NCBI RefSeq assembly: GCF_000499385.1
Contig: NW_013652802.1
Location: 1-64,000, forward strand
Length of the DNA stretch: 64,000 nucleotides
Direction: 5' to 3'
Origin: Eimeria necatrix
Taxonomy: Eukaryota; Apicomplexa; Conoidasida; Eucoccidiorida; Eimeriidae
Shown here: positions 1-64,000 of the stretch, piece by piece
How the letters are laid out: every line of letters starts with the position of its first letter
Position numbering within the stretch: position 1 is the first letter of the stretch
The notes under the pieces: generated by a model
The model's database searches: none
What the model was told of the DNA's origin: nothing
Seen by the model: only the letters and a program-made list of their open reading frames with translations
Position numbers and translations under genes: made by a program

Positions 1-1903
<1,903 letters not shown>

Positions 1904-2594
1904 TCAAGAAGGAAAAGGTTTTTGAAGCAGCAACGCAACAACGCCGCCCCACGGGCGACGGGCGCTGCGTCGGTCCTAGCAGTGATCGCAGCAGCAGAAG
2001 ACCGGGCTGTCTAGACAGCCCCTGGGGTTGAGTGCCGCGGGCCCGCCCAGTGTTCCCCTCCAATTCAAATTAAATCAATATTATTTAATTAATTAAAGCA
2101 TTACACACCCTAAAAACAGAAAGACTCTGCATTCAGCGCCAGGCGCCGCCTTCCCCCGCCGACGCGCAGACGACGCAATAGAGAGCCTGGCCAGCCGTCA
2201 GCTGTACGTACACTCCAGCGCATACAGTTCGTTCAGCGGGCAACTAATGGCTGTGTGCAGTTCTTCACTTTTTCTTCTTCTCAAAAGTGTCGCTACACCC
2301 CATCTAATAGCCCGGCGCGCCGCCCAGGCGCCGCCGCCCGCGCTGCAGCCTCCCAGGTGTACAGACACCCCAGCCACGTACGTACACCCGAGGCACGCAC
2401 ATCTGCATGCAGCGCAGCACTGCTGCAGCACTGCGAAAAGTCGAACAAGTAAAGAGTCGGTGTGGGATCGCTAGCAGCCTTCGTTTCAAATTTGGCAGCT
2501 GCGGCGAACTCTCACAAGTACAACAACCCCACCCTCAGCCCCCGCACTTCACTGAAAAGCGCTGAGCCAAATGAGGCCCCCACACAATTTCTAA

Positions 2595-2752
2595 AGGGCC
2601 CTTCAGCGGCACCGGGGGCCCCCCTCAGCCCTCTAGGCATCGGGGGCCCTCTAGAGGGGCCCCCAAGGGAAACCCAAGGGGCCCCCAGGGGGCCCCCAAG
2701 GGGCCCCCAAGGGGCCCCCAAGGGCCCCTGAGGGGCCCCAAAATGGGGCCCC
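2595..2752. repeat. GGGGCCCC / AAGGGGCCCC run
   Basis: A GC-rich tract built from repeated GGGGCCCCCAAG units and related CCCTCTAGAGGGGCCCC palindromes. In minus frame it would read as Gly-Ala-Pro/Gly-Pro-Leu repeats. The units are self-complementary and can form strong hairpins. Confidence 0.85.
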
Positions 2753-2984
2753 CGAGGCCTCAGCGCAGTCTGCATTTTAGCAACCAAAGAAGCAGCAGTG
2801 GAAGCTGCTGCGTGCGCAGATAAAGCCTGTTGGAGCTTTTGAGGCTTTTGTTTTAAAGAAGGAGAATTTGTTTTAAATTGCATTTTCTTTTTTCGCTATT
2901 TGCGTTTTATTTTTATTTCCAATTTGCTCTTCTGACGCTGCCCACACAAACGCGCCCACGCGCCGCCAAGGCCCCCAGGCGAGC

Positions 2985-3262
2985 CGTCGCTAGCTAGCTG
3001 GCTGCCAGCTAGCTAGCGACGCAGCTAGCCAGCCAGCTAGCTGCTGCCTACTTACTCCGCTAGCTAGCTAGCTACCTAGCTAGCTAGTAAGTAGGACGGC
3101 TAGCTAGCTAGCAAGCTGGCTAGCTAGCTAGCAAGCTGGCTAGCTAGCTAGCTAGCAAGCTGGCTAGCTAGATAGGTAGCCACCTAGCTTGCTAGGAAGC
3201 TAGCTCGCTTGCTAGGAAGCTAGCCAGCTAGCTAGCTGGCTAGCTACCTAGCTAGCTAAAAG
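2985..3262. repeat. GCTA tetranucleotide microsatellite, interrupted
   Basis: About 275 bases dominated by GCTAGCTA, broken by GCTGGCTA, AAGCTGGC and CTACCTAG variants. GCTAGC is self-complementary, so the whole tract is palindromic at short scale. No coding reading is plausible. Confidence 0.95.
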
Positions 3263-3299
3263 AGGATCCGTTTGGGACCGCCGCCGCCGGACTCTGCAG

Positions 3300-3425
3300 G
3301 GACTGCTGCTAGCTGCTGCTTGCTGCTGCTAGCTGCTGCCAGCTGCCGCTAGCTGCTGCTTGCTGCTGCTTGCTGCTGCTTGCTGCTGCTTGCTGCTGCT
3401 TGCTGCTGCTAGCTGCTGCTAGTCC
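3300..3425. repeat. CTG/TGC tract with GCTTGCTGCT hexamer variants
   Basis: Repeated CTGCTTGCTG and CTGCTAGCTG units follow the GCTA microsatellite, probably arising from mixing of the CTG and GCTA repeat types. No start codon or splice context supports translation. Confidence 0.85.
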
Positions 3426-3709
3426 ACGAAAAGCTTCTAAATTTCTTTTTTGTTTTGCTGCTTCATGCTGGCTTCTCGGGGGTGGCTTTGATCATCACGC
3501 CGTCTGTACACCGCAGCACGCGAAAAGTCGCAAAAAGGAAACTTGGCATTTTTCTTTTTTAACATTTTAATCATTTCTGCTTTTTTTTAATTGTGTCTGC
3601 AGTTTGCTGCTGCAGCAAACTGCGGAAAGTTCGCTGCAACTTGCTGCTGCAGCAAAAGGCGAAATTAAATTCAAATTCAATCTTGGAGTTGAACAGAAAG
3701 CGAACTTAC

Positions 3710-5373
3710 GCAGCTTTTCAACTTGCTTCTGCAGCTGCTCCATTTGCTCGTCTTCGACTACAGAGCCTTCTTTGAGGACTTCTTTGGCTTTGGAGTTTTC
3801 CAAAGGAAGAATTATAATTTGGCGCATTGAAGAAAAGTTCGCGGAGCGGCCTTCTGCAAGATGCCTCAAGACTTGAACTTGTTCAGTGGCTTTGGGGGCT
3901 GCAGCGGGCTCGGCCACTTCCTGGGGCCCCTCGGGGAAAATGCTTTGGTTGTTGCTGTCGTTTGCTGCTGCTGCTGCTGCTGCTGCGGGCGCTGCTGCTG
4001 CTGCTGCGTCGCCAGAACCCTCCGGCTTTCCTGCTGCTGCTCCTGCTGCTGCTTCTGCAGCCTGGCCCTCCCCCTTCTGAGCCTCCTCCGCAGTAGGCTC
4101 TGTGCCAGCATTTGTTTGCGAAGCTTCTTCAGCCAAACTCGAAACTATTTTTCCGCCGTCGGGCCCCTCCTTGATGCTTCCCTGAGCCGGAAAGCAGCCA
4201 GCAGCAACTTGAACAGTCAGCAACGGAATCTGCACTGCAGCGCGAGCTTGCAAATTAATTAATTTGATTAAAAATGACAAAACTCTGTCAAAATTGCAAA
4301 AGAGTCGCCGATGCTGCACAATTGCCTGCAAAGATCTGCAGCCACCAGCGCTGTACAAGAAGTAGCTTCTGCTTCACGACTTTGCAAGCAACTTTGCACG
4401 AATTTGCATGCAAATTCACCCAACTCCGCATGCAATTGAAAGTAGAGGTTCCAGAGTTTTCTTACGGGCTCATGGCGCTCCAAAACGAGCAACAAAATTG
4501 AAAATGGAGCTCGGACCAAGTCCGGGAAAGCGTGGATGTAGGCGGAGTACGAACAGGTGAGCCGCAGACACTCCAGCGCCGCTTCGCAGACTTTCTTCTG
4601 TCCGTCGGCGTTTTTCATCGCCATCTGCAAAAAGAAAAATTAAAACGCCACTGACATTTCAAATTCCAAATCTTTTCAAAATCTTTTCCAAGTTCGAAGT
4701 GCTTTTCAACAACTGACACGGCAAAATGCCAGAAACAGCAGGTTTCACACAGACCCACGCAACGCTGTGACGCATTCAAGTTGCAATTCTAGACGGAAAC
4801 CCAGGCTCTAATAACTTATTCGAAGAATTTCATAAAATATATTTATATTTTTCAAAATATTATAAATATTTGCGCATATATTTGCCCAGTTTCTCACCGG
4901 GATTCCGACTTTCAGCGTGCGCTTTCCATTTTGCAAAGTGAAGCGGGACTCTTTGATTTCGACGTAAATGGGAGGCTTAATTTGCAACAAAAGGAGTTCG
5001 CCCTCCTGCACAGTGGGTTTTTTGTGCGCGTATTGTTGCACAAGTGCTTGGCTGTTGTTCTCGTTCAGAAGCATCAGATACACGCCATCGCCCTCGCCTG
5101 TTATGAACTCCTTGGCCTTGTCTGCAGCAGCAGCAGCAGCAGCAGGCTCGGCAGCAGCTGCTGCTGCAGCGCCCCCTGCATCAGCGCCAGCAGCTGGGGC
5201 CGCAGCGGGAGGCTGCTGTGGGGCCCCAGCAGCCGGGGAAGATCCAGAAACTTCCACAGTTGCCCTTCTCGCCTTGGGCTCTGAGGCTGAGTTTTGCTTG
5301 CCACACACAGCCCCCATTTCAGCACTTGCAAGATTCAAGAGTTTGGCTGCAGCGAAGGGAATCTGTACGAGGC
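3710..5373 (-). CDS. unrecognised protein with poly-Ala runs, partial model
   Basis: Function not recognised. Three minus-strand exons join in phase: 5373-4898 (acceptor GTGTGCAG; LVQIPFAAAKLLNLAS, a poly-Ala/Pro run, then GEGDGVYLMLLNEN...GKRTLKVGIP), 4624-4466 (MAMKNADGQKKVCEAALECLRL...VLERHEP) and 4229-3710 (IPLLTVQVAAGC, a second poly-Ala run, ILPLENSKAKEVLKEG and a coiled-coil end EQMEQLQKQVEKL, donor GTAAGT at 3709). The second exon looks like one amphipathic ARM/HEAT-type helix pair. Both ends are open: a possible first exon begins near 5736 (MSRFALIANFEFGFRG, donor GTGAGC) but its phase does not fit, and at least one downstream exon is missing. An in-frame ATG at 5317 (MGAVCGKQ) is an alternative start. 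Confidence 0.55.
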
Positions 5374-5739
5374 CTGCACACAAGAAAAAGGAGAAAAGAA
5401 GAGAATTTGAAAGGAAAAAATGAAACTTGAAACGCCGGGAAATTGCAAATCCTGCAACTGTTGACCCACAGCTCAACAGACCAACGCGCCGCAGCTGAGG
5501 AGCCGCTGCTGCGCTGCAGCTCCTGCTAAAAGTGCGGGGCTGATTTGTTTGACTTTCAAATTGGAAAATAAATCCAGAATTGGAAATAAAGTGCTGCGAA
5601 ACTAAAGTAAGAAGCCGCAAGGCGGGTCTGCTGCGCGGCGTGCAGCAGCAAGGCCTGTGCAGTTCCGTGGGGGCTCACCTGGGGAACCCGCGGAATCCGA
5701 ATTCAAAGTTCGCAATTAATGCAAAACGGCTCATAGTTT

Positions 5740-8700
5740 TTAAATCTGGTAAGAAATTTCAGAGAAGAATGCAGGCGAAGGACAGGGCTTTCCAGTATCG
5801 AGAGAAAGCAGAGAGCCCCGCAGCACGCCACGACTGCCCATGTCGGATTCGGGCTGAACTCCGCAGCGTTTTGCCACTCTTTTGTTTTTTTGCAATTCAA
5901 TAACTAAAATAAAATTATTATAGACATATTAACACGTCGGAAGCTCCAGTCCAACGCAACGAGGATAGCGCGCACGCCTGTCTTCCCTCCGACGCCGAGC
6001 AAGTGACTAGCCAAGTGGCAGTGGTTCTTCCTTGGAAAATTAAAGAATAACCCAGCAAAGAGATGCAAATTAAGTAATAAGAATAACTAAGGGAGGCAGA
6101 AGAGATGCATTTCCACTTACATTTTCGCGGAAAGCCCAGTTTGCCGGCGCTGCGGAGCCTGAGCACCAGTGGCCTGTGCTGCGTAGCGCTGCTCGTCTAA
6201 ATCCTCCAGTTACTCTCGCAAAAGTACAAATTATTACTAAACAAATTTCATAATTCAGTTCAAACAAAAGAGAGAGAAGATCCACCAGTTAATTGCATTT
6301 CTCCTGCCTCGTGCCCCTCACTAGAGTTCACACACTAACCAGTGGCGCGCGTCAGTGGCCCACGGCACTTCTGCTAAGAGCAAAACCTGCACAATTTTGT
6401 GTTTCTGAAAAAAGTTGAAATGGCACTGCAGATCCCTAATCAGCGAATACGCTGGAGGATACATACAACTTTGAAATAGCAAAGACTCAGCATGAGCAAA
6501 CTTTCAATGAAATTCTGCGTAAACGCAATACAAAGCCAGATAATAAGGTTGAAGTCTCGCCAGACCAGCTATGGGAAAGAATACCATGTTAAATCTAGAA
6601 GATTCCACTTGCATTTCAATGCCTGATCCCAAAGAGCTCATTAGAGCTTCGGGGGCCCCAGGAGCTACCGGAGCCTTTAAATTTCTTTTGCGTTGCACAG
6701 TGAAACAATCATATTGCATCTTTGCAATTATGTTTTCCTTTTTGCATAATCTTGCCTGAAAAGCAGCACCTTTTGCTCTTATATCAAATGCTAAATTGAA
6801 TTGGAAAGAAGCTGTGAGCGTGACGGTCAGCAATGGTCACCTCTGGGCATTTAGCTCTGCGTGTCCTACGGCATTGGGTTTTCTGTGTCTTTTGCATTTT
6901 TCCTGAAGTCTTGGAAATTCTAGGGGAACAGAAACCCAGACAAGCCCCGCAGTTTTCAGCTTTTCTCCCACAGGTCGGAAGTGCATTTGAAGTGACTCCA
7001 CCCGCAGTTGAAGAGGAATATGCCTTGAAGCAGAGGAGTTGAGTATTGTATAATATTGCTTTTCTTCTTTGTATATGCATATTATACTGGAGTAACTCAA
7101 GGGGAAGCAAAAAGGGTGCTTACACTCGTAGCGCTAGCATGAACAAAGTCTGGGCCAGGAAGTTGCAAGGGTTCACTGAATGCCAAGCCCAATATGAAAA
7201 AATGAAATATAATTGAAACGCTCTTGCTTAAGATGTTTTCTTTGTATTTAATAAATACTCCCGACAGCAGGGGCTTCCGTGAAGGTGCTTTTCACAGAAG
7301 CCTGGAGCGCAAGCTGGCAGCAAGTTGAGCGAAGGCTTCTACATTCAGTGTCGAAATCAAAGAATGCCACGCAAAAGTCACGTAATATATAGAATAAAAA
7401 TATGTGTCTAGCGCAAAGATCCCAGTGCTTAGGCAATGGCGTCAGGTCTGCTGAAGCTTTCAAACAAACAAGTGGCACTCACTGTTCTGTGATAACCGGA
7501 TCTTCTCTGTTTTTATTTTAACTTGCGGCGCACAACGTACCGTTCATTGGCAAGCCTTTTGATCTCATTACCACTGCATTTCCAGACTCGGCTCCTTCCT
7601 AATTTAGGCATAGTCCTGGCACCGTAAATTATGGTAATATAATGGCAAGTAACGCATTCTATTAGCTCTACAGACTACTGTGCAGACGAGCACTCATGGT
7701 TAAAGAACTCTCAAAAAGAAAAGATTTCTTTTTGTTAATTAAAGTGAGAATTATTACAAATGGTGATATGAATGCATACAAGTGTAAACCATGGAATTTT
7801 GGGGAAATTTTCAAAATGGCACCACACGGAGTGTGGTTACGTAGATTTGCAATTAAATCCGTAGGAAGCTAATTAAAGGTCTCTACTGATCTGTAAGCAT
7901 TTGCATGATTGAGTTGTACGCATTCGACATCGTGTCTACATGAATTGCTAGCGCAAGCTCTCTGAATGAGGTTTCATGCTGCATTATTCCCACCACAAAA
8001 TGGCGATCACTTTCTTGCGTTCCATTCTGCTGCTTGATAGAATAAGACAAGGAAATGTTTCATATTCTTGCCCTAAATGCTGGGAAACGACTCTTTTGCT
8101 TGAGGAAAAATGCTGCAAAGGGAGCTGAGACTCCCAGTGGGTGACAACTAAAATGCACAAACCCCCACAGCCCGTCGCAGCTAAAGTTCATAGCCGAAAA
8201 GACACTGGCAGAACCCACAAAACGGAATTCATGTGAACAAAAAAACAACTAACTCATTAGTTTTTAGCTCGATTGTTTCCACATCTGCCTCTCAAGCCTC
8301 CTAACAATCCTAACGCTACAAACTTGCAAAGCCTTGTACGCAGCCTCGAGAGCCGGTCTACTAACTTATGTTCTCAAACAACTGCAAGTAAATGAAATTC
8401 CTGGGTTTGATGAAGGCAAAAGGATGCATAATTTGAAGAGGGTTACAAAGCTTGAGTTATGTTTGCGCAGGTGGTACTGACCTGAAGAGCCTTCCCACAA
8501 GAACCCGTTTACGTGGCGCAAAGAAGCAAAAATTAAAACAAACGCATTAAATATTATATTTTTGTTCCTAAATGTTTACCCAGCGGAAATACAGTATTGG
8601 AGGGAATGCCACTACCTGGCAGGCAGAACCAGGCCTTCTCTCCTCAAAGACATGACTGATTACAGAGAAGGCTCAGGCCATCAAACTTCGGTGTATCTTG

Positions 8701-9877
8701 GGACAGACATAAAGAACAATGCTCTTATGCAAGTTTATTTCACACTCTGGAATTTCTGTTTATTCCTCGCGACTGAAGGCCAGGCGGCGTGTTCACCTCC
8801 TACCCTTATACTCCTCACTGCATGCAAAGTGGGCAACTACTGAATTATTATTCCATGGCCATGGCAGATAAGGCTCTAAAGCAGTGTGAATGGAGAGAAT
8901 GATCAAGCGCAGTGTAGTGGTAGGGCTCTGAATAAACGCCCTTCTGCCTCTTTCGCAGTGTTGTCTTTCCTCCCCCAGCACTCTTGTGTTCTTTTCCTTC
9001 TTGTACGACTGGCAGAGTGATAATATAGGCGAATTTCAGTGCAGAACTCTTGGAGCAGGCAATGCCGTAACTTCACCCTGGAATAAAGCAAGCTGCCTAA
9101 TGCTAATCGCCGATTCCGCTGGTCTTCAGGTTCATCCTCCTGTCCCACATTGGCTTATTTTTTTAGTTTTTTTGGATGCTTTTGGATAAAATGAAATTAA
9201 AAGGCGAAATAAGGGGAATAAGAAGTTAATTGTGGGTAAAAAAGTGGTTTATTTACAGGAAACGTTGGGTAAAGGGAGAGCGCGCAGCAGAGCGAGCCCT
9301 CCAGAATTTGTGTTGGGGGGGTTCGGCATTTTTCTGTAACTCGCTCTCTCACACAACCTAACGAGTTTACACGGACACCTGAGAACTGTTTATGGAAGCC
9401 CTGTAGTCCTGACACTGGTTTCACTGCGCAGTGTGAATCCTCCCAACATATCCACGCATTTGCAACGCTCCACTTTGACAGTGTCTGGTTAGCATGGACT
9501 AAAAACTGATTGAAAAGATTCTGCCTTCGTTTGCTTGACTAGTCTGGAACTCAGCAGGAAGCTCTGCAGCTATTGTGCAAGAGTCTATGAAGCCCGTGGA
9601 TCGGGAGCGGCTGGGGCAAAAGTGTGCGTGCAGGCGCATTGAACTATCTAAATTCTGTATTTTTGTTTTTCCAATTAAAAAGTATTTTGTACACCTCTAC
9701 TGCTCCCTGAACAGGCATGCTACGCCCTCCTTGTAAGGAATGGCGTGGCTGCTGCGGCAGCCCCGTGGCGCTACAGAAAAGACCGGCAACAGCCTGAAGG
9801 GAATTACAGAACAATTGAAGTAAAATTAGCATTTCCACATCACAACAGGGCCAAGGCATCCTCACTGCTTACTGAAA
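5740..9877. other. gene-poor stretch, no assigned gene
   Basis: The repeat types of the first 5.9 kb stop here and AT content rises. Open frames are short and lack consistent splice context. I found no tRNA-like arm pair, no microsatellite of note and no recognisable protein motif. Confidence 0.5.
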
Positions 9878-10350
9878 ATGACGAAGCAAGAGATGGTTCA
9901 GATGTACCAAAGGAACATAGAGGAGCTCACCGCGCAGAATCCGCATGCAGAGGTCTGCAGAACAACTTATTGAGCCTAATCCGTTTCCAATCGTTTCCAT
10001 TTACTAGCTCTAGTTGAACTTCTCCACGGGGGGGGCTGCCGCTGTCGTGTTCCCAGCTCGAATTCAAAGTAGCGGCAGCAGGCATTGCTGGCCACTGCTC
10101 ACTGCTGACTCCACAGCAACGCCCATTGATGGCGATAGACAGCCATGAAAGGGTTTTGGAGCAGATCATGCTTATGGGGGCGTTCATGTAGGCCAACTAG
10201 TCGTTCCTTATAGTTTTCCGTTCATGTTCGGGATAGATCAGTTTGGTGTTACTTTGCAGGACCCTCGCCTGCTCCAGGCTAACCAGGGGAGCGCGTGCGC
10301 CCTTCGCTACACCATGTTCTGCCGGTAAGAAAGCACGAGTCAATAGCTGA
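9878..10350 (+). CDS. possible small spliced gene (about 78 residues)
   Basis: Not recognised. Three plus-strand pieces join in phase: 9878-9952 (MTKQEMVQMYQRNIEELT...PHAE), 10117-10187 after acceptor CTCCACAG (QRPLMAIDSHERVLEQIMLMGAFM) and 10260-10350 after acceptor ACTTTGCAG. Composition of the first two is convincingly protein-like: charged, helical, no low complexity. The first donor (GAG|GTCTGC) is weak. The third piece has a rival frame (DPRLLQANQGSACALRYTMF) that looks equally real, so the C-terminus is unsure. Nothing in the flanks suggests a partner gene. Confidence 0.3.
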
Positions 10351-12548
10351 ACGGGTTTTTAAGATGCCAGTTTCTTGCTGTTTCCTCGATTTCTTTGCTG
10401 CTCTTGTGCACCATATAGTGCTCATTTCAGGAGGCCTTTTACCGCTGTGGAGCAATAAGGCAGTAACAGTTTTCAACTCGGATGAAAACATGTAGTAGTG
10501 CACGTGATGTACCAAAGAAAATTTAGTTGTAAAAGGTCTGGCGTTGGTGTGGCTGTGGTGGCGGGCAGGTGTGCACGGGAGCTGGGCGAGGAGAACCCGC
10601 GTTGCAAGTAAGCTGGATTTTGCATTCCTTTGTATCAGATAAAACCAGCTTTCTTCATTTCATTCATAAATAGAAAAATGGGACATTCTATCCGATTAAA
10701 GCATGTGAGGCAGCATATAATGTTGAGCTGCTGCTGTGCACAGGTACCAGTATTACCGCGCACAGATCGCGTGTACAGCTGAACAGATGGATGACTGGAA
10801 CGAACACAGAAGCCGCGGTGGGACACCCCTGAATCTGAAGCTTCTTAGCTCTTACCCTGCTTGAATGAGACATCTTTTTCTGCAAAGGAGGGATAAAGTG
10901 CTCCGGTTGTTTTGCAGAACTGTGTGTTCTTGTGTTTACCTGTGGGAATGGACGCTGCAGGCACATGCATGTTCGACATCATGCCCGAGCGGTCTACAAA
11001 GCATCTGCGGCAGTAACCTGAACACTATGGGCGCGCCCGCCTCCGACTTCTTTCGTCGGCGTACGCGGGTGCACAGAAAGTGAAATGAAAAACTTTTTTT
11101 TCGCCACTCGTTTGCGAAGAAGCCGCACTGCTGGCGCAGCTGCGCTTGACAGCGCAAGAACGGCGACTGTCAGTTGAATCTAATAATGTAACTGAAGTCG
11201 CGGTCCAGCACTCGCACGTTGAACTTCTAGTTTGCGGATCCGCCATTTAGAAAAAGAACTGTTCACTTCAGAGAACTGAGAGGCTATGCGCGTTGCTGTG
11301 GCAAGCAAGCGAGGCTGCTATTTCCTGCTCAATTCGACCAACTGCACTTCTCTCCCTGTGGAGATTTGCTAATTCAGGCAGGTCAATCCTGCTGCTTGTT
11401 TTTAGTTATTATGCGTAGTCCCTCCTCAGCTACTCGAAGCTACTTAGAAACTGCTGCAGTTAGTATCGCTTCTGCACTATGCACTGTCATGCACCTTACT
11501 GACACGGCGCCAGCCGTGTTTTCACTCTATACGTTGCCGTACCCAGAGGAACCATAGAGGGGTTCACTACCCTGCAGATACTGGTCTCAATTGATTGATA
11601 CTGTGTACGTGTTGTTGCATTAGAGAATCAAAATTTCTACATATAAAGAACTTTTATTAGCTATATACTGCAATACCACTGACTGGTAGCACCTGCGAAA
11701 ACTTGATCATTGCTTGCATGAAACACTAACAGCAACGTCTCTGTGCCCTACCCACTTCCCTCTAAATCTGCGCCACTGCTAGTTCTAAGCCTGCCTCGCC
11801 GCTAGCTACCCCGCTGCTCTCCTCATTCCCCTACTAATTCATCCAGAAGTTGAGTACTTGAAGCCTTCTTTGGCCATACAGTAACTACACCGAATCCTGC
11901 CGTTTCTACCGGTGGAATGGAAACCTGAAGCACCAAATGTTCGCGACAGCTCTAGTTTCCGCAATGCCTTACACCACACTGCGTCGGATACTGTTTATAC
12001 TTGGCCCCTTTTGGGGCGTCACCTTGAAAACATCTTTGCATGAACCGTCAGCAAGCGGCGGTTCAAGAAAAAAGCTGTCACACTGAATACTGCTGCGCCC
12101 GCACGTTTACACCCTGCAAGTGCAACTCCGTCGAAGCTCCCAAGAAAGCCCGTCACAGCCGGCAGTCCCCGCTCACTCTCCAGCTAGGACTACATTATAT
12201 TGAAACGCGGCGAAGGAACGAAGGCAGACACTCACTCAACTCGTGATCGGACAGACTCAGAAAACGCATGGTTTTGCATCATTCACCTTGAGCCCCAAAA
12301 TCCGGATGTGTTACTACAATTACTACTATTAATCCCAACACATGTAATCCGAATGCACCGTTATGATGAGGAAGCGCGCCCACGCCAAACACTCAGCGCG
12401 GGTCAACAGCCCTTAATTCTAATTCTAAACTGTAATTCTACTTGCATCTATATTCCCACACGCACCACATATATACATATCACCGACGCCTTCAACTCCA
12501 GCACTGCACCTTCTACCTAAAATCTGTCTACACCACCACCTCAACTCC
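10351..12548. other. intergenic stretch, nothing assigned
   Basis: Short open frames on both strands with no supported splice joins or motifs. A possible extra plus-strand exon near 10961-11016 follows a GCTGCAG acceptor but cannot be tied to the small gene upstream. Confidence 0.4.
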
Positions 12549-13546
12549 TCAGATCAGCAGATCCAGTTCAGCATCGAAACGGGGAACGGGCACATATCCG
12601 CCTTCCGTGGGTTTCACCAAGGACACCTGTGGCTTGTTGTTCCCCAACTTGTTGCACTGCTCCTCGGTGAACCCCGCAGCAAGGCACTGCTGAGATGCCG
12701 TCAGATCCTTGATGCTGCGTTGGTCCCCCCTCGAAACACTCTCTGCAATGTTGTCCGGCAACAAGCCCTTCTCGACCCCCTCGCTCAACAGCACGGAGGA
12801 TGGGAACACAACCATGGCCTCCGACCCGCTCGAGCTCACCATATATCCCGCCAGGCTTGCAAGAAGCACCCCAGGAGTCGCAATGCACCTTTCGGGCAAG
12901 TGCACCGTACTGCGAACATGGAAGCTGCGGGAGAAGAGGCTGCAGACGCCCACAGCACAAAAACGAGACCTTGAGCTCCACCTATCTCGGAAGCCTAAGA
13001 TGCGCCTCACCGCCACCAAAAAAACCCAAACTTACCTTTCGCTCTTCTCCCCGTGCTCCTTGCGCGTCTGTTCACGGTGGATACTCGCCGACAGATATTT
13101 CCCGTTGTAGTCCATTCCAAACGTGACGCTGTTCATTGAGACGCTGTTGTCACCCATCTTAACTCGGAATTGGCATCTGCAGCAAGCGGCCACACCAAAA
13201 CCCACACAAGCAAAGTGAGCGTTCGAGCGGCTGTCACCCTTCCCATGTCCTGTACAACTTACGTCCGCTCGTCACCTTCCTGGGGGGAAATCGACAAATC
13301 CGCCCCCACTGGCTGCATCATATCACCCATTGGGCCCAGCACACCGAAGAGAGACGACATGGACTGCTGGAAAAGCTTCTCCAGCTCTGCAAGCGACCCG
13401 CCACCAAAGAATCCACCCATGTCCGGAGACTCTGGCTTTTCAGCTTCCACAATGCTCTGTTGTTCATTTGCATCGCAATTCGCGAAGGACAGGTGTGCTG
13501 CCATCAGAGCAGCAACAGAAGCAAACTGCACTCGCAATGGAGCCAT
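12549..13546 (-). CDS. secreted protein with alpha-crystallin (small HSP)-like domain
   Basis: Three exons join in phase to 271 residues: 13546-13263, 13176-13036 and 12939-12549 (a second acceptor 15 nt further on, at 12924, keeps frame). The start MAPLRVQFASVAALMAAHLSFANC is a clear signal peptide. A Gly/Met/Phe-rich stretch follows (MGGFFGGGSLAELEKLFQQS...GPMGDMM), then from residue ~96 a segment shaped like an alpha-crystallin domain: FRVKMGDNSV, YNGKYLSASIHREQTRKEHG, FHVRSTVHLPERC (compare FxRxxxLPExv of small heat-shock proteins). Near the C-terminus YVPVPRF resembles the V/I-x-V/I tail motif. The fold call is from pattern only. If right, this is a chaperone-like protein of the secretory pathway. 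Five Cys after the signal peptide region are unusual for the family. Confidence 0.65.
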
Positions 13547-15424
13547 CCTCGAAACGGCTGACGGGCAAGAGAACAAACCGAAAAAGACAATTTACAGTGA
13601 TTGTGCTCCAAAAATGAAGACTGGATATATTGAACCTCAACTGAACGCCGACAGACTCATAACTTTTACATTTAATATGCCTTGTCCAGTGCAGGTTGAG
13701 CTGCGACAGTTTTAGGCATCAAGGATGCACAGCGCGGAGCGCTCGCGGTGTGGCGTCTTCACTGCCGCTACTGGTTACCCAACCCCTAACGTTCCACCTG
13801 ATCTTAAAATTAGTTCAACTGCTTCTAAATACCTTTTTTTGACGATGCCAAGATAAATTCACTCCACACAAATTCGTCCCACGTACAGCAGGCACTACAC
13901 ACAGGTTCCCCAGCTCAACACAAGAGGATGTCACGCTGCAACAGCGGTGGCGGCAGGCTGCTTTTAAGGCAAAGCTAGTGCTCCATATTCAAAAATTAGC
14001 AACAAAGCGACGCTTCAATAGGAAACAAGTTCTCTCAGCTTAGAGTTCTCCTTGTTTCTCCTTCTTTCCCCTGGAGTTGCTTTGAAGGGAACGGGCGGAA
14101 CCTAGCAACCACTGGGGTCGCTTTGTGGATACATGTGTTTTCAAGGCTTAAAGGCAACTTACTCGGACAGAATTATATGTTTCTTAATGAGGGTTTGTTC
14201 CACGTCTCGCAGCAGTAGAGCCCAGTTCAGCTCAGCCACTTGAATGGCAGTACTATGCAGTTGCCAGGGTGGAGAGCGAACAGCTGTAGCTTTTAGTTGG
14301 GGGTTCAACTGCCGTGTAAATTTATAGCAGGTGCTTCTTTCAGCATTGAAATGGATGTTTAGGGCGTTTTTCAGGTCAGGCTGGATCTAGCTGCTTTATG
14401 GTGACGTGGTGGGGCGTTTTTTGTTGGATGCAACGCTTGTTGTGAGCACAGTCAGCCGGTCAATCTAGTAATCAGAGCTGGGACAGCGCAATTTCACGGA
14501 AGCGGAAGTTCAATAAAGTGCGTAGAGGAGCTTTAAATGAGTGCCTCTAAATTCTTGAAGGCAAGGGCCCTGTTCGACTTCGCTCTACAAACGTAGCAAA
14601 GAGGCACGCCGAAATGTTCTTCAGGCGCCACAGCACATCAAAAATCTTGTTCTGGAAGTGGAAAGGGTCAACTCCAGCACGTATTTGCTGCAAATAAGCT
14701 ATGATGTGCAGAGTTGACAAAGCTCTTATTCATGCAAGGAACTGTTGTGGTGGAACGGACCCAGGTCTGGAACTGCTTGGCCTTCATAGAATCTGTGCAG
14801 AGAGGAGAGTCAGTCATATCGTTTATCCTTAATTAAAGTCGTACTGTTATTGTCCTAATTTAAGAAGTCGCCCACGGCACACCTGAACCAGCCTTTCTCA
14901 AGTGCACTACGAAGCAATACAATGGACCACAACAACGGAGCAAGATGGTTGGCGCTGGAGGCCATATTCCCTAAAACAAGCATCTTACGAATGTGCTGCG
15001 GTGTGCACAAAGATAGAGCCCTGATGGGCTTTAGTTCTAGCTTTTCCCATGGAATCCCACGCCTTCCGAATGTAGGTGCCCGTCGTTCTTAGGCGTCCAC
15101 TATGTTCGCAAGACTTCGTAGACAAGCTAGCGCAGTTAGAAACGGGGAGCTACACACGCGAATACTAAAGTGTTGCAGATTGGTGCTGCTAAAGCACTCA
15201 CTAGTTGTTTATAGCCCCAACTGGCAAGGCATCTAGTAATGTGAACCACTTTATGTTACGCAAGGGCTAACTCAGGCATGACCACGAAGCTGCTTTCCAC
15301 TACACAGTTATTCTCAGCAGTTCACTGTGCATCATGTTTCAAACCTTGAGTGAATGGTTGTTCCAAAGGTTAGTTATGCTTCTTAGTAACGAACGGCTAG
15401 TACAGACAGCCGAAGAGGCCTCAC
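13547..15424. other. intergenic stretch, nothing assigned
   Basis: No open frame over about 60 codons and no convincing splice-flanked coding piece on either strand. Confidence 0.5.
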
Positions 15425-15667
15425 CTGAAATTTTCGTACGGCGGAAGTCCAGTAGGAACGCTAACACCAACACATAAGACAACCAAAAAATGCAGCAAAG
15501 ACGCCAATGGGGTTGAAGAGGGAATTATTCATATAGCCGCGTCCCCAGTCCGTCGGAAATGCAGCACCGCCGCTAGCCAGATATATGTTAAAAAACTGAA
15601 CACCGAATTGAAGCTTGTAGGGCGGAAGCTGAAGCTTGAGCGCGTAAAGATGGTATTTTTGGCGCAT
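15425..15667 (-). pseudogene. candidate small single-TM protein with a frame break at an A6 run
   Basis: Not recognised. The minus frame from 15667 (MRQKYHLYALKLQLPPYKLQ...FPTDWGRGYMNN) looks protein-like and enters a hydrophobic segment (FNPIGVFAAFFG), then stops after CLMCWC. In the adjacent frame the hydrophobic stretch continues naturally (FLVVLCVGVSVPTGLPPYENF) up to a good donor, CAG|GTGAGG at 15425-15421. The switch coincides with six A (plus strand 15485-15490). Losing one T on the coding strand would give a single continuous transmembrane span. Options are a homopolymer sequencing or assembly error, a real frameshift in a decayed gene, or chance. Downstream exons were not found. Confidence 0.35.
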
Positions 15668-15670
15668 CAA

Positions 15671-18600
15671 TAATCACAGGAACGCTAGGATGAAAGCAGC
15701 ATGAGGGCTTTTCTAGGCTTTGTGGAATGCTTTACTGCCAAAGGTGATACGGCCGCGAGTCCGTTGGTACAATGGAATACCTTGCTAGGGATTTTCCTAC
15801 GCGTAGTAGGCCATAGTCGGAGCCCTGTGGAAGCGAAACGCCCCAGCCGGCTGTTCATGCTTTGCGTACCAGCAACTGTTCACGCAAAGAAGCCTCGGCA
15901 TCCGGATACGAGTGTTTGACCACCAGAGATATCGTAAAGAACTGGTGGTCACAGCTGTGACAGATCCTACCACCACGTAAGCCATTCCTTAGTGGAGAAC
16001 AAAGCTCCAGGTACCATGCTACCCTACGGTACCTCAAGCTCCGTTCTCCACTAAGATGCAGCTTAATGAACCGGCTCAGGATGCAAAGGGATTTCTTAAG
16101 CCGGTTGCAGAGAAGCAGAACCAGGAAACAGAAAAGGAACAGTAAGGTATGATAAGCAGAGAGCAAAAGGGACTTGTAGTTTGACTCTTAAATAAAATTA
16201 GACTATTGGGAAATGATGAATTGCAGGGCAATGCACGCAACACCAACAGCCAGTCCGCCTTATTTTGTAGATTGAGCGGCGCACGGTTCGCAGCTGCTGC
16301 TGTTGAAAGAGCCGGCCAGGGAATACCGGGACGTCTGCACAAACCCAACACGACTCCGGTCACCCAATCTGAAGCCTTTGACAAAACTGTGAAGCACTCT
16401 TGGATCGCTGGCCAACGCGATTGCCCGGCTAGCTGTAGAAGAGCTACAGCTCATAGTGTAGCAGCTACCTAAGGGTTAAATTTTCAACTGAGGCTAACGG
16501 TGCCATTTTGCATAATGACAGCATGCTTACTTAACTAAAGAGGTGGACAGAATATTTCTTGGGTGATTTCCTACCCGGACGTATTTCTCATGTTCTAGTT
16601 TTGGGACTTGATTAGCCTATCATTTCCCAGATAACAGAAGCTTTTCTGTCCTTCGCCACTGAACAGTTTCAACAGCAGGATGACGCCCGCCTACTCGAGC
16701 GAGACTATGAGTTGGTGGCAGGCATGTGCAAGCATGCTTATCGAGAGGCTCATGTGCAACTGCTACAAGTTCCGAACGCTTCCTTGGAAAAGAGCAAAAC
16801 CGATGACGCATTTTGGCCAGCGTGTCCAATAAGCGACGTCTCACCAGTACCTTCTCCGAATCTTCCAACCAAGACACCATCAACCAACGCAACCTAGATA
16901 GGTCGCCTTCTTCAGTTCAGCCTGTGCATGCCATGCTGCCCTACACGCTAAATTGCATAACAGTTTTTAGAAACCCTTTCAACAGTCGACTAAATCTGCA
17001 AGAGGCTAGTTTCCAGCTGACGCTGCTTTCTAGTCAGCGTAAAGACAACGACAGGCAACAAACCATCGTTGACGATGCCACCTGAGACACATAGAATCAT
17101 CCGCTTTATTAGTCATTGGTTGCCAGGCAATCAAATAAAAATGGCACATGAGGCAATGATTTGTGCACCGTAGCAAGCACCTGCAGCGGAACGCAACCGC
17201 TGTGCTTGCCGACTGAAAAGCGAACAGTGCATCTGAGTCAAGGGTAACTCAACGTTTCCAAAGGTACAACTGCGCCTTAATAATAAATGGCGTCGCGGAA
17301 CTGCTGAGTCCCTCCGTTATGCCGACTATCTGAGACACTCAGCCCTCTCTCTGCCGTCGTCCGCTGTAGCACCTTTGAGGCAAGCCCTACTGGCCTCCCT
17401 TTTCGAGCAAATTGCTCACATTTTTCCCTTAGCTTTGCCTGCACTGGAGATTATCGTGTCCGCAGCTGTGGAATCTCTAAGTGTAGTCTTGGCACAAAAT
17501 ATAAGTGGTGCCCCTCCCAGAGGTAACAGCCCAGGCATCCACGCGCCTAGTCAAGAGTTTCCTCAAGCTTTTTCTCTCGGCTGCTGCATTCGGAATTCAC
17601 AGAAGTGCCAGAGACTTCTCCAGAAACGCCATAATCACGAACTTTTCTACCTATGACGCGATTTGAGGCGCTTTTGCTGTCTGGGCTTCTTATTTAGAGG
17701 AATCAGTACTGATTACCTATCAGCCTGCTGTATGGCTAATATAAGGACTCATAGGATAGCGTGATAACCTATCTGTGCAACTGCGTGTTTATGCCATCCC
17801 TCGGCATTCGAGTAGCTCGTCAGGTCCACACTGCTGCAGCTGCTTTGTAACAACGGGGAGTGTTGGTTGAATTTTTCTGCACCTCAGTAACTGTTTTTCG
17901 GGCTCCTTCAGTGATAGATGCAGCGCGTGCTCCATTATAAGTGTTGCGGTAGAACTAGGCATGGCATTACGTAGTGGCAGTCAGTTAGCTTTGAAGACCC
18001 AATAGATACTGCGACAGTTTGCTCAGATCTGGCAAGTTCCACCCTCAGGAAAAAAATATGCTCCTGGGGAGGTAATTTCACTGCTAGGAACTCAGATGGG
18101 TGAGTTGGAGCATAGTTAACTAGGGTTCGCAAAAGGATTGGTTAAGACGAGAGAGCAACGGGTCCGAAATCAGGGAAAATACTTAGGGACGGAGGCAAGA
18201 GGCAAAATATGCAAGAAAGGTAAAGCCGTAAACCTGAAGTTGTACAAGTTGTGGAGAAAAGTTCCGCGAGATCCGGGCGGTGTACCACGCGGGAATTGAA
18301 GACGCAGAGAGGCTCGAAACTCCCCTTGAACCAAAAAAAGAATATTTAGATCGCATTTATGTCATTTTTTCGCTTCCAATACATTGCAGCTTGTTGTCAC
18401 GTGACAATTATTTACCAGCTTCCCTGCTGAGGCCGAAGAGACCCGGATGCAGACGGTAGCGACCGTGAGCCTGTGGTGAACGGCCAATGCCGGTGCTTGA
18501 AGCCTCTATGCATGCAGATAGAAGAGCAATATTAAAAACCAGTATTTCATACTTTTAGAGCTGCGGATCATTGTTTGTGTTGTGCTGGTTAGTGCTGTTC

Positions 18601-18821
18601 ACTATGCGTTCAGCTCGATAGCAAGGTCCACAGGACCGACCTTCACTGCCGACTGTGTCTCGAGGCTAACTTTCACAGTCCATGAACCAGCATGCGACCA
18701 TTTAATTCTCAAGCACATCTTTTGAGCTGTGTTCAAAGCCTAATGGTCAATTTGCAATGCATGTGAGCGGGGAAACTCACAAATCTCAACGCCATCCCTG
18801 GGAAAATTCGATAGGAAGAAA
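15671..18821. other. unresolved stretch with exon-like pieces
   Basis: No complete gene could be built. Two plus-strand pieces look coding: 16631-16897 after acceptor TTTCCCAG (ITEAFLSFATEQFQQQDDAR, then LERDYELVAGMCKHAYREAH) and 17370-17522 after CGCTGTAG (PLRQALLASLFEQIAHIF...VVLAQNISGAPPR, donor AG|GTAACA). On the minus strand a frame at about 16435-16200 follows acceptor TCTTCTACAG (LAGQSRWPAIQECFTVLSKA). They may belong to one or two spliced genes. I do not recognise any of them. Confidence 0.35.
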
Positions 18822-21800
18822 ATGAGGATCATTTTGGCGTTGTCCTTGCCCCTCACTGCAACATTTGTAGACTGCTACCGTCTCGCAACAAACGAGGTGG
18901 GTAACGGAACTCCAGCGAGTTCTGAGTCTGCCGGAGATGGTGGTGTCTCCCTTGGCTTCAAAGATGCGCCAGTGAGAGCAATTCAGGTTGGCCTCCAAAA
19001 GGCAAACCCTTCTACCTTCCAAGAGTTTTCGTTTATAGAGGAGGGTTCCCCCATTGAAAGCAAGACAGGCTCAGGAAATGAGGCAGAAAGGCGAAACTCT
19101 ACACCGGAAGGAGGCTACCTCAGCGCGAAAAGAAAGAACATCCACGCAAAGTCTTCAGTCCATCTCACTGAGGTTGAGGAGTTCGCAAGCGTAGTCAAGA
19201 TATTTGTTAATACAGTCAAGGCAGACTTCGTGTCACCCTGGCAAATGATGGCTCCAAAGGAGCAAACCGGGTTAGACTTGAAAGCGAAACGGCAAAGATA
19301 ACCATTGCTTTACTGTATCTGTTTTCAGTGCTGAGATCGTAACCAGCAGTTCCGCTTCAAGTTGTCGCAATTCCTACGCAAGATAGGAAACTTTGCGCTG
19401 CTGGCTTTTTCTCAGTTCGGGATTTGTCGTAGAAGGCAGAATGATAATGACCAACGCTCACCTCGTAGCGGATCAGACGCGCGTGCTCGTCAGACGGCAT
19501 GGGTACGATTGACAGCATGAGCTACAGAAAGATTAAATAAACATACCATACGCACAGCAATACAAGTTCGTTGGAGGTGCCTGCTACTTTACTGCAGCAA
19601 TCCCAAGCGCTTTCTTGCACGTGTCCTCGCCGTCTGCCACGAGTGCGACCTAGCTTTGGTCACTGTCGACGATGACGTATTCTGGGAGAGAATAAAACCT
19701 CTTGCCTTTGGAGGAGTTCCGCAGCTGCGGGTGAGCGCGTTTGCAGGCGCACGAACTCCTGCTGCTCGAGCCAGCATAAGCTTTGCATTGAAACTACACC
19801 AAACTCGTATTCTCTGCAGACTCCTGCCTTTCTTCCAATAAAGCCATTGTCCCGCTATCCTGTCAGCGTTGTGATGCTAATAGATCATCTATTTACTCTC
19901 CATTGAATTACTTGCATGCGTGCGGACGCCGCAGGAAACAGTTGTGGTCCTCGGCTATCCCACTGGGGGTGATCAGCTCAGTATCACGGAAGGAGTGGTT
20001 AGTCGCGTTGGGGTGTCCATGTATGCTCATTCCTCTCTTGGGTAGGTGCATTGTTATCAGGGCAAAACGCGGCAAGTTTCTGTTTGCAGCAATGTTAGCG
20101 CCTTACAAGTAGAGACGAAAGCGGAGGGCAATAAAGAACCGGTGACATTTAGTACTGCTATTCGGCTCTTGCAGGCTTCTCACGGTGCAGATTGACGCCC
20201 CTATCAACCCGGGTAATTCGGGTGGGCCGGCCCTAGCTGCAGGAAAGGTGGTTGGGGTGGCATTTCAAGGCTTCAGCGAGATGCAAAATGTTGGATATAT
20301 CGTGCCATTTCCAGTCATTAGACACTTTCTAAACGACATCGCCCTGCACAAGCAGCACACAGGCATCGTATCTTTGGGAATCAAGGCCCAGCCAATGGAA
20401 AATGAAGGTAAATTTAAGGTGGATTCGTTATATCCAACAGACGCAGATGAGTAGCTTGAAGTGCTGCTGGTTATATGAACGTGAAAATTTACGACTTGTA
20501 AGGCCCACCAAGTAACTCAAATATCCTGTTTGCAGCTTTGAAAAGATTTAAAGGAATGGACACCTTGCCACCGGAGGCCCTTCCAGAAAATGTGACGGCG
20601 TCTGGCGTTCTCGTTGTGTCTGTTGATAAAGTTCGCCAAAGCATCTACACCCAGGGGAAAATCGCTCTTCCACTCTCACGCTACAGTCAGATTCCAGAGA
20701 GTAGCCCAACAGGAAAGCGCTGCGTGCGATACAAAGCCCACGTGAGTCCTTCAACTGCGGCATTTGACTCGTCGATGGCAAAGTGTGAACTGATGAAGCC
20801 TATATTGCTGGGAGACCAACCGGTCCCTCGTGAGAACGACACAACTGAGCATCAGAGGAACGTGAAGGAAATTGCCACTAGAGTTATTTGGCAGCCAGAA
20901 AACTGGAAACCCAGCACGGCAGCTTCTTGCAGCCACTGTCGCCACCAGCAGCTCATACAAAGCGAGAAAAGAAAGGTTTTGCAGAACCAGAAGAAAGCGA
21001 GCCAGTCTGACATACCAGAAGCAGCTGATGTTCAACGTGAAACTGGGCCCATGCAATGGGTTAAGACAATCGTGCAAGTGGAAGACGCTGAAGGGGTTGC
21101 TGACGCTGGGGGCAGCAGACTGCTGAGTATAGTCGAAACTAAAGAGCAACATCTGCGACGGGTGTCAGCTCAAGGTAGCACAAGCAACCGCGGAGTTAAT
21201 GAAGAATCAGCACCCCAATCCGGACAGGACGCCAGGATGGAAAGCCCACTATTCCGAGCCGATATAGGATCAGCAACCCAATCCGGACAAGACGCCAAGA
21301 CGGCGAACCCACTACTGCGAGCCGATACAGCAGGAGTACAGGAAAGTACATCTGCCCGAAGCGAACCACCCACGTTGGACTTGGGAGTCCTAAAAAAAGC
21401 GGAAAGAGCTGGCGCCTTAAAATATACGCCAACGAAGCCTAGCCGACACGGAAGTGGGGATGAAGATGATGAAAGACAGAAAGGCCAGGGTCAGCCAGAC
21501 CTTCGCACACAAACAGGACAGACCCCAGTTCCGGAAAAAAGGCAATCACACACATCCACTATTCGCGCTAGCTTAGAATCCCTTCTGCGCGAGATTTTAC
21601 GAGGACCGAGCAAACTGCGCCAAGTAAGGAATATTTTGCGAGGCCGTGGCGGTGGCGATGAAGGTGACAGCTTGCGGGAGACATTTTCTGCTACCAACGC
21701 GAAGCGAAAAGCAGAGCAAACATCCAACTCTACTGATAAAGAGCAAAACGAAGACGCTTTGGAAAAGCGTCCAGTTGTCTCGGAACTGAAACTGGCGGGG

Positions 21801-23448
21801 AAGAACCCAGCTGGTTTGGCTGAATCCAATGATTCAAGCCCCAACTCAACAAACAGCAGCTCCAAGGAGGTGCGCAGCGAAGAGCGGACAGCGACTGAAA
21901 ACAACGCAGAAGAGAAGAGAAATCTGGAAGAGAAATCACAAAAGCACGAAAGCCACAACAACGAAAGGGAAACAGAGGACACAGCTCTCGCAGTTGCCGC
22001 CCATCCTCTGGTAGATAATCCCTATTTCAATCCTGCGTTCCTCGACGAGAAAGAATTCCTCGGCTTCCGGGAAGGTGACGTTATCCTCTCTGTTGGAAAC
22101 TACAGTATGTTACTCTCCTCCTCGCACCTTGGCAGCTCCGGCATCTCTGAAATAAGGCTCAACTGCACACATGAAGCGAGATTGTATAGGAGTACTGCCT
22201 ATTAGCTGTAGTGGTAGTTGACCTCATATGCGATGCGTCTCTGCACTGCAGACATCGCAGACGACGGAACTGTCTCATTCAGGCAAGTCAATTCATTCGG
22301 TTTGGCCTTCGGCTGAACATCCTGTGGTTGCAGACAGCCACGGAAAGTGCCTCCTTTCCTGTGACATAGCCTCTGCATGAATTGCGCGAAGTAGAGTCTT
22401 CGGTGCTTTCAGGGATCTGGAACGAGTCTCCTTTCACTATGCCATCACTCAATACTTTAATGGAGAAACAACATGGGCTTATGTGCTCCGCGATAACCGA
22501 GTCATCAAGATCACAGTGAGCTCTCCAGAGAAAAAATGACGAGCAGTAACCGATCCACGGTCCTACAGAGGGCTGCTGCTGAGGGCGTCTTTGCTCAAGC
22601 CGTTTCTAAGTAGCAGCTCGTGATGCGGGCTTCTTGAAATCAGGTTCCACTGATGACGCCAAATTTTAAGGTCCCTCCGTTTACGTGGGACATGAAGCCA
22701 TCTTACTTCGTCTACGGCGGGTTCGTGTTCACGCCACTCAGCAAAGTACTGCTCGTGAGTCATATTTAAACAGTTCTGGAAGATTATGCAATTCTTTCAG
22801 CACACATCCTGTGCCTCTACTATGCGGTGGTTCAAATGCGGCAAACCAACTCTGCACGCCCTTACATTTAACAACAGGGCTCCAGTGCTGACTGACTGCA
22901 ACTTTGGTTTCAGGCAACGAAATTGCGTAAGGAGGCACCGCACATGTTTGAGTTCCTTGTGCAAAAACTCGACTATCAGGAGGAAGCAGGAGACGAATTT
23001 GTTGTTTTAAGCCTGGTAAGGAAGCTACAGCTTGGTCGGAAATAAAGTGATGTGTTATACGCCCCCCAGTCTAGTTAAGGATGCGCATAGTCAGCCTGTC
23101 TCCTCCCGCTCATGAGGGTGTCATAGGTCAAATATGCCTCACTGACGCTGGACAAATTGGCAAGCATGTACGCAGATCCTTGCATCCGATATTTCCGTTG
23201 GATATGAAGTGCCACCGTGCATCGTCCACAGTGTTAACGGCCACCATGTCCGCAACATGCAAGACCTCGTGCGTTTTATCGAAGCACAAGATGGAGATTT
23301 CGTGGAGCTTCAGTTGGAAGCCAATGAAGCAGACAAGTTGCATGTTGCCATTGACCGAAAAAAGGCCGCAGCGATTCAACAGAAGGTCCTGAAGGACCAC
23401 AACATTGTTTCCGACAGGTCGCCTGATCTCATTCGCAGGAAAAAATAA
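18822..23448 (+). CDS. DegP/HtrA-family serine protease with PDZ domains
   Basis: Trypsin-fold HtrA/Deg protease, 1065 residues. Eleven exons join in phase: 18822-19270, 19416-19502, 19598-19730, 19935-20041, 20175-20407, 20536-22104, 22252-22282, 22413-22515, 22644-22754, 22914-23015 and 23176-23448. The start [18 protein letters not shown] is a signal peptide. The catalytic triad is intact: His165 (MTNAHLVAD), Asp196 (CHECDLALV) and Ser274 ([10 protein letters not shown]). Post-protease sequence ([42 protein letters not shown]...VNGHHVRN) follows plant-type Deg proteases such as Deg9. Residues ~375-830, inside the first PDZ domain, are a hydrophilic low-complexity insertion. It includes two 21-residue repeats around QSGQDA (nt 21216 and 21279). 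Intron 7 begins with GC. Likely quality control in the secretory route or an organelle. Confidence 0.9.
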
Positions 23449-24363
23449 ATCCTCTTCAAGCTTTTGTTTTGTTGTGACATGGTCACACTGACTCAAGGAC
23501 ACGCGCCGCCCAATTGGCTCGAAAGACAGCTGTCTGGTATTCTGCTGCCATGATATCTGTGGCTGCGGAAGGCAGGTAAGCACAAAACCTACAGGACATC
23601 AACAGCACTGCAGGCCATGTTTGTCGCCAAGCGCTGCAAAGTGGCGACCATGAATTGATAAGGCCTGCAGCAGCCTAGGCATCCCCGTCCTGTCGCAGCG
23701 TCACGTCCAACAATATTTTTTGTTTGGAAGCTTGTTGCATGCAGAGTTTTTGGTTAGCTTGTTGTAGAGTCACCTTGATAAATATACTCCTCACGATGGC
23801 TAGTAAGCTTAACACTCTGTCTGAGCACACCAGTTAAAAGTTTTGCAGCTTATCGCCTAGCTTATTGAGGTCGTATAGACGTTAACGTATCGCCTCAATG
23901 ACGAAGTTCATGACCCTCGTTGACCCTTCCCAGTTAAACAAGTCACCAACAATCGCAATGTGTTTAAACTTCCTACGATGTAAAGGCGCCGAAGGCAAGG
24001 GGTTGATGGGGTGACCCAAATCCCCTTCCAATCAGTCTCCTTCACTACTACTTCCGCTACTACTGTCACTGCTGCATTCGTCTCGGCTTCGCTTCCCTCT
24101 CCGCCTCGCGGTTCCGAGCATAAACCCATGGAACTGGGAGACGTCTGGAGCTTGTGGCTGTCCTTCCGGCGTTGCAGCCCTCCCATCCCTTCCAACTCCA
24201 GCCTCCTGCGCAGAAACTCAACGGCGGCCAATCAGTTGCACACAGCTGTCTTCCTAGGCGCACCGCTTACCAGGCCGTTCCACAAAGACAAAGGGAGTGC
24301 ACCGCATCACAGGGACACAACCATATTCGTCAAAACTTAGAGCTCAGAGCTGTGAAGATGAAA
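23449..24363. other. convergent intergenic stretch between DegP and MED4 candidate
   Basis: The two genes point at each other, so this holds both 3' ends. No coding piece, tRNA or repeat recognised. Confidence 0.6.
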
Positions 24364-25930
24364 TCAGTTAATTAATATAAAAGCACAGCTAATTGCATCT
24401 CTCCTGACCTCGCCTGTCGCCTTCAAGCCGGTGTCTCCAGCGCGCTGATCTGCTGCGCCCTTCTGTCGCTGGCCGGAAGTAGCTTGCGGCGCCATGCTGG
24501 CCCGATTGGCTGCTGCACCCTTAAGCTTGAGGCACGTCTGCGTAATGCGTGAGTGCTTCTTGCCCTGCTTTCTGCACTGTACGCGGACCGTCTTGGGAAA
24601 TGGGCCGGGGACTAGAAGCGGCCTCAGCGAGGGCAGCTGCCGCACAGGGCAGTCGCGGGGGAGTGGCTGTGATGCTGGCCACTGCCCATTTGCTACAGCA
24701 AACCAAAAGGTGCAGCAAGGGGTGGCCGAGGTGAAGCGCAACTCATAGAAAACCTCTTTGCCCTTATCATCTTGCCACATGTCACTAGAAAGCAGTGTAG
24801 TATCATACGCAGGAACCACGCCTTGAGGCGTTTCTGAAACAGAGAATGCAGCATCACGCTGCAGGTAGACCAACTTGGCAGCGACATCTGGCGGAAAACA
24901 TATTTCAGCGTATGGCTTCGTGCCCAAAGCCGCTAGCCGCGAGTTTTGCAGCTCTTCCATCGAGGGGTAAGGCAAAAAGTGATAATTGGGAAACGCCGTC
25001 TGATGGGCAACTACGTCTACAATGTTGGCTGTTTCCGGGGGAGCCGCTACCGAGCCTGCAATTCTGCAGCAGCAGAAAACGCAGCGCGAAAAGCAGATAT
25101 AGAACTGAGGTTCAATAGACTGGAACTGTTTCCCGAGCCACACTACGTCTCCATTTCAAGTTGTATAAGAATCTCCCATCCTGCCTGGAAGGCGCCGCCG
25201 CACCTCTTGGCATAATTTATCACTTCATTTAGTTCTAGGGGTCTTGAGGCTTCGCACTCTTCTATCGCCCGCAGGCGTCTGAGGGCTTGCACCCATGGCG
25301 TATCCTGAGCAGAAAAGGATGCCACCTCAGACCAATGATGCCACAGGAGTACAGAGTGTAGTCAGTAGCGCCCAGCAGCTTCAAAAGTAGATTCGCAAAC
25401 TGAAAAAGGCTGTGCATGCATATGCACCTGTGCGTGTTCTTTTGTGCATGTACACTTGTGTTTGCATGTAATATATGTAGTGTGCATTCGTGAACATGTT
25501 TTCTTACAAGCCGACTTGTGATTTTGCTGAGGAGGAGAAACTCTTCCTCGGTGGAGAAGCTCTCGAATGCTGTAGCCTCAGCATCTGCTGCAGGGTCTTC
25601 CTGAGGAGGCAGTGGGTCCTGCTTCACATCTTTACCAGAAGCAGCAGCTGCTCCAGCTGAAGGTGGGTTGGATGGGCGCTTGACTAGGGGTTCCTTTGCC
25701 TCCACACGGCTTTGAAATTCTTCCAGCCACTTCGGAGATGTGGGATCCGGTATGCTGTGCCACTCTGGACGTACTATCTGCTGCAGCAGCCTGTAAATAC
25801 GACTGCAGGGCGGCTCACGAGCACCACCTTCGCGTCCGTTGGCCACATCTTTGTCCTGGTCTTCTCTCTTGAACCTTCCTTCACTAGCTTCTGCCGTCCA
25901 ACGGGCATCTAGGCTCAGTAATGAATCCAT
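24364..25930 (-). CDS. MED4: Mediator complex subunit 4 candidate
   Basis: Three exons join in phase to 407 residues: 25930-25508 (MDSLLSLDARW..., donor GTAAGA), 25304-25204 and 25063-24364. The hallmark supporting MED4 is created by splicing: exon 2 ends LELNEVINYAKR and exon 3 begins IAGSVAAPPE, giving the family pattern of a YAhRI helix followed by S/T-x-x-AP. Downstream, NYHFLPYPSMEELQNSRLAAL matches the family's P-Y-P-x-x-x-x-(M/L)-x-x-S-x-L. MED4 is a Mediator middle-module subunit linking activators and RNA polymerase II in the nucleus. Known relatives are about 270 residues in animals; here the C-terminal ~150 residues are basic and low in complexity. The call rests on short motifs, so a different nuclear helical protein remains possible. 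Confidence 0.6.
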
Positions 25931-26873
25931 TGTATCCAAGAACAAGAGGCGCAGCTGCAAGTCTCAATTCATGGGCCAACTTGTGACGCTGTTGGCGTTT
26001 CAGCAGCTGTTTCAACACTACCAGCATTTCAGCAGGCAAGCAAGAGGCTCCGGCGGGACCCCATCTGCCCTAAGTGGCCACATTCCATTGAGCTGCTTAA
26101 GCCTGCCCCTTCTTCTGAACTTCTGGATCTAGAGGAAGTAGCCCCAGTAACTGTGTCAATGCTGACTTTGAGCGGAGAGCGTATCCACTTCAGACCGTCG
26201 GCTGTACGCCCTACGCGCAATGAGCGCCTATGAGTGCTCCGTCCAACATTCGATGTTTCAACAAAACTTACAGCATAACATTTAAGTGAAAGCCGACGCG
26301 CTTTAACCTGTTTTCCCGCCGTACCGCCTGGAGGGCCCGTAAACTTGCGGGGCCCCACGGAGGCCCCCCAGGTCACAGCAATAGAGGGGACCAACCTCCA
26401 TTCTGGAGACGCGAGGTGGTGTAGAAAGGCCAATTATTATGAAATGAGATATATTTTTGCAGAAAACAAGTGGTCTCCGAAAACTCCACCAAGTCGAAGA
26501 CAGCTCTCCGCGTGTGGCTACTCCATCTCTTGAGGCTGGAGATTTCTCTCTAACGCGATGTCCCGTTCTCAATTACATACAAAAGCTGTATGAAGAGCTC
26601 AAATAACAACATTTTACAGACCGGCGCCACGAACTGTCTCCAGAAAACATGTTTTGTACAGGGGTCCCCCCTGGCCTCGGAGCTGGCCCGACCGCAAGCT
26701 TGACACACGAAAGCCGGAAGGCGGTGGCATGCATAACATACCATAAGTGTCCTCTGTAGTGCCAGGTTCTTCAGCATGATGGTGCGTGCATCCGCACACA
26801 CATCTTACGCTGGAATGTGAAGAATGTTCTTCATACCTCCAAACCACAGGGCATTATCTTGCTCCGTGAAATC
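25931..26873. other. divergent intergenic stretch between MED4 candidate and GPATCH1-like gene
   Basis: The flanking genes are transcribed away from each other, so promoters of both should lie here. No core promoter motif could be named. Short frames on both strands look non-coding. Confidence 0.5.
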
Positions 26874-29800
26874 ATGGCAGGTACGGCTCTATACCCGTCG
26901 AGTACGGGTGAGCAGACTGCGTTGACGTCGGAATGGGCATTCATGGGAACGCCGATATGCCCGCTGTCTCTTGATCAGCTAGAGGAACAGCTCTGCAGGG
27001 AACAGCCCTGGCTGAGACATGATGGTCACACAAGTTTGCCTCCCCGTCTGCTTCTCGAAGCCGCCGCTCGAGCAGCAAAAACAGAAGCTCGCCGCGCCAG
27101 CGGAGCACTTGCGAAGGCGGAAAGGGCTGCAAGAAATGCTCGGGCGGCAGCAGAGGCACAACACAGGCGCGCCGCAGATGCAGAAGAAGCGGCCCGGATA
27201 GGTTTGGGCGCAAAATCCCTTATGGAAGCTGCAGCAGCGGCTCATGAAGCGGCAGAGAGGGAGGCTGTGGCGGCCGAAGCAGCGAAAGAATTGGCACAGC
27301 GCTATCACGAGGCAGCGCTTTCTAAAAGCCTGGCGGCTCGGTATTTTTGGGACGGACAAATGAATGACGAAGACGAGCTGCAAAGGCAGCTGCAACAGGC
27401 AGCCTCAAAGAGCGCTGGCCGCTCGCCTATTGGTGGTTGGGTTCCTGGCACTTCGAATACAGCGCACTTCCAAGATGATAGCTCTGAAGGTGAGCCAGCG
27501 CCACTCCCCTTCTCTGCCTACACCATTCATGGATCTCGCCTCTCAAGCGCCATGTGGGCTCCCCACAGCATTTTGGGTTGCGATTATTCACAGCTGGGTT
27601 GTTCCGCACTGGTTTCCTGTCTCTCCCACACCATTGTCCTCGTGGCGGTGTATGCTCAGCTTTTTTTTGTAACTACACTTTGCTGTACATTCGGTTGCCC
27701 GCCCAACTCAGGCTTTACATGCTCCGATTTCACTTCCTCTCGTTCGTCGCGCGCAGCCCATAGAGTCTCTCGACCTGAGGACTTCATGGACCAGGAAGAT
27801 ATGGAGGTACGGACAGAATTGTTCATGCCTGCAAGCTTTCCACGCCGACTTTTCGAGGGGCTTTGTACTTTTTTTTGTCACACTTGTCTACAATAGGCGC
27901 TGCAGCAGCCGTGCGTAGTGACTCAAGTTTGAAGCATAGGCGCATATCCCAGCATTATCGTCTGTGACGGTTCTGAAGCTGAGATTACGACGTTGCAGTG
28001 GACGCTGCCGAGCGCACTGCAGCCGCCATCCACGCTATGCCCTGCTGTTCTGGCGCCTGCAGCAAGCGGCCCGCGGAGCGCGCAAAGCTTGGCATTCTGG
28101 GCAGCTGCAACACCGGCACAACGAGTGGGAGAGCGGAGCAGAAGCAGCGTCATCTTCAAAGGGGGAAAGAGAACACGTACTGCGGTGGTCGCGGGTTGAG
28201 TCGCGGAGAGAGGGCCTGCCTGTCTTCGTAGGCACTGGTAGGCCAGAAGTGGCTAGCGGCGTATAGACGTGGTTGCGAAACTTGGAACAGCAAGGCATAG
28301 CTAGACGAATAGAAGAGCAGAAAAAGACACGCAAGCGGAGGTGAAGCGAAAGCATGGCCTGATCTCACTGTCAATAGCGTGACTTCTACAGAATCCGTCG
28401 TTCTAGGGACCTTCGATGCCTCCGACAAAATGTCATTAGAAGCTGAGTTTCCTTTCAATTCTGCAGGTCACGCTGAATTTCCGTTTCAATCCCAGTGGCG
28501 CCTGCAGTCAATGCGTCGCTACCAGTGGGCGCGATCTCTAGTGAAAAGCCTTGGAGCAGACGGCAGGGATCGCCGTATTCCCGCATGCGATCTGGAAAAA
28601 GCACAACCAGAAACGAAGAGCATGGGCCCTCAGCTGCCTCCCCACGTTGAGGCAGTCAGACAAATGATGCGGCCGAAAGGTACTGAAGAGCAAGCCTCGG
28701 AGAGAAAGAATGGAGCTCAAGATGCTAGCGGCAGTGAAAAGGATATGGTGGGCGAAGAGATGTGTGTGCCTTCACAGGAGAAGCCAGCAGAAGCCTTACC
28801 TCAGTTGCTTGCTGCTGAGGCCACCGCGGCGGCTGCAGAAGGGGAGGAGTGGGGGTGGGCTGCGGCACAGAGCCTTCTGCGGCTGCAGCCCTTGGGGCCT
28901 CTCAGGCTTGGACTAGGGTTTCAGCAAAAAGAAGCTGACCGTGCCCAGCTAGTCAGTCAGCTTTCAAAAGCCGCTACCAACGTACACGCAGAGTATGGCA
29001 ACAGCAGCAGTATTAGCAGCAGCAGAGCACAGGTAGGGGAACAGCGGATGAAGGGGTCTGGGGAAGTGCTTGAGGTGAATGTGCGCGAGCCTCTCACTGG
29101 TTTGCGCAATTATGCCCTTGATGACGACGAGGGAGGCGAAGAAGTCTACAGCAGCACTGCCCCGAATAGTAGCTTGTATGATTTTGGGGGTGCCACTGAG
29201 TCAAGGACGCGTCCTCTGGCTGCTGATCTTGCTTGTCGGGCAAGCAAAACGGCAAGCCTGAAAGAGGAAGAGCGGCTGCAGCTGGCTAGGGTGGTGGAGG
29301 CGGAAGGCATAGTGGTTGTTTCAGATGACGGACAGAGCCAAGCACAAGACAGTGGAGAGGAAAGGACGGAGGACATCATAGCACCTCATGACCTCGTTGA
29401 CAACAGAGAATGGGCATTTGAGACCTTTTGCGAGTGAGCGTTCTCATACCTTTTCCGCACCGGTGTACTCCGCTTTGTTCCTATTTGCAGCTGTGACAGA
29501 CGGGTGACTGTCGCATTTCAAGTAAGGTTTCAGAGACACACAAGGGTATGAGATTTATAGGCAGACATCTCTGTCGGGTAGCTGTTGATTTTCCTGCGAT
29601 TGCGTACAGTTTGGCTCTGCCGCCAGTGCCTGTGGGCTTTAACGGAATGCACACGTCTGAGGAAACCAAGTTCCTCTCGGATAGTGTTGAGCTGTTGGCG
29701 GACGAAGAAGAAAGGCGTGAAGTAATGCAGTCACTAGGCAGCACTCATCAAGAAGCAAAGGAGAAAAGGGGCCGCGGCTTCTCCAGCAGTAGCTTTGGTG

Positions 29801-32191
29801 TGCTCAGAGCTGTGATGGGAACTACACCGCCGGACAGCACAGAGCCAGAGGGTTCGGAAGTGAGCTCTGCATCCCGCATGCAGCCGCTGTGGGCAGCTGG
29901 CACGCCCAGCAGTCGTTTGTCTCTCTTGGAGCAGGTCGGGGGGAGGAAACTTCAGTGGGTAAAGGAAGGAGATGAGGAGGCCGCAGCAGCTGCTGCTCGG
30001 CAACCCATTTGGCTGCTGCAGCACCAAGAACAGCTTTTGCGCCGAAATCAACAACAGAGAGTACAGCACCAAATCCTACAGATGCGCCACCGCCTCAACT
30101 GTCTTCAGCTGCCCTTTGTCGCTGATCCCAAAACGCAGATGCGGTTTGAAGTTTACACGAAACTGCGGGTGTGTCTCAGCTCTTCCTGAGAGGGAAGGCG
30201 ATTGAATCGAGTGAATTGATTCACGTCCCAACAACAGGCGCTTCACGTTAATATGACTTTAGCTGTCTACAGTCTCTACTCCAGAGTCCCTATCGACGGA
30301 CGTACGAGGATCACCAACAGCCCTTCGTCCAGAGGAGCGAATCAAAGTGCAAAGCTGCACAGCAGACTATTCCAAGATATGCTGGGAAATGCTGGTTTGG
30401 TTGGGTGATGCGCTGGGCTGCAGGACACTGAAGCCAAAAATGGAGAACTCGGTCAGCGAACCAGCGCCTCCTCTGTGCAGGCTTGTACAAATCCATTGTC
30501 AAGTACAGCAGTGGGAGCCACCGCCGAGTCACTCAAATCAGGTGTTACGACAAATCTCGAAACCGATAAAGAAGAGACGACAGCTGGTGAGCCAGTGGCG
30601 TCGAAAACTCACAAAAGACGGCCTTTAGCACTCGGAGCACTAACTGCTTGTGACACTGTCATCTGGGCAAGGTTTCAGCAACAGACGACGCTGATGTTTC
30701 CCCTGGTTGTGTTGTAGGCGCAGCAGGTGAAGTCGCTCCTTTAGGGGATTATGCGGCTGACCTGCTGACTACACAGTCAGCTGACAGCACTAATTCAGGG
30801 CACAACACAAATGACGCCGTCAATGCTGCTCTTAAGGCTGTCGCCGCCATCAATGCGGGTGCTTCCCCCGAGACAGTTATGCCCCAACCGCGCGGAGGCC
30901 GCGCGGCTCCAGTTGGGGGGAGCACACAAGAGAAAAAGACGCAAGTACAAGGGCTCGCAGAGTGTGCCAAGAACTTCCGGAGGATTTCCGGTGACTCCGA
31001 AGGGGCTGCGCGGATATGCAAAGGGCCTGCTGAGGCATCAGTTTTTGCGGCTGCCTACCAGCGGATCGTAGAGCAGAGGCAATTGCTGCGGGAGCAAGAA
31101 GCCGCTTACAGGGAGCTTCAGCGAGACTCGCTAGCTCGTCTTGGTATATTGACTCAGCACAACATCACAGACACTCCTGTCACCACAGAGGCCGCCCGTC
31201 CTCCTGAAGAGACCGAACCCGCTGCACAGCACATTACAACACGCAAAGCAGCCGCCCAAAAGGGAAGCGTGGAGTTCCGGACGATGCTCCCATTGCTGCG
31301 TTCGTATCGAAAGAGCTGCGTATTCGTCCCCTCACCCCACCTCTGCAAGCTGTGGGGTCTTCCTGACCCATGGGCAAACGTTGCTGTAAGTTTTGGCTGG
31401 GAAATGCAGCTGGCTGACAGTCACCGCTGCAGCTTTAGCTGCTAGTGTTATTCCCGCCCGTAAAGTTCCACTACGAAGGCCGACGCCGGCAAAGGATACT
31501 CCAAGCGATCCACGCATTGCAACCGAGCAAGGTGTTGAGCAGATGCAGCTTCATGGCAGTTTTACTGCTGGCCAAACTCTACACTCTGTGCGGAAACAGT
31601 ACGTCATGTCATGTTTGCTGTCGTTTGCAGCAAGTCGAGCTGCTGCGCCTACTTCGGGAGCAAACGACAGAGAGTTCAATCGAAACAGGACTCCAGAAAG
31701 ATCACACAGAAGCAGCAACAGAGACTGGAGCAGCAGCTGCAGGTGTATCTGGGCTAGCTCCCCCCCCAGTGCAGGTTGTAGGACTTCCGAGCGCGAAAGA
31801 CATCACAGACGAGACCGACGGTGCAGCAGAACCTGAGGAACTCCTGGAAAATGTATTGCTTGAGGGACCGAGCAAAGACAGCTTGGGGTTGTTCAAAGTA
31901 AGGAATGCTACCCCTTCGCGTTCCTACCAGACTCACACAAGCGTAGTGCTGATTTGCCAAGACAGATTTGTGGCTTGGTGCTAGTCGGCCTCTCCTGAAA
32001 CTGCCACAAGTGGCAGTTTCGGGTCAGGCCATTTTCGCTCTTCACCAATCTTTCACTGTACACTGCAGAAGGAAATATATGCCGAGCTGAAACAGAGGCG
32101 CATTAATGCCAGGCGCCGCCGTCGGACCACTCCTTTTGCGACTCAGGCAGTTTTCGATGCCGACAGCAGTGAAGAAGAAGAGTCAAGATGA
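26874..32191 (+). CDS. GPATCH1: GPATCH1/TOUGH-like RNA-processing protein
   Basis: Nuclear protein of the GPATCH1/TOUGH family, associated with late spliceosomes and RNA processing. First exon 26874-27489 (MAGTALYPS..., an Ala-rich helical stretch, GGWVPGT), then 27712-27806: the join gives GFTCSDFTSSRSSRA...RPEDFMDQEDME, matching the family's strongest block (TFxSSRxxRA...GPEDFMDEEDL). Later family blocks are LALPPVPVGFNGMH (29610), PFVADPKTQMRFEVY (30111), SPHLCKLWGLPDPWA (31336, compare DKLLCKRFNVPDPYP) and the C-terminus GLFK|AVFDADSSEEEE (31897 joined to 32147-32191, compare DLFKAIFxxSDSE). A good exon join at 29433/29491 is also seen. Several internal exon borders (27.9-28.4, 29.5-30.9 and 31.4-31.6 kb) are not settled, so total length is unknown. 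I could not find the glycine-rich G-patch itself. Confidence 0.75.
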
Positions 32192-34101
32192 TGCGCAAGC
32201 TGGCAGCGGTGAGACCCCTCAAGCGCACAAGAAGATGCCTACAGGTACTTCACCCGGTCACTATTGCCTTGTAGAAGCATTTTGCTGATGCTTACAGCTT
32301 CTTAACAGGTGCGATTTCTCCTCAACGTTTGTTTGATGGTACGAGGCGACTATGCACAAAAGTAATATTCTCGTCGTAGCTTCAATCCGAAAGTGCTTTT
32401 GCTGCACCATGAACGACTGGAATGTTGATATAATTCATCTGCTATGCGCTGCGCTTTTTTTTGTCGTTTCCGCTAAATGAGCGGGACTCCGGTAACATGC
32501 TTTCGCGAGCCCAACGCAGTTACTAGGAAAAATTTTGTGCACCCTACTTAATCGTTTTCGTCAGGCGCCCACATAGTCACAGCATGGCTTGCTCTACATT
32601 CTTGCTTTGGTTAGAGGCATCAATTGACAACGAGCTAAAGCGCCCAATACCAGTTCTGTCGTAGAAGTGCCACAGACGACCATTTGTAATGGAGTTTCTG
32701 TGCAGTACGTTTACAACCGCCTCATTCGCTTGTAGCGTCTCTGCACTGACGATCTAGCACTCTTATTCTGGGCCCAACAAAGGCAGAGCTCCTGCCCTCA
32801 CACACTGGCCACAATTTGCAACCAGGGTGTTTGGGGGAAATAGAAAGAACATCCAGTCACTCATGACACGGTGGAGGATCTCGTTAGGTGTAGTGAATGT
32901 GATATCAAGACTTATCGGCAACAGCTGAAACGCGCTACAACACAGTAGGATTGTTCCGTTCCGCTAACATGGTGCAGCTACGGAAAGGTTTATAATCAGA
33001 TGAGGCGACGGAGAGCAACACAAGGCCAGGCGTCCTAAGTAGCAGATCCCCCACAGGCAGTGGAGCTGCGAGTGTAGGGCAAGAAGCACCAATAAGTTGG
33101 ATGGGTGATCATTTACGGACAGCTCCGTGCCGAACATGAGCGTTACGCCAAACTGAACTAATGAGCATTCGCCGAAATCCTAATGAGTCAATGCCCCAAG
33201 ATGATAGGGGAAGGCAGAGAGGTGCCAGCGCAAGTTCACGATTTTCAGTGATAATTGGTCGTGCTTGGGGATGAGTTAATTGCGTGAATCTTTCGTGGGC
33301 GATGCGCATGGATGGCCATACAGGCTATACAGGCAAAAACACACGGGCACTAGTAAATCAGCTGCGAAAGCGAGTATAAAACAATTGTGCCAAGAAACAG
33401 ATGGTAAGCCATCTGCGATAATATTGGCATTACATCCCAAATTCATTCTTTTAGGTCTTATAGATAACTAAAAGCTTCTGTTAGAAGGTAGTGGTGGTAG
33501 CGAGGTGTGGGGCTGGGGCCGCATGCTGCGGTTTCGTCTTAGCCATGTGGGCCATCAGCTTTCTCATAGAATTTCTTCCATAGAAAAAAAACGCGTTTTC
33601 CCGGTGCCGTTGGCGTACCGCATCAGAGTAGTTGCTGGCTCTGCAGTTTCGCAGTGTAGCCGCGCTGTGCTTCGCTCGGGCTATGGGGCCTCAGTGAACT
33701 GCTATTGTTGCTGTTGCTGTTGGAGACCGTGTCTGCTTCTCGTGCGAATTCCTTGACATATCGCTCATATTATTTGGACGTTTTCCACGGTATGCTGTCA
33801 CTACATTAGGGTTACGTTGACACTATGCATGACCTATCCAAAAGCTGGCCACGCTGACCACTGCCGCCATCGCAGAATGAACACGTGATAAGCTACATTG
33901 CAAGTTATCAGAGACCGCAGCTTCCTTCTAAGTGCGCGGGGGCACTGTGCTCTGTAGTACCCTGAAACACGATAGGTATCGTAGCGGGGCCGCCTCCGCC
34001 TCCAGGGGCTGTGGCCGCTAATTTACTGCACTACAGAACTTCAGCGCTTCGTCAGGTCAGTGAATTCGTGTCACTCATTCGTGCCAATTGAAGCCGTATG
34101 T
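32192..34101. other. intergenic stretch, nothing assigned
   Basis: Contains the 3' region of the GPATCH1-like gene and the upstream region of PRMT1. Open frames are short and unsupported. Confidence 0.5.
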
Positions 34102-35994
<1,893 letters not shown>

Positions 35995-38147
35995 ATAGGG
36001 ATGCACCAAATTAAGGTGGCCCGGCGGGAGTTGATGAAGAAGCAACTGTCACCAGACCACAGTTACAGTTGCCTATATAGTGACCACGCGACGGAGGGAG
36101 ATGTGGTATTTTCCGCTCCCTGCGGGAGAAGAAAGTGCGATTCTATGCAGCTTCTGTGTAGACGCGAGTGCTCCTGTGGGGCCTGCCTGGCCACTCAGGT
36201 ACTCTAGCGCATGCATACAACAAGGGCTGTTGTAGGGCATATAGCGTCACCAGGCGGCACGAATGCCGGAGACGGCGAAATTATTTATGCTGTCTCTAAT
36301 GTTTATTAGTGAATAAATGAGTATTAGTTAATTGCAAGGACTTTGGATATGGTTGGAGGGAGCGCGCATGCTATCTGCGTGAAAAGCGTACTTGAAACGA
36401 GAGCCCCTTTTGTGCCAAGGAGCAATTTCTCCTTTGGTAGCAGTCTGGAAATCCAGCTTTATCTGTACGGGTATTGTGGTGTAGTTAATTTAGTCAGGGT
36501 CTAGATGATTCAGTTAGGCGCATGCCGTGGCGGCTTGTGCATTTCTTGCTGTTCCGTTGACGGCCCCCCCTATCCCTCTTAAGGGTAAGTGGGAATCCCG
36601 GCTTGCCACTGGCATTGTTTCGTGGACCCCATCTGCTCCTAGTGTAGGCATCCTAGTTGAGGACAATAGCGATGAGTGTGCTTGCGGCATGTCAAGTGAG
36701 TTGAGGAGGACATGGTTAGCTGCACTTGAGGAGGATTCTGGCTGTCGACACTTGCAAGGGGGTGCCATGGGATTGTCGCCTCCAAAAGTGGAGGCCTGGC
36801 GGCGCATGGCTGCTGGCGTTTCTTTGCAAGAATGGTTCTCCTGGGAGCATTGCCACCGGAGTTGTTTGTGTAGTCACCCCGATATAGGCCACTAGTGGCA
36901 GGGCTAAGGCATGATATAATGTGAAAGCTTAGTGCCAAAGTCGTAGTGTGTAAGGTTGCACTGCCTATGTCCCACGGAAATTTACTGTAGTGTTCACGTA
37001 CAACACAACGCGGGGGGGATGCGTTTCGTGTGCTGTATGCATCCAGTAACAAATTCGAATTACATGGTAGTATTGGTGCGGAGACTTTAGAATTACGAAA
37101 CGTAACCAAGCGGGTGAATTTGGTTGAACGGGAACTATTGCTGTTCCGCCGACACTAGTGGCCGCCTTTTTTGTCTAGCGGGATGAAGCGATGAGTTTTC
37201 CCTTCAACAACTATATCAGAGCACATCTTTTGAGTGTACCGATGGCTTGTATAAGCAAGATGAAAACCTATTCATCAATTCTCTGTGTGCGGCTATCCAG
37301 CCGAGATGCTGCTGCAGCTCCTGTAGTCGAACACCTGAGAGCACTAGAGTGATCAAGTTAGGAAGCTAGCGCCTAGCCATGTACACAGTTTCTAGTGGAT
37401 CGACTCATGCTAGAAAATATTTAAAAATTGTAATCTGCAAATGACTGATGCTTACCAAGAGGACCATTTCATATGCGTGTCTGGTTCAAGCGCTACGCGT
37501 GGGCACAGTAGTGGCTGGAGGACGCCACGGTCTTGTGCCAGCGCATGCACAGAGTACACCGAAATCGCTCGTTGTTCAGAGGAAGGAAGTGTCACAGCTG
37601 TCTAAGAATATAAGGAATTAACGTGACTCGCCTCTCCTCTCTTGGATCGCGGCACCACGGTCTTCGCTGGCGGTCAGCAAACGCGACTGCCTGCGGTGCC
37701 GCATCTGCAGCTAACAACACTCTCTGGCTTGAGGCAGGAACCTCTTCACGTCCTCGTCGACGTCGCAGAAGTAAGTCCACATGATTGAGAAAGTGAATAT
37801 AGGACCCTACCGCTGTCGTCTCGCCACCGGCGCTAACGCAGAGGGGCTTTGGAGGACCCGCTGAACGTCAGTCATTCAAGAACCCTATTTTAGGTCAAGG
37901 CTCCACGACCTGAGGGACATCAGCTGGCCGCAGCCAACTTGCTCCTGCCACAACGGGCACCTTGCAGTGGGTTTCGCGCTGTCGCACGGCAGGCCAAACG
38001 AACCTGCCAGTGACTATAGTGGTGGCCCAGATAGCGGAATATCCTCTTGGCGCCAGTCTGAGTACATTTTAGAAAGCATACGCTCGTCAGGGCACTGGTA
38101 CCTGTTAAAGTTTGTCACACTTTCCCCGTCTCTTTCTCTTCTCCAAG
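35995..38147. other. intergenic stretch between PRMT1 and Rab1
   Basis: Frames at 36527-36895 (+) and 36514-36807 (-) are open but lack an ATG in context, splice support and any motif. A basic Arg-rich minus frame at 37592-37780 also lacks support. Nothing else seen. Confidence 0.45.
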
Positions 38148-39899
38148 ATGGCTACGCGGCCCCGAGACTAGTAAGTGTATTCAGAATACACTGTGCCATT
38201 TCCGTTCCGTTAAACTTACTCCGCGTAGATCTCGAGCAAGGTTAGGGCCGGGGATTAGGCTTTTGCCATCAGTGGCGGGTTACGTGCAGCGACTACCTCT
38301 TCAAGCTGGTGTTGATTGGCGATTCCGGCGTAGGAAAATCCTGCCTCCTCCTTCGTTTTTCGGTGAGAGCATATTTGTCAGCGTGTGAGCGCGCATTCGT
38401 TGTAAGGTCTTGCTAAGACCTTTGAGTTGAGCATGAAGGGACACTTATTTGTGTGTCCGCTTCCAGGATGATGCCTTCACCGAGAGCTATATCACTACTA
38501 TTGGCGTCGATTTCGTACGCCAACCCGACAGTAGCTGATGGGACTTGGGCTCGCACAGATGGATTAGCTAGAGTAGCTATTTACTTGCGAAGGATGCCGT
38601 CGCTTAGGGTTGCAAGGAGGCGGCGGGGAACTGCCTTGTAGTGCTTTTCCTCTGTCTGTGTAGTATTGTAGCTGCTGTTGGTGCCTTGTGAATGAATGCA
38701 GAGGTTCCGAACTGTCAATGTTGGTGGGAAAGTAGTGAAGCTGCAAATTGTAAGCGGAAGCTGCCTTACCATGGCTTCAGCATGGACAGGCTTCTGGTGA
38801 ATAGTGGTGCCTGCCCACAACCGGTGAGCATTGAAATTAGCTCATGCGCTTCTGTGTGGCTTTTCTCAGTGGGACACTGCAGGCCAAGAACGCTTCAGAA
38901 CGATTACGAGCGCTTACTATCGCGGTGCTGACGGTATTGTGGTCGTATACGACGTCACAGAACCCGAGTCATTTGCTCATGTTGATGACTGGCTGGCGGA
39001 AGTTAACCGGTGAGTTGAAATGCTTTTTCTTGGGTAGCTGGCCTGCTTAGGTGGGTAACCAGGCTTAGTTTACCCCATCGTTCTGATACAGGTTGGACAT
39101 GCGCACTTCCACGTGGTGGTGTTTGATTTACTTGCTAGGTATGCGACTGAAAACACTGTTAAGATTCTTGTCGGCAACAAAAGCGAGAAGGACAGTGACC
39201 GCGCTGTGGCTACAGATGACGCTAGGGTGAGTTGCACGGGGAATGCCTTCTGACATGTTTGCTAGATAAGAGAACGCGCTTTTCAGCCTAGGACAAGCCA
39301 CAGATGAATAGAGACGCATGTCTTGGGTTTTACAGCGAAAGGCAGAAGACCTTGGAATTTCGTTCATTGAGACATCAGCGAAGGAGGCGATTAATGTTGA
39401 CCTGGTGAGCTGGATTTGGACTGATAGCGCTTAGGTGGCTCTAGGATACGCACTGTTGCCTCTTGGCCACTGACACTTTTCCACCGTGCGTGTCTATTCA
39501 GGCCTTCACAACAGTCGCAAGGGAGCTCATAGCTATCAAGTATGCAACGCCTCCAAAAGCGCGCGTCTCTAAGCCACAAGGAATCTAACCGTCAAAAAAC
39601 ACACGAACTTAAAGTTCACGTATATGTTTGTTTTTCTCCTTTCTTTTTCGCCTGCTTCAGGGAGGCACAGGCAGCCGCGGGTGGGCATCAAAGCCAAGCG
39701 GGAGACGAACGCCAGAGATTGGGAGGTAAGAGCTAAATACGTTTAGAAGATGTGGATAACCCTCTTAAATTTGTCACGTTATGCTTTTGCCATCTGCTGT
39801 TGCTAGAAGTGTCAACCTTGATGCATTTAGCTTTTGCGTACGATTGCAGCTGCGGATCTTCGTTCGGCATCGCAACGATTTAGCAGCTGCTCGTGCTAG
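38148..39899 (+). CDS. RAB1: Rab1-type small GTPase
   Basis: Small GTPase controlling ER-to-Golgi vesicle tethering. Ten exons, the first only 23 nt, join in phase to 213 residues: 38148-38170, 38290-38362, 38467-38514, 38702-38749, 38870-39009, 39139-39226, 39336-39404, 39502-39539, 39661-39725 and 39850-39899. It starts [19 protein letters not shown]-loop GDSGVGKS, switch [10 protein letters not shown], Rab-family [25 protein letters not shown] and ETSAK are intact. The guanine-specificity motif reads NKSE instead of the usual NKxD. The C-terminus SSCSC is a CxC double geranylgeranylation signal. YITTIGVDF with [12 protein letters not shown] places it with Rab1/Rab8-like proteins, and the N-terminus with Rab1. 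Rab1A versus Rab1B cannot be settled by eye. Confidence 0.92.
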
Positions 39900-41911
39900 G
39901 CGTGACAGAAGCGCTTTTCGTTCTTCGATGTCTCTGTAGCTACCCAAAATGTTCCATCACTATCCCATGCTGGAAGCTGGGTTGCACGTAGGTAGATACA
40001 GCCTCCAGCGGATCTCACACCAGTGCGTACTTGAGCAAATCACGGTAGCTGCGTCGTAAGCAAGAAACCAACTCCAGCTGGTTCCAGCGCGTGCCATGGA
40101 AAACGTCGAAGAAGCGCAGCTGGGGTGTGGAAAGCTGCCTGCTCCCGGAATGGGAACGCACAGAACAGCGTTGAACAGAAGCACGCTTGCCTGCTCTGTT
40201 CAACGGACCGGATCACACAGGTCCTCATTATTTGAGCCTAGCGAAGAGCAATTTCCTGCATATGTTTTTGGGTACTTGCCGTGGATTTCAGAGCATTTGT
40301 CCCGCGCAAGTTTGCTCTTTTGTTGGTCCAGAACGCCATGCAAGATGGCAGGCAGACAGATGCGGACTGATTCACGAGTCCGAACATGACTTTTGAACTT
40401 ATCGCCAGTCGCAGGGCGCTTGGAGTGAATGCGACATTGGGCAGACAGAGCTTTGACGGTTAGACCGGTGGTCTTCTAATCTAGACTCACTACATCGTCA
40501 GCACACGAGTATTAAAACATTTTGGCGACGCTGAGGTGTGCTATCTAGGCAAGTCTTCCGCACATTGCTGGTGGTCCGGCTGTTACAGGACGCGCTGCGT
40601 CGCAGCACAGCGCGGCAGCCAGTTGTGGGGCAGAAAAGTAGCATGGGAGGGCTAGCAACATGTAGCGCCAACGATAGCGGCTACTTTGAGGGGCTGTATG
40701 TGTATGTGTGATTTCCGGCGTTCGAAAACTCGGAGGGTCTAGCCCGCAAACGAAATGCGCGTGGAGACACTGGCGCAAAGAATTGCAATCCTATGGTGCC
40801 TGTCACCAGTGCCAGTACGTAAACTTTGATTTTGTCTTTAAAACTTATTCGAAAGCCGATTGGAGATTATTGGGATAAAACGCATGTGTTGTTCGTGCGA
40901 CAGACCTCGTGCAAGTTGCCCCCGTAAGATAGATCTGGGCTAGCTAAGGTCGGGGGTAAATGGGGCTTCCTTAAAGCGTTTACCCATGATTGAGGCAATA
41001 AAAACATGTTGTTGTCAAGAGAAAATTCACCAAGGGCTTTGGCTGCAACATGATTGACCGGTGTAGGTCTTCGACGCCCTTACCTATCCACACCGTCGTT
41101 CCTAGCCAGGTGACACCCCTCTTCGAGCAGTCCATGCAGCTGCATGGCGTGGCCCAACAGTATTTAATTTTCCTTTTCTTTCTAGCTTGCCTTTCAAAAG
41201 GTGATCAGGTGCATCAGTCACCGTATTTTGCCCTTCCATCTCGCCGATCCACATGCAGGCTCGCCTGCTGGCGAGAGGAGGGTCTCCTCCCACGCCTTCC
41301 CCAGGTGAAAATTGCGGGATGCTCGAATCCAAACGAAGCCTGCAAATACTGTGAAGGGAAAACATGAAATGCTTTTTCCACGTTATTTTTCACTTGTTTC
41401 GTACACCGGTTGTGACCTGACGAGCCCACTGTGTCTCCAGACAAGCAGCCGTGCGCTGGGACGAAGTCAACGGCAGTGTACAACGTTACCCGACTCTGAG
41501 CAGCCTTCCTTCAAAACCTTCAATTTTCTAGAAAATTCCAGTTATTTAGTCTCCCGTTTCCGGCAGGCATGCAGATGGGTTGGGAGGAGTTGTATGGTGT
41601 CTTGTGAGTCTGTTATTCAGGTCATCGGAGCAAAGTGCTGTAAAATTCTCATCTGAGAGAAAGCAAGCGGAGACCACCGAAGAGTGTACTGTCTTTGGAT
41701 GAAGCGCAAAGCCGTTCCTCCTTCTGTTGAAGTGGGTAACCAGCCACTCTAACGCTTCCGTGGGTAAGGCCGTTTTGGAGGAGCTACCTTTGAAAAGTTT
41801 TGTCATTGTTGCCAGTCTGAGCTGGTACTGAGAATCAGACTTGTATGCATGCTAGCACTATTGGGGGACTAAGCATCACCTCTCAGCATCACGTACCTGT
41901 GACGTAGCACC
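39900..41911. other. intergenic stretch, nothing assigned
   Basis: An ATG-started plus frame at 40096-40389 has a good start context (GCCATGG) but no recognisable motif and no counterpart exons; a minus frame overlaps it. The promoter of the copper amine oxidase gene should lie at the right end. Confidence 0.45.
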
Positions 41912-44900
41912 ATGACGAAATCCCCGCGGGCGCCGCTGAAGCGCCCGGAACGCCGCCAACGACTCTTTACCTTGGCACTGTTTGCCGGGGGTATTCTTGG
42001 CAGCACAGTAGGAAGCTGTGCAGCTTCTTTTGAGGGCACTAGCCCCGTCGATCCGACGAGACTTTTGCCGAGGCGCCTAGCACCTCAAGAATGCAGGACA
42101 TATGTCTATACCGAGATCGATCATGAGCCCACGGAAATGTCCGACAGGGGTAGCTGCCCCACAGGTGGTGGAAAACGCGCGTTTCTGCTAGATACTTCAC
42201 CTGAGGGGGCAGGAGCCCCTGCTCTATTGGAGGTTTCTCCCGTTCAGTCCCAGCAGTATTCCTGCCGCGCGAGTCGTCCATGCAGCCTTGTGGTGGCGGG
42301 TTTCGGTCTTCAAGCGGAAGACAGCATAGCTGTGCTGAAAGGCATTGAAGACTGCCCTCCAACTAGCCTTCGCAATGCTCAAATTATCACTAGCACTCGT
42401 CACATTACCAGCTCCTCAGCAGCGACTTTCAACTTTCACATCCGGCCACAAAAGGCGAAGACAGAGCTGCCAGTATTTGACTTGGGGCCTATTCAAGGCA
42501 GTGCTTTTACCGTTTGCTATGCTCCATATCTTGCGACTCGGGGTGAAGCCCCTTCAGCGAAAGATTATCATTACCGTGCAGGCACTGTCAGTAAGTCCAC
42601 CACTGAGTTTTTACCTTCGAATGCTTCCGATGTGTCAGACACTTCTGATACTGAAATGAGCAGCATACTGTAGCAACATGAGAAGCGGCATGCAACTATG
42701 AAGCTATGTCTTTGTGTGCGCTTTGTAGCCATCCGCGATGAAATGCTCAATTGCGACTTTGAGGAGGGAATGTGCGGGCTGATGTCTTTCGTGATTGATC
42801 CCCGCATGAGTTTGGAGTGGCGCCGTCATTCCGGAGCAACGGAAACATCTGGAACTGGCCCATCTGCGGACCACACAATAGGCCGAAGACCAGGAAAGAG
42901 AGGGCACTACCTTTACATGGATTCGCCTGGTTACATGCTTGGGGAGAGTGCATCGCTTCTTGCTCCTCCTCAGATCTACCCTAAGGGTCTCTACTGCACC
43001 AGAATGTGGTACCATATGTACGGAGAAGACGTTAACTCACTGAGAGTGTACATGCGCACACTTGAAGGGGACGCAGAAGCCCTCGGGGATTGGGGCAAGC
43101 CTTATCTCTTGAGGGTGGGTGACCACGGAGACGACTGGCTAGAAGCTGGGTTTGAGTTCAGCTCCGACGGCCACACCGCTCAACAGCTGGTCATTGAGGC
43201 ACTTGCTGGGTTTAGCGAGAAGGGAGACATTGCAATTGATGACTTGCGGATCGTGTCAGGAAAATGCCCAGAGCAAATTTCACGAGACGTGACGCAACAA
43301 GATTATATTTGCGGCGAGGTTCGCCTGCTTACAGGTAACTATGCTGAAGACAAGCAATGGTTTGTTGAAGGTGCAGTATCTTGCGCCGGTAAAGGGTACT
43401 CACTAAGCAGCATGCAAGGGCGTTGGGTGCCCTGTTGTGTGCCCCGTTACGGCAGCTACACGGTGGTTCTAAGGGATTCATATGGCGACGGGTGGAACAG
43501 GTCAAGATTGGAATTTCGTTTCTTTGGAGATCTCATAACTTTTGGGGAAGACTTCAATGGAACGGAAAAGAAGTATAAGCTTAATATTGGTCTTGTGCAG
43601 ATTCAGAGAGTCGAGGGCTCTGAGGATCGCATCGGTATCCAGCTTCAGGTTGCACAACCTAGAACTTACGTCTGGTGTGGAGCAGCACAGTCTGGGACTC
43701 CTCCCCCAACTGTAGAGATCTTGAAGCGCTATGGTATTCGGTCTCAAAACCCAACAAGCCATGCAGGTGAAGTGCTGCGTATGGAAATAGCCAACAAACC
43801 GGGCAGCCGCCGGGTTGTTATGCCAAACACAACCTACAACGTCTACTGCTACGCTGAAGCGTCTACGGCGAACATTCCGGAGCCAGACGGTGGTCATGGA
43901 ACACACCGTGAGCGCATGGATGATGCGCAAGTCGCTGCTTCCCGAATGGCAGTCACAACTGACAGCACTCCTCCCAATCTCTCTATCCAAGGCACAGAAG
44001 CACATTTAAATGAGGTCATCGTTCGATTGACATCTGATGAGCCGTCCACAGTATGGTGTTTAGCAAGAGACGAGAAAAAAGAAGCTGCTGCTGGAGGGGA
44101 ACCACCCTCCGTAGAGGCTTTGAAGAAAGGGAATAAGATACAGATTTTGCACGGCGAAGAAGGCTCGCCTCAGGCTCTTTCCGTCACGGGGCTCACCCCA
44201 GACAACCATTACACAGTGTACTGCTTTGCACAAGATGCAGCACTGCCAAAGGGGAATGGCATCAGTCTTTCCCAAGTCAAGGAATTGTCGTTCTCTGTGA
44301 AGACAAAAAGTAAGGTGCCAGAGCTCTCCATCTTGTCGTACAAGGCTTTCCAGAAGGGATTTAGAGTGACTGTCCAGGCGGACACTCCGGCAAAAGTTTG
44401 GTGCGGTGCAGCCATGGCTGGCAGCGCCTTCCCAAGCCGTGAAGATGTTCGACGCGTAGGAGCCACTACTGAAATTGAAGATGCTGACCAGAAGACAGAG
44501 CTGGAGATTCGCGGTGTTCCCCCAAACACTCGCTACACAATCTACTGCTTCGCTTCGTCTCGTGGTGGAAGCGCCGAAATGACGGACGCTCAGATGTGGG
44601 CTAAAGCACTGGAAGTGACCTCATTCGGCCGATTCTGTGACATGCCTGTAGAGCCCGCAGATCTGGAAGTTGCTGATAAGCCCACGCTATTCGACCCATT
44701 GACTTCAACAGAAGAGTTCTTGGTTCGTGAATTTATGGGAAGGCAACGCAACCTTAACATTGAAGGAGTGTATCGTATTAACCTCTTCATAGACAAAGAA
44801 AAGATAATCGAGCATCTTGACAAAGGCGGTCCAGCTCCTAGAAGGTATGCGCGCGTTCGTGTTGGAACCTGCAAGGATCGGGAGGGAGCTTACAGGCAGT

Positions 44901-47253
44901 ACAAAGTGGGCCCGCTAGACGTGCGCAGCGCCGATCAGATGACACTGGAGCCCGTAGGTGCTGTTGTGCCGACCGACTGTGGCGGTTATAATCCACAAGG
45001 TGTCTTTGGACGGCGTCTGCTGGCAGTAGATGAAGAAGAGGAGCTAGCAGAGATCCTACAGGAGTCATTCGGTTTTGGATTCGGCAAATCACGCTGCCAG
45101 TTTGAACATAAAAAATCCCATGAAGAGCATCATGAAGGCTGTCTTGAATTTGGGCCAATGCTCTACGAGGAAGGTGATGACAAGAAGATAATCACTATTT
45201 GGGCAGGCCTCCGGACGCCCACTGGTGATAAGGTTCCTTTCTACTTCCTGCTTCCCGCGCCAGAAGGTGTAGATGCGCAGGTTCTCCAGAGGCCTGATGA
45301 CAGGGAAGAGCTGACATTTAAGCTCGACAAAGTAAAAGGCTATTGGTATGATGGTCAACAGTTCTCAACACTCCGCGAGTTTGTGGAAGCGTACAAAACG
45401 GGAAAAAACTTCAAAAAGGTGACCCCCGAGATACTCAAAGAGCGACGAAAGATGGAAAAGCAGGAGCAAGAACACAAAATTCAAAAAGAAAGAGCACTGG
45501 CCCTTCGCCGCCTTGCTCCTGCATGGCTGGCTCCCAATCCGGAGGGTCGCGTGGGGTTGGAGTACCGTGCAGCTCCCGAGCACATCGAGCCACAAGGAAG
45601 GCGCTACACTATCCGCCAGTCTCCTGGTCAGGAGTCTTACACTATTAACTATGCAGGATGGGAGTTCGTTATAAATATGGATCGCGACACAGCTCTTCGT
45701 CTGTGGGACATCAAATTCCAGGGTCAACGTGTTGTCTTCGAGATGGGTATGATGGAAGCGTTGGCACATTATTCTGTGGCTGAGCGCAACTGGTACTTCA
45801 TCGACTCTTGGTATGGTGGCTTGGGGTCCGCATCTCGGCGTCTGCATCCTGGTATTGAGTGTGCAAAAACAGGGCAGCTCTTGTTTGATGGTGGATCTCT
45901 CTGCATTTTTGAGAAGGATTTTGCCCGCCCTCTTAGGGCCCACTGGAAGAGTGGTACCCTCCGTGATGGAGCACCCCATATGGCTCTTGTCCTGCGACAT
46001 ATGATTACCGTCAGTAACTACGACTACATCACCGACTACTACTTCCATGTCAGTGGCTGGTTTGAGGCCTCAGTGTCCTTCACTGGAGAGCTATATGCTG
46101 GTGTAGAGGTGCCATGGTACTCAGCCCGTCAAAGGCGTCACGGAACACAAGTGAGTGGCTCAATGAGAATGGGCGCCCTTCACGGCCATCTCGCCGTTTG
46201 GAAAGTAGACTTTGATCTTACCCCAGACTACCGTAGTAATTCGGTCGTCTTCAGTGAAATCGTGCACGATACCGCGAGGCCAGGCGCCATTAAGCTTGAC
46301 CAGTGGATTGGGGAGAAAGAGCTTGATGGCTACATTGCGTACAACAGCACGAGGCCCATCCACTACACCATCGTCAATGAAGACCACAATGTCTACGGAA
46401 ATGTCGGTGGTATGACTGTACTGCCGTACCCAACTGTTGCGGTAAGCCTCTTGCACATGCACTTTGTGCCAATTGTGATCCTGGCTCATACTGTACGAAC
46501 ATTTTCCAGCCGACTCCTGCGCACGCTGGCTGCAGTTCGTCTTTTAAAATGATTTGAATGGCGAAAAGCTCTGGTCAGTGGTGTTTTCGCAGATCCCAAA
46601 TCCCCAGTTCGAGTTGTATACGGGGCCGTGTGCTTGGGCCAAGTACCGTGTGGCGACGACTGTCAGGCATCCAGACGAATCGGAAGCTACTCTTCCTAGA
46701 GACAACAAATACGCTCTCAAACCGGCAGTGTCTCTTGACAGATACCTGAGAGTAAGCAGAGTAGGCGCTAGAGGAAAAAGTGGATAGCCCTCGAACCGTT
46801 TCACCCCTGGACAAAGAATGCAAATGCGACGCTGGCGCACAAGGCCGTCGCAAGTCTTTTTCAGCTAGCGCTGTTTCCAGTGTGTCTTCTTGTAGTTGCT
46901 AGGCTAGTGTTAGATGTTAGAATGTCACTAAAGTGCTTTCCTGTCTCCAAATTCCCTCAAGAACGGTCCAGTGTTTTTGTGTGATTTGACGCCAGAACAA
47001 CGAGACTATTCGGAAGGCAGACTTGGTTACTTGGATTTCTAGCGCTGTCTGGCATATTCCTGTCGTCGAAGACATGCCCTTGACTCTAGCTCAAGGGAAC
47101 ACACTGGGTTGGCTAGTTAAGCCTCACAACTATTATATGGAGGACATGAGCATGGATCTCCACAACGCCATCGGTGGTGCAGTTCAAGACCCTGGAACAT
47201 GCGCACTCATTCGTCAAGAAATGCCAAAATATGGAGACACCCCACAAAATTAA
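41912..47253 (+). CDS. secreted MAM domain-copper amine oxidase fusion
   Basis: Four exons (41912-42590, 42729-46441, 46593-46751, 46996-47253) join in phase to 1602 residues. A basic n-region and LFTLALFAGGILGSTVGSC give a signal peptide. Order: Cys-containing N-terminal region; MAM domain ~233-406 (NCDFEEGMCG, TGPSADHT); a DSYGDGWN module ~478; three related Cys modules at ~540, 666 and 782 (VWCGAA/VWCLAR...YTVYCFA); copper amine oxidase N2/N3 domains from ~865 (FDPLTSTEEFLV, YKVGPL); catalytic domain from ~1195. Key residues are present: base Asp1252 (YFIDSW), topaquinone precursor Tyr1324 in SNYDY, copper His1378/His1380 (LHGHL) and third His1537 (WHIPVVEDMP). The enzyme should oxidise primary amines to aldehydes, releasing ammonia and hydrogen peroxide, outside the cytosol. 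Substrate and stage are unknown. Confidence 0.92.
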
Positions 47254-48568
47254 GACTCGAGAATTGCATGTTGCAGTTGCTTTAAGAGTGGCTTTCTGTC
47301 ACGGTTATTGGAGACAGACTGTGGCATCAACGACTGTCCTATCCAACCTCTGCAAAAGCTCCTTGGATTGTAGTTTTGCCGTGGGTCCTTCTACAACCAC
47401 AGGTACTTTTGTGATTTAGACGTCTGCATGAGCAAGTTGTGCCGAGCCCATCAGAGGTCGAAATGTCTTTATCTAGTTATGGAGGTTTTATATACGCATC
47501 GGCACAAACACTGGGCTGAACCGCTGCCGCCAAGGGAACAGGGGGCAGCAGCCAATTTTATGAGGGCAGCAGCCAATTTTGAGAAGGCAAAAGCCAACTC
47601 TATGTGAGGCAGGCAGGATTTTGTACACTTTCCTACTGAAGTGCCTCAGTAGGTTTTTATTTCACTGTTCATATGTGCTGTGATAGCTTTGACGCTGCAA
47701 CCAGCAACATCCAGGCGCACCGCCGCCTGCTCCGCCTAGATATGGGCAACTCTGCTTGCTTCATGGGTTTAACATTCCGTTGTGGTTCCTACACTCGCAA
47801 ATATGCAAGCGCTTGCTATCTATTACCAGAGCTGTAGCGTCAGTGCAGTGCCTCTACTCGATACCTAAACTCCAGGAATCAACTCACTGTCCCAGGATTC
47901 AGACGCGCAACAGCTCGTCTACTGCCAAGCGAAGAATTCAACTCGGCCAAACAGGAAATCAGCTGCTGCAGTACGTGGCTGAAGCGGACTGACCCGCCAG
48001 CGGGAAGCGCCTATGCTTGTGTGTGGTCAAAATACTTCACCAGGGGAACCAAAGTTTGCACTGCTGACACGCTGTGTTTGTGTCATCACTGGCTGACAAA
48101 ACAGATTAGACTCTGCGTGTTCCTCAAAAAACTTGCCAATGTAGTGTGTCAGATGAATTCGCCTGAAGCTGGGGCTTCGTCACAATACTGCAGTCGCTCC
48201 AAAGCAAGATACAGGAATTTCATAATTGTTCTGAGCCGGTGACCAGCACTTACATGCGTGATTTTACGTAATCAGGCCTCCAACAGTGGCCGACGTGAGA
48301 CAGTCACCGTAAAGGCAAGTATCTCTCTAGCTATATGGTCACCCTGATAAGCAAGCACATAACCAGCTTGGGATGCGCTTCTAAATTCTAGGTGCGGCAA
48401 TAACAGCAGCCGTCATGGAGAACAGGTATGGTAGTGTCATGTTCAAGTAGTATATGGCTTCTGCGGTTTCCGGTACTTCTGTAAGAAGGTCTATACAGGA
48501 ATACGGCCTTGATGCAGTTGCAGTTTATGGTGGGGGAATGGTGGTTTTCTTAAAGTTCTCAGTAAAAT
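47254..48568. other. convergent intergenic stretch
   Basis: Holds the 3' ends of the copper amine oxidase gene (+) and the helical-repeat gene (-). A small degenerate direct repeat (GGCAGCAGCCAATTTT) lies at ~47545-47600. No coding piece is supported. Confidence 0.55.
47544..47600. repeat. three degenerate ~22-bp direct repeats
   Basis: GGCAGCAGCCAATTTT occurs twice in tandem, followed by a weaker third unit GGCAAAAGCCAAC. It is 3' of the copper amine oxidase stop codon. Confidence 0.7.
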
Positions 48569-51500
48569 TCAGTGTGAGGTGCACACTCGTGTTCCTCCAG
48601 CTGATTGTATTTCTCCAAGTAACCGTTGGAGTCTGATAGCAAGAAGGCGAATCCGCTCTGCCACAGAGTTCGTCGAATTTCCGCTGTCAATCGTCTGTGA
48701 GCTGTCTGCAAGGGGAATTCTTCCACGTCTTCGCGCTTCTTCATACAAAAGGCGTACAACAGTGGGAGCCAGTGCTTCTGCAGCGGCCAGCAGCTTTTCA
48801 GCCGTGGCTTCGCTGTCGCTCTGTGTTCGTACTTGCCCTTGAATACCGTTGGAAAAACTCGTTATCTGCACCATCAAGGATGATGGGAAGTGTGCTTGCA
48901 CTAGAACGGCATCCCGGCGCTCCAGGAGAATTTCTTCGTGGCACTCCTCTCCATACATGGCCTTCTTCTGCCAAAGCTCTGTCGTGTCGCACTGAGCCGC
49001 AAGCTCGCTACATAGAGCAGAGGCATCGACCTTGCACTGGCCAGCAGTTCCGGACTCCGTATGAGCACTGGGAGGCTTTCCTGGAGTGAGCAGACCACTG
49101 CTCTGTTGAAAAGGCTGAGAAATTAGTGAGGAGAGGTAATATAAGTTTGGAGCGAAATTCAGACAATAAAACCCTCGAGCTCCTGAAAAAGCAGCAGGGA
49201 TCAGCAGTAGCGGCTCTAGACACTGGCTTGCCGCTGAGGTCATGCCACCTGCAGCACCTGCCACAAGCTGAGGCAGCTGCCTTTTTCCCGAGAAGCATGA
49301 CAAGGAGCAGCAACAACACTGTTGACTTGCAGTTCCGCGAGCAGTGGAGCACAGCCATAGGTGGTGGAGTAACAGAAGATGCTTGATGCCATGCTGTGAC
49401 GTGTACATAAACCCTGTTTCTGCCACTGGCGTAAAGAGAGAATCCTCGCGTTCCGCCACGTCATAGCAGGCAGATGGGAAGGCAGCGAATTCCCCACAAA
49501 GTGAAAGCTCGGATACTCCAGAATTCCGCAGCAAAACATACGCGCAGTCGGACTGAGCGGCAACTCCCACGGGGCAGTGTGCAACATGACCACTGCCGCG
49601 GAATCCACGGCCTGCAGTCAAAAACTTTTCCGCGCCTGTAACGTTTGGGAGAACGAATGCAGCAGAGTGTGGGGCCACCATGTGCGCAGCAAGGGTCACT
49701 AAGCCAAGAAAACAGCGCACCGCAGACACTGTGACGCCGTCGGAAGCCTTACTGCTGCTGCTGCTGCAGGCAAACGCCTCCAGGAATTCGAGTTGGTCTT
49801 TTATCGGCAGCCAAGAGCAAGCGTGGGAGAAAGCCGCCACCTCAGCTGCCAGATGGTCTTCACCTTTGACAGGTTTAATGTTTGCCTTTTCCGCTCCTGG
49901 AAGTTGTCTGCAAGGTGGCACTCCGGCACCTGCTGCATTATCTTGTTCTACGGGAAGGACAAACCTGTTTTCGCCGAATTTGTCGCCCTCATTCAGCAAC
50001 ATTTTGCGTTTTTCATGGAGAATTTCCAAGGGTGCAGCGCCGGAAATCACCAGATGCACCACGACATGTGCAGGAAGAAGACACAATTGCCTCCTTAACT
50101 GCCTGAATTCTTCTTCCTTCTGAAGCTCGAAATGCTGACGACGCCGACTACGCAACTCAGCTGTTGGCAGGGAGGCAACATCTTCTCCGTTAAGTGAATC
50201 TTGCACTAGTTGGCAATCCTTGCGAAGCTCCAAAAATGCAACAAGAGCTTCTGCTGCGGTACCCCAAACAGCGAATGGAACAGCTCGGGCTGCTGCAGCT
50301 GCTGCAACCAGTGTTGCTGACTGTGACTCGGCCAGCCCTTCTGCATAGTATCTTTGTGGCGTTGCTGCAGATGAAGCTGCTGGCCGCTGGCTAGAATTCA
50401 TGACAGCTGTATTAGTTAAGAGCGGTATGACCCACAGTAGCATGAGCTGCTGGAGCTCTCTAAAGAAACACAGCTTATACGAAACAGACGGAAATACGTA
50501 CAAGGGGGTCTCGCTTTCAACAAGAGAAAAACGCCTTCGCTTCTGCTGTCGTTGCTGCTGCTGCAGCTCCCACCGCTTGCGCTGCTGCGTTTCTCTACCA
50601 CTGCAGCACACGCTCCGGCGAGCGCTCTGGAAAATCCGGCGAAGAGCATTCAGGGCGCTGCACCATAGAAAAGGCTCCCGCGAGGGCGGCATTAGCCCCC
50701 GAAGCAGGACAGATCCTACCAACGATGTAACATCCCTGGGGCTCAGTGACCCAGCCGCAGCTGGCAACAGCGCAAAGAAGTAGCACGTCATAGCAGAGGT
50801 GAATCGGCGTTGGCTGTGGCAGTGCTGCTGCTGCTGCTGACACTGTGCAGAAGCAGCTGCGACGCCGAAGCCTGCATAGGCGAATCGTATAAACAGGGCA
50901 GCGAGCTGGGGTAGACGGTCGCAGTGTCTGCAGCAAAACCTCAGGACACCCAGTTGAAGAGAAGAGCACGACTGCAGCTGCCGCAGCAGTTGATGAAATC
51001 TGGAGTGCGACTCCGTCTTTGCATTATCAGGGCTAGCACCAGCTGTCTGTTGCTGCCGCAAACCGCCACCCTTAGAGGCAGCTAGCTCGGAAAGAGAGGC
51101 AACGGTGGCTTCCAACGAGCGGGAAAAAAGCAGAGCTAGCCTTCTACTCAGCTGTAGTTCCGAAAAGGCTGGAATTCCACGATACGACAGAGCCTCTAGC
51201 AAGCATGTACAGTGAGGCACGGGCAGCCCACTAGCCCCGCTAGCTTCCCTTTGGCATCCCCTGCTTCCGAGCAGACCAATCCAGCCGAAAGCCTCTCCAA
51301 CATCATTCGCTGCTGCCTCTTCGTGTCTCTGAAGTTCAGAAAGTTCCTGGAAAGCTGAGAACTCCACATTTGCAGCAGCGCTCTTCGGTGCAGGAGTGCC
51401 GCCAACAGTGTCTGGCAAGCACGCTCCACTAGAGGAAATCCCCTCAGGGAACAAGAGCTCCTGCCCCTCCCGTATCTGCAACAAGTGTTGAAGAGCTAGA

Positions 51501-54500
51501 CGTGTCAAGCTCTTCTCAGGTAAGCTAGCCAAGGAGCCCTCTGCTGTGTGGCTCGTGAGCTGCATGTATAGCAGACTCAGCACCATACTCCCCGCTAAGT
51601 CGGGAAATCTGTTCTTCTGCCCTCTTGCTGGCTGTGATGCGTGAGTGTTTCCGAATGAGACAACAGAAGCGTTCGCAGAATTTCCAGAGAGCCAATTGAT
51701 CAGACGATCCAACGCAGCACCGAACGCATCCTGCTGTTTCCCCTGCTGGTGGCGCATTTGCTGCTGCCACTCCTGAGGATGCTGATTGGTGGTGTTGCCC
51801 TGTGACATGTCCGGGCCGCACAACGCAAAGGAAGGCCAAGTAAGGCTCGATGCTCCAGCACTTCTCTGTGCTGCTGCAGCATGAGTAGGCGGCTGCAACA
51901 CAAATGGGGCGCCTATAAGGGCTGCGGCAGTAAAGGCCCTGGAGAGCTGGGAGACAGCCCCCACTGCTGGTGTTGCCAGTGCCCGCAGCACAACATCTTC
52001 GAAATGCAAGAGTAAGCGCTGCAGCTCTGTAACCTGCTGCTGAATGCGTCCTGATCGTTTCCGCCGTGGCCGCTGCAGCAGCAGCAATAGTGGAAGCAAG
52101 GATTGGGTCAAGTGAGCCAGACCAGCAAACGCCAGAGTTGAAGGGTCCGGCAGCGCTTGCCCCAGAAACTCCTCAAGCCTCTGCATAAAGTACAGGGCTT
52201 CATCTAGAGGCAAAACTCCGGCCTCTACAACGATTGGTAGCAAGCTCCCTAGGGCAAGCAGGGCGTTCCACTGCGAGCTTTGGGGCCCTGCACATGAAAG
52301 GGCTACCCTCTCTAAGACCTTGTAAAGCTCAAGCAATTGCGCGTAGAAATATGTCGGGTCTGGAGTCTGCAGGTGAGTGACCCGAGAGACTTCCGCTATT
52401 GCAACAGCCAGCGCTGCCGTCACACCAACATACTTGCCGTCTGCTGAAGAAGCTGGTGTTGCTGATTCGCAGCTCGATGACAGCTCTGTAAAGATACCCA
52501 ATGCAGCCATGAGAGCCCTTAAACAAGAGCCCAGAAGTACAGGGTCCCCCGAATGTAGCTGTGCATGGGCCGCCAAGAAGATGCATCGAGCAGCACAACG
52601 CAAATCGTTGCCAGCCTCTGTTCCAGTCCCGCAAAGGCACTGCTGAATTTCAGTGGCGCTTGGTTGAGCGCCAGTCTGACCGCGAAAACCCTGCAACAAA
52701 GTGGAAAATACCTCAGCTCCGTCCTCCCCCTCTGGAAACTCCGTCCACAGCTCGGATACATCTGCTGAGGTTGCGTGGACGGGTGCTAAAGCAAGGAGCA
52801 AACAGCTGGAGAGCCTGAGCACCAAAGAAAAGCAATTAGCGAGAGACCTTTGTGGTGAAAGAAAAACGGATTGCTGTGCACGCCGTCACATGATAACTAC
52901 GGCGGAGCACTCTGCTACCAGCGCTGCTGGCTTGAACGGATGCAACACAAGCCGCACCTCGAGAACTGACAAGGCTAGTTTGAGATGGCCATGACGCATG
53001 CACTTCGATAGCACACTGCTGTCCTTGTATACGGAATATCCGTACACACTACGGCCACAGCTGCCTTTAATATAATAACACGCTTCACTCTGCCCCGTGC
53101 AAAGCTGCCACAAAATTCAGGAACTAGCAGGAAGGCAACCTTCAGGCGCGATAGCAAGGACAGAAACGCGTTAACCGCCAAACAGGCGTCGTTCAGCGGT
53201 CTGTCCAGCACACGAAGATGGTTCAAACTTGCATGCAAGCTCACCAGGGTGGCGGCGGTGCAGCAGCAGAGGAGTTGAGCCGCTGGGAGAAAAAGCTGAA
53301 AATTGCGGGAATAAGAGCGGGCTGCTGGGCTGTGAGGGCACTAAGGAGGGAAGCAAGCACGGAAAATTCTGAGAGCCTCAGGCCGAACCCTGCACAATGA
53401 TTGGTGCAGAGCGGGCCCGCTGCAGGGGTGCCCTTAGGTTGCGTGACTCTAGAGTCCATAGCCTGCTGCTCTTCAACCGCTGCTCGTGGCAGCAGCAGCT
53501 CCAACTCCTGCAGCAAGTGATGCCCCAGCTGCAGCAGCTCCCCATCAGCCGCAAGAGCAGCGGGCAGCATCGCCGCGAACCTGGCGGCAAGGAAACAGCC
53601 GCATGCAAAGAAATCGGCAGGTTGGCATGTGCGCCGCCATCCTGTTAATGAAAAACGCTTTACGTGCTGCTCGACTGTATCGCCGTGGCTTTCAGGGTGA
53701 TTTCACCACGAAAACGCCCAAATGAAGTGTTACAATGGATTCTCGATAGACTTTAGGACGTCAAAAGAGGAAGCACACGAAGCGCGCTTAAAGGAAAGCG
53801 GGAGGACAAGACGAAGGAGAATGTAAAGTACAATGTGCAACCTTGGAAGAAAACTAGAGCCTCGTAGGACCACGCTAGAATATCCACAAAACATCAGCAC
53901 CCCAAACATATCAGGCTCCCCAGAGAAGCTAAATGAAAAGACGCCTACCTCTGGACGAAAAATTCGCAAACACGAGGAAGCAAACACAACAACAACGGTT
54001 CCGTCGTCATGAGGTGCCTTGCGATGTCCCTGATTTCGAAATGTGTGTAAGCCCTCAGCTCTTTCAGATCTGCACGAATGGGGGAATTCGTAGTCGACAA
54101 GAATTAAGTAGGCAAAATTTGTTTGGAGACTGGAGCAAAGCCAAGACACATACACTGCCCAGGACTCATTTTGTCTGCAGCTGTACCATAAACAGGATGC
54201 TGCAGTCATAGAATAAGTGCGGCCGTGTCAGCTGCATGCACCTCTTCCTTCACTTGTCTTGCAACCCGAGCCTCCTGAAGGTCTTGGACTGGAAAACAGT
54301 AGGAGCCGCAGGAGAGCACGCTCGCTGTGAGCATATCCTGAAGTGTCAGATGCATCAACAGAAGCACGTCGCGACAACAGGGTCCCCAGTTTGTGCTGCT
54401 GCTGCTGCCTTAGAAGTTCTCCCGGTGTCTGGTTCCCCACACCCCCCCGAGCAATGCGTTCTTTGCTCATTGCAGCAGCCAGGAGAGAAGCAGCGCCACG

Positions 54501-57500
54501 TATTTCCAGCTGACGCAGCGGCAGATGTAGCACGACCCCCCCTAAGCCTTCGCTACAGGCAAACCGCACTGACGCTCCTTCGCCCGCGGGCGTCCTAAGG
54601 ATTCCGCCTGAAGCTGCTTCGGCAGATGCAACGTAAAGAGGCCCCAATATGAGAGATGCCGCCTGTAATGCCACAGACCGCGCAAATGGAGAGCCTGCCT
54701 CGGCCACTTCTTCCAACAAGAGCAGCTGCTGCTGCAATTGGCTTTCAAGCTCTTGGGGCAGCCCACTTTCTGTCGGTTTGTGTTGCTGCAGTTGATGCAC
54801 CCGTTCATCCTCATGCTGCTGGTGCTGCTCTATCTGTTCAGCAAGGTCCTGGGAAAGGGCAAATAAAACCAGCACGAAGCCTTCAAGTGCTGCGCGGGGA
54901 GCTTGTAGAGTGTTAAATAGAAATTGGCACTTTCGCCGAAGGACTCGCATGATTTTCGGGGTTTCAAGGAAGCGCCGCATGCAAAGGCGACCTAAGGTGC
55001 ATAGAGTCACGCCGCACGCCCGGCCGAGCAGCCACTGCTGCTGCTGCTGAGACGCGCCCCGCTGCTGTAGCTGCGAAGGGCAAACTCCATAAGAGGCAAC
55101 CAGCTGTTCCATTGCAGGGAGAAATTGCAGCAACGCCCGCGGGCATACGGCTTCCAGCTGCTGCAGACAAAACGCCAGTAGCAGTTGCTGCAGCGGTGTG
55201 GCATCCTGAGGTAGGATAAAAGGCACGGAGACTGCAGCGTCTGTATCGTGCACTACAACTGCTTCTCCACCTGCTTTACCCGGGGACACCACCGGCTGCT
55301 GGTGCTCTCTGGTGTCTCCCTGGCTCTGCTCCGCTTCTGCTGCAGGCGCTGCAGCAGTGAGCTTCGAATACGGCAGTTCGTCGAAGGCCGCAAGACGCGA
55401 AAGGCTCCGCATCAAGAGAAACCACATTCCATTTGTTGACAGCAAACGGTGAGACGGGACTACTTCCATGCAGCTCGCCAACTCCCCCAGGGGATCAGTG
55501 CTACACCAGCAACACAAGCTACAGCAGCAGCAGCGGATGCACGGGACCACAGCTGCTGCATTATTTAGAGCCTGTCGGCTACTAAAGCAGCAAATTTTGT
55601 CATGCTTGCCTGAAGGCCCCAAAATGTTCGTGGATTTGCACAGCCACTGATCAGAACTCAGCGGTCGCTGTCCCTGCATCGTTCCTTTGTGGATCTTCTG
55701 CCCCTGTTGCTTCTGTACGGGCAGCAAGTCAAATAGTGCTCTGTAAACCGGAAGGACTGCCGTTTTGTGGAGACCGAGAGAGGCAAGCGCCTGTAGAGAC
55801 AGAGCAAACGTTTTGCTGAGGCTTTGCAGTAGCTGGCGCCGTTCGGCTGTTACAGACGGCAGCTCAGCCGCGCTGGGAGCTAACAGGGCTGAACCAGCAG
55901 CCGCCAGAGCCTCGGCAGCAAATTCTGCATGTCCATCAAAAAGGATGAATTCGTCTGGCAGTAGCGGGCTTGGTCGCGGCTGCTGCTCCCGAGGCCAATG
56001 TTTCCCCTGAATTTTCCATCGTAGCAGGGTCCGCACTATAGGGGATGTGGGCAGTCTCAACGCAGCAAAGTGCAGTGCAGGCAGAAGCTGCAGAGCAGCT
56101 GCAGGTGCTGCAGCCACTAGTGCCCCGATTGCGGCGAAAGCCTGCTGTCGGTCCGCCAAGGACTCTGCGAGAAAGCAGCAAGCGAGCACGTAGGTGTAGG
56201 GCCCTTGCTGCAGCAAAGCACTTGGTAAAGATAGTAGAAATGGTGTGCTGTGGATGTCTTCGCTGTAATCCCTGTCAAGCATCATGTGCAGCAGCAACTG
56301 CCGCTGGCCGGCTGTTGCTCCAGCTTGACTGCCAGCAGCAGCTTGAGCCACCTCAAGCTGCAGCTTGTTCTTCAGGTGCGGCCGAGTTGCTGCAGCAAAG
56401 ACTTCTGCGCCCAGCAGCTGCTCTGCTGCGCCCCTGTCGAGAACGCGAAAAGACCACAGCGCAAGTGAGAGAGGCATAGCAGCCGCTGCATCACTGGATA
56501 GCGGCACTGCGCCTGCTAGGCCAAAAAGCTCCGTCACATCGAATGACAGCCCACAGGCCCTACTGCAACTGCAGTGCTCTTCTTCACCCGCAGGCGTTCC
56601 TGTAGCAGCGACTGCATCTGCAGCAGCGGCTGCTGCTGCGCAAGACAGCAGCGCACGTAGCCGGGTGCAGGTCTGTTGCAGGGCGTCGGTCAGCTGTTGT
56701 CTGAGGAGAGCCCCTCCAGCTCCACCACCGAGTTGCTGCTGTGTAACCAGTGGCACCAGCAGCTGTACGAGTGGTGAGAAGCAGCAGATGCATCGTAAGG
56801 CCTCTGCAGTGCAGAGGCAAGACGCGCAGCATTCACTGGTCCTTCTAGCGATGCAGCTCTCGCTGCTATCGTCAGGTGCACGTACGAACTGCGGTTGCAG
56901 CTGCAACATACGGTGAGTGGCCTGCAGCAGCAAAGAGAGCTCTCCCGAGTTTGCTTCGTTTGCTGCGGTGCTCCACAGCAGCCAGCCAACCAACGCACAG
57001 GTGACTCGCCAGAGTCCCAATGAAAGGCAGGTTCTACTGTAGTTGCTGCTGTTGCTGTCACCGCTGCTGCCGCCCGAAGAAAACGCAGCAGCCGCAGAGA
57101 TCGGAGTCCTTAAGGGAGAGAAGAGGTTGAGGCAGCGCAGCAGCTGCCGCAGCAGGGCCGTCACGTTTTGCAGCTGCTCTCGAGCCGTGTAGAGACCGCA
57201 AACACACTCCCACAGCAGGCGATCTGCACGTGCCTGCTGCTGCTGCTGCAGCATCAACCACTCCCCGGTGCCACTGACCTTGGTCTCACTCTGGAATGCA
57301 GCAATCATTGTAGAAGACATCTCAGCGCTCCTCAAGGCAGCAGATACACAACAGGAAAACTCCTCAGTGTCTCTCACTCTCGTCAGTGCAGACAAGCTCA
57401 GGTGCAGCAGTCTGTCGCTCACCATGCTCTGGTTCTGTTGTCCGGGCTGGTGCTGCTGCTGCTGTGCATGCTGCTGTTTTGCAGCCTCCTGCATCTCTGC

Positions 57501-58553
57501 TTTCCCCACAACCTCTACACAGCGCAGAAGACGATTAACTGCAAGGGGAAGCAGGGAGCAAGTTGTGAGGCTGCTGCTGCTGCAGCTGAGGAGCAGCTGC
57601 AGGGATGTCAGTAAAGTTGGCTCGAGCAGAGTTGTGAACGTCATAAAAGGGACGCTTTGCAGCGTCCTGCCACTGTTGCTGCTGCTCTCATCGCCGTTGC
57701 CGCTACTTCTTTCTGCTGCTTCTTCCAGGACGCAAGACACAGCCTCCACAGCGGCGAGGCACACACGAGGACAGAAGTGGCTTATCCGGATGAGTGTATC
57801 ACGGAGAACGGCTGCTGCTTGCTGTAATCGCACCAGTAGTTGCTGCTGGTATTGCTGGTGCGATGCAGGCACCAGCTTATCTTGAAGCGCCAGCTTTAGG
57901 AATCGCTGCACAAGCAAAAGCTGCATTTGCGGTGGTAGCAGTTCCTCTCTGCTGGCTTTGTTTCTGTCTCCGTTGTTCCTGTTACTGATAGTAAGCGCCG
58001 TTCGGTTGGTCTCTGCAGCAGCAAGCCTCGCATGCAGTAAATCAATCAACTGCTGAGGTCCTATGGCCCCATCAGCAATAAGATCTGTGAGGCAGATAAG
58101 AGCCTCACTGCGGCAGGCACTCCGTAGCTGCTCCTCTGCCGCGGCAGCCGCTGCAGCAGCAGCGGGCTGAACAGCGGCTGCTGCTGCAGGTGGCTGGAGA
58201 AATGCCGCACAGGGTAATTGGTGCTCCCTATTGAAAGCGACAGCCATAGCGGCAGCATTCTCTCCCTCAGATTCAGCCACCGAGAGGGTCCCGTGCTCGA
58301 GAGCGAGCAGTAGCAGCTCTAGGGCGACCTGGCGCTCTTTGTGAAGATGGGTGAATTGCAGCAGCAGTGATTTGAGTTTGTGTAGACCACTGCACCGCAC
58401 ATGAGCACTGGGAGCCTCCAGGGTCTTCACCGCCTTCTTCGCCTGCAGTGCGAAGGGACCATGACGCGCTGCTGCAAGGAGAGCCGCAGTGCGGCACGAG
58501 AGGGAGCTGCTGCCCCAGGAGGCCCCTCCAGCGCCCTGAGTGCCGTGCGGCAT
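48569..58553 (-). CDS. giant helical-repeat (HEAT-like) protein, ~2980 residues
   Basis: Function not recognised. Three exons join in phase: 58553-54254 (start MPHGTQGAGG; donor CAA|GTGAAG), 53641-53245 (acceptor TTAACAG; WRRTCQPADFF...; donor CCCTG|GTGAGC) and 52814-48569 (acceptor GTGCTCAG). The phases 1 and 2 fit exactly, so the two long frames are one gene and not two neighbours. The protein is Leu/Ala/Gln-rich with continuous amphipathic helices (e.g. KSLLLQFTHLHKERQVALEL, LTDLIADGAIGPQQLIDLLH), as in alpha-solenoids. It has many short Gln, Ala, Ser and Leu homopolymer runs inserted in loops, a habit of Eimeria proteins. Focadhesin-type solenoids have similar size and helix pattern, but I see no diagnostic motif. 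No signal peptide at the chosen start. Confidence 0.75.
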
Positions 58554-59920
58554 TCTAATGTGGGGCAGTGGTACTGCGAGCTGCTGCTGCTCGTCCCCTT
58601 GCTCGCCAGAATGGCACGGGCAGGTTAGATAACCACTGTGCGCCCAGATACGGGTGCGTGGAACGGCACCTAAGTAGCATGACGCCGCAGGTTTTACAGC
58701 GCTACAGCATGACAAGTGCTACTGCTGCAGTGTACCACATAACCAGCCAGGAGAGGACCCGATGAGGCATGCTGCAGCCGGTCAACGGACGAGGATTCAG
58801 GGGAAGCTCACTACAGCTTTTACCGTACGCAGGGATTCGCACGTTCTGGTGGAAAGGCGGAAGCGCAGAAGAACAAATAAAAGCATGAATACTCGCAAAC
58901 AAGACTTGGACACCCTGGGACTATAACTGAAGAGCGGGGCCTCACGGCCGACACATGCTAACGTCTCTTCATTTGTGAACTTGGGGATGTTTTACAATGG
59001 CCAGCAGGGAGTTGATGAGAACAAACTGCTAAAATTGACTGATAATATAGCAATATTAAATACTGATTGAGTAAATAGTGCCACAAGGCACAGTAATATC
59101 CTTCGAAACACACAAGTTATCAAGGACATGCTGTGGGCCTCTGTCTTCAAGCGATTTGTAGCTGTATGCTTCTCTGCCAGATGTCCTGTGGCCTCTCTAA
59201 TGCAGTCTATCCTGTTCTTACAATCAAGCCTTCTAGAGATCCTATTTGAAAGGGATGGTCCTACTTGGAAGGGATGGTGCTAGGGGCTGCCTCTAACGTA
59301 CATGCTTAGTCAAACTGTCCAATGTGCGTGACTTTGCGTGTACCGACTGCGTGGCTGTATGCCCAGCTTGGGGAGCAACAGATAAGCTAAATGTGAATTC
59401 TGCTTGGCTGCACGGTACAGACATGGAAGACCACTGCGGAGGCTTTGAGTGCCCCGCCACAGTGCGAAAGCAACGTGGCGGAACAACGCTGCAACTGGGA
59501 GAATAAAATCCTCTGCCGCATATAAAGGTACAATATATGTGTCTGGAATGTTGGGACTGGTGTACTACCGCTTATTCCTTCCTTGAAAACGCGATGAATA
59601 AATGGTAAGGATAAGTGAGTGACAGAAATGGAAAAATTTCGATAAGGCCGCAACGAAAGGCAAAGACGCTCTTTGAGCCTCGTTGGACGGCTGGAGTAGC
59701 CTCTACTGAGACTCTCCTTGCTCCTAGATCCCTCTAAATCTGCATGGGCGTCCCTAATAGGACAACCCTGGCGCATGATCTACATGCTGGACGTATTGTA
59801 TCCCGCGAAGCAGATGCAGACAAATCTAACAAACTAAAGAGACAAAAGTCGCGTGGGAGGAGAGGCAGTAGGGTTGTTAGTATTTCCTCTCCCGTTGCCC
59901 CCGTCTCCTTCAATTGGCCC
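58554..59920. other. intergenic stretch, nothing assigned
   Basis: Upstream region of the helical-repeat gene and 3' region of the LEA-like gene. A short repeat of AAGGGATGGT occurs near 59249-59275. No supported coding piece. Confidence 0.5.
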
Positions 59921-62506
59921 CTACGCGTCTTGGGGGATAAGAGGGCGCTGGATGTCCGACCTCGAGCTCTCAGACAGCTGCTGCCTTTCAGCTGCGCGGC
60001 TTCTTTCTCTGTGGTGGGCCTCCCAGCGTCGGAGCACGAATGCGACGAAAAACAAAGCACAAAGAAGCACAACAGCTCCAATTCCCAAGAGCGTGAGGTT
60101 CGTGTTTGGGGCGCTGTTGAGCTCGGGCGTATCAGCTGCAGCCTCTGTGCCTTTATCCCGTTGTGAGGCATCCTCTACTTTATCATCCGTATCTCTTTGC
60201 CCGGTGATGGCGTTTCGCCACTTTCGCCATTCCCAGCCCGTGATTAAAGAGGGAGGGCGTGGACTGTCTTCCGCTTCGGTGACTTGCTGCGTTTTTGTGT
60301 TTCCAAAAAGAGACTCTAATAAACCATTACTGGGTGGTACTGTTGTAGTGGTAGTCGTTGTGTCTCCCCGTGAAAAAAACCAAGATAGACCGGAAGATTC
60401 AATCTTATTTTGAAGATCCTGAGGAGGCTCCTCTTTGTTCTGCATGCGCTTCATAAAAGAGCCCCACGAATATTGTGCGGATTTGCGATTGATTTCAGGG
60501 TTGGTGGAAGTAGTGGTAGTAGTCGTAGTTGTTGTTGTGGTCGTGGTGGTTGAGCGGAACTGCTCTGCAGGAGGGGTGCCAGCCACAACCTTACCTGAGC
60601 TGTCAAGACAGCCAGGGAGAGTTGTATCAAGCCACTTGGACTTGCAGGAAGCGTGGCAGGACCGTTTGTTGCTGTAGTCGTAGGAAGAGAGACCATGAGG
60701 CAGTTCGTCATGCGTTTCTGCAGCATCTGTCTCTTTGGGCGCCTCCCCGTTGCATTGTCGGATGCAATCTCTGAAAGGAGGAATGGGATCACAGTCCAGT
60801 GGCGGTCCCTCCTTGTACACTGCAGGAAGGAAGTCTTTAGCCTCAGTTTCGGGCTCCTCTGCTCCTTGGAGCTCAGCATTTTCTAGCTCAGCCTCAGCTT
60901 TCGGCAGAACGCTGCTGCCGAGCCACGCGGCACTGTCAGTTGGCCTCAGGTTAGCTTTAGCTTCTGAGGGAGGGAAAGTGGGAAAAGACGTATCTCTTCC
61001 TTCTTTCGTGCTATCCGTTGCGGCTGTCTCGGTGCTGGCCGCCTCTTTGAGGGCAGTCTCTGTCATTTTTTCCGCGGGAGCGCCGAAGCCCAGGAGCCTC
61101 TTAGTCGCGTCGAGGATAGAATTGTTGTTGCTTTTCTCCGTTGCGCAGTCACACGGAGCCTCTTGTGCTGTTTCAGCATCGGAAGAGCAATCACAGTTTC
61201 GCATTGGTGATGCTTCTTGTGTCTCCGTCTGGGGATTTTGCTCTTTGGAGTTTGCCCAAGGCAAGAGAGCGCCAAGCAAAGGTTTAGATGCGTTGGTGCT
61301 CAATATTTCGATCACTGCGTCGGCTTTATTGACTCCGCGCTGTGCACCGGAGGAGACCATGTCTGCTGTGCCTTGCAATGTTTCCGCCGCGGTCGAAGCA
61401 CTGCTAGCTGCTTCTTCGAGACGCTCAGCAGCATTCTTCGCTGCGCTCGAGGCGTTTTCTGCTGCCTCTTTGACTTTGTCTGACCCTGTATGCAGCATCC
61501 CGCTAATGGCATCTCCCCAGGAGGCCAGAGCAGTTTTGGCTGCCTCGGCAGCGCTCTGCACTGTCTTGACTGCCTCTCCAGCTCTATGGGATGTTTCACG
61601 AGCAACTTTAATAGCGGATTCCGCAGCTTCCTCTGACCGCGATTGCACTTCATGTCCTAAAACTTCGAGAGTGTGTTTAGCCTCTCGGGCTGCTGTGTTG
61701 GCTTTCTCTGCGGCGTCAACTGCTGCCCGACGCGCTTTTTCAGCCGCCACAGCGGCCTTTGCAGCAGTCCTGGAAGCAGATTGAAGCGTCTCGTTTGAGT
61801 TGCTTTGCACCTCCTCACGGACACGGTCGGCCCAGGCAAGAACGGCAGACTTGGCGTCTTGGGCAGCAGATGACAGATCCCTAGCTGCTTCACCGGCGGC
61901 AGACGTGGCCTTCCTCGCTGCCTCATACGCTGCATCTGCTGCAACTGGGGCATTTTGTTGCAGAAGCGCACCCAGGGCGTAAAGGCCCTTCTTGGCTTCC
62001 CGTGCTGCTCCTGATGCTGCCTCTGCTGCGTCGTGGGTGACCTGTCGCGCTGCCTCTGCAGCTTGATGTGAGGTTTCCCCATCCCACCAGCCCCACGCTG
62101 TTTTGCGTGCCTCCTGTACTCCGGAAGTAGCCTCCTCGATACCCTGGTGGGAGGCCTCCGCCGCTTGTCCTGCTACGTCGTTTGTCACGCCCGTGGCGGA
62201 GGTTGCGGCCTGCCGCAGTACACGAGCCACGCCTGTAGATGAAAAAAGATCGGAGCTCGCCTCAGTAGAGTTAAGGCTTTCTGGAGTGTCACGCGATGAA
62301 TGACCGCCGAAGAAGCCGCCGCCGAACAAAGCGGCAGCGGCGACATCCCCACCGGCCGAAGGTCTACTAGATGGAGGAGCTTCTTCCCGGCGAAGGAAGA
62401 AGTCTGTGAAAGAAAAAGAGTCGGCTTGCAGAGGGCAGCTTTGTAGAGCCAGCAAAATGCCGAATAGAACGGCAGCGCCGCCGCGCCAGTTGAGTCTGGC
62501 TGTCAT
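59921..62506 (-). CDS. type I membrane protein with LEA-like Ala-rich repeats
   Basis: Single exon, 861 residues, ATG at 62506. Signal peptide (AVLFGILLALQSCPLQADS), then a short Phe/Gly-rich part (ALFGGGFFGG). Residues ~95-420 form about five degenerate ~50-residue helical repeats rich in AAxxAxxA and ending in AK(x)nL...W/L, like group 3 LEA or apolipoprotein helices. Next come a CDCSS/CDCAT segment and a Cys cluster (LDCDPIPPFRDCIRQCNG, then SCHASCKSKW), two Thr homopolymers (nt ~60505-60550 and ~60340-60365) suited to O-glycosylation, one transmembrane span (LTLLGIGAVVLLCALFFVAFVL) and a ~36-residue basic cytosolic tail. Known coccidian LEA proteins are soluble oocyst proteins, so a surface or wall-facing membrane-anchored version would be different. 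No enzymatic motif is seen. It is the only intronless long gene here. Confidence 0.85.
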   Translation of the reverse strand: MTARLNWRGGAAVLFGILLALQSCPLQADSFSFTDFFLRREEAPPSSRPSAGGDVAAAALFGGGFFGGHSSRDTPESLNSTEASSDLFSSTGVARVLRQAATSATGVTNDVAGQAAEASHQGIEEATSGVQEARKTAWGWWDGETSHQAAEAARQVTHDAAEAASGAAREAKKGLYALGALLQQNAPVAADAAYEAARKATSAAGEAARDLSSAAQDAKSAVLAWADRVREEVQSNSNETLQSASRTAAKAAVAAEKARRAAVDAAEKANTAAREAKHTLEVLGHEVQSRSEEAAESAIKVARETSHRAGEAVKTVQSAAEAAKTALASWGDAISGMLHTGSDKVKEAAENASSAAKNAAERLEEAASSASTAAETLQGTADMVSSGAQRGVNKADAVIEILSTNASKPLLGALLPWANSKEQNPQTETQEASPMRNCDCSSDAETAQEAPCDCATEKSNNNSILDATKRLLGFGAPAEKMTETALKEAASTETAATDSTKEGRDTSFPTFPPSEAKANLRPTDSAAWLGSSVLPKAEAELENAELQGAEEPETEAKDFLPAVYKEGPPLDCDPIPPFRDCIRQCNGEAPKETDAAETHDELPHGLSSYDYSNKRSCHASCKSKWLDTTLPGCLDSSGKVVAGTPPAEQFRSTTTTTTTTTTTTTTSTNPEINRKSAQYSWGSFMKRMQNKEEPPQDLQNKIESSGLSWFFSRGDTTTTTTTVPPSNGLLESLFGNTKTQQVTEAEDSPRPPSLITGWEWRKWRNAITGQRDTDDKVEDASQRDKGTEAAADTPELNSAPNTNLTLLGIGAVVLLCALFFVAFVLRRWEAHHRERSRAAERQQLSESSRSDIQRPLIPQDA

Positions 62507-64000
62507 GGCGAAGTGTCCAAAGAGTTAGCCCGCGCGGCTTCAAACTAGCTATGCTTCTCCCCAATACACTTCAGCTGTAGTAAAAGTAAAAAAGGAGAAC
62601 GGATGCTAGGCTACGGGACACTGGAAATCATGCGACAGAGCTTTTACTGCGCCTCTGTCGGTGGCGGCACTCGATAGAAACAGCTCTCCTGTTGGCGACA
62701 AGGGTGTCGCCGCGGTTCTAAGGCCAAACAGAATCTCAAAATTGCCATTTAAAAAAGCACACGTGGTTTACTGTAGAATGTGTAAACTTGTCCAGTCCGC
62801 TACTAACTGCAGGCCAGCTAAGGGTTGAAGCTGGTGCGGTCCCTTGACTTAAGCGGCTGGTCGGCGCCGCCCTACCAGTGGCTTTCTCCGGCTTCTGTCT
62901 CTTTAAAGGTTCTTTTCAATAATAAGTCTAAATTTCCCCTATTTTCCCAGTACAGTGACTTTTAATTGGCTTCGTGGACACGCCAGGCGTTGGTCGGCGC
63001 TTTTTTGGTGCTGAGGTGAAGCGCTATCTGTAGTTACAGTGCACGGCGATCCCGCAGCGGTTATCCGCCCGCACAGAGGCAGACGGAAAAATTGTTTGCA
63101 GTACAAGAAATATTTACTCTCCAACATTCTGTTGATGTGCTTATCAAGGTGCAGCAGTGAGCGCCGCCACGAATATACGAAGGGCCTCCTACAAACAATG
63201 AAAAACGGCTCTACGCAAAATTTCCGAAACTGATGCAACTCACCAATTGCAAACAAATGTCCTGTTACTTTCATGCCTAAACAAATAAAATGCTGAGGCA
63301 GGAAGCGAATTATGGCTTGAAGCTAAGAATACTGACATTCATGGTCCCACGGGCCAGCTTATGGACTCACGGATACATTTGCACGTTAGCGAAGACAGTC
63401 GGAAGTCGTACCTTACGCTCCCGAAAACACCATTCGGACAATCTTATACGTCGATCCCATTCAGACGGCCTCGTACGTCAATCCTGATGGTTTCTTTCTT
63501 TCTGGCCTGCGACATTATAAATCTGCAAGAGAAGTTAAGCTCCTGCGAAGCATCCTCTATAGTGTTACTAACGATAAAGAAGCATGAGCTTTGGTAGCCT
63601 GCATCAAACAAAGCAGAATCACGGATGATACGAATTATGCATAAATGGTGCAAAAAGATATCTAAGGATGGCAGATCCTGCAAATGCCAGCAAGTGGGCG
63701 AGATCTATTGGCTGATGATGCGAAAGGACCTTTGGAGAAGGCAGTAGAGAAGCTTAATCAAGAACTAGAGAAGAAACTATAAGGCCTTATTGTGTGGAAG
63801 CGTTGTGACAATGGAAACGTCCCACGTAGGGCAAAGTAAGGCTTTTCCCTGTCTGCAGGTGTAGATTGTTTCCTACACCTGCATGGATGGATGACACGAG
63901 ATGCAGAGTAAATAGCCAACAAGTGAGTGCTGGGGTGTGCTATTTAGCGTGGACTCGACAGCAGATATGCGATTCGAAATAGTTTACCACACTTGTGAAG
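62507..64000. other. right-end stretch, nothing assigned
   Basis: Upstream region of the LEA-like gene. Open frames are short and unsupported on both strands. Confidence 0.5.

Follow-up and report, generated by a model that had tools for sequence, protein, structure and literature searches.

The gene at positions 41912 to 47253 on the forward strand of the window (the whole stretch of 64,000 nucleotides analyzed here) is the orthologue, in an eimeriid coccidian, of AO2, an already described protein known as EtAO2 and TgAO2, beside which it is set by the published descriptions. Its product is probably a secreted topaquinone copper amine oxidase that is carried on a scaffold of MAM and fibronectin-III-like domains and hardens the oocyst wall. 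Oocyst walls help to make coccidian and Cryptosporidium infections difficult to control, and copper amine oxidases are an enzyme class with known inhibitors. AO2 is encoded by one gene in this genome, and the fusion of its two domains spans several apicomplexan groups, not Coccidia alone.

In the splice model, the gene has four exons on the forward strand and three GT-AG introns, and encodes a protein of 1602 residues with one terminal stop and a predicted mass of 178.9 kDa.

41912..42590, + strand: exon 1 (splice model), with the start codon, a signal-peptide-like stretch, and a Cys-containing N-terminal region; residues 1-226
42591..42728, + strand: intron 1, GT...AG, 138 bases, with an in-frame stop inside
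42729..46441, + strand: exon 2, with the MAM, fibronectin-III-like, and amine oxidase N2/N3-like regions and most of the catalytic domain in one frame
46442..46592, + strand: intron 2, GT...AG, 151 bases
46593..46751, + strand: exon 3 (splice model)
46752..46995, + strand: intron 3, GT...AG, 244 bases
46996..47253, + strand: exon 4, with the end of the catalytic domain and the stop codon

The signal-peptide-like start has its hydrophobic stretch at residues 18-36, and the N-terminal region encoded by exon 1 (residues 1-226) matched no Pfam family. Exon 2 is open over 1237 codons, compared with a longest open run of 248 in 200 base shuffles, and its single frame alone holds the MAM domain and most of the amine oxidase, including N-Y-D-Y and the H-x-H pair, with no stop between them. 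The combination by which AO2 is recognized, a MAM domain on the same chain as a copper amine oxidase, is thus contained in exon 2. This uninterrupted exon, together with orthologues in which a single protein carries both domains, bears out the original prediction that the domains are fused. An AGC triplet array is located at the start of the contig, on which AAACCCT repeats are also found; both features are consistent with Eimeria.

The domains and catalytic residues are located as follows.

42752..43270, + strand: MAM domain (PF00629), profile match and structure match
43661..44629 (approximate), + strand: three fibronectin-III-like repeats, with sub-cut-off profile support from orthologues
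44657..45502 (approximate), + strand: copper amine oxidase N2/N3-like region, model and Foldseek matches and a sub-threshold DUF1965 match
45578..46429, + strand: first part of the catalytic domain, Pfam PF01179 positions 2-298
45803..45805, + strand: Asp1252, expected to be the catalytic base; human diamine oxidase has an Asp at the aligned position
46019..46021, + strand: Tyr1324 in N-Y-D-Y (N1323-Y1324-D1325-Y1326), the topaquinone precursor
46181..46189, + strand: His1378-Gly-His1380, two copper ligands, aligned with human diamine oxidase
47053..47055, + strand: His1537, the third copper ligand, aligned with human diamine oxidase

The frame of exon 2 matched the Pfam families MAM (4.4e-27) and Cu_amine_oxid (1e-40); the latter (PF01179) scored 140.4 bits against a curated cut-off of 27, and a second piece of it lies in exon 4. 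The MAM domain was recovered both as a profile match and as a jelly-roll fold, and fn3 or Pur_ac_phosph_N matched below the cut-off in three of the six orthologues scanned. The architecture proposed from the DNA alone, a signal peptide followed by MAM and a copper amine oxidase, therefore stands, with a signal-peptide-like stretch and both Pfam domains; the N2 and N3 families that were expected with it appear only at the level of the model, Foldseek, and the sub-threshold DUF1965 match. The positions first given for Asp1252, Tyr1324, His1378, His1380, and His1537 were exact in the splice model and the alignment, and we take their roles as catalytic base, topaquinone precursor, and copper ligands to be those assigned at the family level.

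Among solved structures compared by sequence, the spliced protein matched the Aspergillus nidulans amine oxidase (PDB accession number 3pgb; 7.1e-40) and human diamine oxidase (3hi7; 6.8e-39), with aligned motifs that include the catalytic residues, i.e., the topaquinone motif and the copper-ligand regions. The catalytic domain also matched Pichia lysyl oxidase (1n9e) by sequence. These three chains consist of the oxidase alone (731-797 residues), whereas the present protein has 1602 residues. The oxidase model (mean pLDDT of 68.6, exons 3 and 4 absent) superposes poorly overall (TM of 0.41-0.47, rmsd of 12-15), although every one of the 50 listed Foldseek matches is a copper amine oxidase (best E of 1.7e-24), in agreement with the amine oxidase β-sandwich fold that was anticipated. 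Searches of the genome (44.0 Mb in a 1148-contig assembly) found a single MAM match and a single amine oxidase gene.

The Cyclospora cayetanensis protein LOC34622548 (P0001), from a different species, has the same length of 1602 residues and aligns without gaps at 87.5% identity. The Eimeria maxima protein is 84.3% identical over the aligned residues, and the window protein groups with it in a tree of the catalytic region (100/99). The first homologue search yielded 81 proteins, with MAM and oxidase together in 20; a search seeded with the Gregarina catalytic domain yielded 33 proteins, of which 31, including the former 20, carry both domains. The fused homologues belong to Coccidia, six named Cryptosporidium species, Gregarina niphandrodes, and Cardiosporidium (two proteins), and many others are unnamed metagenome or transcriptome sequences; the apicomplexan origin originally proposed for the gene was right. 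No match named Plasmodium or piroplasm was present among the matches listed, and a text search of the open-access literature for amine oxidase together with gregarine returned no paper.

We aligned 29 of the 31 fused homologues with the window protein, leaving out P0094 (whose record carries the name of a mite) and P0103 (query coverage of 26%). In the tree of these 30 apicomplexan rows, in which 4 of 31 inner branches are open and three long rows were flagged, the eimeriids join Neospora (99/100), the Cryptosporidium rows fall together (99/100), and Cardiosporidium is placed weakly with the gregarine-type rows (81/65), contrary to taxonomy. That the fusion is shared by Coccidia, Cryptosporidium, Gregarina, and Cardiosporidium suggests that it is older than the coccidian wall, and one old fusion followed by vertical inheritance would be the simplest reading of the sequences. 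Asp1252 and N-Y-D-Y are kept in all 30 rows, from gregarines to Eimeria, and the three His residues are kept in 29, 29, and 28 rows, respectively; the misses correspond to a skipped stretch (P0005), an apparent intron read-through (P0006), and a truncated protein (P0012). Conservation in residue blocks 1231-1380 (mean of 0.73-0.86) ranks with the highest in the protein.

For relatives of the present protein, gametocyte expression, macrogamete location, and detection in oocyst preparations have been shown in print. Walker et al. (2015; PMC4345034) described EtAO2 (ETH_00028385) and TgAO2 (TGME49_286778/286782), which are proteins of other species that, like the present one, combine MAM with a copper amine oxidase. 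The two are 59.7% identical; EtAO2 has a predicted mass of 183 kDa (178.9 kDa here), and TgAO2 is a single transcript according to unpublished RNA-seq data. The AO2 transcript is upregulated in gametocytes, and the protein is located in macrogametes of both E. tenella and T. gondii; for TgAO2, early T. gondii oocysts were stained as well. AO2 has since been used as a macrogamete marker (PMC6701743) and placed among wall-formation genes (PMC6365665). An amiloride-sensitive amine oxidase is among the most abundant proteins of the E. tenella oocyst wall (PMC10707475, in the main text of which ETH_00028385 is absent) and appears in proteome work on E. necatrix (PMC10729351). ETH_00028385 itself is in a proteomic table of unsporulated E. 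tenella oocysts (PMC12784848) with the entries 51, 39.5, and 183.04, which, in a table whose header is absent, are taken as peptides, percent coverage, and kDa.

On the wall-hardening interpretation, which is plausible and partly supported by these location data, AO2 would be made in the female gamete and then secreted, and the MAM and fibronectin-III-like scaffold would anchor the enzyme in the oocyst wall during its formation. There the enzyme would deaminate amines, either lysines of wall proteins or free polyamines, yielding aldehydes, ammonia, and peroxide, and these products would lead to hardening of the wall; we infer the activity, the substrate, and the crosslinking chemistry. The suggestion of oocyst wall crosslinking in the original prediction is one already published, as Walker et al. 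proposed that AO2 crosslinks tyrosine-rich wall proteins (PMC4345034). The gametocyte, macrogamete, and early-oocyst data agree with it, whereas the fusion, also found in gregarines, Cryptosporidium, and Cardiosporidium, is not specific to the coccidian tyrosine-rich wall. In Cryptosporidium, amine oxidases are listed among the modifiers of wall proteins (PMC6877471). A 2020 review gives AO2 catalysis of dityrosine crosslinks as fact (PMC7768002); among the open-access titles, abstract starts, and passages listed, we found no AO2 assay, peroxide release, dityrosine formation, or gene removal. Besides the occurrence of the fusion in lineages outside Coccidia and the poor overall superposition of the oxidase model, two observations in PMC4345034 count against the wall-hardening reading: the EtAO2 band was at 120 kDa versus the 183 kDa expected, a band on which the authors urged caution, and the E. 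tenella serum gave no oocyst staining in sections.

The size discrepancy would be explained if AO2 were cut in the linker preceding the enzyme. Three sites are relevant.

45506..45520, + strand: residues 1153-1157 (R-R-L-A-P), putative cleavage site in the linker (alignment, model)
42071..42085, + strand: R-R-L-A-P, residues 54-58, after the signal-peptide-like stretch (sequence motif)
45011..45019, + strand: R-R-L, residues 988-990 (in F-G-R-R-L), both Arg in 30 of 30 apicomplexan rows

It is possible, as a tentative reading, that AO2 is a pro-protein cut at the conserved R-x-L of the linker, the enzyme then being free or held non-covalently. RRLxx motifs occur at residues 54 and 1153 (RRLAP), 988 (RRLLA), and 1263 (RRLHP), so that the protein has the TEXEL attributes of an RRLxx motif and a signal-peptide-like start. 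R1153 and L1155 occur in every one of the 30 rows, with Arg between them in 20 and Pro at position 1157 in 23, whereas each of the twelve residues upstream of R1153 is common to at most 12 rows. The site is missing from four vertebrate amine oxidase rows, and in the model it lies after a long helix, in a low-confidence segment (pLDDT of ~33). The pattern R[RKSQ]Lx[PYF] matched 30 of 30 linkers versus a mean of 0.8 and a maximum of 5 in shuffles (2000 per linker), and RRL is present in 20 of 30 versus a mean of 3.1 and a maximum of 10; however, the pattern was chosen after the alignment had been viewed, the rows are related, and the bare R-x-L turns up in the shuffled linkers in 17.2 rows on average and in as many as 27 of 30. 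A regular-expression count gave strict RRLxP in 15 of 30 linkers and the loose form in 15 of 18 anchored rows, with 12 rows lacking an anchor match; column counts were used instead. Residues 1167-1185 downstream are also strongly conserved, and thus the R and L of the site may be structural. Another RRL, located within the catalytic domain at 1263, is likewise kept as RRL or an RK-type variant in many rows with no evident cleavage reason.

A cut after L1155 is predicted to give a catalytic chain of 50.7 kDa and an N-terminal chain of 124.3 kDa (from residue 37) or 122.1 kDa (from residue 57), close to the 120 kDa of the EtAO2 band, to which the same caution applies. T. gondii ASP5 cleaves RRLxx motifs behind the Leu, including an internal one, as in MYR1 (PMC4764566); the linker site shares with these TEXEL substrates the RRL and, as in MYR1, the internal position. 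On the other hand, none of the P1-P3 changes in the peptides tested was accepted by TgASP5 (PMC4764566), whereas the motif of AO2, a candidate substrate, varies outside Coccidia, with RKL in Cryptosporidium (7 rows), RSL in Cardiosporidium (2), and RQL in one row. Cryptosporidium also has R-S-L-Q-E from residue 67 on. Aspartyl protease exons, recognized at the family level only, are present in the genome. A further point against the cut is that eimepsin 2, an aspartic protease specific to E. tenella gametocytes, has as its named best match aspartic protease 7 of T. gondii rather than aspartic protease 5 (PMC3770453).

The published sera were raised to residues 44-1179 of EtAO2 and 176-532 of TgAO2, numbered on their own gene models (PMC4345034). 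Because the catalytic Pfam match starts at residue 1177 in window numbering, such sera would chiefly detect the N-terminal part, and if the cut is real, they may have followed the scaffold, not the enzyme. A similarly tentative extension would make AO2 an ancestral apicomplexan wall enzyme, a MAM-scaffolded pro-protein cut at R-x-L, perhaps by an ASP5/plasmepsin V-like protease, of which the antisera tracked the scaffold and left the 51 kDa enzyme chain unlocalised. To what is known of this protein, the wide apicomplexan occurrence of the fusion and the linker site add modestly.

The main chemistry of the protein might instead resemble that of lysyl oxidase, with lysines of wall proteins converted to directly crosslinking aldehydes and dityrosine made by something else, which we consider an outside but real chance. 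The Pichia lysyl oxidase structures 1n9e, 1rky, and 1w7c are among the top structure matches listed, the first two of them also by sequence, and the presence of the fusion outside Coccidia points in the same direction; however, the sequence matches to human diamine oxidase and to the Aspergillus enzyme are better, so similarity does not fix the substrate class. A genome search gave no match for haem peroxidase (PF00141, PF03098, PF01328) or tyrosinase (PF00264), which may hint that the peroxide-to-dityrosine step is without a known catalyst here; this absence is weak evidence, since only PF00141 matched any of the control genomes (5 of 14), PF03098 and PF01328 being silent there, and introns are able to hide genes. 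Either an unrecognised peroxidase may use the peroxide, or the aldehyde product may crosslink by itself. Against the lysyl-oxidase-like reading stand the peroxidase activity in wall-forming bodies and the dityrosine in Eimeria that have been published (reported in PMC10729351).

It is very improbable that the scaffold is a structural wall protein with a vestigial enzyme part, as might be imagined from the abundance of amiloride-sensitive amine oxidase in wall preparations (PMC10707475) and from the available passages on AO2, which report no activity, because Asp1252 and N-Y-D-Y are invariant across the aligned rows and conservation in the surrounding blocks is among the highest in the protein.

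Residues 988-990 of AO2 (R-R-L, window 45011-45019) overlap an F-G-R-R motif that is conserved in all 30 apicomplexan rows of the alignment, i.e., the window protein and 29 fused homologues, and is followed by a stretch of variable length. At the aligned place, two of the four vertebrate amine oxidase rows have K-G-R-R, and the motif may therefore serve a structural role instead of marking a cleavage position. In the N-terminal region of the Cryptosporidium meleagridis orthologue P0102, R-S-L-Q-E is found at residues 67-71, a PEXEL-like motif comparable to RRLAP at residue 54 of the window protein.

The fusion of MAM and amine oxidase seen in AO2 was also observed in a record of the house dust mite Dermatophagoides pteronyssinus (P0094), which shares 65% identity with Gregarina across the query region and most likely represents gregarine contamination of the mite assembly. 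One of the two fused proteins of Cardiosporidium cionae (P0014) additionally has EF-hand matches N-terminal to the MAM domain; these would add a third type of domain to the protein, unless two gene models have been merged.

Further reading frames noted in the window are as follows.
26817-27893, + strand, reading frame matching DUF1604 (7e-08)
48569-52825, - strand, long open reading frame (1418 aa)
54228-58715, - strand, long open reading frame (1495 aa)
59921-62506, - strand, long open reading frame (861 aa)

The three long frames near the AO2 gene had no Pfam match at E <= 0.01. The start of the contig (window 1-485 and 2989-3422) contains an array of AGC triplets together with telomere-like AAACCCT heptamers and further short tandem arrays, and is reminiscent of the repeat-rich segments of Eimeria.
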